From Flavobacteriales bacterium (lineage in GTDB: Bacteria > Bacteroidota > Bacteroidia > CAIKAF01): DNA of 64,000 bases. The stretch lies in contig JAKRSD010000020.1 in assembly GCA_022402535.1 (NCBI GenBank), positions 154,907-218,906 on the forward strand, written 5' to 3'. This document shows positions 1-64,000 of this stretch, piece by piece (positions within the stretch are counted from its first letter, which is position 1; each line of letters opens with the position of its first letter). A program made the position numbers and the translations under genes. The notes beneath the pieces were generated by a model. The model saw nothing but the letters and a program-made list of their open reading frames with translations, was not told the DNA's origin and searched no databases.

Positions 1-395
1 TCCGGGTCAGCGTAGCTAATCCATATCCTGCTTGCTTGAGCTTTTTTAAAAACACTAAAGGCTCCTTGCGCAGCAAGGTAGGCTTTGGTTGGGTCTTAAT
101 CCCCCATTCCGGGTCAGCGTAGCTAATCCATATCCTGCTTGCTTGAGCTTTTTTAAAAACACAAAAGACACCTTGCGCAGCAAGGGGCTTTTGATGGGTC
201 TTAATCCCACCTTCCGGATCAGCGTAGCTAATCCACATCCTGCTCGCTTGAGCTTTTTTAAAAACACAAAAGACACCTTGCGCAGCAAGAGGCTTTTGTT
301 GGGTCTTAATCCCACCTTCCGGATCAGCGTAGCTAATCCATACCCTGCTTGCTTACGCTTATTTAAAAACACTAAAGAGACCTTGCGCAGCAAGG
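1..395. repeat. Tandem repeat, four copies of 105-107 bp
   Basis: Four near-identical direct copies begin at positions 1, 108, 213 and 318, each opening with TCCGG(G/A)TCAGCGTAGCTAATCC. The last copy diverges after about 395. Each copy holds a perfect 6-bp inverted repeat (CCTTGC-GCA-GCAAGG). The later copies are 105 bp, a multiple of three, so both strands stay open and a 35-residue repeated peptide could be read on either one. I see no start context, signal peptide or known domain, so I treat the open frames as a by-product of the repeat. The array may extend left of the window. Known class: intergenic tandem repeat; function not known. Confidence 0.9.
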
Positions 396-537
396 GAAGC
401 ATTGTAAGACCTCCCGATTGTAGCAAGTTCATCAAAACTGGGCACAGATTAATTTACGCTTTGTTACCTGAGTTACATAAAGCTATTCGGAATACCCCTA
501 CCTTCGAATCATAATTACTACTTAATATCTTTCCTTT
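396..537. other. Intergenic spacer before the DUF2892-like gene
   Basis: Short AT-rich spacer. At 526-533 there is TATCTTTC, one base away from the Bacteroidota -7 element TANNTTTG and only 4 bases before the ATG at 538, so it may be the promoter of the next gene. Nothing else is recognised. Confidence 0.4.
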
Positions 538-750
538 ATGAAAAAGAACATGGGTACAATAGACCGTATTGCACGAATTCTGGTTGCATTGGTCGCCATC
601 ATTTTATTTTTTACAGACACAGTTACGGGAACATTGGGTTATGTCCTTTTAGCCGTAAGCGGAGTGTTTTTGCTTACTTCCGTAATCAGTTTTTGTCCGC
701 TTTACACCTTATTGGGGATAAATACCTGCCCTGTAAAAGAAGGCAAATAG
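538..750 (+). CDS. DUF2892 family small inner-membrane protein
   Basis: A 70-residue protein with two hydrophobic segments at about residues 11-30 and 32-52 and the C-terminal motif CPLYTLLGINTCP. That arrangement (two helices, then a CP..LLGI.TC tail) is the YgaP-like transmembrane domain, DUF2892. In other bacteria this domain occurs alone or fused to rhodanese domains. No rhodanese is present here, so a role in sulfur chemistry cannot be claimed. The start ATG at 538 is followed by a second in-frame Met after three residues. The gene stands alone and is followed by a strong bidirectional terminator. Confidence 0.8.
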   Translation: MKKNMGTIDRIARILVALVAIILFFTDTVTGTLGYVLLAVSGVFLLTSVISFCPLYTLLGINTCPVKEGK

Positions 751-768
751 CCTTTCGAACAAAATTGG

Positions 769-798
769 AAAAAGCCGGAGCCTAGTTCCGGCTTTTTT
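769..798. terminator. Bidirectional Rho-independent terminator
   Basis: A perfect 11-bp stem (769-779 pairs with 787-797, core AAAGCCGGA/TCCGGCTTT) with a 7-nt loop. It has a T run on the plus side and an A run on the left that becomes a T run on the minus strand. It separates the convergent genes 538-750 (+) and 797-1375 (-). The minus gene's stop codon lies inside the right arm. Confidence 0.9.
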
Positions 799-1375
799 AT
801 TTAACAATCGCTCTAAAGAATACTTCTTTACCCATTCGCGGAGCAATTGAATTTGGACAAGCTTCCATTTCGAGTACCTGAAGTTTTTCACCGAACAAAC
901 TCAGATATTCGGCTTTATTTCCTCCAAAAGGCGGATGTTCGGCATTCATGGGGGCATCAAAAAGCAATCCGGCTAATTCACCCCCGGGAGCCAATAACTC
1001 TGCCATTTTTTGCACATATTTCGTCCTTAAATCCGGAGAAAGCGCGCAAAAAAAAGTTTGCTCTAAAATGATATCATAAGCTGCCTTATGATTAAAAAAA
1101 TCATCACAAACCAACTGCTTCTCCGGAAAATCGGGGATGCGGGTTTTTAAATTGGCTAAAGGAATCTCCGAAAGATCTAAGACCGTAATGTTTTTGAATC
1201 CCATCTCCCATAACTTTTCAGCTTCATACGAATTACCGGCCCCGGGAATCAGCACTTTTGCCGTGCGGGGTTTATTTTCCATATAGGCTATCAAAGCCGG
1301 CGAGGCATAGCCTATATCCCAGCCGGTTTCGCCCTGCTCGTAACGGGAAGACCAAAATGTTTTATCGAGATTCAT
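797..1375 (-). CDS. TPMT-family SAM-dependent methyltransferase
   Basis: 192 residues. The N-terminus carries the thiopurine S-methyltransferase family signature (FWSSRYEQGETGWDIG, then SP), followed by the SAM-binding motif VLIPGAGNSYEA (about residues 41-52) and the acidic residue of motif II (VLDLSE). The family (PF05724) moves a methyl group from S-adenosylmethionine to small thiols or halides; the substrate here cannot be read from sequence. It lies 10 nt downstream of rlmD on the same strand, so the two are probably co-transcribed. The length is normal for bacterial family members. Confidence 0.85.
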   Translation of the reverse strand: MNLDKTFWSSRYEQGETGWDIGYASPALIAYMENKPRTAKVLIPGAGNSYEAEKLWEMGFKNITVLDLSEIPLANLKTRIPDFPEKQLVCDDFFNHKAAYDIILEQTFFCALSPDLRTKYVQKMAELLAPGGELAGLLFDAPMNAEHPPFGGNKAEYLSLFGEKLQVLEMEACPNSIAPRMGKEVFFRAIVK

Positions 1376-1385
1376 TGTTCTAAAT

Positions 1386-2792
1386 TTAAGTATTACGTTC
1401 TAAAAGCACCACGTTTTCCACATGGTAAGTGTGTGGAAACATATCTACGGGCTGAACCTTGGTTATCCTATATTTTTCGCAAAGTATTGCCAAATCGCGG
1501 GCTTGGGTAGCCGGATTACAGCTAACATACACAATTCTGGAAGGAGACAATTCCAATATTTTCCGGGTAACATCGTCGTGCATACCGGCGCGTGGCGGAT
1601 CGGTAATAATCACATCGGGTTTTCCGTGTGTTGCCACAAAATCATCATTGAGCACATCCTTCATATCTCCTGCGAAAAATGCGGTATTCTCTATCCCGTT
1701 TAATTGGGCGTTTTTGTGGGCATCTTCAATGGCTTCGGGCACATATTCCACACCCACCACTTTTGAAGCCTCAGAAGCCACATAACAGGCAATCGTACCC
1801 GTGCCTGTATATAAATCATATACCAACTCTGAACCCGTGAGTTGGGCAAAATTCCGGGTTATGTCGTACAGACGTTTTCCCTGGCGGCTGTTTGTCTGAA
1901 AAAAGGACTTCGGCCCGATTAAAAACCGCAAATCACCCAATTTTTCTTCCAGAAAAGGACTGCCTTTATATAGTTGTAAATCCTGATCGTACAGCGTATC
2001 GTTTAATTTGGTATTCACCACCTGATACAAGGAAACAATCTGCGGAAAATTGGAATCCAGATAATGCATCACTGCCTGCTGCCATTCAGGATGTTCGTAG
2101 GCAAAAGCCACAATCACCATCACCTGTCCCTCCTGATTATTGCGTACAATCAGGTTACGCATAAAGCCTTCGTGAGAGCGGATATGATAATAGGGAATAT
2201 TATTTTTGAGTGTAAACTCACGCAGTCCGTTCCGGATTTGGTTTGAAGGTTCAGGCTGAAGCAGGCATTCGGTTACATTAAAAATTTTATCGAACATGCC
2301 CGGCACATGAAAACCGAGCGCTCGGCGTTCTTCCACTTCGCTGCCTGAGTCCATTTCTTCTGTGGTTACCCAACGCGAAGCCGTGAAACCGAAATCCATT
2401 TTATTGCGGTAGTAAAATTGATTTTCGGAAGGCAGAATGGGTGAAATTTCAGGGAATGTAAGGTGACCGATACGGGTAAAGCAGTCAAAAACGACTTTCT
2501 GTTTAAATTCCAACTGTTTTTCGTACGATAAATCTTGCCGGGTACAACCACCGCAAAGCCCGAAATGTTTACACTCGGGCGCTACTCTGTCGGGAGAATA
2601 GGTGTGAAATTTTACGGCTCTTCCTTCGGCATAATTGCGTTTCTTTTTTACAATTTGGATATCCACCACATCGCCGGGAACGGCATTTTTTACAAATACG
2701 GCCATGCCGTTGTGTTTTCCTACCGAAAGTCCGTCGTTTCCCGTATCTGAAATGCTTACCTGCTCATAAAGCGGATGTTTTTTCTTGGCCAT
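1386..2792 (-). CDS. rlmD: 23S rRNA (uracil-5-)-methyltransferase RlmD-like
   Basis: 468 residues from the ATG at 2792. It has an N-terminal TRAM domain (about 5-60), an iron-sulfur cysteine cluster (CKHFGLCGGC, with a later Cys in VTECLLQP), and a C-terminal Rossmann methyltransferase with DPPRAG and the nucleophile motif SCNPATQARDL. These are the marks of the TrmA/RumA family, which methylates C5 of uridine; RlmD modifies U1939 of 23S rRNA. Which uridine is modified here (RlmD or RlmC-type) is inferred. A frame starting 15 nt further upstream is open, but its ATG overlaps the TACCTTTG promoter element, so 2792 is preferred. Confidence 0.9.
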   Translation of the reverse strand: MAKKKHPLYEQVSISDTGNDGLSVGKHNGMAVFVKNAVPGDVVDIQIVKKKRNYAEGRAVKFHTYSPDRVAPECKHFGLCGGCTRQDLSYEKQLEFKQKVVFDCFTRIGHLTFPEISPILPSENQFYYRNKMDFGFTASRWVTTEEMDSGSEVEERRALGFHVPGMFDKIFNVTECLLQPEPSNQIRNGLREFTLKNNIPYYHIRSHEGFMRNLIVRNNQEGQVMVIVAFAYEHPEWQQAVMHYLDSNFPQIVSLYQVVNTKLNDTLYDQDLQLYKGSPFLEEKLGDLRFLIGPKSFFQTNSRQGKRLYDITRNFAQLTGSELVYDLYTGTGTIACYVASEASKVVGVEYVPEAIEDAHKNAQLNGIENTAFFAGDMKDVLNDDFVATHGKPDVIITDPPRAGMHDDVTRKILELSPSRIVYVSCNPATQARDLAILCEKYRITKVQPVDMFPHTYHVENVVLLERNT

Positions 2793-2796
2793 GCCA

Positions 2797-2804
2797 CAAA
2801 GGTA
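2797..2804 (-). promoter_or_regulatory. -7 promoter element TACCTTTG of rlmD
   Basis: A perfect TANNTTTG on the minus strand, only 4 nt before the ATG at 2792. The transcript would begin at or within a few bases of the start codon. I did not find a well-placed -33 TTG. Confidence 0.6.
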
Positions 2805-2834
2805 CATTTTCGGTTTGTACTCCTATCCCAAGGA

Positions 2835-3857
2835 CTAATATCGTTTCCTCAGTTCCTGAATGTAACTCCGCAAATCTCCGTTAAAATCCTTATTGAATTC
2901 TTCATAAAAATGATTCTGCAATCCTCCATACTGCCTGAATTGTATAAAAAAGGCGTTGTTGGGCATATTGCCGGTTTTAAGTTTTTGAAATCTACCCGGG
3001 ATATGAAACGTAAGCGTATCCATATCGGCCATAATGGTTTTAATACATTGAGATTTCTCGGCCTCCTTTTCTGTTTCCGAAAGGTTCTGAAAATCCGGGG
3101 ATGCATAAAGACTATCCAATCGTTGGGCTCCACGTAAAAAATGAGTCGTCAGTTTCCCGAAATCTTCCTCTTGGGTTACATATTCAAAGTATTCGTACGA
3201 TTCCTTACCGAATCGTTGGGCCAGAAACATTTCGGCACCCACATCCCCGATAAATGAAGCCAGATTTTCGCTTTCATCTACATTACTGCGGATAAAAATA
3301 GTACCATGCGACAGTTCATGAATGATGGTATTGACCATGCGGCCTACCGGTTCGTTCAACATTTCAGACAAGATGGGATCGGCCAGATAACCCAAAGTGC
3401 TCCAGGCGTTCACTTCACGGATATGCACATCAAAACCAGCTGATTCCAATTTCACTTTTACTTTTTCTGCTTCGCTTTTTTTAAAATATCCGGTGTATGA
3501 AACCGTACCCACTATGGGGAAAGTCCATGTTTTGGGACTCAACGAATAACGTGGCGAAGCAGTGATGACCCATAACAACGGTTCGCCCTGTTGGTCATAT
3601 ACTTTGAGGTAACTTTTATTTCGTTTTAACCCAAGGCTGTCAAAAGCAAAAGCCCGCACTTCATCTACCAACATTAGCCTTTCGGCATGATGTGAGGGAA
3701 TTCCGGGTTTAGAAAGATAGGATTCGCGGCTTTCCGTATTCAGAATCACATCGGCCTGCCCTGCCCCCTGTTTAATAAGATAAACACAGACATCGCCAAA
3801 CCACACAAAGCCTGCGCATAAAATCAGGAACAAAATATCGGCAATTCCTTTCACCAT
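2835..3857 (-). CDS. Predicted zinc aminopeptidase (PF10023/COG4324-like)
   Basis: About 340 residues. There is one N-terminal hydrophobic segment (LFLILCAGFVWFG), so the protein is anchored or exported. The centre carries the gluzincin motif HELSHGT (HExxH), with a downstream acidic stretch NLASFIGDVGAE that could give the third zinc ligand (Glu). This fits the bacterial predicted aminopeptidase family PF10023. Start choice: ATG at 3857, or a GTG three codons upstream at 3866. The gene lies just upstream of rlmD on the same strand with a 42-nt gap, but rlmD has its own promoter element. Substrate not known. Confidence 0.8.
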   Translation of the reverse strand: MVKGIADILFLILCAGFVWFGDVCVYLIKQGAGQADVILNTESRESYLSKPGIPSHHAERLMLVDEVRAFAFDSLGLKRNKSYLKVYDQQGEPLLWVITASPRYSLSPKTWTFPIVGTVSYTGYFKKSEAEKVKVKLESAGFDVHIREVNAWSTLGYLADPILSEMLNEPVGRMVNTIIHELSHGTIFIRSNVDESENLASFIGDVGAEMFLAQRFGKESYEYFEYVTQEEDFGKLTTHFLRGAQRLDSLYASPDFQNLSETEKEAEKSQCIKTIMADMDTLTFHIPGRFQKLKTGNMPNNAFFIQFRQYGGLQNHFYEEFNKDFNGDLRSYIQELRKRY

Positions 3858-3961
3858 CTTTTTCACTCAGCAAGATTACATAATTCACACTAACATCGTC
3901 ACGTGCAAAAAACATCCTCCTCAAGATACAACTATCTGCCGATTATGCGTTTTTTTAATCC

Positions 3962-5428
3962 ATGAAAATATCTCGAATTCTCTTTATCTCTCTGTGGTGT
4001 TTCGCTGCGTGTTTTCAAAAGATAACGGCCCAAAATGCTGTGGCGGCAGAAATTCAGAAACTGAAAAATGACCCTTGTCTAAAACATGCTTCCTGGTCTT
4101 TTTTTGCGGTTTATGAAGACTCCAAAGACACGATTGCACGCTTTAATGAACAAACGGCACTGACAACGGCTTCTGTCATGAAAACCGTTACTACGGCTGC
4201 GGCATTACAAGTTCTGGGACCCAATTATACCTTTAAAACCCGGCTATACATTCGGGGCAATATTACCCAGGACGGCATATTAAACGGCGACCTGATTATC
4301 CGCGGAGGAGGTGATCCCACATTAGGTTCAGACAAATGGAAAGAAAGTGATAAGGACAGCCTTTTTTCGCGCATTTATGCAGCCCTTACCTTGGAAGGGA
4401 TAAAGATGATAAATGGAAATATTATCGCCGATGCTTCTGTTTTTGAAGAGTTGATGGCTCCTCCAGGCTGGAATTGGGGCGATTTGGGCAATTATTACGG
4501 GGCGGCCCCATCGGGATTGACTATCTGTGATAATCTGGTGATTTATTGTTTTAAATCGGGGCCTGCTGGATTGGCCACTGAGGTGTTTCGCACACTGCCC
4601 GAACTGAAAGATGTGCAGATACGGAATTTGGTCACCGCGGGCGGCACGGGCGATAACGCATATGTGTTCGGTGCGGAATACGGAAGCCTGCGATATATAA
4701 AAGGCACCATTCCCGCCAACAGCGATTCCTTTTGCGTAAAGGGAAATATGCACGACCCGCCCCGGTTTGCCGGTCAGCTGATAAAAGAGGCATTGGAATC
4801 GCGGAATTTACCGATTATGGGTTCTGTAATTACCAACAGGGAATTGAATCCTCCGATAGACTATAAAAATACCGGACTGAAAGAAATCGGGCGTATTGAA
4901 TCGCCTAAATTGACGGATATTATCTCGGTAATCAATCTGTTCAGCAATAACTTATATGCCGAACAAATCCACAAAGCCATATCAGCGCATAAAACAGGGC
5001 AAGGCAGCAACAGCAATTCCAACGATATCATAAAATCCCATTGGATAGCAAAAGGACTGGATGCGGATGCTCTTTTTGTTACGGACGGCAGCGGATTATC
5101 GCGCAGCAATGCCATCAGCACCACCAACCTGGTAAAAATGCTGATGATTATGGCAAAAGACAAAACATGCTCCGAATTTAAAAAGTCATTGCCCGTAGCC
5201 GGGAAATCGGGTACCCTGCGCAATATGTGCAAAGGCACTAAAGCCGAAGGCAACGTAATGGCTAAAAGCGGCACCATGACCCGTGTAAAAGGATATGCCG
5301 GCTATGTGAATACAGCATCCGGAAGACCCGTGGTATTTGCCATGCTGTTTAATAACTACGCATGCAGCAACAAAGAAATCACCCAGAAAATTGAAAAATT
5401 GATGGTGAAAATGGCAGAACTGAAGTAG
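3962..5428 (+). CDS. dacB: D-alanyl-D-alanine carboxypeptidase/endopeptidase (PBP4, peptidase S13)
   Basis: 488 residues with an N-terminal signal peptide (to about residue 23, ending at TAQ). Penicillin-binding motifs are SVMK (Ser71, Lys74; the acyl-enzyme serine and general base), SNN in FSNNLYAE, and KSG in AKSGTMTRVKGYAGY in place of the usual KTG. These define the low-molecular-weight class C PBP4/DacB family, which trims D-Ala from peptidoglycan stem peptides and cuts D-Ala-mDAP crosslinks in the periplasm. The stop codon lies 2 nt from the stop of the convergent gene 5431-7161. Confidence 0.93.
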   Translation: MKISRILFISLWCFAACFQKITAQNAVAAEIQKLKNDPCLKHASWSFFAVYEDSKDTIARFNEQTALTTASVMKTVTTAAALQVLGPNYTFKTRLYIRGNITQDGILNGDLIIRGGGDPTLGSDKWKESDKDSLFSRIYAALTLEGIKMINGNIIADASVFEELMAPPGWNWGDLGNYYGAAPSGLTICDNLVIYCFKSGPAGLATEVFRTLPELKDVQIRNLVTAGGTGDNAYVFGAEYGSLRYIKGTIPANSDSFCVKGNMHDPPRFAGQLIKEALESRNLPIMGSVITNRELNPPIDYKNTGLKEIGRIESPKLTDIISVINLFSNNLYAEQIHKAISAHKTGQGSNSNSNDIIKSHWIAKGLDADALFVTDGSGLSRSNAISTTNLVKMLMIMAKDKTCSEFKKSLPVAGKSGTLRNMCKGTKAEGNVMAKSGTMTRVKGYAGYVNTASGRPVVFAMLFNNYACSNKEITQKIEKLMVKMAELK

Positions 5429-5430
5429 CC

Positions 5431-7161
5431 CTAATAATGTACATTGACGGTTCCCTTATGGGTATATAGACCGTTAGGGGTATTAAACTCAATCACCACA
5501 AAATAAGTGCCTGCAGGAACCAGGTTGCCCGCAGCCGTGGTTCCATCCCACGAAATGTGGGGAGCCGTGGTTTCAAACATCAGGTTTCCCCAACGATTAA
5601 AAATCGTGCAGCGGTAATTTTCAAACCCTGTAATGGTAACTTCAAACAAGTCGTTGCTTCCGTCGCCATTCGGGGTGAAAATATTGGGAATGTTGATGCC
5701 TTCCACTATGACCACGGAAGCATACGCCGTATCCTTACAGCCTTCGGGTGAAGTAGAAATTAATGTAATGTCGTAGCTGCCTTCCGTATTAAAAATATGG
5801 GTAGGATTCTGAAGTTGTGAAGAAGACCCGTTACCAAAATCCCAGTTCCAGCCGGAAGCATTCTGACTTTGGTCGGCAAAAACCACCGGGGTGGAACCTG
5901 CACCTGTATTGGGCGAATAATTAAATGCTGCAATCACTTCAGGATGCACCAGCACATTCATGACATCATTAAAGGAAGTACATCCGTTGGTGGCCGTTAC
6001 TGAAAGGGTAACCGAGCCGGGTCCACCGGCGCCGTTCCAAAGTACTTCGGCTTCATTGACAGCCGGCGTAGATGTTACGGTTCCATTGTTGATTGTCCAG
6101 TTATATACCCATGTATTGTTTTCGGGCAAGCCCGTATATAATTGTTCTTTAGAGCCACAAACGGTATCCAACCCCACAATCTGCGGCACCTGAGGACGAA
6201 TTCTGGAAAGAATGAAAGGCTGTGGATTATAATCGGGCCAAGCGGCTTTGGTTACGGAACTGAACGGGTTTGCCGGCGTATACGTTACCGGGCTCAAATC
6301 GCGCCATTGACCTGTCGGAATAGGAAGTTCCCAATGGGCCAGACCATCCCACAAACTGTCGGCAGGTTCGTTGTAAAATACTTTAATGGATGCGGCATCA
6401 GTGCCTGCATTTCGGGAAATCCAATGGTAAAAGAAAGAGTTGGTGCGGCACACCACACTATCCACCGAAGTGCGGTCGTACCCGTCCAACGTGGCGTCAT
6501 TGTTCGCCATGCGCACGCCAAACGTATGAAATACGCCCGTTTCGGGAGTGATTTCTACCGGGCGATAACGGGTTGTACCGAGCGATGAGCCTGTGGGAAA
6601 GCGATACGTGAGCGCATTTTGGGTGTTCCGGAGTAATTTTCCATTATCCAGACTGCTTACAAAACCCGAAGTCCGGGTAATGGCGGCCGTATCGGTGTTG
6701 AGCACATGCATAAAGTGCGTATCGGTGGCCAGTTCGCGGTCGTTGAGTTTGAGCTCAAATTTGGTATACGATTCAATCTGCTGGGTTTTGATACCAGTTC
6801 CCTGAAGCTCCAGAATCCAGTAACGGGTAACCGAATCGCCTGTGATAAATTGATCATCCCCGAAAAGAAACACTTGGGAAGAATCGCTGATAAAAATGAA
6901 ATTATTCACCCAGTCTTTTCCTACACGGTAAAATCCGCTTTTTTCGGATTGGCCGTTATTAAAAAATGAAGAATCGATGGTAGTGGTGCCCCAGTTCTGA
7001 AAAAGGCCGTTCTGCATATTATCAAAACTGCCCCGCACCTTCACAATGCTGTTGGGAGCCGTGTAAACCAGTGCTGCATTATTATTGAATAAAGCCTGCT
7101 GCGCATAAAGACTTGCAGAAGCTATCAAAAAGGCAGAAATACTAAGTATAAAAGTGCGCAC
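5431..7161 (-). CDS. T9SS type B cargo protein with PKD domain
   Basis: 576 residues. It has a signal peptide (LIASASLYAQ), a long beta-rich N-terminal half without a recognised domain, a PKD-like Ig fold at about 330-400 and a clear PKD domain at about 405-490 (WNWDFGNGSSS, then NPTHIF). The C-terminus is a gliding-motility-associated domain (IFTPNGDGSNDLFEV, FNRWGNLMFET), the type B T9SS sorting signal. The protein is therefore expected to be secreted across the outer membrane; its function is not known. The start is GTG at 7161: no in-frame ATG lies nearby and the signal peptide begins there. Confidence 0.88.
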   Translation of the reverse strand: MRTFILSISAFLIASASLYAQQALFNNNAALVYTAPNSIVKVRGSFDNMQNGLFQNWGTTTIDSSFFNNGQSEKSGFYRVGKDWVNNFIFISDSSQVFLFGDDQFITGDSVTRYWILELQGTGIKTQQIESYTKFELKLNDRELATDTHFMHVLNTDTAAITRTSGFVSSLDNGKLLRNTQNALTYRFPTGSSLGTTRYRPVEITPETGVFHTFGVRMANNDATLDGYDRTSVDSVVCRTNSFFYHWISRNAGTDAASIKVFYNEPADSLWDGLAHWELPIPTGQWRDLSPVTYTPANPFSSVTKAAWPDYNPQPFILSRIRPQVPQIVGLDTVCGSKEQLYTGLPENNTWVYNWTINNGTVTSTPAVNEAEVLWNGAGGPGSVTLSVTATNGCTSFNDVMNVLVHPEVIAAFNYSPNTGAGSTPVVFADQSQNASGWNWDFGNGSSSQLQNPTHIFNTEGSYDITLISTSPEGCKDTAYASVVIVEGINIPNIFTPNGDGSNDLFEVTITGFENYRCTIFNRWGNLMFETTAPHISWDGTTAAGNLVPAGTYFVVIEFNTPNGLYTHKGTVNVHY

Positions 7162-7179
7162 GATTTAGATAATTGGATT

Positions 7180-7187
7180 CAAATATA
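7180..7187 (-). promoter_or_regulatory. -7 promoter element TATATTTG
   Basis: A perfect TANNTTTG on the minus strand, 18 nt upstream of the GTG at 7161. It is the likely promoter of the T9SS type B cargo gene. Confidence 0.55.
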
Positions 7188-7232
7188 CCGGACAAATTCT
7201 AAAATGCAATTCCTCCGGGCATTAAATTCATG

Positions 7233-7559
7233 CTATTTGATTCCAGTTTTTTCGGCAAAGTATTCAGCAAAATCTTCCATGTGTTTGCTCATCTCTTCTT
7301 CGCCCGTGGCTCTGTGCAACGTTTCTGACATAGAAATCAGATTTTGGTAAAAAAACTGGAACATGGTTTCCACAGGCATCTCCTTTGTCCACAGATCTAT
7401 GCGCATGCTGTTGTTCTCTTTTTTATCCCAAAGCGAAAGAAAAAATGCATCCATTTCCTTTTCATCGGGAGACTCGGCATTGTCGGCTTTCCAAAATAGT
7501 TTTTCGGGAATTTTATTTTCGTCTAGCACTACACGCAACTGAATATGTGATTCTTTCAT
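7233..7559 (-). CDS. gldC: Gliding motility protein GldC
   Basis: 108 residues, cytoplasmic and acidic, with no signal peptide. The pattern (N-terminal beta strands, EKLFWKADNAE, LSLWDKKENNSMRIDLWTKEMPV, ending in a helical MSKHMEDFAEYFAEKTG) is that of GldC. In known gliders GldC is needed for full motility and is encoded next to gldB, as here, where the gap is 18 nt. Recognition rests on motif memory plus this context. Confidence 0.9.
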   Translation of the reverse strand: MKESHIQLRVVLDENKIPEKLFWKADNAESPDEKEMDAFFLSLWDKKENNSMRIDLWTKEMPVETMFQFFYQNLISMSETLHRATGEEEMSKHMEDFAEYFAEKTGIK

Positions 7560-7577
7560 CGATTTATTTTTTGAATT

Positions 7578-8603
7578 TTATTTTAACTTCGGTTTGTATT
7601 TAGATTGTGTAAATAGCGTTTTATAGTCCTCGTCGGCCATTAATTGGGCAAAAGTAACATCCGGATTATTATCGATATAGTTTTTTACGATGTTCCTTCC
7701 AACCCAAATGCCGATTCTTCCCGGTACTTCGCGGGGCATGCCGGCAGCAAAGGGAGCTTCTTCCACATATTTCAAAATCTCGCGTTTATCTTCCGAAAAA
7801 AGCAACTTATTCTCAATAAAATAAGACCAGATCTGATATTCATTTTCTTCAATAAACTTAACGGATTCGGGCGTGTAACCAAATAATTTTTCATCGGAAT
7901 AGGTGGGTAACATTACCTGTAGCAGGAACATGATTTTCCCTTTATAAACCATATGATCGATTAGTGAAGTACGCTTCGGGTCTTTAGGAAATTCGCTGAG
8001 CAGCCAACCCTGAAGCACTTCGGGTACCAGGTGTTCTTTATCTTTTCTTTCGCAGATATAATCCGGGAAGCCGATGGCTTTGTAGGCTTCGTAATTTTTC
8101 CCCAGAAACATATCAAGTCCGATGGCAAGCACACTATCTGTAGCTACCACGGAATAATTCAGCCCGCTGTTGCAAAACACTACCCGGGGAACAATCGCTT
8201 CCGGAAGCAGTTTATGATACCTTTTAAAGGCATCGGTCAGCTCTTTTTCGATGTCAGTAGTCTGGGAATATACGAGATTGATTTCATCAACCAGCTGATT
8301 GATGTACACATCGTTAGTAAAGCCCGCTAGGGGAACATTAAACTCCGGTTCATCCGGGTTTCCGAGCGACAAAACGCCCATAAAATATTCGCGATAAAAA
8401 TCGGGATATTGTGATTTGATGTGGGACAGAATTTCATCCGGTGATTTGCGTTCCTGCGGAAACAAATCTCTGTCGAGTCTGCGAAAACTCATTTCCAGCT
8501 GCACCTCTTTGATGTCAACCTGATATTTTTTCTCTTTACATCCAACCCATAAAAACACGGAGAATGTCAAAATTAACAGTATGCGGAAAGAGGTAAACTT
8601 CAT
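7578..8603 (-). CDS. gldB: Gliding motility lipoprotein GldB
   Basis: 341 residues. The signal peptide ends in a lipobox (LWVGC, Cys22), so Lgt should lipidate it. The body contains SFRRLDRDLF near the start and a predicted-protease-like fold with GLDMFLGKNY and GRIGIWVGRNIVKNY near the C-terminus, as in GldB. The protein is essential for gliding in Flavobacterium. It is the first gene of the gldB-gldC pair and is transcribed divergently from the barrel gene at 8680. A minus-strand TACCTTTG at 8629-8636 is its likely promoter. Confidence 0.9.
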   Translation of the reverse strand: MKFTSFRILLILTFSVFLWVGCKEKKYQVDIKEVQLEMSFRRLDRDLFPQERKSPDEILSHIKSQYPDFYREYFMGVLSLGNPDEPEFNVPLAGFTNDVYINQLVDEINLVYSQTTDIEKELTDAFKRYHKLLPEAIVPRVVFCNSGLNYSVVATDSVLAIGLDMFLGKNYEAYKAIGFPDYICERKDKEHLVPEVLQGWLLSEFPKDPKRTSLIDHMVYKGKIMFLLQVMLPTYSDEKLFGYTPESVKFIEENEYQIWSYFIENKLLFSEDKREILKYVEEAPFAAGMPREVPGRIGIWVGRNIVKNYIDNNPDVTFAQLMADEDYKTLFTQSKYKPKLK

Positions 8604-8609
8604 TTAGTA

Positions 8610-8617
8610 TATCTTTG
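8610..8617 (+). promoter_or_regulatory. -7 promoter element TATCTTTG for the barrel gene at 8680
   Basis: A TANNTTTG match on the plus strand, 62 nt upstream of the ATG at 8680. It lies only 11 nt from the opposing gldB element, so the two divergent promoters overlap and may compete for RNA polymerase. Confidence 0.55.
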
Positions 8618-8628
8618 TTTGAGTAAGA

Positions 8629-8636
8629 CAAAGGTA
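8629..8636 (-). promoter_or_regulatory. -7 promoter element TACCTTTG of gldB
   Basis: A perfect TANNTTTG on the minus strand, 25 nt upstream of the gldB ATG at 8603. Confidence 0.6.
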
Positions 8637-8679
8637 AAAACCCCGGCCACCAAACCGGCATGAACCAAAAAAACGTGAT

Positions 8680-9456
8680 ATGAGAAGAAAAATTTTTGCT
8701 TTACTTGTGGGGTGTTTTATCGCATTAGGGGCTACCGCACAAAGAGATTCAGATTCCCCTTTACGGTTCGGATTGCAGTTTAACCCCCTGCTTACCTGGA
8801 ACAAAACAGAAAATAATTTTAGTCCGGATGGCATTAAGGGCGGGTTTGAATATGGGCTGAATGTGCATTATTATTTTTATAAAAATGTAGGTATTGAATC
8901 AGGACTCTACATGAATCATCACGGAGCCAGATTCAGATATCTTCGCGATCAGGTAATTAACAATCCCGAAGCGCCTGATACAAACAAATACCGCTACAAT
9001 TATAATGTAAACAATATCTACATTAAAGTTCCTTTGGCTCTTCGATTCAGAACCAATCAGATTGGTCCTGTGTATTTGTTCGGAAAATTTGGCGTGGAAG
9101 CCGGATTTGCCATCAGTTCTAAATTGAAATTCTCCGGGCAGGATGGTTTTTTCCCTTCGGATGGAGAACCGACAACCGACATCTTTGATGAAAAAACGTA
9201 TCGCATTCCCTCTCCACTAGCCCGCATCGGACTGATGGTAGGCGGCGGGGTTGAATATCCGATTTCGGGCTCATTCAGTATTACTGCAGGTTTGGAATAT
9301 AATTATGGATTTCTCAATATCCTGAGAGATGATCTGAGCAGTTCATCCAAACCTTTTTTGCCCAGTTCAACCGTTTCAACTGTTTCCTATCAAACGCCTG
9401 ATAAAGAAGATGTAAGAACCCAATATCTGGCGCTAAAAATCGGCGTACTTTTTTAA
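8680..9456 (+). CDS. Outer-membrane beta-barrel protein (PorT-like family)
   Basis: 258 residues with a signal peptide (LLVGCFIALGATAQ; cut at about 21). The rest is short alternating beta strands rich in aromatic residues and Gly, ending ALKIGVLF with a terminal Phe, typical of small outer-membrane barrels (PF13568-type). There is a PorT-like flavour (FGLQFNPLLTWNK, NNIYIKVPLALRFR, FGKFGVEAGFAI), but the family is broad, so I do not call it porT. Its location beside gldB may be functional or chance. The stop overlaps the convergent DCC gene by 4 nt. Confidence 0.75.
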   Translation: MRRKIFALLVGCFIALGATAQRDSDSPLRFGLQFNPLLTWNKTENNFSPDGIKGGFEYGLNVHYYFYKNVGIESGLYMNHHGARFRYLRDQVINNPEAPDTNKYRYNYNVNNIYIKVPLALRFRTNQIGPVYLFGKFGVEAGFAISSKLKFSGQDGFFPSDGEPTTDIFDEKTYRIPSPLARIGLMVGGGVEYPISGSFSITAGLEYNYGFLNILRDDLSSSSKPFLPSSTVSTVSYQTPDKEDVRTQYLALKIGVLF

Positions 9457-9848
9457 TCTAAAAAGCGGCTACGGATTTCCGGATTAGGAATCATACAGCT
9501 TTCCCTTTTGCCAAAAAGACGATATCGGTTGCGGGCAATCAGTCCGTAAAAAAAATCGCGTATGAACGGAGGAATGATTATTAATACATAGAGCAGGGGC
9601 CAGAAGCTGTTAAGCTGTTTTATAACCCGAAGGGCTGCGGTTGATTTTTGATACATTTTACCGTTTTCAAATAAAAGAAATGTATCAAAAGCAGAGGTTT
9701 TCATGTTGAGTCTGTTTAAAATCTCTTGTCCCGATTTTCCCTGAAGTGCCGCAAATTTGAATCGGTTGTATTTATCCCGTTTTAAAATAAACTGCACGGA
9801 AGCATTACACACATTACATACCCCATCAAAATAAACGATACGCTCCAT
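9453..9848 (-). CDS. DCC family thiol-disulfide oxidoreductase-like protein (DUF393)
   Basis: 131 residues. The N-terminus YFDGVCNVCNASVQFIL carries the DxxCxxC motif that names the DCC (DUF393) family, a thioredoxin-like fold. A later hydrophobic segment (LLYVLIIIPPFI) and RNRYRLFGKRESC match the typical C-terminal half. The family is predicted to be redox active; no partner is known. It is probably downstream of nothing and upstream of nothing: the next minus-strand gene upstream ends 7 nt before its start, so it may be the second gene of a pair with the CoA-binding protein. Confidence 0.85.
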   Translation of the reverse strand: MERIVYFDGVCNVCNASVQFILKRDKYNRFKFAALQGKSGQEILNRLNMKTSAFDTFLLFENGKMYQKSTAALRVIKQLNSFWPLLYVLIIIPPFIRDFFYGLIARNRYRLFGKRESCMIPNPEIRSRFLD

Positions 9849-9855
9849 AGTTTAA

Positions 9856-10224
9856 TCAGTATTGACCCGTAGATAAAAGCACCAGTGTGCAGGCATATTC
9901 GGTTTCGATTCCTTTAGCCCGGGCAAGTTGAACCAATTCCTCGTTTTCGGTTCCCGGGTTAAAAATGATTCTGCGTGGTTGCAATTTTAAAATGTTGTCA
10001 TACAATGGGGGTTGCAGATCCGGACCTATATACAATGTTATGGTATCTAATTTCTCTACGGTATCAGGCCATTTGTTCAGAATGGGTTGACCGGCCACTT
10101 CCCCTCTTTTTAACCCGACAGGAATAAAATCGATTCCTTCTGATTTTAGCATATGTGCTGCTTTATACGAATATCTTGAAGGATTATTGGATGCGCCTGC
10201 AATCAATGTTTTTCTATTTTCCAT
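9856..10224 (-). CDS. CoA-binding domain protein
   Basis: 122 residues from the ATG at 10224. The N-terminus TLIAGASNNPSRYSYKAAHML is the nucleotide-binding start of the CoA-binding Rossmann fold (CoA_binding_2, YccU-like), followed by IDFIPVGLKRGEVAGQPIL and a C-terminal IIFNPGTENEELVQLAR. Family members are small stand-alone CoA-binding proteins of unclear role. An in-frame extension to 10314 is open but would run through the TATATTTG promoter and a terminator hairpin, so the shorter form is preferred. Confidence 0.85.
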   Translation of the reverse strand: MENRKTLIAGASNNPSRYSYKAAHMLKSEGIDFIPVGLKRGEVAGQPILNKWPDTVEKLDTITLYIGPDLQPPLYDNILKLQPRRIIFNPGTENEELVQLARAKGIETEYACTLVLLSTGQY

Positions 10225-10232
10225 AACGTCTG

Positions 10233-10240
10233 CAAATATA
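10233..10240 (-). promoter_or_regulatory. -7 promoter element TATATTTG of the CoA-binding gene
   Basis: A perfect TANNTTTG on the minus strand, 8 nt before the ATG at 10224. It supports the short start and predicts an almost leaderless transcript. Confidence 0.6.
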
Positions 10241-10271
10241 CTTGCAAGGGCTGAAGGAATTAAATTCGTGT

Positions 10272-10309
10272 AAAAAGCGAAACCGTCCGGAGGTATTCCG
10301 AACGGTTTC
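10272..10309 (-). terminator. Rho-independent terminator after the DUF4397 gene
   Basis: A 13-bp stem with one G-U pair (10279-10291 with 10297-10309; arms GAAACCGTCCGGA and TCCGAACGGTTTC), 5-nt loop. On the minus strand it is followed by CGCTTTTTAC. It ends transcription from the DUF4397 protein gene, whose stop is at 10338. Confidence 0.85.
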
Positions 10310-10337
10310 ACCAAACTAAACCCTAACCCTAACTTCT

Positions 10338-12074
10338 TTATTTCTTAATCAGCTTCGTGCTGAATGTATTTTTATCGCTGCTGAGAATTACGGTGTAAAC
10401 ACCTGCTGTTAATTCATCAATGTTCATGCTATAAACTCCTGAGTTTGCATTTTGGTTTACAACATTAACAGATTTTAACACTTTTCCATCCATTCCAACT
10501 ACATAAATAAATCCGGTTTCTCCCATTTCGGCTGGTAATGTTACATTTACCATATCAGCTGATGGATTTGGATATACTTCCAGATTTAAGGTAGAAACAC
10601 TTCCGTCTTGAATTCCGGCAATATTAATTTCGGGCAGTGGAATGAAATCACCACCGGTTGCCGGAACTACAAACAGTCCAAATGGTTGTAAATCTGTTAC
10701 ATTTTCATCATCAGGTGTAATGAAACCGCTGGCCAATAAAATCAAAGATTGATTTTCGAAAGCAGATAAAGGTGCGGTGTACGCTTTGATTGGAGCAGCA
10801 CCCGTAGGAGCTACATCTAAACGGATATCATCTGCATCTACATCCAATAAAGCCGCATTATTATATACCACATTCGTTAAAAGCGGAATCAAGGTACCTG
10901 CCGCATTAACAGAAACATCAACACCTGGAGCATCCACTCCGTGGTGTACGGCATACACACTTACATTATTCGTAGTAGCCGAACGAACCACCGCATCATT
11001 CATAATTTTCAGATTGAAGTTGATGTTTGTGCCGTTAACGGCCACAGAGTTGGCAAATGCGTTATTTGCTGTTGAAATTACCCCGTTAGCAATGATAGAA
11101 TATGTAGTATTCTGAGTTAACGTAAGCGGGAAAGTAGCCACCGGATTAGCCGGACTGCCACCTGGAGCTGTGAATTTAACGGCTAAAGGAACCGGTAAAA
11201 CAGGTAAGAAAATATAAGGAGTAGCAGTTTTAAACTCAAAACCTTGTACAAAAGGTAAATCTAGACCTAAAGCAGGTACTGATACCCATACATCAACCAC
11301 TGCGGCAGCAGGATCGGCAGAATTGTGAATTACCTGAGCACGGGCAAGTGGAGAAGCTTCAAATGGTAATACCGTTCCATCAGGTAAAGCTACATACAGA
11401 TTAAAATCTGTTCCTACTAAACCTGAAGCAAATACTACTGCTCCCAAACCGTCTGCACCTGTAATGTCTAAACTAAATCCACCCACCATGGTATTGTAAT
11501 TAGGTGAAAGTGTTAATGCTAAAATGGTTTCAGCGGCAGGAAGACCTGTATAACCAACAAATTCTCCATAAGAAATTGAAGGGATAAGTGGGTCAATGGC
11601 ATCTGCCTCACCAAATACGGCTACAGCAGGAGCATTGGTTGAACCATGAAATACTTTCACGGCAACTTCACCAGCAGTCGTAGCAGATTGTCCACCTGAA
11701 AGAAACAGGTTAAAAGGTGTAGTGGCATCCCCAACCAATCCCGCGGCAATTGCAATATACTCACCGCCATTTGCCAATGTAGGTATTGCAAAACTCACCA
11801 AAGTATCCTGAATGCCTGTACTGTTGCCTGGAGCAACGGCAGCTCTTGTATTAGCCACATCGGCCAATACAGGGAAATATGCGGTAGCTTCACGGTATCC
11901 CAGGTCATTTATAGCAGGACCTACCCATGAAGAACCATCAAAATAATAAATATCCACAGTAGCCGCAGCTGGAGTAGCGCTGTTGTGGATAACCTGAAGG
12001 CTGGCAGTGTTTTGTGCTGACAGTCCCATTGCCAATCCGGCAAATCCGAGAATAATAGAAAGTCTTTTTTTCAT
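10338..12074 (-). CDS. T9SS type A cargo protein with DUF4397 repeats
   Basis: 578 residues. After a signal peptide (to about residue 20, LSAQ) there are four tandem DUF4397-like beta domains beginning near residues 23 (LQVIHNSATPAAATVDIYY), 136 (VKVFHGSTNAPAVAV), 247 (AQVIHNSADPAAAVVDVWV) and 370 (YAVHHGVDAPGVDVSVN). The C-terminus (VYPNPSADMVNVTLP, then MDGKVLKSVN and the final LIKK) is a type A T9SS sorting domain. It is thus a cell-surface or secreted repeat protein, likely structural or adhesive; ligand unknown. Single-gene unit with its own terminator. Confidence 0.88.
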   Translation of the reverse strand: MKKRLSIILGFAGLAMGLSAQNTASLQVIHNSATPAAATVDIYYFDGSSWVGPAINDLGYREATAYFPVLADVANTRAAVAPGNSTGIQDTLVSFAIPTLANGGEYIAIAAGLVGDATTPFNLFLSGGQSATTAGEVAVKVFHGSTNAPAVAVFGEADAIDPLIPSISYGEFVGYTGLPAAETILALTLSPNYNTMVGGFSLDITGADGLGAVVFASGLVGTDFNLYVALPDGTVLPFEASPLARAQVIHNSADPAAAVVDVWVSVPALGLDLPFVQGFEFKTATPYIFLPVLPVPLAVKFTAPGGSPANPVATFPLTLTQNTTYSIIANGVISTANNAFANSVAVNGTNINFNLKIMNDAVVRSATTNNVSVYAVHHGVDAPGVDVSVNAAGTLIPLLTNVVYNNAALLDVDADDIRLDVAPTGAAPIKAYTAPLSAFENQSLILLASGFITPDDENVTDLQPFGLFVVPATGGDFIPLPEINIAGIQDGSVSTLNLEVYPNPSADMVNVTLPAEMGETGFIYVVGMDGKVLKSVNVVNQNANSGVYSMNIDELTAGVYTVILSSDKNTFSTKLIKK

Positions 12075-12086
12075 GATAATTTATTT

Positions 12087-12112
12087 AAGAGTTAATGAAA
12101 CCCGACACAAAT
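12087..12112 (-). promoter_or_regulatory. Leader motif shared with the PNGase F-like gene
   Basis: On the minus strand, ATTTGTGTCGGGTTTCATT followed by AACTCTT sits 12 nt before the start codon. A close relative lies in the same place upstream of the gene at 14134-16041. It may be a shared leader or promoter element; function not known. Confidence 0.35.
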
Positions 12113-12289
12113 CATTTTGTTTATCTTTTGTTGCTTTTTCTTGCACATTTTTTAAAACAAATTTTTAATCTACTGATTTTATGTTAATTAAAAATGCAAG
12201 AATCATGATTTTTTTCTTTATTTCTGAACGTTGGCTTTAACCTGATTGGTTTTTGCACCTTTGCGTGGGTCATTTAATACCATTTGTTC

Positions 12290-13069
12290 ATGCTTCAATA
12301 TATACATTGGAATCCCAACCCAATTCTTATAGATCTGGGCTTTTTACAACCCAAATGGTACGGGGTATTATTTGTTTCGGGAATCGCATTGGGATATGTG
12401 TTCTTTAAAAAAGAAGCTCCCAAACAGAGTATTCCTTTACAAAAAGTTGATTATCTGCTTTTTCTTGTGATGGGATTTTCCATATTAGGCGCCAGATTAG
12501 TTCATGTATTTTTTTATGACTGGCCAACTTATAAAGATTCACCGGGAGATATTCTGAAAATTTGGGAAGGCGGACTTGCCAGCCACGGAGGAGGAATGGG
12601 TATGCTTTTGGCCACCTGGATTTGGGTAACCTTTATAGCTAAAGTGAATTTTTGGAAAATCTTAGATTTGATGGCCATACCCACCCCGCTCGCAGGAGCA
12701 TTTATCCGGTTTGGCAACTTATGGAATAGCGAAATTTTGGGTAAACCTACCGATGTACCCTGGGCTTTTGTGTTTGAAAGTAAGGATATGATTCCTCGTC
12801 ACCCCGTTCAAGTGTATGAGGCCCTTTGCTATATCATAGGCAGTTTGATATTGTTTGGGGTTTACAAAAAATACGGGCTGAATAAAAAAGGATTGCTGAC
12901 AGCCTGCTTTCTGTTGGTCGTTTTTATACCCCGTTTTTTATTGGAGTTTCTAAAAGAACCTCAGGAAAGCTATGATATAGGAATCATGCTAAATACTGGG
13001 CAGTTACTTAGTATTCCCATGATAATCATCGGAACAGCGGCTACAATTTATATACTTAGGAAGAAGTAA
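12290..13069 (+). CDS. lgt: Prolipoprotein diacylglyceryl transferase
   Basis: 259 residues, seven hydrophobic segments. Lgt landmarks in order: GARLVHVFFYDW (about 70-82), the HGGGMG motif, GAFIRFGNLWNSEILGKPT (the Lgt signature, with Phe for the usual Gly-Arg-Ile-Gly pattern), and RHPVQVYEA. Lgt transfers diacylglycerol from phosphatidylglycerol to the lipobox cysteine of prolipoproteins in the inner membrane, such as GldB here. ATG at 12290 is preferred over a TTG two codons upstream. The stop lies 3 nt from the stop of the convergent ACMSD gene. Confidence 0.94.
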   Translation: MLQYIHWNPNPILIDLGFLQPKWYGVLFVSGIALGYVFFKKEAPKQSIPLQKVDYLLFLVMGFSILGARLVHVFFYDWPTYKDSPGDILKIWEGGLASHGGGMGMLLATWIWVTFIAKVNFWKILDLMAIPTPLAGAFIRFGNLWNSEILGKPTDVPWAFVFESKDMIPRHPVQVYEALCYIIGSLILFGVYKKYGLNKKGLLTACFLLVVFIPRFLLEFLKEPQESYDIGIMLNTGQLLSIPMIIIGTAATIYILRKK

Positions 13070-13072
13070 GCC

Positions 13073-14086
13073 TTATAATAGATCCGAAGCATTCATATTC
13101 AACCACTCCAACGGAGCGTTTTGAAGCAAATCTTCCAAAACGGACAGTTCTAATCCGATAGATTGGGCCAGTTTTCCCGGAGGATCCAATTCGCCGAGCG
13201 GAAAAGGATAATCGGAACCCAGTGCCACCCGTTTACTTCCGAACATGCGGATGATATTGCGCAAAACATGTTCATCAAACGTAAGGGTGTCCACCCAAAA
13301 ACGCCCACAGTAATCGCGCGGATTATTCGGATTATCAATAGCTACAAGGTCCGGGCGCATTTTGTAACCATGCTCTATACGACCAATCGTTCCTGGAAAT
13401 GAACCTCCCCCATGACAAAAGGCTACGCGCAGTTTGGGAAACTTATCAAAAACGCCTCCGAATATCATAGAACAGATAGCACGCGAGGTTTCAGCCGGCA
13501 TACCCACCAGCCAGGGCAACCAATACCGGCGCATATTTTCTGAGCCGGGCATATCCCAGGGATGCACCAATACACTTAAATCATACTTTTCACATATTTC
13601 CCAAATGGGAAAATATTCGGGGTCGTTCAAGTTTTTATCATTCACGTGAGTACCCACTTCTATTCCCTTTAGCCCTAATTCCAAGGCGCATCTTTCCAAT
13701 TCTTTACAGGCTAATTGCGGATCTTGGAAAGGCAGGGTGGCTAGACCAATAAATCGTTTATGGTCATGGGCACAACATTCGGCGATGTGATCGTTAAGAA
13801 ACTGTGCGGTTTCCAGGCCGTGTTCAGGTTTGGCCCAGTAATTAAATAAAACGGGAATTGTACTCAGCACCTGCGTATGAATCTCGGTTTGGGCCATATC
13901 TTCCAGCCTGCGCGATGGGCTCCAACAATTGTCTTCAATTTCTCGGAAAAACTTATCGCCAATCATCATGCGGGCCTTGCAGGGAGCATGATGATGAAGA
14001 TGAACAAAGCCGTCGTAACCGAACTTAGATGCATAATGGGGCATCTTTTCGGGCATCACATGGGTGTGGATATCAATTTTGAGCAT
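13073..14086 (-). CDS. ACMSD-type amidohydrolase (aminocarboxymuconate-semialdehyde decarboxylase)
   Basis: 337 residues, the length of ACMSD. Metal ligands fit the family: HTH near the start (IDIHTHVMPE), His in LVHPWDMPG, and Asp in GSDYPFPLGE, with the active-site His in AFCHGGGSFPGTIGR. Long stretches such as STIPVLFNYWAKPEHGL and YWLPWLVGMPAETS match the ACMSD proteins of the kynurenine pathway. The enzyme decarboxylates 2-amino-3-carboxymuconate-6-semialdehyde, steering tryptophan breakdown away from quinolinate. No other kynurenine gene is in this window, so the pathway role is inferred from the enzyme alone. Confidence 0.9.
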   Translation of the reverse strand: MLKIDIHTHVMPEKMPHYASKFGYDGFVHLHHHAPCKARMMIGDKFFREIEDNCWSPSRRLEDMAQTEIHTQVLSTIPVLFNYWAKPEHGLETAQFLNDHIAECCAHDHKRFIGLATLPFQDPQLACKELERCALELGLKGIEVGTHVNDKNLNDPEYFPIWEICEKYDLSVLVHPWDMPGSENMRRYWLPWLVGMPAETSRAICSMIFGGVFDKFPKLRVAFCHGGGSFPGTIGRIEHGYKMRPDLVAIDNPNNPRDYCGRFWVDTLTFDEHVLRNIIRMFGSKRVALGSDYPFPLGELDPPGKLAQSIGLELSVLEDLLQNAPLEWLNMNASDLL

Positions 14087-14092
14087 GTCCGG

Positions 14093-14100
14093 CGAAGGTA
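14093..14100 (-). promoter_or_regulatory. -7-like element TACCTTCG of the ACMSD gene
   Basis: On the minus strand TACCTTCG differs from TANNTTTG by one base and lies 6 nt before the ATG at 14086. Similar TANNTTCG elements precede the genes at 39215 and 54151. Confidence 0.45.
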
Positions 14101-14133
14101 CAAAACCCTGCAGACTTTCAGAAAACCCGGAAA

Positions 14134-16041
14134 TTATTCCTTCACAAACTTCTGACGAACAGAACTTTTTGCATTCACAATACGAATGATATACATGCCA
14201 TTGGCTAATGAAGAAAAATCACGGGTCAATGTTTGCCCGTCCAGTTGTAATTTTTCCACAAAGATTTGCCTTCCGTTTATGTCCAATACCTGCATCCAGG
14301 CCTCACCCTGCATGCCCGTTACCTGAATATTAACGGTTGATTGGGCGGGGTTCGGCGAAATAACCATCCCCGGCTGAATCAGTTCGGCTTCATCGGTGGA
14401 AAGCAGTCCATTTACGGTGAAATGCTGTACCACGGAAGTACCGAAGTTGGCATTAAATGATTTGATGGTAGAAGTATTTTCCGCCCTTTTGAAACGCAAA
14501 TATCCGGCTCCGTCATTATTGAAATTGAAAAAACTGAGACCGTTTTTGGAAGCATCCGTAAATTCAAACACATAACATCCGTCCGCAAATGTAAGGGTGT
14601 CCTGATACACCGTGCTGGCCGTATGCGTATATCGCGAGTATACAATATTACCTGCCGCATCGCGGATAGTCCACGCATTATCAGACGGTTTGTTATTGGT
14701 TTTATAGTCCAATACAAATTTAGATGGATAAGACGGCGTAATAGAAAAAAAGGAAGTTTGGGCATTATTATGCACGTAATCATCAGCCTGCCCATTCGTT
14801 TCTACAATTCGCACATTGAATTTTTTCTCTGCCACGGCACCAGACCAGTCTGCCACCGGAAATGAAAAGGTGTCGCTTTGTAAAAAAGATAAATTTCCGT
14901 TCCATGTTACTTCAAACTCTGTTTGACCGGCTATGGAGTATGCAAGCTTTACTGAAGTAACGGGATTGGCTCCCGTATTACGCAGAATTACTTTGGCTTC
15001 GTGACATACAGGGTTAAAACGTCCGTAGTTTTTGTTATTGCTGGGTGTAAGGATTTCCACCAACTCGGCATCATTCTGAAACGATGGAGGCCCAAATGTG
15101 AACAGGTGGCTGGAAATATTATAAGAACAACTGTTGTTATTAATATTCGTAAACGGTTCCATGTTTACGTTCACGGTATGATTACCGGGTGTAAGAAATG
15201 ATGTTAAGTTAAAGGCAAAATTGCCCGTTGGGCCGCCCGGACACCAGTTTGCCCGGTCATATAACCAAGTTCCCGGCTGCGGAAACAATGGATTTAGTCC
15301 GCAGGTTTCGTTCCAAATCAATGCCTGTCCACGCTGAACATTATCCGTGAGTACATAAAAATATTTGGGACAGAATTCTGCGCAGTTTTCATTTCCGCCG
15401 AATCCGTGGCCGCTGGGCCTGTATATAAACTTAGCATATTCAGTACCTGCCGGAATGGTTACATTTTTTTCTGACAAGAAATTTTCAATGGAATTATTTG
15501 GATCGCCATAAGAAGAACCTCCTTCATAAATTTTGATGACATCGTTGACCACATGGGGCGGAGTGCCCTCTACAAACTCAAAATCCAATGTGGCGGTAAA
15601 ACCATCCTGATACCCCTGGTATTGAACCCGGATATCTACCGAATCGTGCAGCATGGGTTCATAATCGGTAATATCAAACGTGTAAGTCCATTTCCACGAA
15701 TTAGAAAAATTTCCGGCATATGGGGTAATTACACGGCAAAGTTCTATTTCTTCTTTAATGGGATTTCCAGATGTATCAGTTTGTCCCGTAGGCCGCAGAA
15801 CAAATACCCGGGTAGTGTAATCCCATTCCGAACAGCCCGAAGAGGGACAGCCCATAATATAGCGAAGCAGAATTTTTTGATAGCTGTTACCGGCAGAAGG
15901 AAATCCGGCGCGCTTGTCAAAATTGCCGTACCAGTTCATGTGTGTTGCATCATGTGCTCTTACGCGCACCGTATCTCCCGGAGCTGCCCAAAGCATAAAT
16001 ACAGATAACAAACAAACGGAAACCGAAATTATTTTTTTCAT
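14134..16041 (-). CDS. PNGase F-like secreted amidase with T9SS type A domain
   Basis: 635 residues from the ATG at 16041, which opens a signal peptide ending near LWAA. The two-domain core resembles peptide-N-glycosidase F: CPSSGCSEWDYTTRVFV (residues 65-81) matches its CPNKTCDEWD segment, so Asp74 corresponds to catalytic Asp60; NCAEFC (219-224) and DRANWCPGG match the second domain, with Glu222 at the position of Glu206. By eye, the Glu118 position is Tyr141. The C-terminus (MVISPNPAQSTVNIQV) is a type A sorting domain. PNGase F removes N-glycans from asparagine. Activity here is inferred. A frame 24 nt longer is open but lacks a signal peptide at its start. Confidence 0.82.
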   Translation of the reverse strand: MKKIISVSVCLLSVFMLWAAPGDTVRVRAHDATHMNWYGNFDKRAGFPSAGNSYQKILLRYIMGCPSSGCSEWDYTTRVFVLRPTGQTDTSGNPIKEEIELCRVITPYAGNFSNSWKWTYTFDITDYEPMLHDSVDIRVQYQGYQDGFTATLDFEFVEGTPPHVVNDVIKIYEGGSSYGDPNNSIENFLSEKNVTIPAGTEYAKFIYRPSGHGFGGNENCAEFCPKYFYVLTDNVQRGQALIWNETCGLNPLFPQPGTWLYDRANWCPGGPTGNFAFNLTSFLTPGNHTVNVNMEPFTNINNNSCSYNISSHLFTFGPPSFQNDAELVEILTPSNNKNYGRFNPVCHEAKVILRNTGANPVTSVKLAYSIAGQTEFEVTWNGNLSFLQSDTFSFPVADWSGAVAEKKFNVRIVETNGQADDYVHNNAQTSFFSITPSYPSKFVLDYKTNNKPSDNAWTIRDAAGNIVYSRYTHTASTVYQDTLTFADGCYVFEFTDASKNGLSFFNFNNDGAGYLRFKRAENTSTIKSFNANFGTSVVQHFTVNGLLSTDEAELIQPGMVISPNPAQSTVNIQVTGMQGEAWMQVLDINGRQIFVEKLQLDGQTLTRDFSSLANGMYIIRIVNAKSSVRQKFVKE

Positions 16042-16044
16042 GTC

Positions 16045-16067
16045 AAGAGTGATTAAGCCCGACAAAT
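16045..16067 (-). promoter_or_regulatory. Leader motif shared with the DUF4397 gene
   Basis: Minus strand ATTTGTCGGGCTTAATC followed by ACTCTT, starting 3 nt before the ATG at 16041. It resembles the motif at 12087-12112 apart from a 3-nt length difference. Confidence 0.35.
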
Positions 16068-16207
16068 AACCGAATTAATTCTAGAAAAAAGCGACATAGG
16101 GAGCGCTTGTCCAGATTTTGTCCGCTAATATAAAATCTTCAATCCTCCATTTTATTGTGATGAAATTCATTAAAATTCAATCCTTTACTAGGTTGTGCCA
16201 AAACCTA

Positions 16208-16215
16208 TATCTTTG
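16208..16215 (+). promoter_or_regulatory. -7 promoter element TATCTTTG of pepP
   Basis: A perfect TANNTTTG, 23 nt before the ATG at 16239. A TTG at 16193-16195 is too close to be a regular -33 element. Confidence 0.6.
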
Positions 16216-16238
16216 GGCACATTTCATTCCACTCAAAT

Positions 16239-17534
16239 ATGAATAATCGCTACGACCTGATTGATTCCAGACTGTTTATTGAAAACCGGAAAAGAATTGC
16301 CTCGCGTTTAGAACCCAAATCGGTGGCCATTTTTAATTCTAACGATGAGTTTCCCAGAAACGGAGATGCTTTTTATTCATTCCGACAAAACAGTGACCTT
16401 TTTTGGCTCAGCGGAATTGACCAGGAAAAATCCATTCTGGTATTGTGCCCTGATGCGTATAAGGAAAATATGCGCGAAATTCTATTTGTGAGAGAAACCA
16501 ATGAACACCTGACCGTTTGGGAAGGCTACAAATATTCGAAAGAGGATGCGCGAAGGGTATCCGGCATTCAGAATGTACAATGGCTGCACGATTTTGACAA
16601 AGTAATGCACGAGCTTTTTATCCGCAATAAAAACATATACATCAACCTGAATGAAAATATTCGGGCTGATATTGAAAGTGACTATCGCGATTTGCGCATG
16701 ATGGAAGAGCTTAAGTCAAAATATCCTGTGCACCAGTATCACAGACTGGGACCGATTATTGACGAAGTCCGTTCGGTAAAACACAGCATCGAGGTGGAAA
16801 TCATGCAGCATGCCTGTAATATAACCGAAAAAGCCTTTCGAAGAGTATTGGGCTTCGTAAAACCCGGCGTGTATGAATACGAAGTAGAGGCGGAAATCAT
16901 TCATGAATTTATCCGTAACCGTGCCAACGGTCATGCATACAACCCCATTATTGCTTCAGGAGGAAGTTCATGCATTCTTCATTATAACGCCAATAACAGC
17001 TTATGCCAAGAAGGCGATATTTTGCTCATGGATTTTGGATGCGAATATGCCAATTATGCCAGCGATTTATCCCGTACCATTCCTGTAAGCGGACGTTTCA
17101 GCCCCCGGCAAAAGGACGTATATAATGCCTGTTTGAATGTGATGAAACATGCCACATCGCTTCTGAAACCGGGTACCGTTTACCTGGAATATGAAAAAGA
17201 AGTTGGGCGTTTTATGGAAAGCGAACTGATTTCGCTGGGTTTGATTGATAAACACGATGTAGCCAAACAGGATCCTTCATCACCGCTGTACAAGAAATAT
17301 TTTATGCACGGCACTTCACACTTTTTAGGACTCGATGTGCATGATGTGGGCAACAGAGACCTTCCGATGAAAGCCGGTCATGTGTTTACCTGCGAACCCG
17401 GTATTTATATTCCCGAAGAAAACATCGGAATCCGTATAGAAAATGATATTCTTCTGACCGAGAACGGAAACATTGACCTCATGGCCAGCATCCCGCGCGA
17501 GGCAGAAGAGATAGAAGAACTCATGAATACGTAA
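16239..17534 (+). CDS. pepP: Xaa-Pro aminopeptidase (aminopeptidase P, M24)
   Basis: 431 residues. It has an N-terminal AMP_N domain (about 10-150; FRQNSDLFWLSGI) and a C-terminal pita-bread M24 domain. Metal ligands are visible: the Asp residues of DFGCEYANYASD, His in HGTSHFLGLDVHD, Glu in CEPGIYIPEE and Glu in RIENDILLTENG. Aminopeptidase P removes an N-terminal residue when proline is second, in the cytoplasm with two Mn2+ ions. No signal peptide. The next gene starts 3 nt after the stop, so the two form an operon. Confidence 0.94.
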   Translation: MNNRYDLIDSRLFIENRKRIASRLEPKSVAIFNSNDEFPRNGDAFYSFRQNSDLFWLSGIDQEKSILVLCPDAYKENMREILFVRETNEHLTVWEGYKYSKEDARRVSGIQNVQWLHDFDKVMHELFIRNKNIYINLNENIRADIESDYRDLRMMEELKSKYPVHQYHRLGPIIDEVRSVKHSIEVEIMQHACNITEKAFRRVLGFVKPGVYEYEVEAEIIHEFIRNRANGHAYNPIIASGGSSCILHYNANNSLCQEGDILLMDFGCEYANYASDLSRTIPVSGRFSPRQKDVYNACLNVMKHATSLLKPGTVYLEYEKEVGRFMESELISLGLIDKHDVAKQDPSSPLYKKYFMHGTSHFLGLDVHDVGNRDLPMKAGHVFTCEPGIYIPEENIGIRIENDILLTENGNIDLMASIPREAEEIEELMNT

Positions 17535-17537
17535 ATC

Positions 17538-17936
17538 ATGGAAATGAGCAAATACACCCTTTCCGTATTTTTATTTCTCTTACTCATTTTTGTGGGGCGG
17601 TTTATACAGGAAAAAGCCATGAAAAAGCTCAATCAGGAACAAAAGGCGAGTCTGGTTTCCTTATTCTCCAAAGACAGGCTGTTTCAATTTGGATTTATCA
17701 TTCTTGCCCTGGTGATTTTTTATGCATTGCATAATGTAGAATCCATTCCTTCCCAGCCTCTGTTTTATGGATTTGTATCCACGATGATAGTGGCTCAGTT
17801 GATTTTTTCATGGCTAGCCATTCAAAAACTTCAAAAAAATCATTTTCCACAGGAGTTTATTAAAAGTTTTGTGGGGGTAAGCGTGCTGCGTTTTATATCT
17901 GTGGTGGGCATCCTGATTTTAATTACCTCACTCTAA
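17538..17936 (+). CDS. Unknown four-helix membrane protein
   Basis: 132 residues, not recognised. Four hydrophobic segments at about 5-21, 49-65, 74-93 and 113-131 with basic loops (EKAMKKLNQEQK, QKLQKN). The start may be 17538 or the second Met at 17544. It follows pepP by 3 nt and is probably co-transcribed, but nothing ties it to peptidase function. No terminator is obvious downstream. Confidence 0.7.
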   Translation: MEMSKYTLSVFLFLLLIFVGRFIQEKAMKKLNQEQKASLVSLFSKDRLFQFGFIILALVIFYALHNVESIPSQPLFYGFVSTMIVAQLIFSWLAIQKLQKNHFPQEFIKSFVGVSVLRFISVVGILILITSL

Positions 17937-18003
17937 TGAGAGTATTCGGGATTTGTAAAGGTTATGCAGTCAAACTGTTTTACTTAAAAAAGTGTAATTC
18001 AGA

Positions 18004-18034
18004 TTTGGATATTTGAATCATTTACCTACATTTG
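18004..18034 (+). promoter_or_regulatory. Full Bacteroidota promoter of the RRM gene
   Basis: TTTG at 18004-18007 and TACATTTG at 18027-18034, separated by 19 nt, fit the TTTG/TANNTTTG promoter well. Transcription from here would give a leader of roughly 135 nt before the ATG at 18177. Confidence 0.7.
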
Positions 18035-18176
18035 TTTCAACGTGTATCAAACACCTGAGTATTAAAACTATTTATAAATAAAGAAGACCCACCCTTTTCG
18101 GAACCCGTTTCCAATATAATTTCAATTCATTTTCTATATCCCCCGGTTTAATTTTTAATTCAAATACAACTGCGCT

Positions 18177-18530
18177 ATGACAATTTACGTAGGCAACATC
18201 AGCCACAAGGCTACAGAACAAGATTTAGCACAACTTTTCTCTACATACGGAGAGGTTTCGTCGGCTAAAATTATGATTGACAAGTTCACCGGCAAATCTC
18301 GTGGATTTGGTTTCGTTGAAATGGAAGACAGTAATGCGAAAGCTGCTATTGAAGCGTTACACGAACAAGAGTTTATGACTCGTCCGTTAACGGTAAACGA
18401 GGCTCGCCCGCGTACTGAAAATTCTGACCGTCCGCGTCGTTCATTCGACCGCAACAGCGGGGGTGGTGGCTACGGCGGGGGTAACCGCGACCGTGGAGAC
18501 CGTGGCGGATACAACAGAAACAACTACTAA
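18177..18530 (+). CDS. RRM-type RNA-binding protein
   Basis: 117 residues. One RNA recognition motif spans residues 1-80, with RNP-2 (IYVGNI) and RNP-1 (KSRGFGFVEM). A Gly/Arg/Asn-rich tail follows (SGGGGYGGG, RDRGDRGGYNRNNY). This is the layout of bacterial RNA-binding proteins of the cyanobacterial Rbp type and of cold-inducible plant homologs. It probably binds single-stranded RNA; targets unknown. The gene is monocistronic: a textbook promoter with a long leader lies before it and a perfect terminator after it. The leader may carry regulation, for example by temperature, but I see no known element. Confidence 0.92.
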   Translation: MTIYVGNISHKATEQDLAQLFSTYGEVSSAKIMIDKFTGKSRGFGFVEMEDSNAKAAIEALHEQEFMTRPLTVNEARPRTENSDRPRRSFDRNSGGGGYGGGNRDRGDRGGYNRNNY

Positions 18531-18554
18531 GCGCTCGGTAAACCGACAATTTTT

Positions 18555-18587
18555 AAAAGAGGAAAACAATGTTTTCCTCTTTTTTTA
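18555..18587 (+). terminator. Rho-independent terminator of the RRM gene
   Basis: A perfect 13-bp stem (18555-18567 AAAAGAGGAAAAC with 18571-18583), 3-nt loop, followed by a T tract. Confidence 0.93.
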
Positions 18588-18633
18588 TGCCTGAAAACCA
18601 ATCTGATTTTAGTACTCTTGCAAAAAAATAAAC

Positions 18634-18936
18634 ATGGCATTATATACGTTCAAAACTTCCGTGGGCAGATTCAGAATCATCAGTATTGCCGAAGGAATTT
18701 CCTATCTTCTTTTATTAGGCATTGCCATGCCCCTTAAATATATGGCCGATATACCCGAAGCCGTTCAGTTTACAGGATGGGCACACGGTGTTCTTTTTGT
18801 TTTATATATGATTTCGGGTTTAGACGTTTGGGTGGACAGAAAGTGGAAGTTTTCAAAAGTGGTGTTGGCGGTTCTGGCATCCCTATTTCCTTTCGGACCC
18901 TTTATTTTTGACAAAAAAATGCTGGAAAAAGAGTAA
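18634..18936 (+). CDS. DUF3817 family membrane protein
   Basis: 100 residues with three hydrophobic segments. Motifs FRIISIAEGISYLLLLGIAMPLKY and WAHGVLFVLYM followed by SLFPFGPFIFDKKML are those of the DUF3817 family of small integral membrane proteins, whose function is unknown. The last codons lie inside a 25-nt sequence repeated exactly at 23186-23210. The following 389 bp contain no gene. Confidence 0.85.
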   Translation: MALYTFKTSVGRFRIISIAEGISYLLLLGIAMPLKYMADIPEAVQFTGWAHGVLFVLYMISGLDVWVDRKWKFSKVVLAVLASLFPFGPFIFDKKMLEKE

Positions 18937-18937
18937 A
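18913..18937. repeat. 25-bp direct repeat, copy 1 (flanks the adhesin block)
   Basis: Seven As, then TGCTGGAAAAAGAGTAAA; identical to 23186-23210. This copy is the last codons and stop of the DUF3817 gene. A small hairpin (AAACTCT-CA-AGAGTTT, 18935-18950) overlaps its right end. Confidence 0.9.
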
Positions 18938-19325
18938 CTCTCAAGAGTTTCATTTCATTCATCGTATCCCTCAAATATTTGATGGAGCGTTTCTTTACTT
19001 AATATCGCCTTTTTCGCATCATCTTACTAAACAACAAAAGTTACTTTAGTTTAAATTCTATTGACGTATTTATGCGTATTCTGTTTTAAATCTTGCTATA
19101 CTTAGTATTGATAGTTTAGTTTATAAATATTTTATAGTTGAATATAGTTTACGTCTAAACTTCTCTTATTTTATCTATATTAACCTGTTATTTAACACTC
19201 TAAAACAACATAAGTTTAATTCCTGATATAAATCATACTGTGAGTTGACTACTATCATCTTTATTATAGTATACGTTTTTGAATATTTGTTCTGATAAAT
19301 ATTTCATTAACTAAAAACAAATCAC
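18938..19325. other. AT-rich intergenic region upstream of the surface adhesin
   Basis: About 390 bp without a credible gene, visibly richer in A and T than the surroundings. No exact TANNTTTG was found close to the ATG at 19326; TGAATATTTG near 19280 is the closest. The composition and the flanking direct repeat suggest it arrived with the adhesin gene. Confidence 0.6.
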
Positions 19326-22300
19326 ATGAGAAAAATTACGCTTCTTGCGATGGTCTTTCTGACAAGTGTTTTCGGAGCGTTTGCTCAAGGAGGAAACAGC
19401 GTGTCGTGTACAGACCTGAATGGCTACCCCCAGTCGAAAAATGTCGGCGCAACGGGAGCTTACACACTTACTTTTGGGCAGCTTGAAAATGCCGCTCAAA
19501 CTTATCACTATTCCGGACCGGGTAACATTACCAGTGTTCGGATTTTTGGTTCATCACCCAACGTATTAGGGGTCCCCATGAGAGCCCGTGTATACACGGT
19601 TGATGCCAACGGTCGTCCGGTATCGGTTTTGGCTTCACAAAACTTTACGTGGACCATTACCAATAACGTTTTGGGATACCATGACGTTTTCTTCGGTGGT
19701 GGAGGTGTTCCGCTGTCTTCCAATTTTGCGGTATCTGCTGAAATTATCGGCGGATTTCCTGCAGTTACCCAATTTGCTGTTGGATACAACGGGGATGGAG
19801 ATGGTAACGGGGAGGATTTAGCTTCATTGGGCGGTAGCACAACCGGATTTGTTTGGCAAAGTGCAAATAGCAGTTTTGGTCGTGATGGTGACTTCTATAT
19901 CATCCCCCGTATGAATCATTTCATCACTTCAAACTTTACCACTACTGCACAATGTGTGAACGTGGGAGAGTCTGTTGCCTTTACGAACCAATCTTTTGTT
20001 ACACAAAGCGGAATGTTTAACACCATAAACCTTCCTAATTATTCTGGTAGCCAAGCTATTTACAACTGGAACTTTGGAGACGCTACGACTTCAACTCAGG
20101 CGAATCCTACGAAAACGTACACAGCTGCCGGTGTTTATACCGTGTCACTTACCGTAAAAATTGACGGATGGAATAATGATTGTTCCGCAACCTTCACCCG
20201 CCAAATTTCGGTTGGCTTAAATGCAGGTTCTACCTCAATCAGCAATGCCACTTGTTTTGGATCTGCCAACGGTTCATTCACAGCCACTGCAACAGGCGGT
20301 GCCGCTCCATATACTTACAGCATCAACGGAACAACATATCAGTCTTCCGCTTCATTCACGGGACTATCGGCCGGAGTGTATACATTATATGTTAAAGATA
20401 ATTTAGGTTGTGTAAAAACATCTACGGTTACCATTAACCAACCATCGCAAATTACTTGGACTACCACCAACTTTACAAACGCAACTTGCGGTACTAACAG
20501 CGATGGGGCTATTTTATTAGCAGCAGTAGGCGGAACAGGTTCTCTTCAATACAGCATAAACGGTACTTCTTGGCAAACCAGCGGATCATTTACAGGTCTT
20601 GCAGCCGGTTCTTACACGGTTTATGTAAAAGATGCAAACAACTGTCAGAATACAGCTACTGTAAACATCAGCAACGCAGGTGCTCCTACATTGGTTATCA
20701 ACTCTGTAACAAACGTTACTTGTAACGGTTCTTCAACCGGTTCCATCATCCTCTCTTCTTCTGGCGGTACAGGTACTCCACAATACAGTATAGATGGTAC
20801 CAACTACCAGACTTCAGGAACTTTTACCAACTTGGCTGCCGGCACTTATTCTGTTTATGTTAAAGATCAGGCAGGTTGCATCGATGTGAAATCAGTTACA
20901 ATCATACAGCCTAATCCGCTTGTATTTACCACATCAACTACTCCGGTTTCATGTTACGAAGGTTCTAACGGATCTATTACCATATCTACTGTAAGTGGCG
21001 GTACCGGTACTCCCGTGTATAGCTTAAATGGAACCAACTATCAGTCGAGCAACGTTTTTAACGGATTAGCTGCCGGTACATACACCGTGTATGTAAGAGA
21101 TGTTGCCCAGTGTATTGCTACAGCTTCGGTAACAGTAGTTGAACCTACTGCTATTACACTTACAACAGCTATTGTAAACAATACTTGTAATGGTGGAAAT
21201 AACGGTACTATCACGGTAACCGCAAATGGAGGCAACGGAGGTTATCAATATAGCCTTAACGGGGTAAACTTCCAGCCAACGCCTGTATTTTCTAATTTGT
21301 TTGCCGGTACTTATACTGTAACGGTAAAAGATGCAAAAAACTGTACCGCTACCGTTTCTGCAACCGTAACTCAGCCTTCTATAATTTCTGCTGTGATAAC
21401 CACAGGCGCTACCGCTTGTGGAAATACAAACGGTACCATCTTAGTTTCAGCTTCAGGAGGTTCAGGTTCAGGTTATCAATATAGCCTTGATGGTGTAAAC
21501 TTTACAGGCGTAGGAAGTTTTGCCGGCTTAGCCGCAGGCACTTATCCTGTAGTGGTTAAAGACGGAGCTGGTTGTATCCGCACATTCAGTGCTACCATTG
21601 TTAACACTACTGGTCCTTCTATCAACAGCGTAAGCTCAACCAACATTACCTGCAACGGAGGAGATGATGGTTCAATCACTGTTACTTCTGTTTCAGGAGG
21701 TACCGGAACATTAACATATAGCATTAATGGATCTCCATTCCAAACGTCTACTGTATTCACAGGTTTAACTGCGGGTTCTTATGTGGTGGTTGTTAAAGAT
21801 GCTTTAGGATGTACGGGTAGCTACTCTACCATTACACTTACTCAGCCATCTCAAATTGCCGTAAGTACACAGGTTACAAACGTGAACTGCTTTGGATCTT
21901 CTACCGGTTCTGTGTTAATCACAGCAGGCGGTGGTTCAGGATTCCTTTCATACAGCATTGATGGTTTTAACTTCCAATCAAGTTCATTGTTTACAGGACT
22001 GCCTGCCGGCGAATATGCAGCCTTTGTGAAAGATCAGGGCAACTGTTTGTCATTTGCTACTTTCACTATCTCTCAACCTTCTGCAATCACCATAAGCAAT
22101 AAAGGTATCCTTAATGTATCTTGTAATGGAGGAAATGATGGGTCAATGTTAATTACTGCTAGCGGTGGCACAGGCGCTCTTCAATACTCCATTGATGGCG
22201 TAAACTTCTCATCAAACAACAGCTTTACAGGATTAACTGCCGGTTCTTACATTGTATATGTAAAAGATGCGAATGGTTGTGTTATCATGTCGCTAGCTCA

Positions 22301-23030
22301 AATTACCCAACCTGCTCCTATGGTAGCCAGTGCTAATGTATACAACGTTAGCTGTGCCGGTGGAAATAATGGCGTTATCGATTTCGTTGTATTCGGCGGT
22401 GTAGCCCCTTACACTTTCCAGTGGTCTAACGGAAACAACACAGAAGACATCTTCAACCTGACGCCAGGTCAATATAACATTGATGTAACTGACGCCAATG
22501 GATGTACAATCTCTGCAGGTTACACAATTTCTCAACCAAACAACCCTATCGTGGTTAACGGAACGGTGAACAACGCCACAGGACTTAACGCAAGTAATGG
22601 TGGTATCGATATCACGGTATCAGGCGGTACCCTTCCTTATTCTTTCGAATGGTCTAACGGTGCCGTTACTGAAGATTTAACAGGTGTTCCTCCTGGAGCA
22701 TATCTGGTAACTATTACAGATTACAACGGTTGTGAAGTATCTGCTTTCTATAATGTAGGCGTAAGCGTAGGAATCGATGATGTAGAAGCTTCTGAAATTG
22801 AAGTGAATGCTTATCCGGTTCCTGCAGATTATTTAATCACATTTGATGCTGCAGATTTTGATATCAATCGTATTGACTTGTTAAATATGTACGGACAGGT
22901 GGTTTACTCTGTTAATCCAAACATGACCAATGTTCAGGTTGACATCAGCCACTTAGCCGCAGGTGTATATTTTGCAAAAATTACCGTAAGCGGTCAAACG
23001 ATTACGAAGAAAATTCAAGTGAATCGCTAG
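19326..23030 (+). CDS. Large SprB-repeat surface protein with T9SS type A domain
   Basis: 1234 residues. Signal peptide to about residue 21 (VFGAFAQ); an unassigned beta domain to about 210; a PKD domain (IYNWNFGDATTS, NPTKTYTAAGVYTV) to about 297; then eleven tandem repeats of about 76 residues (300-1140), most with TCNG..G at the start, YSI(D/N)G in the middle and AAG.Y.VYVKD..GC at the end. These are SprB-type repeats, found in the mobile gliding adhesin SprB. Ten repeats carry the leading Cys, probably paired with the Cys of KD..GC; the eleventh (NATGLNAS) lacks it. A type A sorting domain ends the protein. Expected on the cell surface. Binding target unknown. Confidence 0.9.
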   Translation: MRKITLLAMVFLTSVFGAFAQGGNSVSCTDLNGYPQSKNVGATGAYTLTFGQLENAAQTYHYSGPGNITSVRIFGSSPNVLGVPMRARVYTVDANGRPVSVLASQNFTWTITNNVLGYHDVFFGGGGVPLSSNFAVSAEIIGGFPAVTQFAVGYNGDGDGNGEDLASLGGSTTGFVWQSANSSFGRDGDFYIIPRMNHFITSNFTTTAQCVNVGESVAFTNQSFVTQSGMFNTINLPNYSGSQAIYNWNFGDATTSTQANPTKTYTAAGVYTVSLTVKIDGWNNDCSATFTRQISVGLNAGSTSISNATCFGSANGSFTATATGGAAPYTYSINGTTYQSSASFTGLSAGVYTLYVKDNLGCVKTSTVTINQPSQITWTTTNFTNATCGTNSDGAILLAAVGGTGSLQYSINGTSWQTSGSFTGLAAGSYTVYVKDANNCQNTATVNISNAGAPTLVINSVTNVTCNGSSTGSIILSSSGGTGTPQYSIDGTNYQTSGTFTNLAAGTYSVYVKDQAGCIDVKSVTIIQPNPLVFTTSTTPVSCYEGSNGSITISTVSGGTGTPVYSLNGTNYQSSNVFNGLAAGTYTVYVRDVAQCIATASVTVVEPTAITLTTAIVNNTCNGGNNGTITVTANGGNGGYQYSLNGVNFQPTPVFSNLFAGTYTVTVKDAKNCTATVSATVTQPSIISAVITTGATACGNTNGTILVSASGGSGSGYQYSLDGVNFTGVGSFAGLAAGTYPVVVKDGAGCIRTFSATIVNTTGPSINSVSSTNITCNGGDDGSITVTSVSGGTGTLTYSINGSPFQTSTVFTGLTAGSYVVVVKDALGCTGSYSTITLTQPSQIAVSTQVTNVNCFGSSTGSVLITAGGGSGFLSYSIDGFNFQSSSLFTGLPAGEYAAFVKDQGNCLSFATFTISQPSAITISNKGILNVSCNGGNDGSMLITASGGTGALQYSIDGVNFSSNNSFTGLTAGSYIVYVKDANGCVIMSLAQITQPAPMVASANVYNVSCAGGNNGVIDFVVFGGVAPYTFQWSNGNNTEDIFNLTPGQYNIDVTDANGCTISAGYTISQPNNPIVVNGTVNNATGLNASNGGIDITVSGGTLPYSFEWSNGAVTEDLTGVPPGAYLVTITDYNGCEVSAFYNVGVSVGIDDVEASEIEVNAYPVPADYLITFDAADFDINRIDLLNMYGQVVYSVNPNMTNVQVDISHLAAGVYFAKITVSGQTITKKIQVNR

Positions 23031-23048
23031 TCGATAGTTTGATTTCTT

Positions 23049-23087
23049 AAAAAGAAGCGCAGTCTTTTGACTGCGCTTCTTTTTTTT
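23049..23087 (+). terminator. Rho-independent terminator of the adhesin gene
   Basis: A perfect 16-bp stem (23049-23064 with 23069-23084; core GAAGCGCAGTC/GACTGCGCTTC), TTTT loop, then more Ts. Very strong. Confidence 0.95.
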
Positions 23088-23185
23088 GCCCTTTTAATAT
23101 TGGTTGAGAAATCTAAAATCTTTAGGGGAATAATTTCAAAAGAGGATTATAAATATCTGAATTTCGTTTGAAGGAAACGAATCAG

Positions 23186-23210
23186 AAAAAAATGCTGGAA
23201 AAAGAGTAAA
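23186..23210. repeat. 25-bp direct repeat, copy 2 (flanks the adhesin block)
   Basis: Exact copy of 18913-18937, but not in a coding context. It forms one arm and the U tract of the minus-strand terminator at 23186-23239. A 7-bp hairpin (TTCGTTT/AAACGAA, 23163-23181) lies 4 nt to its left. Confidence 0.9.
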
Positions 23211-23239
23211 GCAAACCCATCAAAACCCCTTTTCCAGCA
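23186..23239 (-). terminator. Rho-independent terminator of the GH92 operon
   Basis: A 10-bp perfect stem (23193-23202 TGCTGGAAAA with 23230-23239 TTTTCCAGCA) with a 27-nt loop. On the minus strand it is followed by seven Ts. It lies 21 nt after the stop of the last operon gene. Confidence 0.75.
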
Positions 23240-23259
23240 CACTGTCCGCAGACAGATTT

Positions 23260-24105
23260 TTAAAAGCTCATTTCCTGTTCCATCATAATGCGGTTATCTA
23301 CCAAAAACCGGATGTAATAAGGCCCTTGGTTATAAACTGAAGCATCAAATACAAATTCAACTTTACGACTTCCTGCCGGTTCCGTAGGATTGTTGTATAA
23401 TTCTCTTACCGCAATATTCTGGGTGTCAAACATGGCTACCTGAATCGCTTTGGGTGATGAAAAGCGAAACTCAAACTCCCCTCCAACAGAAATTTTTGGA
23501 CGGGCTCTCGGATTTCTCAAATAGTCATCCGCTGCGGGAGGCGCAGGCACCGGTTTTCCTGTTAATGTGGACAAAAACTGAAGCGTTTCGGTAACTTTGG
23601 CCTCGTTGTAGCTGAACACATTTTCCAACGGTTCTTTATCGCTGATGCACCACATGGCCGTTTGTCCCAGATAGGTTCCCGAAAGACCATTCTTATGAAT
23701 AAATTCGGCGGTTTTTACTAATTGGGGATTCGCCTGTTTTTTAATCTTAAAATCCATGCCGCTTTGGGGTGCGCCTTTACTGTGATTTACACACATTGCC
23801 GATACCGGAATTTTTTTGACTTCGCCCGGACTTAACGTAACAAATAGGGGTTCCGTAGAAACAAAATTTTGTTTTGTGGTATCATTACTGGCAAAATAAC
23901 GGCCTACAGGCAACTCTATGTTCATGGGAGCCGATGTTATATTTTTTAATTCCAACAAAACCGGCTGTTGGAAATGAGCCGATTTTTCATTGACCACAGC
24001 CTGTGCGGTTATTTTTCTTTGATTCACGGCATCATCAAAAGGAATGGTTGAGTTTGGCTGATTCCAAATACCCAAAACGGCAAGAATACTCAAAATGGTT
24101 ATCAT
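23260..24105 (-). CDS. Unknown exported protein, last gene of the GH92 operon
   Basis: 281 residues, not recognised. A short hydrophobic N-terminus (ITILSILAVLGIW) suggests export. Beta-rich N-terminal half (VNEKSAHFQQPVLLELKN, FVTLSPGEVKKIPVSAMC) looks like an Ig-type fold. The C-terminus (FRFSSPKAIQVAMFDTQN, YNQGPYYIRFLVDNRIM) resembles the FlgD-like or sorting-domain Ig fold but lacks a clear T9SS signature. A middle helical segment contains SYNEAKVTETLQFLSTLTG. It lies 71 nt downstream of the DUF4230 gene and is followed by a terminator, so it likely belongs to the same transcript. Confidence 0.6.
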   Translation of the reverse strand: MITILSILAVLGIWNQPNSTIPFDDAVNQRKITAQAVVNEKSAHFQQPVLLELKNITSAPMNIELPVGRYFASNDTTKQNFVSTEPLFVTLSPGEVKKIPVSAMCVNHSKGAPQSGMDFKIKKQANPQLVKTAEFIHKNGLSGTYLGQTAMWCISDKEPLENVFSYNEAKVTETLQFLSTLTGKPVPAPPAADDYLRNPRARPKISVGGEFEFRFSSPKAIQVAMFDTQNIAVRELYNNPTEPAGSRKVEFVFDASVYNQGPYYIRFLVDNRIMMEQEMSF

Positions 24106-24176
24106 AAGCTAAGAGATTTAGCTTTAGAAACGGAACTAAAAATCAGCGAGATTCTTTATTTAGTTTTTTTAACCAA

Positions 24177-24797
24177 TTAATCCACGATGGCTTTTTTGCG
24201 GAAAGAAACGGTTACTTGTTTTCCTGCAATTTTTTCAAAAATGGGAACCAATATCTGAGAAGCATTCTTTTCAGCCTCAACAAGAGCAGGCAACTGCACA
24301 TCGGGGCGGTTTAAATATTTCTCCGCTTCTTTATACGATTTATCCAACAACTCTGCGTCATCATCCAGTAACATCCAAGATCGTTTGTGATGTATTTTAG
24401 AGTGCTCGTGATTTACTTTTGTGTAACATATTTCAGGAGAAGGGAGAAATATCTTTACACCTTTCTCATCAGACTCCACATCAGTATCTTTTAGCTTCTG
24501 TAAATCTACACAGGCTCCAATTTCACCCGATACCATCATCAGCACTTTGGAATCGGGCAAAAACATGGGGCGTTCAATTTTGTATTCGATTATATCTTTT
24601 ATCTGAAACTGGACCAGTTGCAATTTGCCCATTAGCCGAATTTTTTCGACAACAGCCTCATGGGTAATACTTTCTTTGTTTTCCGTACTCTGTATAATTC
24701 GATACACAAAAACAACAGAAAGGATAACGGCGGTAATAATACCAAGTAATTTAAAAATACTGACAAGGTCAGAAACTGATGTTGGTTTTTTATTCAT
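24177..24797 (-). CDS. DUF4230 domain membrane-anchored protein
   Basis: 206 residues from the ATG at 24797. One transmembrane helix near the start (LLGIITAVILSVVFVYRII) is followed by a soluble domain with LPDSKVLMMVSGEIGACVDL and IFLPSPEICYTKVNHEHSKI, the typical pattern of DUF4230, and a C-terminal helical stretch. Function of the family is unknown. A TTG three codons upstream is also possible. The gene is 20 nt downstream of the GH92 gene on the same strand. Confidence 0.8.
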   Translation of the reverse strand: MNKKPTSVSDLVSIFKLLGIITAVILSVVFVYRIIQSTENKESITHEAVVEKIRLMGKLQLVQFQIKDIIEYKIERPMFLPDSKVLMMVSGEIGACVDLQKLKDTDVESDEKGVKIFLPSPEICYTKVNHEHSKIHHKRSWMLLDDDAELLDKSYKEAEKYLNRPDVQLPALVEAEKNASQILVPIFEKIAGKQVTVSFRKKAIVD

Positions 24798-24817
24798 CGA
24801 GGCCAATGGAACAATAA

Positions 24818-27703
24818 CTATTCCACAATCACTTCATCTACAAATATAAAGGCTGGAGAGCCCGCACCGGGATGTCCCATTGGCAGATTCCCGTAATTTT
24901 CAGCAATTATGCGAATGTATTTAACCCCGTTGAAATTCACTTTTTGTGAAATTTCCTCCTTAAAGACCTTTTCCGTTTTATCGTCAACCTTAAATTTTTG
25001 GGCTTGTGAATACAATACCTTTTTGTTTGCGTCGTACAATTCAAACAAAACAGATTTGGGCATAACAATCCACGAACGCAAGTCTTGTAAAAAACCCACT
25101 GAAATTTTATTTACCGTTTTAGGATTTCCCAATTCAATCATCACGTCAAAGTCGGTATTCTGATATCCCTGCCATCCACCTTTTCGCCAGTTTTCATCGC
25201 CCCGCAATCCATCAATCAACCCTTCGGGCCCTCCTGCAGAATATTGCGTATTGTAAACGGAAGCCAGGTTTACCTTCCAATCTGGATTGGGAAACGGCCA
25301 AAACTGAGCCATAGATTGAGCGCCAACATATCCTTGGGTATTTTTAGAAACAGCCCTAACTATGCTTTTTTCATAAATTTCAATGGGATTAGTATATTTT
25401 CTTCCTTTTGTTTCGGGGTCGGTACCATCCAAAGTATAATATACTGTATGTGAAGAATCAAAAGCGATCAATTCGATACGCTGTTTGTTTTTAAATACTT
25501 TCTGCACCGCTTTAATTTCGGGAGCAGGAATCTTATTTACGTTTTCATTAGTATAAAAGTCATCTGGAAGCTTGAAATTGCTAAAAGATAAAGAAGGTGT
25601 ATCAGCAAATTTTAAATATAATGTGCCGCCCTCCATCAACTCCTCATGTTTTATCCAAAGTCGATTTAATGGTTTGCCATTAAGAAAAAGCTCTTTCAGA
25701 TACCAATTTCCTTTTATATTACCCTCAGCTTTTACGGTAAACTGTTTCCCATTTTCAAACTTCCATGTTATTTCTTTGAATAATGGAAATCCTATGTGAT
25801 ATATATCTGAGCCCGGTGTTACGGGATAAAATCCGGCCGCACTGAATATGTACCAGGCACTCATTTGTCCGCAATCTTCATTGCCTGGCAAGCCGTCCGG
25901 GGTGGGTTGATACAGACTATCTAAAATCTGATAAATTTTTGAAGTCGCTTTTTCGGGTTTTAATAGATAATTGTACAGATAAGCCATGTGATGACTGGGT
26001 TCATTGCCATGGGCATACTGACCGATTAATCCTGTTATATCTACCTGAGTTCTGCCCGTAGTATTTTGGGGTTCCGTAAAAAGTTTGTCGAGCAAAAGTT
26101 CAAAACGGTCGTTCCCTCCTATCGCATGGATTAACCCTTTTACATCGTGTGGTACAAAAAAGGAATATTGCCATGAATTGGCTTCGGTGTAATGGTTGTT
26201 TACTTCACGCGGATCGAAAGGGTTGAGCCATCCACCGTTGACACGGGGTCTCATTAATCCGGTAGATTTATCTAATAAATGAATCCACGATATAGAGCGC
26301 TTTAAAAAACGATGATAGACTTCTTTATTTCCTGCGGCTTTAGCCAAAACGGCCACGCACCAGTCATCATAAGCATATTCCAAAGTTTTGGCCACACTTT
26401 CATGCTCATCATCCACTTCCAGATACCCTTTTTGATCATAAACCGGTACACCTCGATCTAAATACGTGGCGTTAGAAACAGCTGCCTCCAACGCGAGATT
26501 AATATCCATGGGAATACCTTTTGCATAGGCGTCTGCCAACACGGAAACTGCATGATAACCGATCATGCAATCGGTTTCGTTGCACCAAAGTTCCCACATG
26601 GGCAATCGTCCGCCCTGTTTGTACTGAGCCAAAAAAGTCGTGACGAAATCTTCGGTTCTTTTTCGGTTAATGAGAGTATGTAATGGATGCAGCGCCCTAA
26701 ATGTATCCCACAATGAAAAAACCGTATAATAATTGGATTCTGTGCGGTATATTTTACCATCGCGTCCACGGTAACGCCCATCCACATCAGAAAAGACATT
26801 GGGGTGGATACACGCATGATATAAAGAAGTGTATAGATTTATTTTTTCTTTATCAGAACCTCCCTGCACCTGAATTTTAGAAAGTTCGGCATTCCATTTT
26901 TTTCGGGCAGCCAGGCGAATTCCTTCAAAATCAAAATCGGGAATTTCATTCACCCGATTTTTTTCTGCTCCTTTTTCATCTACGGCCGATAGTGCCAATT
27001 TAAGCTGCACCATATTTTTCCCTTTCACAGGGAAAGAGAGAATGGCCATTTCAACGCCTTTTTCATCCTGAATTATGCGATTTACCACAAAAGGCAGATC
27101 CGTTTCGGCAGAAAAATAAACCATTTGATCGGTAGCCCAGGCTTTGCTTTGCCTATAACCATGAAAGCCCTTTTGCATAACGGGTGTGAATCCGGCGCTT
27201 AATCGCTCATCGCGGTGCGAAAAATCAACAACCAGATGTAAAGTGTCCAAGTTGGAAAATGAAAACTTATGGAATGCCGCACGGGCTGTCGTAGTAACTT
27301 CATACCGTACTTTTCCCCTGTTGAGTGTTACGGCATAATATCCCGGTTCTGCTTTTTCATTAAAATGAGAAAAAGACGATGCATAAAATGCACCTTTCGT
27401 ATTGTCCGGGATCTTGCCTACATAAGGCATTATCATGATATCTCCGTAGTCAGAACAACCTGTACCGCTCAAATGCGTATGGGAGAATCCATAAATTACA
27501 GAATCGGAATAATGATACCCGGAACAGCCTTCCCATGAGCCGTCAATACGAGTATCCGGACCAGCCTGTACCATGCCGAAAGGCACCGTGGCACCCGGAA
27601 AAGTATGCCCCGTTCCTCCCGTTCCGATAAAAGGATTTACCCATTCCCACTGTGCCAAAGCTGAAATAGGTATGAGTATAAATAAAAAGCTGATTTTTTT
27701 CAT
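24818..27703 (-). CDS. GH92 family alpha-mannosidase
   Basis: 961 residues from the ATG at 27703, with a signal peptide ending ISALAQ. The GH92 core runs to about residue 720: WVNPFIGTGGTGHTFPGA at the N-terminus, then SHTHLSGTGCSDYG, ELWCNETDCMIGYHA, GNEPSHHMAYLYNY and NEDCGQMSAWYIFSAAGF, which holds the conserved acidic catalytic region. The C-terminal third has a chitobiase-type domain (YYTLDGTDPET) and an F5/8-like beta-sandwich. GH92 enzymes are calcium-dependent exo-alpha-mannosidases acting on N-glycans or mannan. Its partners are a ROK kinase 12 nt upstream and a sugar transporter. No T9SS domain, so it is probably periplasmic. Confidence 0.93.
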   Translation of the reverse strand: MKKISFLFILIPISALAQWEWVNPFIGTGGTGHTFPGATVPFGMVQAGPDTRIDGSWEGCSGYHYSDSVIYGFSHTHLSGTGCSDYGDIMIMPYVGKIPDNTKGAFYASSFSHFNEKAEPGYYAVTLNRGKVRYEVTTTARAAFHKFSFSNLDTLHLVVDFSHRDERLSAGFTPVMQKGFHGYRQSKAWATDQMVYFSAETDLPFVVNRIIQDEKGVEMAILSFPVKGKNMVQLKLALSAVDEKGAEKNRVNEIPDFDFEGIRLAARKKWNAELSKIQVQGGSDKEKINLYTSLYHACIHPNVFSDVDGRYRGRDGKIYRTESNYYTVFSLWDTFRALHPLHTLINRKRTEDFVTTFLAQYKQGGRLPMWELWCNETDCMIGYHAVSVLADAYAKGIPMDINLALEAAVSNATYLDRGVPVYDQKGYLEVDDEHESVAKTLEYAYDDWCVAVLAKAAGNKEVYHRFLKRSISWIHLLDKSTGLMRPRVNGGWLNPFDPREVNNHYTEANSWQYSFFVPHDVKGLIHAIGGNDRFELLLDKLFTEPQNTTGRTQVDITGLIGQYAHGNEPSHHMAYLYNYLLKPEKATSKIYQILDSLYQPTPDGLPGNEDCGQMSAWYIFSAAGFYPVTPGSDIYHIGFPLFKEITWKFENGKQFTVKAEGNIKGNWYLKELFLNGKPLNRLWIKHEELMEGGTLYLKFADTPSLSFSNFKLPDDFYTNENVNKIPAPEIKAVQKVFKNKQRIELIAFDSSHTVYYTLDGTDPETKGRKYTNPIEIYEKSIVRAVSKNTQGYVGAQSMAQFWPFPNPDWKVNLASVYNTQYSAGGPEGLIDGLRGDENWRKGGWQGYQNTDFDVMIELGNPKTVNKISVGFLQDLRSWIVMPKSVLFELYDANKKVLYSQAQKFKVDDKTEKVFKEEISQKVNFNGVKYIRIIAENYGNLPMGHPGAGSPAFIFVDEVIVE

Positions 27704-27715
27704 CACCAAATGGAT

Positions 27716-28636
27716 TTATTCCTGCCAGATAAGCGACGCAGCCCCTAATATGGCGGCATCATCCTGCGGTAGAGCAGAGTGTATAATTTTTACTTTATTG
27801 CGATAAATGGGCAGCAACTCTTTTTCCATGTTTTCTATCACCGGTAAAAATAGCCTATCCCCCGCATGGGCCAATCCGCCAAAAAGAAAGATGGCTTCCG
27901 GTGATGTAAAATGTACTGCCATAGCCAAAGCCTTGCCTAAAATTTCACCGGTAAACGTGATTGCTTCATTCGCCTCTTTATCACCGGAAACCGCTTTATC
28001 AAACACTTCTTTAGCTGTGATATTTTGTTGTAATTCTGACGAAGAAAGTAATTCGAGGTACGTTTTCACAAGACCCGGAGCTGAACAATACGTTTCCAGA
28101 CACCCTTTTCTGCCGCACCCGCAAACTCTTCCTTCAGGCTTTACAATAATGTGTCCCATTTCTCCTGCAAAACCATCGTGGCCGTATACTAATTTTCCGT
28201 TTGCTATAATTCCACTGCCCAATCCTGTTCCTAAGGTGATAAAAATAAAATCCTTCATTCCCTTGGCTCCCCCAAAAAGCATTTCGCCCAAAGCAGCCGC
28301 ATTGGCATCATTGGTAAGTAAACAGGGCACTTTAAAGACGGATTGGAAAATTTCTGTCAGATAAATGACGCCCTCCCAAAGTAAATTGGGTGCAAATTCA
28401 ATAGTACCTTTATAAAAATTACCGTTGGGGGCTCCGATTCCGATTCCTTTAAGGGTATAATTATGAGAATTCAAAACGGGTAAAAGAAGTTGATGTAACT
28501 CTTCTGCCAATATTTGAGGGGTTGGATACTGATTTGTGCTTACTGTGCTGCGCCAAAGTACTTCACCTTCAGCGTTCACCAAACCTATTTTAATGTTGGT
28601 TCCCCCGATATCGATTCCGGCTACCACTTCACGCAT
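27716..28636 (-). CDS. ROK family sugar kinase
   Basis: 306 residues. ATP-binding motif GIDIGGTNIKIGLVN at the start, TNDANAAALGE with the catalytic Asp region, LGTGLGSGII, and the ROK zinc motif CGCGRKGCLE preceded by DGFAGEMGHI (zinc His). ROK kinases phosphorylate hexoses such as glucose, mannose or N-acetyl sugars in the cytoplasm. Position between a sugar MFS transporter (2 nt gap) and a GH92 mannosidase (12 nt gap) favours mannose, but glucose cannot be excluded. Confidence 0.9.
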   Translation of the reverse strand: MREVVAGIDIGGTNIKIGLVNAEGEVLWRSTVSTNQYPTPQILAEELHQLLLPVLNSHNYTLKGIGIGAPNGNFYKGTIEFAPNLLWEGVIYLTEIFQSVFKVPCLLTNDANAAALGEMLFGGAKGMKDFIFITLGTGLGSGIIANGKLVYGHDGFAGEMGHIIVKPEGRVCGCGRKGCLETYCSAPGLVKTYLELLSSSELQQNITAKEVFDKAVSGDKEANEAITFTGEILGKALAMAVHFTSPEAIFLFGGLAHAGDRLFLPVIENMEKELLPIYRNKVKIIHSALPQDDAAILGAASLIWQE

Positions 28637-28638
28637 AA

Positions 28639-30048
28639 CTAATGCCCCCCTGAAGTTGTAACATCAGGGTTTAAACCCTGTTTGATAAGCACCGAACGTA
28701 CTTTAACAGCAAAAAAGGCGAGATAAATAAAGCAGGCCACCGTTACCCAGTACGAAGCATGAATATTAGTAATGTCCGCAATGTAACCCTGAATGGGAGG
28801 AATAATGGCGCCACCCAAAATCATCATGATTAAAAAGGATGAACCCTGAGAAGTGAACTTACCCAAACCGGTAATGGAAAGCGCGAAAATACAAGGCCAC
28901 ATGATAGAGCAGCACAAACCTCCGCTGATAAAGGCATAAAGCGCCACTTTTCCTGTAGTAAACAACCCAATCAGCATGGCTATCACCCCCAGTATACTGA
29001 AAACAAGAAGTGTCTGGGCCGGCTTTTCGGCACCGATAAAAAATCCAGCAATCAAAACAGCAATGCAGACTGCATATATCCAAAGGGGACCGATATCTTC
29101 CCCATTAAGCAGGTTTGACAACAATATGACTCCAAATGCAAGAAAGGGAACTACAACGGTAAGAACATTTTTGGTAGTTTTCGAGAGCGAAAAAGCAGAT
29201 ACGGCGCCTGTCCAGCGGCCAATCATCAGACTACCCCAATACAGTGAAATAAACATCGAAATTTTAGACTCTTCATATCCGCCAAATTCAGGCATTTTAA
29301 GCAAAGCACCCATATTACTTTGAATGGTCACTTCCACGCCTACATATACAAATATGGCTACCATACCCCACACCAACTGAGGATACACCAGTGCCCCAAA
29401 TCCTCTTTCTATTTTTTCATCAGTAGTAACCCGCGGCAGTTTTGAAAAAAGAAAAAACAGCGCCACCGCTAAAAATACACCCGCCAAAATCAAATACAAC
29501 GTATTGATGGACGTGATGGAAACCTCTTTGTTTGCCGAACCCACGGCTCCAAATAAAATAAAACTCACCAAAATGGGACCCAATAATGTACCAAATGAAT
29601 TTACTCCTCCGGCCAGATTAAGCCTATGGGCGCCGCTCTCCGGATTACCCAATGCCACCGCAAAAGGCTGGGCTGCCGTTTGTTGAAGCGAAAATCCTAA
29701 TGCAATCACAAAAAAAGCGGTAAGAATAAAACTGAAAGAACCCACATTAACGGCGGGAATCATAAGTAATGCACCCACAATTGAAATAAAAAGCCCATAT
29801 ACAATGCCGTTTTTGTAACCGATTTTGTTCAGAATATCGGTTCCCGAAAGTTGCGAACCCAGCCACAACATTACCGAACCGATAAAATATCCGCCATAAA
29901 AAGTAAAATCAATCAACTGGGACTGAAACTGGCTTAATTCGAAATGGGATTTACAAAAAGGAATGAAAATTCCGTTGGATGCAGCTACAAATCCCCAAAA
30001 GAAAAACACCGTGATGAGCGTTGCTAACGCTCTGTTATAGTTTACCAT
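28639..30048 (-). CDS. FucP-like sugar MFS transporter
   Basis: 469 residues from the ATG at 30048, with about twelve membrane segments. The N-terminus ([22 protein letters not shown]) and [14 protein letters not shown] in the middle fit the sugar:proton symporter group (FucP/GlcP type) common in Bacteroidota. It should import free mannose or a related hexose released by the GH92 enzyme. An in-frame extension to 30180 is open, but it overlaps the upstream MmcQ/YjbR gene and lacks membrane-protein character. Gap to the upstream gene is 8 nt, so translation may be coupled. Confidence 0.88.
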
Positions 30049-30056
30049 GGACAATG

Positions 30057-30410
30057 TTAAGGAAATAATTCTAATCGTGTTTTCTTGGGCAACGATTCTA
30101 CGATAAGTATGTAACTGTGATCTATCAAATCTCTCACCAATGCATCGGACAAGCCCGACGAAAAGTATACGGTATTCCAAAGTTTTTTATTCATGTGATA
30201 TCCGGGCACTATCTGTTCATAATGTTCGCGAAGCTCAATGGCTCTTTCCGGATCACATTTCAGGTTTACCGACGGAATTTCATTATTCAGACCCGCCAGA
30301 GCGAACATTTTACCGGCCACTTTAAACACCAGCACATCCGGACCAAAAGGAAACCCTTCGGTAACATGGGCTTTAGCCAGACAGTATTCACGCAGTTCTA
30401 AAATATCCAT
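30057..30410 (-). CDS. MmcQ/YjbR family protein
   Basis: 117 residues. The pattern [62 protein letters not shown] and a helical C-terminus is the MmcQ/YjbR (DUF419) fold, sometimes called a DNA-binding CyaY-like domain; its true function is unclear. The start codon overlaps the stop of the upstream hydrolase by one base (TGATG), so translation is probably coupled. It is probably co-transcribed with the sugar genes, though no link in function is evident. Confidence 0.88.
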
Positions 30411-31420
30411 CAGGGAGTCTTTTTAATTGTGGGTTTTGACTCCACTTTTTTCAAAAAATCAACAATCCCTGGCACCAATTCGGGATGAAGAGGTAATTCT
30501 TTGTTGTAGTAAGTCATAATATTCAGATTTCTGTCTTCCGGCGCCTGTTTTAAAATATGGTTCATACCATTGATTATTAACAAAGTTGCATCGGATTTTG
30601 CTGTCTTTAATGCATGCGCTTCGGAAGTCTGCACCTGAATATCGGTGGTGCCCTGAACAATTAATACCGGAATTTGAAGATTTTGAATTTTTTCGGAAGG
30701 ATTATAGGCAAACCAGCTTTTCAGGTAATTCTGCACACTGGGCCTAAACACAGCCTGCAACAATGGCGAAATGGTATCCACCCGTTCCCCGGCTTTCAGT
30801 CTTTTCACAATGCGCTCAGATTCCTCATATATGGTAAGTTGTTGTGTTTTCAGCTGACTCAAAATTAACTCATCGGCACTTCTGGCCGGACCGGCTAATG
30901 AAATAAATGCATCTGCCCCCGTGGTATCTGCCGCCAACATACCAATCAAAGAACCTTCGCTATGCCCGATTACCACCACTTTACTGAAGCGTTTATTCAG
31001 CTTCATATCTTTTATCCAACGCGAAGCATCTTTAACCATGTCTTCAAACTTCAGGTTGTATTCCGAAAAATTAGGGTCTCTACTCTCTCCTATTCCACGT
31101 TTATCATAGCGTATAACGGCATACCCTCGTGATGCAAGAGAGTCAGATAGCATTTTATATGAATCGGTAATCAATATATTCCCATTATTTCCATTTCTGT
31201 CGGTTGGTCCTGAACCCGGAATAATTAAACAAACTAAGGCTGTATCTCTTCTTTTGGGAAAAGAAAGGGTGCCTCTTACAAAACCCGACTTAGGGTTGAT
31301 GTAAATGTTACGCTCCACATATGGGAGCTTAGATTTAGGTATTTTCTTGACCGGCTTTTGAGCTAAAGCCATAGTGGTGCCGGCGAGCAGTACAAATAAT
31401 CCGATAATCAGGTTTCTCAT
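30410..31420 (-). CDS. Exported alpha/beta hydrolase
   Basis: 336 residues from the ATG at 31420, which opens a signal peptide ending MALAQ. The alpha/beta-hydrolase core has the oxyanion region LIIPGSGPTDRNG, the nucleophile elbow GHSEGS, Asp in QGTTDIQV and His in NGMNHIL. It resembles the YqiA/serine-aminopeptidase type of periplasmic hydrolases of Bacteroidota; substrate unknown. A longer frame to 31621 runs through the terminator of the upstream gene and is rejected. It is the first gene of the 31420-23260 minus-strand series, with a 1-nt overlap to the MmcQ/YjbR gene. Confidence 0.85.
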   Translation of the reverse strand: MRNLIIGLFVLLAGTTMALAQKPVKKIPKSKLPYVERNIYINPKSGFVRGTLSFPKRRDTALVCLIIPGSGPTDRNGNNGNILITDSYKMLSDSLASRGYAVIRYDKRGIGESRDPNFSEYNLKFEDMVKDASRWIKDMKLNKRFSKVVVIGHSEGSLIGMLAADTTGADAFISLAGPARSADELILSQLKTQQLTIYEESERIVKRLKAGERVDTISPLLQAVFRPSVQNYLKSWFAYNPSEKIQNLQIPVLIVQGTTDIQVQTSEAHALKTAKSDATLLIINGMNHILKQAPEDRNLNIMTYYNKELPLHPELVPGIVDFLKKVESKPTIKKTP

Positions 31421-31483
31421 GCGGGTAAAGTTCGTAAATCCGGATGAGACTGCCGTATACAAAATCAACCGTTTATCCCAAAT

Positions 31484-31511
31484 AAAAAAGGGAACCCTTT
31501 CGGATTCCCTT
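31484..31511 (-). terminator. Rho-independent terminator of the OmpA/TPR gene
   Basis: A 10-bp stem with one G-U pair (31488-31497 with 31502-31511). On the minus strand it has a GAAA tetraloop followed by a run of six Ts. Confidence 0.9.
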
Positions 31512-31532
31512 CTATAATGTATTTGATAAATC

Positions 31533-33251
31533 TTATAGAGATTTAAAATCGCTGTCGTTACGATATTTGATGAATTCTGCATCATCTTTCGCTTTCGCAC
31601 GAAGGTTGGCATCTTTACCAATAGCCGATTTCAGGTTAGAAAGCACTTTGTCTTTATTTCCCTGACGGGCAGAAGCTATCGCTTTTAAATAATCAGAAAG
31701 TGCTAAATCTTTATCATTACCTGCATTCAGAGTGCTTTCTACGTCAGCCGCTTTGCCTGAAAGTAATTTAGCCAATGCTGCGTTAAATGTGTTAGCGCTT
31801 CCGAATTTGGTAACGGCTTCAGCGTATTTTCCACGAAGAATCAGAATTGTTCCTTTAGCCTGATCAGCTTCTGGGAAACCAGCAGCTTTGTCAAAATACT
31901 CTTCCGCTTTTTTGCGGTCACCTTTTTGCCAAAATACACGACCTAAGTTAGATAAAATCATTTTTTCATTTGGAGCTACTTTCTCCGCTTTGCGAAGTTC
32001 ATCTTCAGCTACATCCCATTTAGCCAATGAAGCAGCACTGGCACCAGCATTGTTGTAAGCTCTCCAATCGTTAGGATTCACCTTAGCTGCACTCTGATTG
32101 ATAGAAAGACGGGTATTTTCGTCAGTAATTAAGGTTTGAGAAGTGTATAACAATTCCTCATAAGTAAGAGCGGCGGGATCAGAAACAGCCATTGATTTTA
32201 ACTCAGCTTCTGTTCTGGGTTTCAACTCTACGGTAGTAATTACTTCCGCACGACGAAGTGGGGAAAGAACATCTTTTTCAATAGATTTTGCTAATGCTCC
32301 ATCAATTGTTTTCAGTTGTTTTTGAAGTTCAGCATTGGTAACACCGCCTTTAACGATTTGGCTAACCTGACTTTTTTGTCCTGCAGCTGCTTCGCTTAAT
32401 TTTTTCTCAAAACCGGCAAAGTCAGCGCCTTTACCTTCATTTTTCATTAATTCATTATTGGCAGCTAAATCTTTGTTTAATTTCTTAACCTCATCTTTCA
32501 AGAATTTGCCAAAGTTGCCTGAACGATCACCGGATAATTTAGCGTTTAAGTCTTCTTTACCTTCAGGTGATGCATATCCTAATACATCCATTCCTTTAAA
32601 GGTTGACTGATCTTTGGTTTGTTTGTCTACGAACTCACGGAAAGCAACCATGTCCTCACTTTTCTTTTCCACACTGCGAACTTCTTTGCTGTTGTAAGCA
32701 AAATAAAGTACGGAAGTGCTTGTTTTAAAAATTGGGCCGTAGTTATGTTTTCCAACCACCATGCTTTTTGCATCGATATACGCTAAAAGCGGCGTAACAA
32801 TAACTCCTTGCGCTATTGCAGATGGCGTTTTGCCGGCAAATTTTTCTTTTTCGCCTTTTTTACTCAGCGTATACCCGTTTGCTTTGGCAAACAATTCGGA
32901 ACGCTCCATTCCGGGTTTGTACTGAATTGTACCTGTATAAGTAACTGAACCCCCTTCTTTGTGATTCAATACTTTTCCTTCTCCTTTAGATTTCTCTCCT
33001 TTAACTTTCAGTACCGGATAATCAACGGCCTGTCCATTAAATTCCAGGGTTGGAGTAATTACGGCATGTCCTTTTTTAGGAATGCTTTTCTTCGGATAAT
33101 CTGCCTTAATGGTAACGGCAACCGAATCGTTGCGGTACTCCAGCGGGTCAGGAGTTACGGTGTAGGTAACCTTGTCCAAGTTAAATTTGGCACAGCCTAC
33201 CATAAGGAGCGGTGAGCAGAGGATGACTGGTAAAAGCCTGTTGATGTTCAT
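31533..33251 (-). CDS. OmpA-like domain and TPR outer-membrane lipoprotein
   Basis: 572 residues. The lipobox LMVGC (Cys20) marks a lipoprotein. Residues 25-190 are beta-rich (TVTPDPLEYRNDSVAVTI). A region with OmpA-like peptidoglycan-binding character follows (LYFAYNSKEVRS, MDVLGYASPEGKEDLNAKLSGDRSGN at about 195-265), interrupted by a Lys/Ala-rich helical insert, and then TPR repeats from about 380 (WRAYNNAGASAASLAKWDVAEDELRKAEK). OmpA-family lipoproteins tie the outer membrane to peptidoglycan; TPRs bind partners. The combination recalls T9SS and envelope scaffold proteins, but I do not assign a name. Single gene with its own promoter and terminator. Confidence 0.8.
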   Translation of the reverse strand: MNINRLLPVILCSPLLMVGCAKFNLDKVTYTVTPDPLEYRNDSVAVTIKADYPKKSIPKKGHAVITPTLEFNGQAVDYPVLKVKGEKSKGEGKVLNHKEGGSVTYTGTIQYKPGMERSELFAKANGYTLSKKGEKEKFAGKTPSAIAQGVIVTPLLAYIDAKSMVVGKHNYGPIFKTSTSVLYFAYNSKEVRSVEKKSEDMVAFREFVDKQTKDQSTFKGMDVLGYASPEGKEDLNAKLSGDRSGNFGKFLKDEVKKLNKDLAANNELMKNEGKGADFAGFEKKLSEAAAGQKSQVSQIVKGGVTNAELQKQLKTIDGALAKSIEKDVLSPLRRAEVITTVELKPRTEAELKSMAVSDPAALTYEELLYTSQTLITDENTRLSINQSAAKVNPNDWRAYNNAGASAASLAKWDVAEDELRKAEKVAPNEKMILSNLGRVFWQKGDRKKAEEYFDKAAGFPEADQAKGTILILRGKYAEAVTKFGSANTFNAALAKLLSGKAADVESTLNAGNDKDLALSDYLKAIASARQGNKDKVLSNLKSAIGKDANLRAKAKDDAEFIKYRNDSDFKSL

Positions 33252-33305
33252 GTTAACGTTTGTTTTTCCTGTTAATAACGGTTTCTTTTTAAGAAAAAAT
33301 CATGC

Positions 33306-33313
33306 CAAATTTA
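33306..33313 (-). promoter_or_regulatory. -7 promoter element TAAATTTG of the OmpA/TPR gene
   Basis: A perfect TANNTTTG on the minus strand, 54 nt upstream of the ATG at 33251. Confidence 0.55.
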
Positions 33314-33331
33314 AGACTTGTTTGCATATAA

Positions 33332-33964
33332 TTACCATTCTCCGTAAAAGTTTAATCCATTTTTCAAGTTAGAAAGTTTAACAAAATCAATTAATTTACT
33401 CCTCTCTTCCATATTATTCAAAAAATCAAAATGGTCAGCTTGAATCATAAGTACAGGATAATGCCGCACTTCCTTGAAATATTCCGTGTAGCTGTCACTC
33501 ACTTTTTGAAGGTATTCCGGTGCTATGCCCAACTCATACGGACGTCCCCGTTTTTTTATATTCACTAATAATGAATCTAAATCCCGGTGCAGATAAATCA
33601 ACACATCAGGACGGGGTGCGGTTTGATGCAATAAACGGAATACTTTTTCAAAAACCTGAAATTCGGGTTCGGCCAAAGTAAACCGGGCAAAAATGAGTGA
33701 TTTCTGGAAAATAAAATCAGAAATTACAATCGGCCTGAAGAGGTCTGGATTTTCAAACATATCCTGTATTTGCCGGAAACGTTCGGCCAAAAAAGACACT
33801 TCTAATGGAAATGCATTTTTTTCGGGATTTTTATAAAACTCGGGCAAATACGGATTGTCCGCGAACTTTTCGTAAAGTCCTCTTGCATGTAAATCCGTAC
33901 ACAACAATTCCGTCAGCGTAGATTTTCCTGCGCCTATATTGCCTTCAATCGCTATATAATTTAT
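33332..33964 (-). CDS. Deoxynucleoside kinase, apparent ATA start
   Basis: About 210 residues if read from an ATA codon at 33964. The first residues would be (M)NYIAIEGNIGAGKSTLTE, the standard P-loop start of deoxynucleoside kinases, which phosphorylate deoxynucleosides for salvage. Further motifs are FLAERFRQIQD, IFQKSLIFA and the Arg-rich lid KKRGRPYE. The first ATG (33907) lies after the P-loop and would give an inactive protein. Upstream the frame reaches a stop after eleven codons with no ATG, GTG or TTG. So the gene uses a non-standard start, or a point mutation or sequence error changed ATG to ATA. The ATA overlaps an ATG on the other strand. Confidence 0.82.
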   Translation of the reverse strand: MNYIAIEGNIGAGKSTLTELLCTDLHARGLYEKFADNPYLPEFYKNPEKNAFPLEVSFLAERFRQIQDMFENPDLFRPIVISDFIFQKSLIFARFTLAEPEFQVFEKVFRLLHQTAPRPDVLIYLHRDLDSLLVNIKKRGRPYELGIAPEYLQKVSDSYTEYFKEVRHYPVLMIQADHFDFLNNMEERSKLIDFVKLSNLKNGLNFYGEW

Positions 33965-34022
33965 GTCTTTGTGGGTTTCGATTGTCTTGTGGATTTGTTA
34001 CTTTGTGCAAACTTCACAAAAA

Positions 34023-34373
34023 ATGCGTTCTTTTTTAATAGGGTTGTTCTTTTTTGCCGGTTTATTTTTCACGGCAGGCTGCGACTTAAATGCACCCGAT
34101 AGACCTGCAAAACCGGTCGCATATACCCGACATGCTTTGTGCAGGATGGACTGCAGAAACATAAATGAATCTGAAGTGTTGGAAATTTTGCAGAAGGGTA
34201 AGGTAAACGAAAGAAAATCTAATGCAAGTACCAAACCTTGTCCAACCGAAGCGCTAGAAGGGCGTTCTGCTGACGGTCAAAAAATAAGGGTGGTTGTAGG
34301 GCGTTGTGATGATTCGGACAAAATCATTACGGTGATTGATCTGGAAAATGAATATGCCTGCTCATGCAACTAA
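34023..34373 (+). CDS. Cys-rich lipoprotein with DUF4258-like domain
   Basis: 116 residues from the ATG at 34023, which begins a lipoprotein signal (FFFAGLFFTAGC, lipobox TAGC). The mature part fits DUF4258: YTRHALCRMDCRNINESEV near the start, then KIRVVVGRCDDSDKIITVIDL. It ends EYACSCN. Seven Cys in all are visible, unusual for so small a protein, suggesting disulfides or metal binding. A longer frame from 33963 is open but lacks a lipoprotein start. TTACTTTG just upstream, near 34000, is a weak promoter candidate. Role unknown. Confidence 0.75.
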   Translation: MRSFLIGLFFFAGLFFTAGCDLNAPDRPAKPVAYTRHALCRMDCRNINESEVLEILQKGKVNERKSNASTKPCPTEALEGRSADGQKIRVVVGRCDDSDKIITVIDLENEYACSCN

Positions 34374-34380
34374 TCTGGTC

Positions 34381-34887
34381 TTACAATGTTTTTTTCATGA
34401 TAAAATCATTCATAAAATACCCTTCCCCGATATTAAAATCAGCGACTTGAATGATTTTAAAGCCGGCTTTAAAATAAAAATTGATGGCCCCGATATTTTG
34501 TCGGTTTACGGTCAGCCGTATCGTATGTTGATTTGCTTTTTTGATTTGCTCTTCCAGAAAAGATAAAAAAACGGAAGCTATTCCTTTTCCACGAAGGGAG
34601 GCATGCAGGTAAAACTTGGAAAGCAGGACATAATCTTTTGTCGAAAAATCCAAAGAAGCATATCCTAAGGGCTTCTCATGGTTTATACAAAAGAAAAACC
34701 GGTGTCCGTTTTCGAGCATCTGCTTCTTCAACGCTTCGGTGCTGTAAAATTTGCCCAGCATGTATTCCGTCTGATTGATTCCTATTACACCCGGATAGTG
34801 TTCTCTCCATATTTCTTCGGCCAACTTACCCAATTCAGGAATCTCTTTTTCCTCAATTTCTCTGCAAAAAACTTCCGCACGTATCAT
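34381..34887 (-). CDS. GNAT family N-acetyltransferase
   Basis: 168 residues. The acetyl-CoA binding motif A is visible (LSKFYLHASLRGKGIASVFLSFLEEQ), preceded by strand 4 (PLGYASLDFS) and followed by motif B (LTVNRQNIGAINFYFKAGFKI). This is a typical GNAT fold; the closest known group is GNAT enzymes with GINQTEYMLGKF-type N-termini of unknown acceptor. It is convergent with the DUF4258-like lipoprotein (7-nt gap) and divergent from the lipoprotein at 34914. Confidence 0.92.
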   Translation of the reverse strand: MIRAEVFCREIEEKEIPELGKLAEEIWREHYPGVIGINQTEYMLGKFYSTEALKKQMLENGHRFFFCINHEKPLGYASLDFSTKDYVLLSKFYLHASLRGKGIASVFLSFLEEQIKKANQHTIRLTVNRQNIGAINFYFKAGFKIIQVADFNIGEGYFMNDFIMKKTL

Positions 34888-34901
34888 GGCTCTAAAATAT
34901 T

Positions 34902-34909
34902 TATTTTTG
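34902..34909 (+). promoter_or_regulatory. -7 promoter element TATTTTTG
   Basis: A perfect TANNTTTG, 4 nt before the ATG at 34914. It predicts a nearly leaderless transcript. Confidence 0.5.
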
Positions 34910-34913
34910 CGCC

Positions 34914-35369
34914 ATGTTCAACATAAATAAATCTTTCGTTTTTATTATTTCCTTCTTGTTTTTGTTTTCGTGTAAAACAGCACAAAATAAGATGGCCACG
35001 GAATACACGTTTACCATTCGGGTGAAAGAAAAATACTGCTACGGAGTACGCCTGGATGAAACCCTGATAAAAGAAACCGAAAAGGAAAAGCCTTATGCCA
35101 ATGATGAGCTTTATCTTGTAAAGCGGGGTTCTACAGATACCTTAAACTATCCTACTACGTTATCGGGGCAGTTTACCCGCAAGTTTACCCCGGGTGCTTA
35201 TCTGGTATTTTTCCCCGAAAAATTCAGAAAGGGACCCATGGATTTCTCAAAAAAATGTAAAGAATGGCGTATCCAGCCCGATACGGTTATCGTACTGGAT
35301 CCTTCTTATCCCAATGTGAATTTAAATCTATATCGCCCTTGCAGCCCGTGCAATCCTATCAGGCAGTAA
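34914..35369 (+). CDS. Unknown small lipoprotein
   Basis: 151 residues, not recognised. The N-terminus is a lipoprotein signal (FVFIISFLFLFSC, Cys20). The mature part is basic and beta-rich (YTFTIRVKEKYCYGVRL, LSGQFTRKFTPGAYLVFFPEKFRKG) and ends with three Cys (RPCSPCNPIRQ plus an earlier Cys in KKCKEW). The centre could be an Ig-like or carboxypeptidase-regulatory-like fold. The stop directly abuts the stop of the convergent gene at 35370. Confidence 0.75.
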   Translation: MFNINKSFVFIISFLFLFSCKTAQNKMATEYTFTIRVKEKYCYGVRLDETLIKETEKEKPYANDELYLVKRGSTDTLNYPTTLSGQFTRKFTPGAYLVFFPEKFRKGPMDFSKKCKEWRIQPDTVIVLDPSYPNVNLNLYRPCSPCNPIRQ

Positions 35370-36659
35370 CTAGTTTTTGATAAATTTAGATTGTAAAACG
35401 CCGGCGGCTGAAACAAAACGAATAAGATACATACCTGCCGGTATATTTTCTAATGAAATAGTTATCTGTTCGCCTTGTACAGTCCTGGTTTGCATTACTT
35501 TCCCGTCCAAAGCAATAATTTCTATTCTTCCAGAATTTGACGCTGTTTCCAGATTCAAAAACAAATCCGCCGGGTTAGGCCAAATTTGCAGATTACCAAT
35601 TAATTCGTTTTCTGAAATACTTAAACCACACGTGTTGATAAAGGCTGTCCCCGGAGAACCTTCCGGGCATCCGCAGAACCAGCTTTCGGAAACATTCACA
35701 TCATCGGCATTGGTAAACAAGGTGTCCAATTCCAATGTGTACCCTTCGCCATCGGCGCATTTGGGCCATGTACCGTCATCATCATAACTTACCGATTGAA
35801 TTAACACATCCAGTGAATTGTAAATTTTCACATATTCGCCGTTTCCATCAAATGCAAATGGCAAAGGACCTACTTTGTTATTTACATTCGGGTGGCGGGA
35901 ATTGAATAACGCCAAATCGGCGTAAACCACCAAACGGGATTGAGGATTCATGATGGTTCCCGAAGGAAAAACATACACATTAAACCCATTTCCATCGCGA
36001 AGCCGGTAACCCGAAAGGTTTAATGAACCATTGGTTCTGTTCCAAAGTTCTACCCAGTCGCCCGCATTGGCCAAAGAGTCTGAACGGTAATTAATTTCTG
36101 AGACCAATAAGGTTTCCGAAGTGCAGGGGCTAAATGCAGCCCCCGGTGAACCTTTGATACAGCCACAACGCCAATTGGCAGGATTGCCCGGACTTACCGC
36201 TGGGTCCAACAGTTCCAAAGTCCGTCCATGGCCGTCCGCACATTTGTTCCAAGGTAAAGTATCCAGATAGGTAAACTGAGACACAACAGCATCTAACTCA
36301 TTTAACAAGGTGATTTGTTCGCTGTTGTTTGAAAATTCAAAACCCATTGGACCAATACGAAACACACCGGGGTGTAAGGCATCAAATCGGGTGAGATTGC
36401 TGGCCAACACAATACGTTGGTCTGGATTTAACTTTGTGCCGTTGGGAATTGTATAAGGCGGATTTAAAATATTTCCGTCGTCTAGTTTCCAATTCGATAA
36501 ATCGACCTGGGCATTCCCTGTATTCCAAAGTTCTATCCAGTCTCCCGCATTCACGGTTGAATCCGAATGATAATTTAATTCGCTGAAAACAATCTGTGCT
36601 TTTGCCGAAAAAGCTGTCGCAATGATGAATAAGACGATTGTTACAATTTTTGATTTCAT
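35370..36659 (-). CDS. T9SS type A cargo protein with two lamin tail domains
   Basis: 429 residues from the ATG at 36659, opening a signal peptide (IIATAFSAKAQ). Two tandem lamin-tail domains (LTD) follow: the first at about 22-165 (VFSELNYHSDSTVNAGDWIELWN), the second at about 172-330 (LLVSEINYRSDSLANAGDWVELWN). Their near-identical openings show internal duplication. Each ends in a Cys-rich CGC..GSPG segment. A type A sorting domain (IWPNPADLFLNLE, final FIKN) ends the protein. Bacterial LTDs occur on secreted proteins, often nucleases, but no catalytic domain is present. It lies 14 nt downstream of the receptor gene, same strand. Confidence 0.9.
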   Translation of the reverse strand: MKSKIVTIVLFIIATAFSAKAQIVFSELNYHSDSTVNAGDWIELWNTGNAQVDLSNWKLDDGNILNPPYTIPNGTKLNPDQRIVLASNLTRFDALHPGVFRIGPMGFEFSNNSEQITLLNELDAVVSQFTYLDTLPWNKCADGHGRTLELLDPAVSPGNPANWRCGCIKGSPGAAFSPCTSETLLVSEINYRSDSLANAGDWVELWNRTNGSLNLSGYRLRDGNGFNVYVFPSGTIMNPQSRLVVYADLALFNSRHPNVNNKVGPLPFAFDGNGEYVKIYNSLDVLIQSVSYDDDGTWPKCADGEGYTLELDTLFTNADDVNVSESWFCGCPEGSPGTAFINTCGLSISENELIGNLQIWPNPADLFLNLETASNSGRIEIIALDGKVMQTRTVQGEQITISLENIPAGMYLIRFVSAAGVLQSKFIKN

Positions 36660-36672
36660 ATCTGCTGTTTTA

Positions 36673-39090
36673 TTACTCTTCCTGTTCATTATTATCCGGG
36701 TCAGGAATATCCGGTACATTGTTATTATTTATCTGATTTTTATTTTTTCCAAATTTAAAAATTAAACCGGCCATGATAATGCGGGTTTCGGCTTTGTTTA
36801 CGGTGTACCTTTCTATATCGGGTGTTTGCACCAGACGATAGTCAAACCAGGTATTAAACACATCATTCACACTGAACGTAAGCGTAAGTTTATTTTTCAA
36901 AAAACTTCTACGGATACCCAAGTCTACGCGCCAGGTATCAAACGTTTTACCCTGCACCAAAATATCAGGACCGCGATAATTAAACACACAATAACCCGAT
37001 ACGATTTTGGGCAAAAACCAAGCGGCCGTCAGTTTGGCCTGATAACCGAATAAAGAATTTTTCAAGCCAGGTTGTATATCTGAAGCATCAATATGAGTAT
37101 AATACAAATTCACATTTCCGGAAAGGGTAAGTGCTTTGGCAATTTTAGCGGAACCGATCAGTTCTAATCCGGCCTGTCGTTCCGAACGATAATTGAGCGT
37201 GGAGGTGATGACCACACTGCCCGAATCTAAATAGCGGATTCTTCCGTATGGATTTTCGATAAACCGGCCAAAAACGGCTCCTTTAAAGAGGTAATCTCCT
37301 TTTTTGTATTGGGTGGCCCACTCAATGGTATTTTGAAATTCGGGATTCAGCCCGGGATTTCCGAAACGCAAATCCAACGGATCAGAAAAATCAGTGAACG
37401 GATTGAGCGCCCCGGCCTTGGGGCGGGAAATTCTTCGGGCATATGTGATTTTGGTTTCCCAGGTTTTGGTAATATCGCGGTATATGCCGGCAAACGGAAA
37501 CCATCCGAAATAAAAACGGGAATCTGAAAAACTTCCGTCCGTAAGGGCAGTGTTTATAAAAGTAGGTTCGCCCCGGAAACCCACCCGATATTTCCATTTA
37601 TTGATTTTGTGGGTAAACTCTCCATAAAATGCGGCTATATGCTCGGCATACGAAAACTTATTAATCAAAAATGAGTCAGGCAGCCAGAATCCGAAATCGT
37701 TTTCGCGGCGTTTGGCATTAAATTCATTATTGATGAACCGTCCCGAATAGCGGGCTCCCGTTTCGAATTTCATTCCCTTTGATATGGGAAGGGTAAAATC
37801 GGTACGTGCCGAGACAAACTGAAGGGTTTGCCGGCGATCGGTGTAACGTAAATCAATATCCTGATTCCGGTTTCTCGATAAATCCGATTTTTGTGCCTGA
37901 TTGCCATATCCGTATGTGATTTCTGCTTCCAGAACCTGTTTAGGCTTTCTGAATTTTCTTACCCAATATAAACCCGTTTCGGCATTCAACTCATTATTAC
38001 GTTGCCCCACATCCCGGCGGAAGGCATCAAAAGGAGGCTGTTCATCAAACTGTTGGGTAAAATATCCCGTGGTGTTTGAAACACCATAAACAAAACTGGT
38101 AAATCCGGTCAGAGAAATAGTATTAAACACATCGGGAGCCCATTCCAATCCAAACGTTGCCGTATGCGAGCCTTTGATATCTCTTCCGTCAAACCGTCTT
38201 TCAAAATTCCACTCCGAAACGCCCGGAATCCGGTTTATACCCGTATCTCTGCTGGTGGAGGCAAACAAACCGTAGCGATAACCATAGGTTCCGTAAACGC
38301 TCACACTTTTCTTTTTATAGGCCAGATAAATATTCCCGTTAGCCTTTTCGCGAATTCCCACGGCCAAAGAAACCGAGCCGTTAAACCCTTCATTTTCGCC
38401 TTTTTTAGTTACAATGTTGATGATTCCTCCGGCGCCCTGAGCATTCATTTTCGCCGTAGGATTATCATAAATTTCAATTCTTTCGATTGAAGCTAAGGGC
38501 AGATTTTCTAAAATAGCCTGCACGTTGGACGTAGTTACTCCCGAAAGCTTTCCGTCTATCATCACCGTAATTTTAGAGCTTCCCCTGAGCGTGATTTTCC
38601 CTTTCATGTTTACACTTACAGAGGGAACCGTCTGCAAAAACTCCAACACCGAAGCACCCGACTGCATCTGCTTTTCATCGGGCGAATAGGATAATTTATC
38701 GCTTCCTTCGTCAAAAACGGTTTTTTCGGTTTCTATATCCACCGGATTCAATTCTTTCTTGTCCAGCTTCATCTTCACCGTGCCCAAATGTAAATCGGCA
38801 GAAAGGGAAATGGTATCCTTTTTGGTTTTGTAACCCAGGTAACTGTATCGCACCGAATACGTTCCTGCGGATGGGATTTTGATGCTGAATGCACCGCCGG
38901 CTGCCGTTACGGTGCCCAATTCTTTGTTTCCGGGAATGGATTTAAAAAGAATATTTACGCCTTCCAGCGCATTCCCCACTTCTTTATCGGCCACTTTTCC
39001 GGTTACGGTAATCTGTGCGCTTACCTGTGCAGATATCATCTGCAAAAGAAGAGCAAACACAAAAACGCGAAACCGTAGAAGACTTAACAT
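36673..39090 (-). CDS. TonB-dependent-receptor-like outer-membrane barrel (OMP_b-brl_3)
   Basis: 805 residues. Signal peptide to about 25 (QVSAQ), a carboxypeptidase-regulatory-like Ig domain (26-110; ITVTGKVADKEVGNALEGV), a plug domain (about 125-225; LRGSSKITVMIDGKLSG, INIVTKKG) and a large barrel with repeated aromatic beta strands. The barrel matches the outer membrane beta-barrel family 3 (PF14905) rather than SusC: no SusD partner follows and no TonB box is clear. Such proteins move unknown substrates across the outer membrane. The C-terminus is low-complexity Asn/Asp (NNNVPDIPDPDNNEQEE). Confidence 0.88.
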   Translation of the reverse strand: MLSLLRFRVFVFALLLQMISAQVSAQITVTGKVADKEVGNALEGVNILFKSIPGNKELGTVTAAGGAFSIKIPSAGTYSVRYSYLGYKTKKDTISLSADLHLGTVKMKLDKKELNPVDIETEKTVFDEGSDKLSYSPDEKQMQSGASVLEFLQTVPSVSVNMKGKITLRGSSKITVMIDGKLSGVTTSNVQAILENLPLASIERIEIYDNPTAKMNAQGAGGIINIVTKKGENEGFNGSVSLAVGIREKANGNIYLAYKKKSVSVYGTYGYRYGLFASTSRDTGINRIPGVSEWNFERRFDGRDIKGSHTATFGLEWAPDVFNTISLTGFTSFVYGVSNTTGYFTQQFDEQPPFDAFRRDVGQRNNELNAETGLYWVRKFRKPKQVLEAEITYGYGNQAQKSDLSRNRNQDIDLRYTDRRQTLQFVSARTDFTLPISKGMKFETGARYSGRFINNEFNAKRRENDFGFWLPDSFLINKFSYAEHIAAFYGEFTHKINKWKYRVGFRGEPTFINTALTDGSFSDSRFYFGWFPFAGIYRDITKTWETKITYARRISRPKAGALNPFTDFSDPLDLRFGNPGLNPEFQNTIEWATQYKKGDYLFKGAVFGRFIENPYGRIRYLDSGSVVITSTLNYRSERQAGLELIGSAKIAKALTLSGNVNLYYTHIDASDIQPGLKNSLFGYQAKLTAAWFLPKIVSGYCVFNYRGPDILVQGKTFDTWRVDLGIRRSFLKNKLTLTFSVNDVFNTWFDYRLVQTPDIERYTVNKAETRIIMAGLIFKFGKNKNQINNNNVPDIPDPDNNEQEE

Positions 39091-39100
39091 ATAACTTACA

Positions 39101-39108
39101 CAAACTTA
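39101..39108 (-). promoter_or_regulatory. -7 promoter element TAAGTTTG of the receptor gene
   Basis: A perfect TANNTTTG on the minus strand, 10 nt before the ATG at 39090. Confidence 0.55.
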
Positions 39109-39201
39109 ATGATGCTTTTTCAATTCTTAGCTAAAGCATTTAGAATAAACGATACAAATAGGATTTTTTAGGTAAATCTCAGACATGTAAAGGGATATAT
39201 G

Positions 39202-39209
39202 TAACTTCG
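39202..39209 (+). promoter_or_regulatory. -7-like element TAACTTCG
   Basis: One base from TANNTTTG, 5 nt before the ATG at 39215. It matches the TANNTTCG variant also seen at 14093 and 54117. Confidence 0.4.
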
Positions 39210-39214
39210 TCTGC

Positions 39215-40276
39215 ATGAAAAAGAAAAATCCTTTTAAAACATTTCTGAAAGTGTTCGGAGGCATGTTGCTCACCCTCGTGTTATTGTTCGGTATTTTTTT
39301 GGCGTATGCCAGCATTACGGACTACAAACCCCAACCCGAAGAATTTGTAACGATTGAAGGTTCGGGAGAGGCCATTCCCGACTCCTTAAATGAATTTTCA
39401 TTTGTCATTTGGAATATCGGCTACGGGGGACTGGGAGCCCAAAGCGATTTTTTCTTTGACGGCGGACAGGGTGTACGTCCCGATACGGAAACATCTGAAA
39501 AATACCTGAACGGCATCACGGCCTCCATCAAGGAACTTTCTGCCGATTTTATTTTATTGCAGGAAGTGGATCTCAATTCTCGCCGGAGCCATCATGTGAA
39601 TCAGGCGGATGCCATTTTTGCGGCCGTGGGCGGAGGCATTTCTTCGTTTGCGGTGAATTACGACAGCAAATTTGTGCCCCAACCCATTACCAACCCATAC
39701 GGAAAATGTCTCGGCGGATTACAATCCCTTACGCGGTTCCGTCCCTATTCTTCCAAACGGATTGCACTCACCCCCGATGCCAAATGGCCTGTGGGACTTT
39801 TTATGCTGGATCGCTGCCTGCTCGAATGGCGTTTTGAACTGCCCGCAGGCAAGGATTTAGTGGTGTACAACCTGCACCTTTCAGCCTATGACGACGGAAC
39901 CGTGAAACAATTGCAAATGGACAGCCTTAAGGCCCTTTTTACCCGCGAATATGCCAAAGGAAATTATGTAATTTCGGGCGGCGACTGGAATCAGTCTCCT
40001 CCGGGTTATAAATCGCCCCTGCCGGGCGTTGCCGCAACCATACAAATGAATGTACCCGATGTGTTTCCGGGCGAAGGATGGCAGTGGGGCTACGATACGG
40101 CAGTGCCTACCAACCGTAAGCTGAACGAAGTGTATGAAGCCGGCAAAACCGGCATTGATGTTTTGGACTTTTATCTGGTTTCGCCTAATGTGGAAATAAC
40201 CGGGGTAAAAACGGTGGATTACCAATTTGCCCACAGCGACCACCAACCGGTGCGCATGTCGGTGAAGCTGAAGTAA
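39215..40276 (+). CDS. Endonuclease/exonuclease/phosphatase family protein, membrane anchored
   Basis: 353 residues. One N-terminal transmembrane helix (LLTLVLLFGIFLAYASI), then the EEP fold: FVIWNIGYGG, LQEVD with the metal-binding Glu, NLHLSAYDDG, GGDWNQSP with catalytic Asp and Asn, and the terminal SDHQPV with the catalytic Asp-His. Family members cut phosphodiesters in DNA, lipids or inositol phosphates; the Gly-rich FFDGGQGVRPD insert and membrane anchor point to an extracytoplasmic substrate, not identifiable here. The gene looks somewhat more GC-rich than its neighbours. It is divergent from the receptor. Confidence 0.9.
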   Translation: MKKKNPFKTFLKVFGGMLLTLVLLFGIFLAYASITDYKPQPEEFVTIEGSGEAIPDSLNEFSFVIWNIGYGGLGAQSDFFFDGGQGVRPDTETSEKYLNGITASIKELSADFILLQEVDLNSRRSHHVNQADAIFAAVGGGISSFAVNYDSKFVPQPITNPYGKCLGGLQSLTRFRPYSSKRIALTPDAKWPVGLFMLDRCLLEWRFELPAGKDLVVYNLHLSAYDDGTVKQLQMDSLKALFTREYAKGNYVISGGDWNQSPPGYKSPLPGVAATIQMNVPDVFPGEGWQWGYDTAVPTNRKLNEVYEAGKTGIDVLDFYLVSPNVEITGVKTVDYQFAHSDHQPVRMSVKLK

Positions 40277-40375
40277 AGAAAATGGGTAGTCGTTATCAGG
40301 AATTGAGCATTCGGCGGATGTTTGATTTCGCTAACATTTTCACCCTTTCACGTAATTACTGTTTTCTTAGCCAAA

Positions 40376-40414
40376 CTGAAAAATAATAACCGCACCTCTT
40401 TCGAAGTGCGGTTT
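40376..40414 (-). terminator. Terminator of the 44447-40437 minus-strand operon
   Basis: Stem AACCGCAC/GTGCGGTT (40388-40395 with 40406-40413), the loop containing a smaller CTT-TCG-AAG stem. On the minus strand it is followed by ATTATTTTT. It could also end the plus-strand gene at 40276. Confidence 0.75.
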
Positions 40415-40436
40415 ATGCAAGCTCAAGCAATTTCTC

Positions 40437-43376
40437 TTACTTTTTCACCATGCGTTTGGTTTCCACGGGTTTTCCGTCCACGTAAAGCGTGTAGGAATAA
40501 ATGCCCGAGGCCAGTGTTTCGGCATCGGCAGCTACGCTGAATTCGCCACGGTCAAATAACAGTTGGTTTTGGATAACTTTTCCTTCGTTGGAGTAAAATA
40601 TAATTTCGGCTTTGGCCACTGAAACGGGCAGATATACCGGAATACGGGTCTGCACATCAAACGGGTTAGGAATATTCTGCCCCAGACGCGGCGAGTCTTC
40701 GGTGTGAAGCCTCACGGAAACCACCGCACCGGTCTGGTTTTCGTATTCTTGTGAACGGGTATCCCCTGAAGTGCAGCAGGCCAATAATTGGCTTTGCAGT
40801 TGGTTTATGCGCTCGTTCTGCTCCTGAAAACCGGCAATAAGAATGGGAATGAGTTCAGTGTAGTTTACAGTTTTTATGGTTTTTGACTCAGTATTTCCGA
40901 GCGAATCCGGATTGTACTGAAAGGTTGCATTTCTTACTAATGAAGGAAAAACCGTTTCAAGTTCTTGTGCGATAACTCCATAATGCATCTGATTATCAGT
41001 TGCCATAAAAGTAGATGCGAAATCATTATAATGATATTCATATACATTCAAACTGTTCAACCTGTTTGTTGCATTAGTAATTGAACCATTTATATCTTTT
41101 ATTTCTGCATCTGAACTTGAGAAAAATGCGGTTCCATTTACATTCCCGTCAAAAAAGCCCGCCCAGGTATTATTGGGAGGAACACCTAAATATGGCATAC
41201 CGGTGGAATATATTCCGTATACATCAGAAGATCCGTTGATGGCACCAACTGCAGAAAAATATCCACCATAAACAGTAGAATTATCTGTACCACTGGCAAT
41301 AGCACTTATCCCATATGCAGAACCATTTGCAAAACCGGCTCCCTGAAAACTGCCTCCTTTATTAACATAACTGCCATCTGTGTAAGATATGGCTCTACCA
41401 TCTACAGCAACATTTGTGAAAGAATTAAATGCTGAAAATTTCCCGCCAATATTGGTTACCAAAATTCCATTTACAAAAGCTGCTTCGTCACAAACTGATT
41501 CTACTCCAATATTGCTGTATGAGCCTGTGGATTTAAAATAACCTCCAAAATTATTTCTGTTCGGACCATCAGCTATACTTCTTAACCCAAAACCCATTCC
41601 TGAGTAATTACCGGGGGCAGAAACATCAGAATTCAAGACAGAAAAACCTGATTTGTTGATTTCGTTCGGTATGGTAAGTGCTCTATTTACTTCAAGTTTT
41701 GCCGATGGTAAACAATTTGTTCCTATACCAACCCGGTCAGAAGCTGCATTTTGGCCTGAAAAAATCAGATTAAACCCACCTAATGGCACTTCCGTATTTT
41801 GAACTAAAGTTGCGGACGTTGCATTACCGCACTGTCCGCCAAAATTCCCACTTCCTAAAGTTGATGCATCACGCCAGTATATTCTTCCAAAATCATTTGA
41901 ATCACGCACTAATACCTGATTCAGTGAATTATCCAACTCCACAGTCCGTATCCGGGCATCGCCGTTTACATCCAATGTGGCTCCTATGTAGCCGGCTGAA
42001 TTAGGACCATTTGGATTGTTAACTATATTGCCGTTTTGAATGATGGTAGGACTAAAATTACCTATACCAAATGATCCTGTATTTACGGGACATCCGGCGC
42101 AAGCAGGCGTAAAACGGCCGATTTCCTGACCATTGTCTGATTTTGCCTCGGGTGTTCCGGGGCTGAGAGAAAATTGGGAATTGGCAAAAATAAAGCGAAG
42201 ATTATCGGGGCCTGAGCCGTTTATCAAATCGGTCTGATTATCACCCCAGGCAATCACGGCATCCTGACGGTCCTGTCCTTCATCTTTCATACCCACATAT
42301 ATATTATCTGTGCCGAATGTGGCCAGATAACCCACATTCATCCAATCCCTTACGCCGTCTGTTGAGCCTGCCTGCCCGCTGAGACGGCCGCCGATGTGCA
42401 TGAGCGAACGGGGTTCGGTAAGCGGAAATGCAGGGTCTACAGAAACCGCCACACGTGTGGTTCCTGTGGCCGCCGTTACCGGCACACCCGGCGCACCCAC
42501 ATGAGTAAGACGCATACGCTCGCGCGCTAACTGACTCACGGTGGAGGCATTGGTGCTGAATATCATGGGTGCATTTTCCTGATTGTACAGATACGTGTTG
42601 CCCACATTATTTACCCCTGCCCTGAAACCGTCGGCTGCGGTCATTCCCGTGCCGATTTGGTTAGACAGTTGAAACCATGTGTTCACGGCATTTTCTCCGT
42701 TTATGTGCAGTTGGCTCTGTGGCTGCGCCGAATTGCTGAACCGGGGACCCATGCCCACGTTGCCGGTAGCGGTAAGGCGCATGATTTCACGGCCGTTGGG
42801 TGCCGTGCCGTCAAGGTCATTCCCAGTTGTTCCAAACCCTGCCGTAAAGGCAAAAAGCAGGTTGTCAGGCCCGAATTCGCCCGTCTGGGAATTGTCTCCC
42901 CACACAAACATGGCATCCGTTCTGTCCAATGCATTGGCTCTGGGTCCCATGTACATAATATCATCGTTGGCCGTAATGGTAATGCCGCTACGCATCCAGT
43001 TGCGAAAACCGCCTGTACCCATGATACTGCCTTCGTAACCGTTGAGGTGCAGCAGCGAAAGCGGCCCTCCGGAAGGGTTACCCGTTACATCGTTCCAGTT
43101 ATTTGCTGTTCCAAAATTACGGCCAAGCCCCAGATAACCGTCCCGGTCCAATGAGGGTTGACCGTTTACTGCGGTATTTCTGAATCCGTTCAGCACCATT
43201 CTATTAATATTATTAGTGCGAAACTGCAGAAAAGTGTTATTGGGCTGGGTTGCATTAAAGCCCAGATAGCGTGTTTGAGTCGGAATCCAAGTGTTGTTGT
43301 TGCCTTCCGTTGACTGGGAAAATACATTCAACAGGGAAAAGCCACATAAAGCGGAAATAATTACTAATTTTTTCAT
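40437..43376 (-). CDS. T9SS cargo protein with peptidase S74 tail-fibre chaperone domain
   Basis: 979 residues. Signal peptide (SLLNVFSQ), then about 700 residues of Gly/Asn-rich beta-repeat sequence (for example two NxxNVGMGP or GIGNF segments and repeated RDWMNVGY-like units), a pattern of trimeric tail-fibre stalks. At about 753-870 is an S74 intramolecular chaperone: SSSDAEIKDI at the self-cleavage site, then HYGVIAQELETVFP and a final coiled-coil (QEQNERINQLQSQL). A type A sorting domain (IPNPFDVQTRIPV, final MVKK) follows. In phage spikes S74 assembles the trimer, then cuts itself off. Here cleavage would detach the sorting domain. It is 15 nt from the type B cargo gene upstream. Confidence 0.87.
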   Translation of the reverse strand: MKKLVIISALCGFSLLNVFSQSTEGNNNTWIPTQTRYLGFNATQPNNTFLQFRTNNINRMVLNGFRNTAVNGQPSLDRDGYLGLGRNFGTANNWNDVTGNPSGGPLSLLHLNGYEGSIMGTGGFRNWMRSGITITANDDIMYMGPRANALDRTDAMFVWGDNSQTGEFGPDNLLFAFTAGFGTTGNDLDGTAPNGREIMRLTATGNVGMGPRFSNSAQPQSQLHINGENAVNTWFQLSNQIGTGMTAADGFRAGVNNVGNTYLYNQENAPMIFSTNASTVSQLARERMRLTHVGAPGVPVTAATGTTRVAVSVDPAFPLTEPRSLMHIGGRLSGQAGSTDGVRDWMNVGYLATFGTDNIYVGMKDEGQDRQDAVIAWGDNQTDLINGSGPDNLRFIFANSQFSLSPGTPEAKSDNGQEIGRFTPACAGCPVNTGSFGIGNFSPTIIQNGNIVNNPNGPNSAGYIGATLDVNGDARIRTVELDNSLNQVLVRDSNDFGRIYWRDASTLGSGNFGGQCGNATSATLVQNTEVPLGGFNLIFSGQNAASDRVGIGTNCLPSAKLEVNRALTIPNEINKSGFSVLNSDVSAPGNYSGMGFGLRSIADGPNRNNFGGYFKSTGSYSNIGVESVCDEAAFVNGILVTNIGGKFSAFNSFTNVAVDGRAISYTDGSYVNKGGSFQGAGFANGSAYGISAIASGTDNSTVYGGYFSAVGAINGSSDVYGIYSTGMPYLGVPPNNTWAGFFDGNVNGTAFFSSSDAEIKDINGSITNATNRLNSLNVYEYHYNDFASTFMATDNQMHYGVIAQELETVFPSLVRNATFQYNPDSLGNTESKTIKTVNYTELIPILIAGFQEQNERINQLQSQLLACCTSGDTRSQEYENQTGAVVSVRLHTEDSPRLGQNIPNPFDVQTRIPVYLPVSVAKAEIIFYSNEGKVIQNQLLFDRGEFSVAADAETLASGIYSYTLYVDGKPVETKRMVKK

Positions 43377-43391
43377 GATTCAATCGGTATA

Positions 43392-44447
43392 TTACCTCAC
43401 CAATTGAATACATCCTTTTTTGTAAAACGTACCCGTCTGGGTTTTCATTTCAATTACGTAATAATAGGTTCCATCTGAGCAGGGTTGCGATGTGAAGCTG
43501 TTTTTGCCTGTCCATGTCTGCTCAATGCCCGTTTTCTGATACACCAGATTACCCCAGCGGTTGTATATGCTCCAGGCGGTTTCAATTCCCTGCGGAAGTT
43601 TTAGCTGTACGTCATCATTTACTCCGTCTCCGTTGGGGGTAAAGATGTTCGGCATGCTGAGGTCTGCGCCCTTTTTCAAAGAAAAGGCATCCAGATAGTA
43701 ATGGAACGCTACGGTTTCAAGAAACGGATCGTTCGGATCATAAACGTAAAAACTATGCTTCATCTGGTTCATGTTCCGGAAAAAACCCACCGTCATATAC
43801 TCCTCGCCCCCTTGGGCTACAAACGGCAGCAGCACCTGTTGCCAGCCTAAGCTGTCATTGAGCAGCAGACCCGGATTGCTTTCTGCGGTAGGTTCATACG
43901 GCAGTATTCCATAAAACAGGGGATCCGGGTTCATCACGGATATCTCGGTAAAAAGTGCCCCTATCCGGTCCGTGGCAGGTGCACACCTTCTGTGTCCGAG
44001 CGCAGTGCCCAAATTCGAATCAGGCAAACTCACGTAAAACTCCAGGGTATAAACGCCTCCTGGTTCCATGGGTTCAGTAAGCCGCGTTTCAAAGTATTCG
44101 CGGTATTCACCAAAGATTTCCTTGGTAACGGAATGTCTAGCGCCCGCATGAGCGAACCCTGCATACCCCTTGCCCTCTTTGGCAGGCTGATAACCGTTCC
44201 AGTTCAGGGGAACACCTTGGTTCTGTATGCCCAAACTAAAAGGCGCACATTCGTGATAATTATCAATGGAACCCGAGGTGGCCGCCCACCAGCCCTGCAC
44301 CGTAAACTGATCATCAAATTCTGCACTTGTAAGTTCAGGGCATTCATCCAACTGCTCAAAACTGCCATTGAAAATCAACTCAGTTTGCGCCTTGGCACCT
44401 AAGTAAAAAACCAAAAAAACGGGTATGTAAAAAAAGGATGTATTCAA
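43392..44447 (-). CDS. T9SS type B cargo protein
   Basis: 351 residues. The start is TTG at 44447, the only plausible one since the frame opens just five codons earlier and the signal peptide (FFYIPVFLVFYLGAKAQ) begins there. The N-terminal 250 residues form a beta-sandwich-like region (NGSFEQLDECPEL, LDAFSLKKG) resembling domains fused to OmpA or CBM-type proteins. The C-terminus is the gliding-motility-associated domain (IFTPNGDGVNDDVQLKLP, YNRWGNLVYQK), a type B sorting signal. First gene of a two-gene unit with the S74 protein. Confidence 0.85.
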   Translation of the reverse strand: MNTSFFYIPVFLVFYLGAKAQTELIFNGSFEQLDECPELTSAEFDDQFTVQGWWAATSGSIDNYHECAPFSLGIQNQGVPLNWNGYQPAKEGKGYAGFAHAGARHSVTKEIFGEYREYFETRLTEPMEPGGVYTLEFYVSLPDSNLGTALGHRRCAPATDRIGALFTEISVMNPDPLFYGILPYEPTAESNPGLLLNDSLGWQQVLLPFVAQGGEEYMTVGFFRNMNQMKHSFYVYDPNDPFLETVAFHYYLDAFSLKKGADLSMPNIFTPNGDGVNDDVQLKLPQGIETAWSIYNRWGNLVYQKTGIEQTWTGKNSFTSQPCSDGTYYYVIEMKTQTGTFYKKGCIQLVR

Positions 44448-44573
44448 TTGTAAAGATTGTTATTATTATAAACTTTACTAACACCCTCACTGAGGCAGCG
44501 GGCGTTAAACGTCCTCCGCAGTTTGGGACATCCTGCCCTAAAGTGCGAAACTATTCTGCTTTTTTTAGCCTCC

Positions 44574-44604
44574 CCTCAAAGGCACAATTATTGTACCTTT
44601 GAGG
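44574..44604. repeat. 31-bp near-perfect palindrome with promoter elements
   Basis: Two 15-nt arms (44574-44588 and 44590-44604, one mismatch) around a central T. The plus strand carries TACCTTTG at 44594-44601 and the minus strand TGCCTTTG at 44577-44584. It could be an operator or a back-to-back promoter pair. Confidence 0.7.
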
Positions 44605-44606
44605 CA

Positions 44607-44678
44607 GTGTTTGGAAGTGTCAAATTTTAAACACGGGAGGGAGACTGTTTATTTCATAAGCGGTCTCCTTTCTTTTTT
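44607..44678 (+). ncRNA. Candidate small RNA
   Basis: About 70 nt between the TACCTTTG element at 44594-44601 and a strong terminator at 44638-44678. The terminator stem is GGAGACTG with CGGTCTCC (44640-44647 with 44661-44668; one U-G pair), a 13-nt loop and a U-rich tail. A weaker stem (GTGT/ACAC) lies before it. No open frame of useful length. It does not match a known family that I recognise. Confidence 0.45.
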
Positions 44679-45020
44679 GCTAATATATCTATCGGCAAAA
44701 GAACTATATAAAGTACACTTGCCATAGGATTTTCCAACACCTGCTGTAATTGCAGTTTCGTTAAGCTTCCCGCATTCCCCAAATAGTTTTCAAAACTCGC
44801 TCTCACACTCGCTCTGCCTAACAGGGGGGGGTAAAAATTTGATATTCATTAGGTTGCATTTTCAGCCAGAATGTTTGTTAATTGTGAGGGTTTTCAAATT
44901 TAAAAAAGGGAATATAAACTTCCAAACAACCAGTTAAAATTTAACGAATAAAAAAGGACCAAACTTCAGGCGGAATGAGTATCCAACTTTACTACTTCTA
45001 CAAAATCATTAGAGATTCTA
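44679..45020. other. Intergenic stretch with poly-G tract
   Basis: About 340 bp without a supported gene. It contains a run of eight Gs near 44824-44831 and two short CTCGCTCT repeats (44798-44816). Nothing else is seen. Confidence 0.5.
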
Positions 45021-45737
45021 TCAAATGTAAAACCGTTCGCAGGCTTCCTGGGCAGCCAGCTGCTCAGCCGCTTTTTTATTAGGGGAAACTCCTTTTCCGC
45101 AGGCTTCATCATCTAAATAAACCACCACGGTGTATTCCTTTTTGATTTCGGAGCGGGTTTCCTGGGCCTCAAACCGGATGACTTTGCGCGATTTCTGCGC
45201 CCATTTCACCAGTTTGCTTTTATAATCATCATCATTATTGAGTAAAGCAAACAGGTTCAGGTGTTTGTCGAAAAAGTTTTTCATAACCACCTTACGGGTT
45301 TTTTTATACCCGATATCCAGAAATATGGCTCCCACCAGGGCTTCAAAGGTGTTTCCTTTTACGTCATCAGGGATAGCCCCGCTGCGGAAATCGCCGGCCA
45401 CAAAATCAATCAGGTTGAGCTTATCGGCAAGTTGGTTGAGGGTTTTGCGGCTCACAAACCGGGTTTTCAGGCGCGAAAGATTACCCTCGTCCAGATTGGG
45501 AAACTTTTCGTAGAGAAATTCCCCGATTACGGCATCCAATATCAAATCGCCCAAAAACTCCAGACGCTCATTATGCCTGAAAGCCAGATGTTGTTTAGAA
45601 TTGGCGTACGAACTGTGTAAAAAGGCTTGGTAATAAGGCTCAAAATTGGCGGGTTTGTATCCCAAAAGTTTCACCAGAAACTTTTTAAAATCCTTATCCA
45701 GGTAATCGGGAAGCGGCTTCTGTTGAAAAAACAGCAA
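45021..45737 (-). CDS. rnc: Ribonuclease III
   Basis: 238 residues. The RNase III signature NERLEFLGDLILD (with catalytic Glu and Asp) and NTFEALVGAIFLDIGY (second catalytic Glu) lie in the N-terminal endonuclease domain; a double-stranded RNA-binding domain ends the protein (KKEYTVVVYLDDEACGKGVSPNKKAAEQLAAQEA). It cuts double-stranded RNA in rRNA and mRNA processing. It forms the last gene of the acpP-fabF-rnc operon, 2 nt from fabF. Confidence 0.95.
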   Translation of the reverse strand: MLFFQQKPLPDYLDKDFKKFLVKLLGYKPANFEPYYQAFLHSSYANSKQHLAFRHNERLEFLGDLILDAVIGEFLYEKFPNLDEGNLSRLKTRFVSRKTLNQLADKLNLIDFVAGDFRSGAIPDDVKGNTFEALVGAIFLDIGYKKTRKVVMKNFFDKHLNLFALLNNDDDYKSKLVKWAQKSRKVIRFEAQETRSEIKKEYTVVVYLDDEACGKGVSPNKKAAEQLAAQEACERFYI

Positions 45738-45739
45738 GG

Positions 45740-46990
45740 TTACTCAATCGCTTTAAGAATCACGGATGCATTGTGTCCGCCAAAACCGAAGGTATTGCTC
45801 AATGCAGCCCTTACGTTGCGTTTTTGGGCCGTATTGAAGGTCAGGTTCAATCTGGGATCGATTTCCGGATCATCCGTAAAATGATTAATGGTAGGAGGAA
45901 TAACGCCATCCGTAATGGAGAACAGACAAGCCAAAGCTTCAATGGCACCTGCGGCACCCAACAGGTGTCCCGTCATACTTTTTGTAGAACTGATGTTCAG
46001 GTTGTAAGCATGATCTCCAAACACCGTTTTGATGGCTTTGGTTTCGGCAATATCACCCAGTGGAGTAGATGTGCCGTGTACATTGATATAATCAATTTCA
46101 TCGGCCTGCATACCGGCATCTTCGAGCGCCAGACGCATTACGTTGGAGGCACCCAATCCTTCGGGATGCGGAGCCGTAATATGGTGTGCATCTGCCGTTG
46201 AGGCACCTCCGGCTACTTCGCAGTATATTTTCGCACCCCGTTTTACGGCGTGCTCGTATTCTTCTAAAACTAATGCTCCCGCACCTTCGCCCAACACAAA
46301 ACCGTCGCGGTCTTTATCAAAAGGACGCGAAGCTGTTTCGGGGCTGTCGTTGCGGGTAGAAAGAGCGTGCATGGCGTTAAATCCTCCGATTCCGGCGGCA
46401 TTTACCGCGGCTTCGGCACCACCCGAAATCATCACATCGGCTTTTCCTAGACGGATAAGGTCAAACGCATTGATTAATGAATGGGTGGAAGATGCACATG
46501 CCGATACCACGGCATAATTGGGACCCATGAGTCCATGTTTGATGGAAATATGACCTGAAGCTATATCAATAATGGCTTTGGGAATGAAAAAGGGGTTGAA
46601 ACGGGGTGTACCGTCGCCTCTTCCGAAGTTGGAAAGTTCATCCAATAAGGTACCAAGACCTCCGATTCCTGAGGAAAAAATTACCCCTACCCGCTGCAGG
46701 TTTGTATTATCGGCATTGATTCCGCTGTCGGCAATCGCTTCGTCTGCGGTAACCATCGCATATTGAACGAAAGCATCCACTTTACGGGCTTCTTTCCGGT
46801 CCAGAAACACCAACGGGTCAAAATCTTTTACCTCGCAGGCAAATCGGGTTTTAAAAAGAGAAGCATCGAAACGGGTAATAGGTGCAGCTCCGTTTTTACC
46901 GGAAAATAATCCGGCTTTATACTCAGCTGCGTTATTTCCGATAGGAGTTAACGCACCGACTCCTGTAACTACTACCCGTTTCAATGCCAT
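45740..46990 (-). CDS. fabF: 3-oxoacyl-[acyl-carrier-protein] synthase II
   Basis: 416 residues. Catalytic Cys in VVSACASSTH, His in NVHGTSTPLGD and His in KSMTGHLLGAAGAIE form the Cys-His-His triad of KAS I/II; the length and GFGGHNASVI end fit FabF. It condenses malonyl-ACP with acyl-ACP in fatty acid elongation, in the cytoplasm. Its partner AcpP is encoded 15 nt upstream. Confidence 0.96.
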   Translation of the reverse strand: MALKRVVVTGVGALTPIGNNAAEYKAGLFSGKNGAAPITRFDASLFKTRFACEVKDFDPLVFLDRKEARKVDAFVQYAMVTADEAIADSGINADNTNLQRVGVIFSSGIGGLGTLLDELSNFGRGDGTPRFNPFFIPKAIIDIASGHISIKHGLMGPNYAVVSACASSTHSLINAFDLIRLGKADVMISGGAEAAVNAAGIGGFNAMHALSTRNDSPETASRPFDKDRDGFVLGEGAGALVLEEYEHAVKRGAKIYCEVAGGASTADAHHITAPHPEGLGASNVMRLALEDAGMQADEIDYINVHGTSTPLGDIAETKAIKTVFGDHAYNLNISSTKSMTGHLLGAAGAIEALACLFSITDGVIPPTINHFTDDPEIDPRLNLTFNTAQKRNVRAALSNTFGFGGHNASVILKAIE

Positions 46991-47005
46991 AAACTTTGAA
47001 GATTA

Positions 47006-47242
47006 CTATTTAGCGTTTTCTTCAATGTATTTAATCGCTTCTCCTACCGTGCCGATTTTCTCAGCCTGATCGTCAGGAATAGCAATATTGAATTCTTTTT
47101 CGAATTCCATAATCAATTCCACAGTATCCAAAGAATCCGCTCCCAAGTCATTGGTGAAGCTGGCAGCCTCTGTTACTTCGTTTTCGTCAACGCCAAGTTT
47201 GTCAACTATGATAGCCTTTACTTTAGCAGCAATCTCTGACAT
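47006..47242 (-). CDS. acpP: Acyl carrier protein
   Basis: 78 residues, very acidic. The phosphopantetheine site is Ser37 in [14 protein letters not shown]. It carries growing acyl chains in fatty acid synthesis. It heads the acpP-fabF-rnc operon. TTACTTTG lies about 30 nt upstream, and two copies of a 14-nt direct repeat lie further upstream. Confidence 0.97.
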
Positions 47243-47282
47243 ATTCTGTTTGTTTATTGGTTTACTAAGCGCAAAGTAAATA

Positions 47283-47316
47283 AAATTAGCCGGAATAAAA
47301 CCAAATTAGCCGGAAT
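47283..47316 (-). promoter_or_regulatory. Direct repeat upstream of acpP (possible operator)
   Basis: ATTCCGGCTAATTT occurs twice on the minus strand (47283-47296 and 47303-47316), 20 bp apart, or about two helical turns, just upstream of the acpP promoter region. It may bind a regulator of fatty acid synthesis. Confidence 0.4.
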
Positions 47317-47513
47317 GAAAGATTTTTTCAGGCACTAATCTACTGATAGTAAATATTCACAGGCACATAAATGTTTTCGTTTAGGGTTTGTTTCAGTTGA
47401 TTTTTTAGTTTAATCATTATTAATGATCAACATTTTCTATTGACATAAATAAATAAGGATTAAACAAACTGAGCATATTAATATCCAATTACCCCAAAAA
47501 CAAATTACATTTT

Positions 47514-48020
47514 TTAATGATGGTGCCCTCCGGGACCGTGAACATGACCGTGGGCTATTTCTTCTTCGGTAGCTTCACGAACGGAAGTAATCACCCCCGA
47601 AAAAATGAGATCTTTGCCCGCCATCGGATGATTAAAGTCTATTTTTACACTTTCCAATCCACGTGAAAGAACCGTGCCCTGCAAGAGACGTCCTTCCTGA
47701 TCACGGAGTCTAACTTGTCCACCTACAACCAACATATCTTCTGCCAGTTTACCATCCACCATAAACACATCTATGGGTACATCAATGAGAGCTTCCGGCT
47801 CCATGGGGCCATAAGCATCTAAATGAGCCAATGTAAATCCGTAAGAATCACCCTGGGTTTTTCCGCTCAGGTGTTCTTCAAATTTGGGCAGAAGCTGTCC
47901 TGCACCGAATAAAAAGACGAGCGGTTCGTTTTCGTTCACTTCCTGAATAATCTCGTCAGGAGTTAAAGCATCGCGAAGGGTGTATGTAATGGACACCACT
48001 TTGTTTTTTTCAATTTGCAT
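47514..48020 (-). CDS. SlyD-like FKBP-type peptidyl-prolyl isomerase
   Basis: 168 residues from the ATG at 48020. The FKBP part (VVSITYTLRDALTPDEIIQEVNENEPLVFLFGAGQLLPKFEEHL) is interrupted by an IF (insert in flap) domain, as in SlyD: SYGFTLAHLDAYGPMEPEALIDVPIDVF, then FNHPMAGKDLIFSGVI. The tail HGHVHGPGGHHH is His-rich and may bind nickel or zinc. SlyD enzymes catalyse proline isomerisation and act as chaperones. The 57-nt longer frame is weaker: it has no matching family residues before MQIEKNKVVS. Confidence 0.9.
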   Translation of the reverse strand: MQIEKNKVVSITYTLRDALTPDEIIQEVNENEPLVFLFGAGQLLPKFEEHLSGKTQGDSYGFTLAHLDAYGPMEPEALIDVPIDVFMVDGKLAEDMLVVGGQVRLRDQEGRLLQGTVLSRGLESVKIDFNHPMAGKDLIFSGVITSVREATEEEIAHGHVHGPGGHHH

Positions 48021-48153
48021 ACGAATGTTTTTTTTTGCGTGTTGCAGTTTATATGATTTGCCCTTTAGAATATACATTTATGGGCATCTGCACTGAAAAT
48101 GAATACTGTTAAAAGCGACACAAAAATACAATTTACTTTGGGAAGCCCAAGCG

Positions 48154-49521
48154 TTACTTTCGTTCACTTAACAGCTGAATCTGTTCTAAGAGTAACATGG
48201 GCGAAAGTTCAGGGTTATCCATTCGCATATATCCGCCGCTTCCCAGATGGGCCATTTTTTCCATAGATTTCAAGGCTTCCGCATCGCGTCCGAATGCCAT
48301 TACGCCAAGTTTTATGTTTTTTCTGGAATAACCGTCAATCAATGAGGACACATTATTTCCTTCTTCATCAGTCTGCGGAAATTCTCCATCGGTACCGATA
48401 ATCACCACATTGTTGCCTTCGGCAATAAAATAGGTTTCGGCCAGATTATATGCCTTTTTTAAGCCTTTGATTCCGTTAGTGGAACCCGATGCTTGAAATG
48501 ATTCGATAAGGCTCCGCAGTGTTTCTTTTTCACTTCCTTTTACTCCACTCAAATGAACTTCGGGTTTTGAGGTAAATGTAATAATGCTGATTCTGTCGCC
48601 CGGTCTCAACTCTTCAGTAAGTTTCAGCATGGCGGTTTTCAACATGTCCATCCGATTCAAAATGCGCATGGATGAAGACACGTCCAATACAAACACAATA
48701 TTGTTGGGCTTGTATTTCCACTCGGGTAAAAGGGTACTTCCCGAAACGGTGTCGGCAACAGGAACGCGTGTAATATCAGGTGGAGGTGCAACAGGCGGAG
48801 GTATAACTTCGGGTGCCGGAGGCGGTAAATCCATACTAATCAGCGGAATATCTTCCTTTTTGAGGTAAAATGTAAAAGCACGTTCGCCGGCGAGAATCAC
48901 GATTCCTGTATCTACAACAGGATAACCGTCGGCTTCTATCAATAAAGTGTATAGGCCGCTGAGGTAGGTTTTTTTCACCGGTTTTCCGCTTTGCGGAATT
49001 TTAAATTTATCCAGTTGACGGGCAAAACGGTCAATGGTAATCTGTGCTACCGGAATGGGTTTTTGGGTGGTTTCGTCTACCACCAAAAACTGCTGATTGA
49101 ATGTGGCAGGCGAGCCTTGTAAATTATCGGAAGGACAGGCCATCAATGCATTTCCCGCAAAACTTTTGATTTTTCCTTTTACGGTGAGCTTTAGGGGTTC
49201 GGGGGTTGAACTGAGCATGAGCTCCAGGTTCTCGGAAAAAGGCCCTTCGTGTGGAGTATAAATTCGGATTAAGATATGTGCAGTATCGCCCGGAGCAATA
49301 TAATTCTTGGGGTATTCAGCCAGTATGTTTTTTGAACCCGAAAGTTTCAGGATGGCCATGTTTTTAGTTCCTGCATTCACCACAGAAAATGTAGCTGGGT
49401 TGTTTTGCCAATTTTCTATAGTTCCAAAATCAAAGGTTTGGCCGGGTATAAACACGAATTGGGCATAAACTGCCCAATTCGATAATAATAGCAAGCTAAA
49501 TATCAGAATTCGTTGGCGCAT
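48154..49521 (-). CDS. VWA domain exported protein
   Basis: 455 residues with a signal peptide (LLLLSNWAVYAQ). The N-terminal 100 residues look like a choice-of-anchor D/DUF1573-type Ig fold (FDFGTIENWQNNPATFSV). A carboxypeptidase-regulatory-like segment and a Pro-rich linker (PPPAPEVIPPPVAPPPD) follow. The C-terminal VWA domain begins at about 275 with MIDAS motif DVSSS and the metal-site GTDGEFPQTDEEG. It may bind a metal-dependent protein partner at the surface. It lies 35 nt downstream of the choice-of-anchor L cargo gene, perhaps co-transcribed. Confidence 0.87.
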   Translation of the reverse strand: MRQRILIFSLLLLSNWAVYAQFVFIPGQTFDFGTIENWQNNPATFSVVNAGTKNMAILKLSGSKNILAEYPKNYIAPGDTAHILIRIYTPHEGPFSENLELMLSSTPEPLKLTVKGKIKSFAGNALMACPSDNLQGSPATFNQQFLVVDETTQKPIPVAQITIDRFARQLDKFKIPQSGKPVKKTYLSGLYTLLIEADGYPVVDTGIVILAGERAFTFYLKKEDIPLISMDLPPPAPEVIPPPVAPPPDITRVPVADTVSGSTLLPEWKYKPNNIVFVLDVSSSMRILNRMDMLKTAMLKLTEELRPGDRISIITFTSKPEVHLSGVKGSEKETLRSLIESFQASGSTNGIKGLKKAYNLAETYFIAEGNNVVIIGTDGEFPQTDEEGNNVSSLIDGYSRKNIKLGVMAFGRDAEALKSMEKMAHLGSGGYMRMDNPELSPMLLLEQIQLLSERK

Positions 49522-49556
49522 ACAAGTGGAGTAACGCCAAAAATCATGAAATATTC

Positions 49557-52280
49557 TTATTTGTCGCTCATCAGTAATACGTTTCCGTAGTAATCAAACT
49601 CTTTTCCGTACACGTCTTTTACATAAATCTTGTATACGTACACGTCATTTTTGAGTGGGTTTCCGTTAGGTGCTCTTCCGTCCCAACCTTTGTCCAATGC
49701 ATTTTCAGTAGAATACATTAACTCGCCCCAACGGTTATAAATCCGCATGCTGAATTCACGCATATTGGTCATGAGCGGCATAAATGTCTGGTTGACGTTG
49801 TCGTAGTTCGGCGTAAAAGCGCTGGGTACATAAATAGTGGAAATACCTGTAACAATAATGGTATTATAAGCGGTGTCCGTACATCCGAATTCATTTACTA
49901 TATACAACGTAACCGGATATTCACCGGGTGTAGTAAATGTGTACTGAGGATTTGGGTCGGTTGACGAAAAAACTGTTGCTAACTGCCATAACCATCCACT
50001 GGCATCATCTGATGAATTATCCAAAAGGCTTACATCAGGATTGTTAACAGAAGGCGCGGCGGGTTCCCAGTAAAAATCAGCAGTCGGTTTCGGACGGATA
50101 GTTACCGTTTTTGAAATAGTGTCTGTACAGTTATAAGAATTCGTTACAATGAGGGTAACTGTATATTCTCCATCTTCATAGTAAACTCCTGCAGGGTTAT
50201 CCTGGGGGGTTAATTCTCCGTTGCCTAAATCCCACGAGTAATTGGTAATTTGCCCGGATTGGGGAACCGAAGCGTTTGAAAACAATACAATGGAAGGTTC
50301 GCACCAGTTAGCCGAGTTAAATCCAAAATCTGCAATCGGGGGATAATAAGTTTCTACCTGAATTTCATCTGATATAGAGTTTCCACAACTGTCCGTCATG
50401 GTAACGGTGTAAGTGGTTGTAACGGCAGGTTCTGCGGTAATATTCTGTGTGTTTTCACCTGAGCTCCAAGACCATGTATAGGGCGTTGTTCCTCCTGCCG
50501 CTACTGGCGCCAGATTTTGAGGAACAATGGGACATCCGGTGGAAACATCAACACCCGCATCAATAGAAAGTTGGTTTTTATTGATAATCGAAATTTCAAT
50601 GCTTTCATAAATCAGCGTTCCATTGCAAAGAGTATCAGTAGTCGTAATAATTACGGTTTCGTTTCCTTCCACAATGTTATCCCAAACAGGCGTGAGGGTA
50701 ATGGTTGTGCTGTTTTGGTTCACGCCGAATGAAAAAGTAGCCGGGATAGTATAATCATCCGTTTCGGTTGCCGTTCCGGTTAAGGTTATTGGATAAGTTC
50801 TTGCCTGATCCAATAGCTCCTGGCGGGTGAAGGTTATTTCTACGGTTCCACATTCTTCATTCACCGAATACGTGTTTGCCGAAAGTCCGAAATAAGCTGT
50901 TGGGGCATTTAGTATATTGGCCTGCAGCGTATCGGCATCATTATATGCACAGTTGTCAGAAACGGCCAGGGTGAACTGTTGGGGATTAGTCAGTATGTAG
51001 TTTGAAATGTTCGGAGTATCAAACTGCCCGTTATTCCAATTGTAGGAATACGGAGGAAGACCGCCGGTGACTATGGATTGGATATTTATGGTATCACAAG
51101 AGAGCAAGTCGGGACCAATGTCCACCTGAAGCGGATCTATATTAATAATGTTCAGGGTGATAGAAGACGTAATTACTCCTCCTGTAGCACAGATAGTATC
51201 CTGAATGGTAATGGTTACGGTGGAGTTACTGTTGGATGCAAGGTTAGCTAAAGTGTTCAGTGTGATTGTTTGTGAGGTAGACCCCGGAGGGAATGTTACC
51301 GTTTGGGGAACTCCTGTGTAATCCGTCCCATCCACGGCTGTTCCCGTAATCTGGAGATAGTACGTTTTCTGCTGGTCTAAGTCGTAATTCCTAAGAATTT
51401 CAATATCAGCATAACTGCAACCCTCATAGAGCACCGTGTCTATTCCGCCTATACTTGCTGTGGGATTAATGGTTACCTGAGGGGAAATGAAGCTGTTAGC
51501 TTCTAAAAATACAGCAGAATTGAGTGCTCCGTCTAATACGTCGGCAACAGCAAGTGTAATCGTGTAGGTTGAACAGGGAACCACTGCGGCAATGGCAGTG
51601 AGCGGAGTTGTAAACCCGTTAATATTTACTGTACCTTGGTTAGGACTGTAGTTATTTACAAAATACTGTGAATTACAGGGGCATGGACCGCCGCCACCAG
51701 GAGGGTTACAGGTTCCTGCACTGTTTCCGGCATTCACGCTGTTAATCATCACCGGTGTGTTTGTACCCGGGATGAGTGCAATATTTGTATTGGTGTAGTT
51801 TCCTCCGGCAGGGTTTGGTCCGTTCAAAAAGAAAGCAAATACATCGTTAAATCCGCTGCACACATAGTTTGGATACTCATTTGATGCAAACACATATCTA
51901 AACTTGATGGTGTCAGAAACGGGGGTAAATGAGAACGTTACCACAGCAGCATTGTTTGTGTTGCCAAGCCCCAAATTATTCAAAATGGCTACTCCTGGAG
52001 TTCCCGCGCCTGTTAAAAAGGCGGGAGGGGCAAATCCATTGGGCGCATTAATATTTGCTGTACTTAGGAGCATTCCTGATGCAAAACCGATATTGGAGTT
52101 TGTTCCGTTAAATGTACCGAATTGCATAGGGCTACCTTGTGAACTTACAAAGGAATACGAAACGTTATTTCCGATAAGCACATCTAAGCCTTGTTGGGGC
52201 GTAGCGGTTGTCACCTGAATTTGGGCACCTGCTTGGCTTGAGGCCAGCAGAATCAATAGAACAGGTAGAATTTTTTTCAT
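49557..52280 (-). CDS. Choice-of-anchor L protein with T9SS type B domain
   Basis: 907 residues from the ATG at 52280. Signal peptide (ILLASSQAGAQ); a choice-of-anchor L domain (about 25-270; GNTNNAAVVTFSFTPVSDTIKFRYVFASNEYP); two Calx-beta-like domains (GTAVDGTDYTGVPQTVTFPPG and GTATETDDYTIPATFSF); Ig/PKD-type segments (YSWDLGNGELTPQDNP and WLWQLATVFSST); then the gliding-associated C-terminus (VPSAFTPNYDNVNQTFMP, YNRWGELMYST), a type B signal. It should be exported across the outer membrane. A Cys-rich loop with CNPPGGGGPCPCNSQ stands out. Function unknown, probably adhesion. Confidence 0.9.
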   Translation of the reverse strand: MKKILPVLLILLASSQAGAQIQVTTATPQQGLDVLIGNNVSYSFVSSQGSPMQFGTFNGTNSNIGFASGMLLSTANINAPNGFAPPAFLTGAGTPGVAILNNLGLGNTNNAAVVTFSFTPVSDTIKFRYVFASNEYPNYVCSGFNDVFAFFLNGPNPAGGNYTNTNIALIPGTNTPVMINSVNAGNSAGTCNPPGGGGPCPCNSQYFVNNYSPNQGTVNINGFTTPLTAIAAVVPCSTYTITLAVADVLDGALNSAVFLEANSFISPQVTINPTASIGGIDTVLYEGCSYADIEILRNYDLDQQKTYYLQITGTAVDGTDYTGVPQTVTFPPGSTSQTITLNTLANLASNSNSTVTITIQDTICATGGVITSSITLNIINIDPLQVDIGPDLLSCDTINIQSIVTGGLPPYSYNWNNGQFDTPNISNYILTNPQQFTLAVSDNCAYNDADTLQANILNAPTAYFGLSANTYSVNEECGTVEITFTRQELLDQARTYPITLTGTATETDDYTIPATFSFGVNQNSTTITLTPVWDNIVEGNETVIITTTDTLCNGTLIYESIEISIINKNQLSIDAGVDVSTGCPIVPQNLAPVAAGGTTPYTWSWSSGENTQNITAEPAVTTTYTVTMTDSCGNSISDEIQVETYYPPIADFGFNSANWCEPSIVLFSNASVPQSGQITNYSWDLGNGELTPQDNPAGVYYEDGEYTVTLIVTNSYNCTDTISKTVTIRPKPTADFYWEPAAPSVNNPDVSLLDNSSDDASGWLWQLATVFSSTDPNPQYTFTTPGEYPVTLYIVNEFGCTDTAYNTIIVTGISTIYVPSAFTPNYDNVNQTFMPLMTNMREFSMRIYNRWGELMYSTENALDKGWDGRAPNGNPLKNDVYVYKIYVKDVYGKEFDYYGNVLLMSDK

Positions 52281-52326
52281 CTTTATTATCTCTATTTGAA
52301 TGATAGAATGGGCATTAAACAATTAA

Positions 52327-52334
52327 CAAATTTA
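52327..52334 (-). promoter_or_regulatory. -7 promoter element TAAATTTG
   Basis: A perfect TANNTTTG on the minus strand, 46 nt upstream of the ATG at 52280; probable promoter of the choice-of-anchor L gene. Confidence 0.55.
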
Positions 52335-52373
52335 AGTTATTAAATCCTTTTTCACAAATTTTCACAATTAAAT

Positions 52374-52832
52374 TTAACCTTTTAATTCTAGCCTTTTCCT
52401 GATAATTGCTTCGTAGAGAGGCTTTCGGTAAATAAACTGACTCCAGATTAAGGGGAAAATGAATACTGTGTGAAAGTGATTTTTACCCTGATAGACTATT
52501 CTGTCTTCTATTGTGCAGCCTTTGTCTGATTTGATTAATTTATGTGTGTGTTTCCAAGCCGTTAAACCCAATGGCATCTTTTCACCTTCATCGGTAAAGT
52601 AAATTTCATTTTCAGAAATGTGGTTTTCGGTAATACGGCCTGTCCAGTTCCATCTACCTAATGGAGAATGGAGCATAAATGCGATGCGGTCTCCCGTTTT
52701 ATTCCCTTCATAAACAAGAGCTTCTGTTTTTACAAATGGGGGACTTAGTGCACTGAGTAATTCAAAATCAAAAATAGAATACACTTCCCGGGGGGTGAAA
52801 CCCTGCACGGGTGTTTTTATGGTAAATTTCAT
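52374..52832 (-). CDS. SRPBCC family protein
   Basis: 152 residues. The pattern FTIKTPVQGFTPREVYSIFDFELL, ISENEIYFTDEGEKMPLGL.AWKHTHKL, TIEDRIVYQGKN is that of START/SRPBCC ligand-binding proteins of the cell-division-inhibitor-like group. No catalytic residues are evident; it may bind a hydrophobic ligand. It is divergent from folK with a 38-bp gap. Confidence 0.8.
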   Translation of the reverse strand: MKFTIKTPVQGFTPREVYSIFDFELLSALSPPFVKTEALVYEGNKTGDRIAFMLHSPLGRWNWTGRITENHISENEIYFTDEGEKMPLGLTAWKHTHKLIKSDKGCTIEDRIVYQGKNHFHTVFIFPLIWSQFIYRKPLYEAIIRKRLELKG

Positions 52833-52870
52833 CTAATTGAGCGTTATTTGTAAAGTGAAGATAACAGACA

Positions 52871-53386
52871 ATGAGTGAAGATAGTTTCAGTGCAGCCGTA
52901 TTACTGTCAATGGGCAGCAATTTAGGCAACCGGATCGAACATCTTATAAACGCCCACAACCTGCTCATAGAAAAGGGACTGGAAGTCCAAGCGATTTCCT
53001 CTGTTTTTGAAACTCCGCCATGGGGCTTTGCATCAACAGATTCGTTTTATAACCTCTGTTTAAAACTCACAGTTTCCACTACACCCACGGAATTGATCTC
53101 CTTGTTATTAGAGACTGAAAAACAGCTTGGACGTGAACGGAAAACCGAAGCAGGATATTCAGCAAGAATCATTGATTTGGATATTATTTTGTGGGATTCT
53201 TTGAAAATCACGGCACAAAATCTTGTAGTACCACACCCAAGAGCCCATCTTAGAAAATTTGTGCTGGAACCGGCTGCCGAAATTGCACCGGATTGGATTC
53301 ATCCAGATTTTGGGCGTACAATTCTTCAATTACGTGACAGCTGCCCCGATGATGCCCAAATCGTTCGGATAGGCTCATTATTATAA
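52871..53386 (+). CDS. folK: 2-amino-4-hydroxy-6-hydroxymethyldihydropteridine pyrophosphokinase
   Basis: 171 residues. HPPK marks: LLSMGSNLGNR at the start, SSVFETPPWG, the ATP/Mg2+ signature YSARIIDLDIILWD, and PHPRAHLRKFVLEPAAEI. It transfers pyrophosphate from ATP to hydroxymethyldihydropterin in folate synthesis. The normal length and all motifs are present. Single gene. Confidence 0.95.
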   Translation: MSEDSFSAAVLLSMGSNLGNRIEHLINAHNLLIEKGLEVQAISSVFETPPWGFASTDSFYNLCLKLTVSTTPTELISLLLETEKQLGRERKTEAGYSARIIDLDIILWDSLKITAQNLVVPHPRAHLRKFVLEPAAEIAPDWIHPDFGRTILQLRDSCPDDAQIVRIGSLL

Positions 53387-53426
53387 GATTATAAACTACC
53401 CAAAGCGGTTTATAAAAGAAAAACTG

Positions 53427-53987
53427 TTAAAATCCGAAGGTAAACCGAAGGGCAAAGGGTGTGTTGTAAATGGTATTGTTAGGGTCCCAGATTATATTGT
53501 ACAAAAGCATCACGTTGGTGAAGGCTCTTTTTCCAAAGTTTTGCTGATAACCGGGTCCTACAAAAAATCCGTTGGCAATGTTTCTTCGAAATTGTCCGTT
53601 TGGAAAAGACAAGCCCGTGGGATAATCCATAAACTCGTATTCGGCATGAAGGAAAATGCCCTTCCAAACAAAGTATTGCTGAAAAATCCGACCACCCACC
53701 AAATGAAATCCTTGCCCGAAAAAATTGGTATAAATATAATTTATGCCTACTCCTGCCCTATAACGCGGCGTGATTTTATATCCTACCAGAGGTGCCACGT
53801 TAACATAGGTTACCGCACCCACCTGTAAACCCAGATTGCCTCCAAAGAAAAAGCGATCAATGGGTTTTTCTTTTTTGGGAGGTGTGGGGGGAGTGTCCGG
53901 ACCGTATGGCAAAGGATCTTGCGCCCATATGGATTTGGAAGAAAAAATAAGCGCCGCTAAAAAAGTTACTATGTAAAATAAACGCAT
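53427..53987 (-). CDS. Unknown small outer-membrane beta-barrel protein
   Basis: 186 residues. Signal peptide (LIFSSKSIWAQ), Pro-rich linker (PPTPPKKEKPIDRFF), then about eight amphipathic beta strands (FFFGGNLGLQVGAVTYVNVAPLVGYKITP) ending ALRFTFGF, a terminal Phe typical of outer-membrane barrels. The family is not recognised. Confidence 0.75.
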   Translation of the reverse strand: MRLFYIVTFLAALIFSSKSIWAQDPLPYGPDTPPTPPKKEKPIDRFFFGGNLGLQVGAVTYVNVAPLVGYKITPRYRAGVGINYIYTNFFGQGFHLVGGRIFQQYFVWKGIFLHAEYEFMDYPTGLSFPNGQFRRNIANGFFVGPGYQQNFGKRAFTNVMLLYNIIWDPNNTIYNTPFALRFTFGF

Positions 53988-54116
53988 AATGCAAAGTTCA
54001 AAAAATCAACAAAACAAACGCAATAACCATAGAATTAGTTTTCAAGATTTCCCTTCTTACGGTTTCTGTTTTTGAGTTTAAGTACATCAATTGTTCCCCA
54101 AGTTAAAATACATTTA

Positions 54117-54124
54117 TACTTTCG
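54117..54124 (+). promoter_or_regulatory. -7-like element TACTTTCG
   Basis: A TANNTTCG variant, 26 nt upstream of the ATG at 54151; probable promoter of the DUF2723 gene. Confidence 0.4.
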
Positions 54125-54150
54125 CAAACATTCTTAATAGGCATATTAAT

Positions 54151-57100
54151 ATGAAAGTGTATAAAATCGGAAATACTCTGTTGGGTTGGTTTGTTTTTTT
54201 AGTAGCGTTTTTCACCTACTTCACCACCATGGAACCCACCACCAGCTTTTGGGATTGCGGTGAATTTATAGCTTCTTCTTACAAACTTCAGGTGGGTCAC
54301 CCGCCAGGTGCGCCTCTATTTTTGATGATAGGCCGGTTTTTTGCACTCTTTGCCGGTGATGATGTAACCATGGTTGCTTATTGGATTAATATGGTTTCGG
54401 TATTGGCCTCAGCGTTTACCATTGCTTTTTTATTTTGGACCATCACGCTTTTTGCAAAGAAAATAGCGCTTAAAATTTCAGACGTTTCTTCAGAAAATGA
54501 ATTGTCTCAAGGTTCCAAGGTGGCCATTTTCGGTTCAGGTATAATCGGAGCCCTGGCCTACACATTTTCAGATACATTCTGGTTTTCTGCCGTAGAAGCT
54601 GAGGTATATGCCGCTTCCTCTTTATTCACGGCTATTGTATTTTGGGCTATGCTCCGTTGGGACGAAGAAGCTGATCAGCCGCATTCCGACCGCTGGTTAG
54701 TGCTGATTGCCTACCTGATGGGACTCTCCATCGGAGTCCACCTTTTGAACTTATTGACCATTCCGGCATTGGCTTTTATTTACTACTTCCGCCGCTACAA
54801 ACCAACTGTCTTGGGTGTATTGGGAACGTTGTTTTTAGGGGCCTACCTGCTGGTTTTTGTACAATATGGTATTATCCCGGGTTTGGTAGAAGGTGCAGGT
54901 ATTTTTGAACAGTTGTTTACCAACTCGTTCGGAATGGCTTTTTATACAGGATCTGCCATTTATTCTGCCATTTTGGTTGGGTTTATTATTGCAGGAATCT
55001 GGCTCACTAAACAAAATAAAACTCCGATTTGGCTGTATGCATTGGCGACTGCCGTATTTTGGTTTGTGCTTCAGGCACACGTGATTTTTGTAATTGTTTT
55101 TGTGCTGGTGTTTTTTGTGGCGTACTTCATCACCAAGAATAAATTTTTGGCTTTTATCTGTGCCATTACAGGCGTTATTCCAGGAGTCATTCTTTGGTTC
55201 GGAATTTATAAAGACAAGTCGAATGACCTATTTGCCTCACAAAACAGACACACTGAGGCCAGTACACTTAATCTTATGATTTCCTTTTTTGCGGTAATTC
55301 TTATGGGGTATATGTCTTACGCTATGATTATTATCCGCTCTAATGCCAATACCCCCATGGACGAAAATAATCCTGCGGATGTGTTTTCGTTGTTGGCCTA
55401 CCTGAATCGTGAACAATATGGTTCACAACCCCTTTTTTACGGACCCTATTATTATGCCACCCCTACAGGGTATCCGGATAAAGGGCCTGTTATTACCAGG
55501 GCATACACTATTTTGGACGAAAAGGGCAAACAGGTAAACTACTTTACCGAAAAGTTTGAAGCCGAAAGTTTCGTAAAACTATCTGCAGAAAAAGAAGGAA
55601 AAAAATACACCATCGGGTATAAATACTTAGAGACAGATCGTAAACGCGAGCCTGAATATAAAGCGGAAGAATCTACGATTTTTCCGAGAATGTGGAGCGC
55701 ACAAGGACACCATATCAAAGAATACGAAATATGGGGCAAAGTGAAACGGGGAGCCAAACCCACGTTTTTAAACAACCTTACATTTTTCTTCCGCTACCAT
55801 ATTGTACACATGTATAATCGCTATTTCCTGTGGAATTTTGTAGGGCGACAGAATGATATTCAAGGACATGGCGAATCGATTAACGGAAATTGGATTAGTG
55901 GAATTAAACCGCTCGATTCATTTATTACGGGAGCTCCGCAAAACAATATGCCCGAAGATAAAAAAGATAATCCAGGTCGGAATGCCTACTATTTCTTGCC
56001 TTTGCTTTTGGGTTTAGCCGGATTGGCGTACCATCTGTTGCGAAGCGGCAGAAGTTTTCTGATTGTGTTCATGTTATTTTTCCTTACCGGTTACGCCATT
56101 GTACTCTACCTGAATCAGACCCCTTTGCAGCCCCGTGAAAGGGACTATGCGTATGCCGGTTCTTTTTATGCCTTTGCCATTTGGATCGGATTAGGTGTTT
56201 TTGGTATATATGAATTACTCAAAAAAATTACTGATAAAGTTCTACCCGATTTTGTTACTGCGTCTGCTGCCACGGTAGCGGCATTAATTGTTCCGGTAAT
56301 TATGGCCTTTCAGAATTATGATGATCATAACCGGGCAGGCCGTTTTACCGCACGCGATTTTGCGCATAATTATTTGAACAGTTGTGCACCTAATGCCATT
56401 ATTTTCACAAACGGAGATAATGACACCTTCCCGCTTTGGTATGCGCAGGAGGTGGAAGGCGTTCGTACGGATGTGCGTGTGGTGAACCTGAGTCTTTTGA
56501 ACACGGATTGGTATATCGACCAGATGAAACGGGCGGCCTATGATGGTCCGGGAGTTCCTTTTGGAATGCGCCAGGATCAGTATCTGGGCAGTAAACGAGA
56601 TCAGGTTTTGTTTGACCGTGAAAACACAAAGTATTATACCATTCAGGAGCATTTTGACTGGTTGCTGAATGCCGAAGGCCGAAATATGGCCGATGTGGGC
56701 CGCGGTCAGAAATTATATTATTTCCGCTCCAATAAATTCATTATTCCGGTAGACAGTGCCAAAGTGATTGCCAACGGAACGGTTCCCAAGGGGGCTGAAA
56801 ATCGCGTTACCAGCCAAATTCGTCTTGAAATTCAAAGACCCTATGTGCTCAAAAGTGATTTGATGATTCTTTCGTTATTGAGTAACTTCAACTGGGATCG
56901 CCCGGTATATTTTGCGATAACCGTAGGCGAAGATTTTATGGGTCTGCAAGACTATTTTCAACTAGAAGGTATGGCTTACCGGTTAGTTCCGTTTAAAGCG
57001 GTTTCTCACGACAGACAACCCGGCGAAGTGAATGCAGATATCATGTATGACAACATCATGAATAAGTTTGTTTGGGGAAATATGAACGACCCCAATGTGT

Positions 57101-57534
57101 ATCTTGATGAAACCAATCTGCGGATGACTTATAATTTCCGAAACAGTTTTGTGCGCTTGGCATCTAAGTTATTGATGGAAGGCAAAAAGCAGGAAGCAAT
57201 CAACATTTTAGATAAAGCTGAAGAGTTGATGCCCGATAACATTGTGCCTTACAATTACTTCAACTTACTCATAGCCGATTTGTATATCGATATGCAACAG
57301 TTTGACAAGGCTGAAGCCATGCTGGGCCGCCTGGAGCAAAGACTTGAGCAGGATATTACTTATTACCGGCAATTTACGGGATCTTCGTCTCGTGCAGTTG
57401 ATGAAGAAAAGCGTCGTTCGGAGTTGATTTTAAGTTCGTCAAAAGATCTAAGAAATAAGTTGAAATTCATGAAAATCACTCCCGGCGGAGCAGAAGGTGA
57501 ACTAAAAGAAATTTCTGAAGAAGCCGGACAGTAG
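54151..57534 (+). CDS. DUF2723 family GT-C glycosyltransferase (TMEM260-like)
   Basis: 1127 residues from the ATG at 54151. The family motif TMEPTTSFWDCGEFIASSYKLQVGHPPGAPLF lies near the start, with the acidic residues expected for the first periplasmic loop of GT-C enzymes. About twelve membrane segments cover residues 10-370 and 615-730, with a soluble part between, and a TPR-like helical C-terminus (EGKKQEAINILDKAEELMPDN, MQQFDKAEAMLGRLEQRL). The eukaryotic relative TMEM260 is an O-mannosyltransferase; bacterial members are thought to glycosylate exported proteins or lipids. A second GT-C gene follows 77 nt later. A longer frame from 54091 lacks support. Confidence 0.85.
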   Translation: MKVYKIGNTLLGWFVFLVAFFTYFTTMEPTTSFWDCGEFIASSYKLQVGHPPGAPLFLMIGRFFALFAGDDVTMVAYWINMVSVLASAFTIAFLFWTITLFAKKIALKISDVSSENELSQGSKVAIFGSGIIGALAYTFSDTFWFSAVEAEVYAASSLFTAIVFWAMLRWDEEADQPHSDRWLVLIAYLMGLSIGVHLLNLLTIPALAFIYYFRRYKPTVLGVLGTLFLGAYLLVFVQYGIIPGLVEGAGIFEQLFTNSFGMAFYTGSAIYSAILVGFIIAGIWLTKQNKTPIWLYALATAVFWFVLQAHVIFVIVFVLVFFVAYFITKNKFLAFICAITGVIPGVILWFGIYKDKSNDLFASQNRHTEASTLNLMISFFAVILMGYMSYAMIIIRSNANTPMDENNPADVFSLLAYLNREQYGSQPLFYGPYYYATPTGYPDKGPVITRAYTILDEKGKQVNYFTEKFEAESFVKLSAEKEGKKYTIGYKYLETDRKREPEYKAEESTIFPRMWSAQGHHIKEYEIWGKVKRGAKPTFLNNLTFFFRYHIVHMYNRYFLWNFVGRQNDIQGHGESINGNWISGIKPLDSFITGAPQNNMPEDKKDNPGRNAYYFLPLLLGLAGLAYHLLRSGRSFLIVFMLFFLTGYAIVLYLNQTPLQPRERDYAYAGSFYAFAIWIGLGVFGIYELLKKITDKVLPDFVTASAATVAALIVPVIMAFQNYDDHNRAGRFTARDFAHNYLNSCAPNAIIFTNGDNDTFPLWYAQEVEGVRTDVRVVNLSLLNTDWYIDQMKRAAYDGPGVPFGMRQDQYLGSKRDQVLFDRENTKYYTIQEHFDWLLNAEGRNMADVGRGQKLYYFRSNKFIIPVDSAKVIANGTVPKGAENRVTSQIRLEIQRPYVLKSDLMILSLLSNFNWDRPVYFAITVGEDFMGLQDYFQLEGMAYRLVPFKAVSHDRQPGEVNADIMYDNIMNKFVWGNMNDPNVYLDETNLRMTYNFRNSFVRLASKLLMEGKKQEAINILDKAEELMPDNIVPYNYFNLLIADLYIDMQQFDKAEAMLGRLEQRLEQDITYYRQFTGSSSRAVDEEKRRSELILSSSKDLRNKLKFMKITPGGAEGELKEISEEAGQ

Positions 57535-57611
57535 CAGCTTAATCACCCGTAAAGAATCAGTACGGGAAAAATCATCAGGGCATAATTGCTCTATGCTTAG
57601 ATTTTTCAGGC

Positions 57612-59291
57612 ATGAACACAATTCACCAAAGCGCACCGGATAAGGATAGCCCTATCCCTATTGTTACCCTGCTGGCGGCAATACTTCTGCTGGGTGTGGC
57701 ATATGTTTTCGGGCTATTCCCTGATATTATGGAAACCGATGCGGCACAGTACGCCTCCATAAGCCGCGAAATGGCCGAAACCGGGGAATACCTTCAGGTA
57801 AAACATCGATACGCCGATTATTTGGACAAACCGCCCTTATTATTCTGGCTTTCGGCTTTATCGTTAAAGCTTTTCGGGTTGCAGGTTTGGGCATACAAGC
57901 TTCCTTCTTTTTTATTCACCCTGTTGGGTTTGTGGTCTCTTTTTAAGTTCACGGCCATCTATTACCCGCGCAAGGTAGCTTGGTACGCTTCGCTCATGTT
58001 GGCTTCTTGTCAGGCCTGGTTCATGTTCAATAATGATGTGCGAACCGATACGATTTTGGCCGGTTCCGTAATTTTTGCGATTTGGCAGATTGCACGGTAT
58101 CTCGAATATAAAAACATGTGGGGTGTGGTTTTTGGAGCAATCGGTGTTGCCGCCGCTATGTTGGCCAAAGGCCCCTTGGGTTTAATGGTTCCCGCATTAG
58201 CAGTGGGGGCTCATATCATCATTTCCAGAAACCTAAAAGCGTTTTTACGTCCCGGTTGGATTTTGGGATTAGTTTTAGTGGCCCTTATGTTGGTGCCCAT
58301 GTCCTATGGACTTTATAAGCAATATGGTATGCGGGGCGTAGAGTTTTTTTATTGGACACAGAGTTTTGGAAGAATAACCGGAGAAAACGAGTGGAAAAAC
58401 GATGCAGGCTATTTTTACTTTGTACATACTTTCTTCTGGGCCTTTTTACCTTGGGCCATATTGGCCATTCCGGCCATTGGGTATTCCGTAGTAAGGTTGA
58501 TTAAAAATAAAATCCGATTGGGAAATTCTATTCCTGAAACCATCACGCTCTTTGGATTTGGCATTACGTTTATTGCTCTTTCTTTATCACATTATAAACT
58601 TCCGCATTATATATTCATTACATTTCCTTTTGCCGCGGTGATATTAGCCAATTTTATTTACCGTGTGATGGAAGTTTGGCCCCGCAATTTATGGGCTTCA
58701 GTACCCTTATACATCAGTTGGCCCCTTTTGCCCGCAATTGCGGGTGTTTTATGTTGTTATGTGTTCACATTGACCCAACCATGGATTTACACATCCTTGA
58801 TTGCCTGGCTATTCATAATGATTGTTTTAGGGCTAGGTCGTAAGAAAGTACTCCGCGCTGAAACATTTTTATTTTTAGCTATTATGGGTTCTGCCCTTGC
58901 CAATATTCAACTCAATGCCTTTTTTTATCCCACTTTGTTAACCTATCAACCCGGAAAAGCCGCTGCTGAATGGAAAAGCAGTCATGAACCCGAAACCCAA
59001 TCTGCTTTATATCTGGTCTCCGATCATCCTCTTGAGTTTCACTCTTCGCGAATATATCCATACTTCAGTTCGGTTGATTTTTACCCTTTCATATCCGAAA
59101 ATCCTGATGCATTGATTTACACGGATAAATTTGGGGTGGAGGAATTAGAAAGATTGGGCTATGAAGTTGAGATACAGGCCGAATTCAAAAGACAGCACCC
59201 GGCCATGTTGACGATACAATTTCTTAACCCTAAAACCCGCGAGAGTAAATTGGATTACCGTTATTGGGTAAAAGCAAAGGGAACATTTTAG
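57612..59291 (+). CDS. GT39/ArnT-like glycosyltransferase
   Basis: 559 residues, ten or more membrane segments. The N-terminal loop FPDIMETDAAQYASISREMAETGEY carries the Asp-rich motif of the protein-O-mannosyltransferase (PMT) superfamily, followed by HRYADYLDKPPLLFWLSAL. GT39/GT83 enzymes use polyprenyl-phosphate sugars to modify proteins or lipid A. Which acceptor applies is not visible. Adjacency to the DUF2723 gene suggests one glycosylation pathway. Confidence 0.88.
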   Translation: MNTIHQSAPDKDSPIPIVTLLAAILLLGVAYVFGLFPDIMETDAAQYASISREMAETGEYLQVKHRYADYLDKPPLLFWLSALSLKLFGLQVWAYKLPSFLFTLLGLWSLFKFTAIYYPRKVAWYASLMLASCQAWFMFNNDVRTDTILAGSVIFAIWQIARYLEYKNMWGVVFGAIGVAAAMLAKGPLGLMVPALAVGAHIIISRNLKAFLRPGWILGLVLVALMLVPMSYGLYKQYGMRGVEFFYWTQSFGRITGENEWKNDAGYFYFVHTFFWAFLPWAILAIPAIGYSVVRLIKNKIRLGNSIPETITLFGFGITFIALSLSHYKLPHYIFITFPFAAVILANFIYRVMEVWPRNLWASVPLYISWPLLPAIAGVLCCYVFTLTQPWIYTSLIAWLFIMIVLGLGRKKVLRAETFLFLAIMGSALANIQLNAFFYPTLLTYQPGKAAAEWKSSHEPETQSALYLVSDHPLEFHSSRIYPYFSSVDFYPFISENPDALIYTDKFGVEELERLGYEVEIQAEFKRQHPAMLTIQFLNPKTRESKLDYRYWVKAKGTF

Positions 59292-59316
59292 CGAATTGAC
59301 CGTTTCAATTTCACGT

Positions 59317-60222
59317 ATGACAGATTCACAACACAAAACCCGTTTCACCAAATCTTTTTCATTATTGTTGGTGGCTGTTTCGTATACGATTGCGTATGCA
59401 TTGGCCGCCTTTTCAATAACCTTTACCAAAGAGTTGGATTGGCATCCTCTTTACCGGTTAGCCTTAGCGCATTCGGCGGCTACATTGGTGGTTTATATTT
59501 TTAGCGTAGCTTTTAAAAACAGCAGCTTTTATGATGCATTCTGGAGTGTGGCTCCTCCCTTTTTTTTACTCTTTTTGATTCCGCTCAGCAGCGAAAATAC
59601 CGACTCATTCCGACAGATTTTGGTGAGTGTGGTGCTTATTTTGTGGGCTATTCGGCTCACTTTTAATTGGGCAAGGCATTGGACGGGTATCAAAATGGAA
59701 GACTGGCGCTATGTGGAACTTAAAAAAGGAGGAGGGGTAAAAGCCTTTTTTGCCGATTTTTTAGGTATTCACTTTTTTCCTACAGCCATGGTTTTTGCTC
59801 TTTGTCTGCCCTTATATCCCGCTCTGGTGGAACCGGTGAACGAGGTCACCGTGTTAGATCTCCTGGCATTTGCTACCGCACTCTCAGGAATTGCCATTGA
59901 AACCGTTGCCGACGAACAGTTGCGCCTGTTCAAAAAACGTATAAAAAGTCCTTCGGAGTTTATGCGTTCCGGCCTCTGGAGCTTGAGCCGTCATCCGAAT
60001 TATTTTGGTGAATGGCTTTTCTGGGTAGGGATTTTCCTTTTTGGAATCGTTTCCAATTCGCAATTTTGGTGGACAGGTATCGGAATCCTTTCACTTCTGA
60101 TATTGTTCTTGTTTATTTCAGGTCCCATGATGGATAAGCGTATATTGGAGAAAAGGCCTGATTATAAGGCTCACATGAAAAAAGTTTCAGCCTTTTTTCC
60201 ACTTCCTTACCGGGGTAAATAA
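59317..60222 (+). CDS. DUF1295 family membrane protein (steroid 5-alpha-reductase-like)
   Basis: 301 residues from the ATG at 59317; a TTG seven codons upstream is also possible. About seven membrane segments. The C-terminal half has the methyltransferase/reductase pattern of the family: RSGLWSLSRHPNYFGEWLFWVGIFLFG and KRILEKRPDYKAHMKKVSAFFPLP. Family members are related to steroid reductases and isoprenylcysteine methyltransferases; substrate unknown. It lies about 25 nt downstream of the GT39 gene, so the three genes may form an operon. Confidence 0.87.
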   Translation: MTDSQHKTRFTKSFSLLLVAVSYTIAYALAAFSITFTKELDWHPLYRLALAHSAATLVVYIFSVAFKNSSFYDAFWSVAPPFFLLFLIPLSSENTDSFRQILVSVVLILWAIRLTFNWARHWTGIKMEDWRYVELKKGGGVKAFFADFLGIHFFPTAMVFALCLPLYPALVEPVNEVTVLDLLAFATALSGIAIETVADEQLRLFKKRIKSPSEFMRSGLWSLSRHPNYFGEWLFWVGIFLFGIVSNSQFWWTGIGILSLLILFLFISGPMMDKRILEKRPDYKAHMKKVSAFFPLPYRGK

Positions 60223-60230
60223 ATGGGAAT

Positions 60231-60260
60231 AAAAAAACCTCCCAAAAGTTGAGAGGTTTT
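60231..60260 (-). terminator. Terminator of the tRNA-Arg gene
   Basis: An 8-bp stem (60234-60241 with 60253-60260; AAAACCTC/GAGGTTTT), 11-nt loop, followed on the minus strand by Ts. It could also stop plus-strand transcription. Confidence 0.8.
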
Positions 60261-60266
60261 AAGATG

Positions 60267-60338
60267 TGCACCCGAAGGGATTCGAACCCCTATCGTTGGT
60301 ACCGGAAACCAAAATTCTATCCATTGAACTACGGGTGC
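60267..60338 (-). tRNA. tRNA-Arg (anticodon CCG)
   Basis: A 72-nt cloverleaf on the minus strand. Acceptor stem GCACCCG/CGGGTGC, D-arm GTTC/GAAT, anticodon stem TTGGT/ACCAA with loop TTCCGGT (anticodon CCG, codon CGG), T-arm loop TTCGAAT, discriminator A. No CCA is encoded. Confidence 0.95.
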
Positions 60339-60347
60339 ATTCTGCCG

Positions 60348-60355
60348 CAAAGGTA
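60348..60355 (-). promoter_or_regulatory. -7 promoter element TACCTTTG of tRNA-Arg
   Basis: A perfect TANNTTTG on the minus strand, 9 nt before the tRNA 5' end, leaving a short 5' leader for RNase P at most. Confidence 0.6.
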
Positions 60356-60492
60356 GAAAATAACATGAACCGTTCTTTTTAGAGCACACAGAAATTACTA
60401 TGCCATACAGAAACGGCAAACTTTGCGTTATTGGGGAGAAAATTATATTTCCAACGGGTGGAAATGATTAAAATCTATACGTAATTTGTAGC

Positions 60493-62829
60493 ATGAAATG
60501 TTTGAAACAACTGTTTGTCATTGTTCTCTTTTGCTCATTTATGCCAATAAGCGCGCAAAATGTTGGTACAGGTGAATGGGATATACATCTACCTTATAAC
60601 AGAGGAAACTCTCTCTGCGATGGAGATGGAAAAATATATGTGGGCACTTCTTCGGGTGTTTTTTCGGTATCTAAATTAGATCAACAAATTGAGCTTTACA
60701 GCACGGTAAATGGCTTGTCCGACGTGGGAGTAACCGCGGTCGGCTATTCCGATGAAGCAGGTTGCCTTGTTATCGGGTATGCGGGAGGAAATATTGACCT
60801 TAAAAAAGGAGAAGAAATTATCAATATCCGCGATATCGTTCAGGCAGGAAGTATTCTCTTTAAAAACATAAATCAAATCACGATCAGGGGCACTCGGGCA
60901 TATTTGGCCTGTGGCTTTGGTATTGCTGTCATTGACTTGATTAAAGAAGAAATTCCCACTTATGTGGTTTTTAAAAACGCCTCCGGGCTTGAACTTTCTG
61001 TTTTTGATATTGAGTTTGCCGATGACGGAACCATTGTGGCAGCATCCGCAGGAGGATTATTTTATTATTCGGGAAATGGTGCCTTTCAAGATTTTGGGGC
61101 GTGGGTAAGATATCCCAATGTGTTTGTGGGTACGTTTAATTCTGTGGTAAATTTTGAAGGTACCCTCTATGCCAATTATTCGCGTAAGCTCAGCAACGGT
61201 ATCGATAATCAGGATACGGTTTACCGTTTTAATGGAACGTCATGGCAACCTTGGGACTCTATCGTGGGGCGAACGGTAAGAAGTTTAGATGTTCAGCATG
61301 GAAAATTTTCCATCCTGCTTGGCCCCGAAACAGGTTTTGAGGCCACTTATATCGTGAAAAACCCTGATTTTACGGATGCCATTCGACTTACTGACCCCCT
61401 GCTATTCAGCAGCGAACGTGCAATTACGGCATCAAACGGTTCGTATTGGGTAGCTGACGGTTCATTTGGATTAATTAATGTGTTTGATTTTGATAAAAGA
61501 AACCTCTACACCCCCGAAGGACCCTTTTCTGCCGGAGCTTATTCCATGGCACATAGTGGAGCATATCTGTGGGTAACAGGGGGAGGAATGTCTCCATCGT
61601 TTAGTCCGCTCTTTCGGGTAGATGGAGTAATGCGACTCGATAACAATAAACAATGGGACTTTTTTAATACCTCGAATGTACCGTTGATGAATGCCGCTCC
61701 CGATTTTTTGCAGGTAATCACCGACCCTAATAATTCGCAAAAAGCCTATGCTTCTTCTTTTGGATCAGGAGTTTACGAAATTGTGGGCAACAATGTGGTT
61801 GCCCGTTATGATTCCTCTACTACGGCAGGAGCCATCAGTAAGTCTACAGGCGGATTTTATGGCACTTCGTCTATTTCGTTAGACAGCAAAGGGGCTTTAT
61901 GGGTGGTAATGGCAGCCACACAACGTGCATTGGCCGTACGAAAACCCGATGGTACATGGAAGTCATTTGTGGTTCCAGGCATTAATCCGTCTCAGGTAAA
62001 TTACATTAAAGCATTGCGGGGTGGTCAGGTTTGGGTTTCGGTTAGAGGTCAGGGAATTTTTGCCATCCGCCACGATAATTACAACAGTATTTCTCAAATC
62101 AGGAATATTACCACCAATACAGGTTCGGGAGGCTTGCCGTCTAATTTCGTAACCTCTATTGTTGAAGATAAGGATGGTGAAGTTTGGGTTGGCACAGAAA
62201 ATGGATTCATCATCTTTTACAATCCCGAAACGGTTTTTTCAGGCTCTGCCTATAACGGAGTTCAGCCTGTAGTAAAAGCAGCCGACGGAAACAATGAAAA
62301 GTTACTGGATGGTGTTTTTGTTCGTGACATTGCCGTAGATGGCGGAAATCGAAAATGGTTTGCCACTTATGGTGCAGGAGTTTATTTAATTTCAGAAGAT
62401 GGTTATACCATCCAACGTCACTTTCTAAAGTCCAATACACCGCTTATTTCAGATAATGTGTTATCGGTAACGGTGCATCCGGATTTCGGTAATGTATATT
62501 TTGGAACGGAACGGGGCATCGTATCTTATAGAGGAGATGCAACAGAGGCAGAGGACATATTTTCAGATAATGTGTATGCCTTTCCCAATCCTGTAAGGCC
62601 CGAATTTATGGGACCGATAACCATCACGGGGCTGGCTGCCGATTCCGAATTAAAAATCACGGACATTTCCGGTCAGCTGATTTTCCAAACCAAAGCCAAC
62701 GGAGGTACTGCAGTTTGGAACGGGAATACGTTTAACGGCGTAAGAGCCAAAACGGGAGTTTATCTGGTTTTTGCCGCCAATTCGGATGGTTCAGAGAAAG
62801 AGGTAACCCGCATTTTAATCATGAATTAG
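60493..62829 (+). CDS. porZ: T9SS component PorZ-like protein
   Basis: 778 residues. Signal peptide (LFCSFMPISAQ), then two beta-propellers made of two-component-regulator propeller blades (DGKIYVGTSSGVFSV, ENGLSDV-type repeats such as LYSTVNGLSDVGVTAVGYS, EDKDGEVWVGTENGFIIFYN). The C-terminus is an Ig-like sorting domain (AFPNPVRPEFMGPITITG, then KTGVYLVFAANSDG). PorZ docks on the outer membrane and delivers anionic LPS to the sortase of T9SS. The close match of NVGTGEWDIHLPY and GYAGGNIDLKKGEEIINI to PorZ, and recO 11 nt downstream, support the name. Verification needs a family HMM. Confidence 0.85.
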   Translation: MKCLKQLFVIVLFCSFMPISAQNVGTGEWDIHLPYNRGNSLCDGDGKIYVGTSSGVFSVSKLDQQIELYSTVNGLSDVGVTAVGYSDEAGCLVIGYAGGNIDLKKGEEIINIRDIVQAGSILFKNINQITIRGTRAYLACGFGIAVIDLIKEEIPTYVVFKNASGLELSVFDIEFADDGTIVAASAGGLFYYSGNGAFQDFGAWVRYPNVFVGTFNSVVNFEGTLYANYSRKLSNGIDNQDTVYRFNGTSWQPWDSIVGRTVRSLDVQHGKFSILLGPETGFEATYIVKNPDFTDAIRLTDPLLFSSERAITASNGSYWVADGSFGLINVFDFDKRNLYTPEGPFSAGAYSMAHSGAYLWVTGGGMSPSFSPLFRVDGVMRLDNNKQWDFFNTSNVPLMNAAPDFLQVITDPNNSQKAYASSFGSGVYEIVGNNVVARYDSSTTAGAISKSTGGFYGTSSISLDSKGALWVVMAATQRALAVRKPDGTWKSFVVPGINPSQVNYIKALRGGQVWVSVRGQGIFAIRHDNYNSISQIRNITTNTGSGGLPSNFVTSIVEDKDGEVWVGTENGFIIFYNPETVFSGSAYNGVQPVVKAADGNNEKLLDGVFVRDIAVDGGNRKWFATYGAGVYLISEDGYTIQRHFLKSNTPLISDNVLSVTVHPDFGNVYFGTERGIVSYRGDATEAEDIFSDNVYAFPNPVRPEFMGPITITGLAADSELKITDISGQLIFQTKANGGTAVWNGNTFNGVRAKTGVYLVFAANSDGSEKEVTRILIMN

Positions 62830-62840
62830 ATCAATAAATC

Positions 62841-63560
62841 ATGACCGAAACCTGTTCAGGGTTTGTTCTGAAAACATTTCCGTATTCTGAAAGCAGTCTG
62901 ATAGTTAAAGTGCTCTCAGATTCCTATGGAATAATCACCCTCATGGTAAGAGGTGCAAGAAAAAGGGGACGTTCCGGTTCAGGATTGGCTCTGTACAATT
63001 CCATGAGCCACATCACTTTTTCTATACACAAAAAAGAAAACCGGGACATGTTTTCTCCTTCATCCGTTTCGGCAGCTAAATTTTATCCTTCGCTGCATAC
63101 CGATTTTGCCAAAACGCAGATTTTGCTTTACATGGCCGAATCCATATACAAGTCTTCCTCTAAAGAACATCACGGGAATGAGTTATTTGTTTTTGTGGAG
63201 TCTGAAATGGATAAACTTGAAAAAACAAATCGGCTTCAACATTTTCCGCAACAATTCATATGCGGTTTGATACAGGTGTATGGAATTACTCCGCATGGCC
63301 AATATTCCGATGAAACACCCCAGTTCTCATTAAATGAGAGTACTTTTTTGCCTCCCTTTTCGCAAATACCGGCCGACAGGGTAGACGGCCCTGCCGCAAA
63401 ATATATTTCTGAATTATTTACGGAAGGAATCGAATTAACCGATTACGACGGAAATGTACGCCGTGAAACCCGCCGGAGATTAGAAGAATATCTGAGAATA
63501 CACCTCGACGCAAAGTTTAATCTTTTGTCAGGCGAAATATTGGAAATGGTGTTTAGCTAA
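62841..63560 (+). CDS. recO: DNA repair protein RecO
   Basis: 239 residues. N-terminal OB-fold (SGFVLKTFPYSESSLIVKVLSDSYGIITLMVRGARKRG) followed by the helical RecO C-terminal domain, with KFNLLSGEILEMVF at the end. RecO acts with RecR to load RecA in gap repair. It lies 11 nt downstream of porZ, so both are probably one transcript. The zinc finger of some RecO proteins is not evident. Confidence 0.88.
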   Translation: MTETCSGFVLKTFPYSESSLIVKVLSDSYGIITLMVRGARKRGRSGSGLALYNSMSHITFSIHKKENRDMFSPSSVSAAKFYPSLHTDFAKTQILLYMAESIYKSSSKEHHGNELFVFVESEMDKLEKTNRLQHFPQQFICGLIQVYGITPHGQYSDETPQFSLNESTFLPPFSQIPADRVDGPAAKYISELFTEGIELTDYDGNVRRETRRRLEEYLRIHLDAKFNLLSGEILEMVFS

Positions 63561-63566
63561 GTAATC

Positions 63567-64000
63567 TTAGAATCGGCTCACAATGTGCTTGACGGATTGA
63601 ATATATGAACCGGGGAATAAATTGACGTGAACCAGCAAAGGATATAGATTGCAAAGATCAAAGCGCTTTTCAAACCCGGGTTCAAGGGGGAATTCTTCTT
63701 GGTAAGCATCATAAAATTCAGGATCAAAACCGCCAAATAAGCGGCTCATGGCCAGATCCATTTCCCGGTTTCCGTAATAAACAGCCGGATCAAAAATGGC
63801 AGGATTTCCATCCAATGTGCACATAAAATTCCCTCCCCATAAGTCCCCATGAAGTAGGGATGGTTTTTCTTTCGGAAAAATATCGTCCAGCTTTGTATAA
63901 AGACTTTCAAACTTTTTCACCACTATACTGTCCGCTTTCCCGGAGTCAACGGCAATTTTCAGTTGTGGTTCAAGTCTATACTTGATGAAAAAATCGACCC
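63567..64000 (-). CDS. Fructosamine kinase family protein (5' part beyond the window)
   Basis: At least 144 residues; the gene runs off the right edge. The catalytic loop HGDLWGGNFM, the Mg2+-binding FDPAVYYGNREMD, and FPGSYIQSVKHIVSRF at the end are those of the fructosamine-3-kinase family (PF03881), which phosphorylates sugar adducts on amines for protein repair. The frame stays open from 63923 to 64000 with family-like sequence (DFFIKYRLEPQLKIA), so the GTG at 63923 is internal. Confidence 0.9.
   Translation of the reverse strand, partial: VDFFIKYRLEPQLKIAVDSGKADSIVVKKFESLYTKLDDIFPKEKPSLLHGDLWGGNFMCTLDGNPAIFDPAVYYGNREMDLAMSRLFGGFDPEFYDAYQEEFPLEPGFEKRFDLCNLYPLLVHVNLFPGSYIQSVKHIVSRF

Follow-up and report, generated by a model that had tools for sequence, protein, structure and literature searches.

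The 4.25-kb block at positions 18938-23185 of the window (the whole 64-kb stretch of DNA that was analysed) is bounded by a perfect 25-bp direct repeat and most likely represents a one-off capture rather than a new element. According to the reading that we favour, with a probability of about 0.68, a laterally acquired adhesin transcription unit was inserted there once, by capture at a staggered break, which duplicated 25 bp used by both neighbours. Features of the locus are collected in Table 1; all terminators listed there and discussed below are predictions from sequence and folding.

Table 1. Features of the adhesin locus in window coordinates
Feature	Position	Strand	Evidence or remark
DUF3817 gene, 100 aa, native left neighbour	18634..18936	+	PF12823, E=8.5e-30; last codons and stop inside copy 1
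Repeat copy 1, DUF3817 last codons (KKMLEKE) and stop	18913..18937	+	Exact match to copy 2; two copies genome-wide
Small hairpin at inner edge of copy 1	18935-18950		-3.5 kcal/mol
Adhesin leader, AT-rich, 388 bp	18938..19325	+	~32% GC; no copy elsewhere in genome
Crp/Fnr-like palindrome CCTGATATAAATCATA, core TGAT-ATAA-ATCA, 104 bp before start codon	19222..19237	+	Weak, 3 mismatches (level of 16/198 control ORFs)
Putative adhesin of 1234 aa, carrying ten SprB repeats, a PKD domain and a T9SS type A sorting tail besides a novel N-terminal domain	19326..23030	+	Profile matches; homologues
Adhesin intrinsic terminator (predicted), 16-bp stem	23049..23084	+	-25.6 kcal/mol, z -6.3
Small hairpin adjoining copy 2	23157..23185	.	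-8.3 kcal/mol; one match genome-wide
Repeat copy 2; contributes the U-tract, the 3' arm and three loop bases to the minus-strand GH92-operon terminator	23186..23210	.	Exact match to copy 1; folding
Opposing-operon terminator (predicted): hairpin 23192-23240 (16 bp, 17-nt loop), U-tract 23186-23192	23186..23240	-	-21.8 kcal/mol, z -4.3
Weak terminator-like hairpin and ATTTTT, 5-bp stem	23242..23261	+	Just past rejoined junction
Opposing operon: 281-aa protein, DUF4230, GH92, ROK kinase	23260..28636	-	ORFs and domain matches

The 25-mer AAAAAAATGCTGGAAAAAGAGTAAA is A-rich and opens with seven A's. Its perfect identity at the two sites, claimed in an earlier note on this DNA, was reproduced by exact comparison and exceeds the background. 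A search for additional copies, which the same note had proposed, returned only these two matches in the genome (3.41 Mb) at 0 mismatches and no further ones at up to 3 mismatches, so that dispersed copies are absent. Even the 18-base core left after removal of poly-A was found twice in the window against 0.14 expected from shuffles of the window. Exact direct repeats spaced by 1-6 kb were counted in ~397 kb of the same genome, giving 150 pairs of 12 nt, 54 of 13, 22 of 14 and 6 of 15. The counts thus drop approximately 2.7-fold with each added base, and extrapolation of this fall predicts less than 0.001 pairs of 25 nt. All noncoding repeats longer than this background in the ~397 kb scanned came from one duplication on another contig, which has 3.4-kb spacing and exact stretches of up to 62 nt (L183, 127-3750; G000 C19, ~89.1-92.7 kb). 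Outside the 25 bp identity falls to the level of chance (4/30 in the left flanks and 7/30 in the right ones), and the flanks checked at other SprB genes of the genome contained no repeat comparable to this pair. Identical direct repeats beyond chance are therefore present at both edges of the block. Separately, the left edge of the window (1-430) is occupied by a tandem repeat with a unit of ~105 bp.

The two copies do different jobs, since one is a coding end, while the other is a predicted terminator arm whose 5' partner exists there alone. Copy 1 had been described as the last codons and stop of the DUF3817 gene, and the PF12823 match together with the alignment of homologues bears this out. 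In alignments, DUF3817 homologues of many Bacteroidota share the DKK(L/M)L segment and vary in the residues behind it, which identifies copy 1 as the native end of this gene. Copy 2 had been assigned to an arm and the U-tract of the terminator that closes the opposing GH92 operon. The predicted hairpin, located just beyond the operon and followed by a U-tract of seven, agrees with this assignment in its folding energy. The related claim that the matching terminator arm occurs at copy 2 only and the coding context at copy 1 only holds as well: the 5' arm (23225-23240) is found nowhere but at copy 2, and the DUF3817 end at copy 1. As to the DUF3817 protein itself, its identity to Pontibacter sequences reaches 67% against a best value of 62% within its own family, and because of this closer relationship the DUF3817 gene may also be a lateral acquisition.

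When the flanks were joined in silico at the repeat, an apparently normal junction was obtained, with the DUF3817 gene intact and convergent with the gene for the 281-aa protein, their stops being 50 bp apart. The operon terminator then overlaps the last DUF3817 codons. The stretch in dual use, which starts with the U-tract and closes with the stop codon, comprises 24 nt versus 25 nt of the repeat, the right edge of which lies in the hairpin loop. Such an arrangement is not exotic in this genome, as in two others among 51 close convergent ORF pairs (L182, 10962-11020, and L187, 5726-5772) a terminator extends over 25 nt of the ORF opposite. At present the DUF3817 gene has no convincing terminator of its own; the weak hairpin at 23242-23261 suggestively lies just past the rejoined junction and is possibly its earlier terminator. 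In the family genomes examined, none of them of the same genus, the DUF3817, 281-aa and GH92 genes are nowhere adjacent and no empty site was seen. A scan of a collection of genome contigs for DUF3817 gave distant homologues only.

The block itself consists of a leader, one gene and its own strong terminator, and adhesin homologues carry a terminator at the equivalent place. The earlier note spoke of an AT-rich SprB-repeat gene, which proved incorrect: at 43% GC the gene resembles its neighbours, and the deviation is confined to the 388-bp leader. Base composition was accordingly rejected as a sign of foreign origin, and since the GC content of the gene is that of the host, its foreignness is not obvious from this property. 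Comparison of the leader with the rest of the genome gave a single chance match of 22 bp, and a search of Rfam gave no match near gathering scores. Small hairpins reported beside each copy are indeed present at both inner edges; that beside copy 2 matches the genome only once and was discarded as a candidate for a repeated element end.

The encoded protein is a putative SprB-repeat surface adhesin exported by T9SS, as judged from ten stretches of SprB repeats (PF13573, E=3.7e-81) and a C-terminal sorting domain recognised by PF18962 and, above cut-off, by TIGR04183. Searching 395 genomes of the class with its N-terminal domain revealed clear homologues in ten distant genomes. Nine of them are full length (1226-1238 aa) and 43-52% identical from end to end; the tenth is cut by the end of its contig. 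Their alignment is almost gap-free over 1254 columns and covers several families (window 19326-23030; L241, L242, L244-L250, L258, L260). The number of repeats in repeat proteins is usually variable. Like SprB of Flavobacterium johnsoniae, this large putative surface protein combines SprB repeats with a T9SS sorting tail, but it is much smaller, varies hardly at all in length and number of repeats between distant families and possesses a distinctive conserved N-terminal domain. For this domain a profile search found no solved relative, and a single-sequence structure model (pLDDT 48) was too poor for use.

Distribution of the adhesin among distant Bacteroidota families is patchy. The remaining 15 genomes of the window's family contain no homologue (a weak partial match in G004 belongs to a different protein), and within two genera it occurs in 2/7 and ~6/36 genomes. 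The gene tree is at odds with family labels: the window copy groups with f16 genomes and one f37 genome (100/100), and both f37 and f21 are split. Taken together, patchy presence and this splitting fit a history of lateral movement plus loss, and the gene in the window was probably acquired laterally. Genes beside the adhesin differ from carrier to carrier, and no plasmid carriage was found. None of the ten other carrier loci has flanking repeats like the 25-mer pair; a 31-bp repeat at -301/+1120 in L244 resembles a dispersed palindromic repeat.

Most homologues have a TGTGATNNNNATCACA-like palindrome approximately 100-165 bp upstream of the start codon. With no more than 3 mismatches it was registered in 13/15 adhesin loci versus 16/198 other ORFs of the same loci, a contrast somewhat inflated by the choice of the motif after these sequences had been viewed. 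The palindromes of homologues occupy similar positions and are stronger than that of the window. Genes for REC-cNMP-HTH_Crp regulators are located nearby in L242, L245, L246, L249, L258 and L260, while genes for BON-domain (OsmY-like) proteins are found nearby in L247, L248 and L250. The palindrome and such neighbours suggest that the adhesin is under stress or oxygen regulation. In the window the adhesin stands alone with a weak palindrome, and its genome has no close full-length REC-Crp homologue, the best match being a Crp-type protein with 28% identity.

Based on this data one can assume the following course of events, in which we infer the insertion, its direction and the kind of break. 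In the ancestor the GH92 operon would have converged on the DUF3817 gene, with stops 50 bp apart, and the complement of the last DUF3817 codons would also have supplied the U-tract and 3' arm for the operon terminator. A complete laterally acquired adhesin unit of 4.25 kb, with leader, gene and its own terminator, would then have inserted once between them. The dual-use stretch of 25 bp would have been duplicated in the process, copy 1 going to DUF3817 and copy 2 to the operon, so that the former retained its coding end and the latter its terminator. The likeliest physical route would be capture at a staggered break with subsequent fill-in, one edge of the break lying in the terminator loop. 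Insertion without duplication of the ~24-nt overlap would damage either DUF3817 or the terminator, and selection may therefore explain the extent of the repeat.

In favour of this insertion are the exact and unique repeat, the identification of copy 1 as native, the strong predicted terminator, the normal rejoined junction, the patchy and discordant distribution of the adhesin and the presence of a terminator in the unit itself. Opposed to it are the failure to see an empty site in the family genomes examined, the lack of a comparable repeat in other carriers and the length of the repeat, 25 bp being long for a target duplication. The host-like GC content of the adhesin gene counts against it too. 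The insertion with a 25-bp duplication put forward in the earlier note thus stands, short of proof, as the best reading, by virtue of patchiness, tree discordance, native copy 1 and normal junction, and loses its argument from AT-richness. Recombination or an unknown element had also been considered necessary; since ten other carriers are free of comparable repeats, there is no sign of such a dedicated element. Identical direct repeats immediately flanking the block resemble the target-site duplication of transposons and IS elements. The block differs from such insertions in having no terminal inverted repeats (9/40 identical in an ungapped comparison of its ends) and no transposase, as well as in the unusual length of the duplication.

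Among the alternatives, an integrative element devoid of its integrase, either mobilised in trans or decayed, survives best, even so as an unlikely one. It would use the 3' end of DUF3817 as att site, with the 25-bp copies as attL and attR. The direct repeat does include this 3' end and leaves the gene intact, the adhesin family is patchy, and the anatomy is that of genomic islands sitting at the 3' ends of protein genes, such as SGI1 (trmE; PMC8409611) and PAISt (bacA; PMC4057263). Such islands likewise leave the gene intact on one side and an identical direct repeat with the displaced gene end on the far side; the adhesin block differs from them in carrying no integrase or mobility genes and one cargo gene only, and in lacking both a second site and a repeat around the cargo in its other carriers. 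Those ORFs of the window that were scanned included neither an integrase nor a transposase gene, in line with the absence of transposase stated previously. The genome offers no third copy of the site, and the repeat-free loci of the ten other carriers speak against this explanation as well.

A longer duplication of the junction or of the DUF3817 gene, which decayed everywhere except for the 25 bp needed by both copies, would account for the almost exact coverage of the 24-nt dual-use stretch by the repeat. We consider it improbable: flanks at the level of chance imply long decay, yet identity has persisted even at the synonymous positions in copy 1 and the loop bases in copy 2, and no remains of DUF3817 were seen upstream of the second copy. 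The adhesin might also have been in place already, with copy 2 made later by short gene conversion or template switch, copying the DUF3817 end into the terminator. The copy forms a predicted terminator arm, and the order of events is not fixed without an empty site; this scenario, however, is less probable still. It requires two events instead of the single one of the insertion, as well as a 5' arm (23225-23240) matching the copied end by luck. Chance identity or an assembly artefact, to which an A-rich repeat beginning with seven A's might be prone, is barely credible given the expected background, the excess of the 18-base core over shuffles and the position of the locus inside a 587-kb contig.

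The favoured insertion provides an example of a solitary surface-protein gene entering between convergent units, neither of which would have been harmed because their common stretch was duplicated. A broader idea, that the ~1230-aa adhesin with a regulated promoter and a terminator is a recurrent single-gene cassette moving alone among Bacteroidota, with a dedicated in-trans route of integration at gene ends or terminators and precise exit via 25-bp repeats restoring both neighbours, seems to us a long shot. Literature searches returned no paper on the adhesin family or a matching element. In the literature searched, therefore, no description was found of what emerges here: an SprB-repeat adhesin family of fixed length, patchy and discordant with taxonomy, with recurrent regulator neighbours of stress type.
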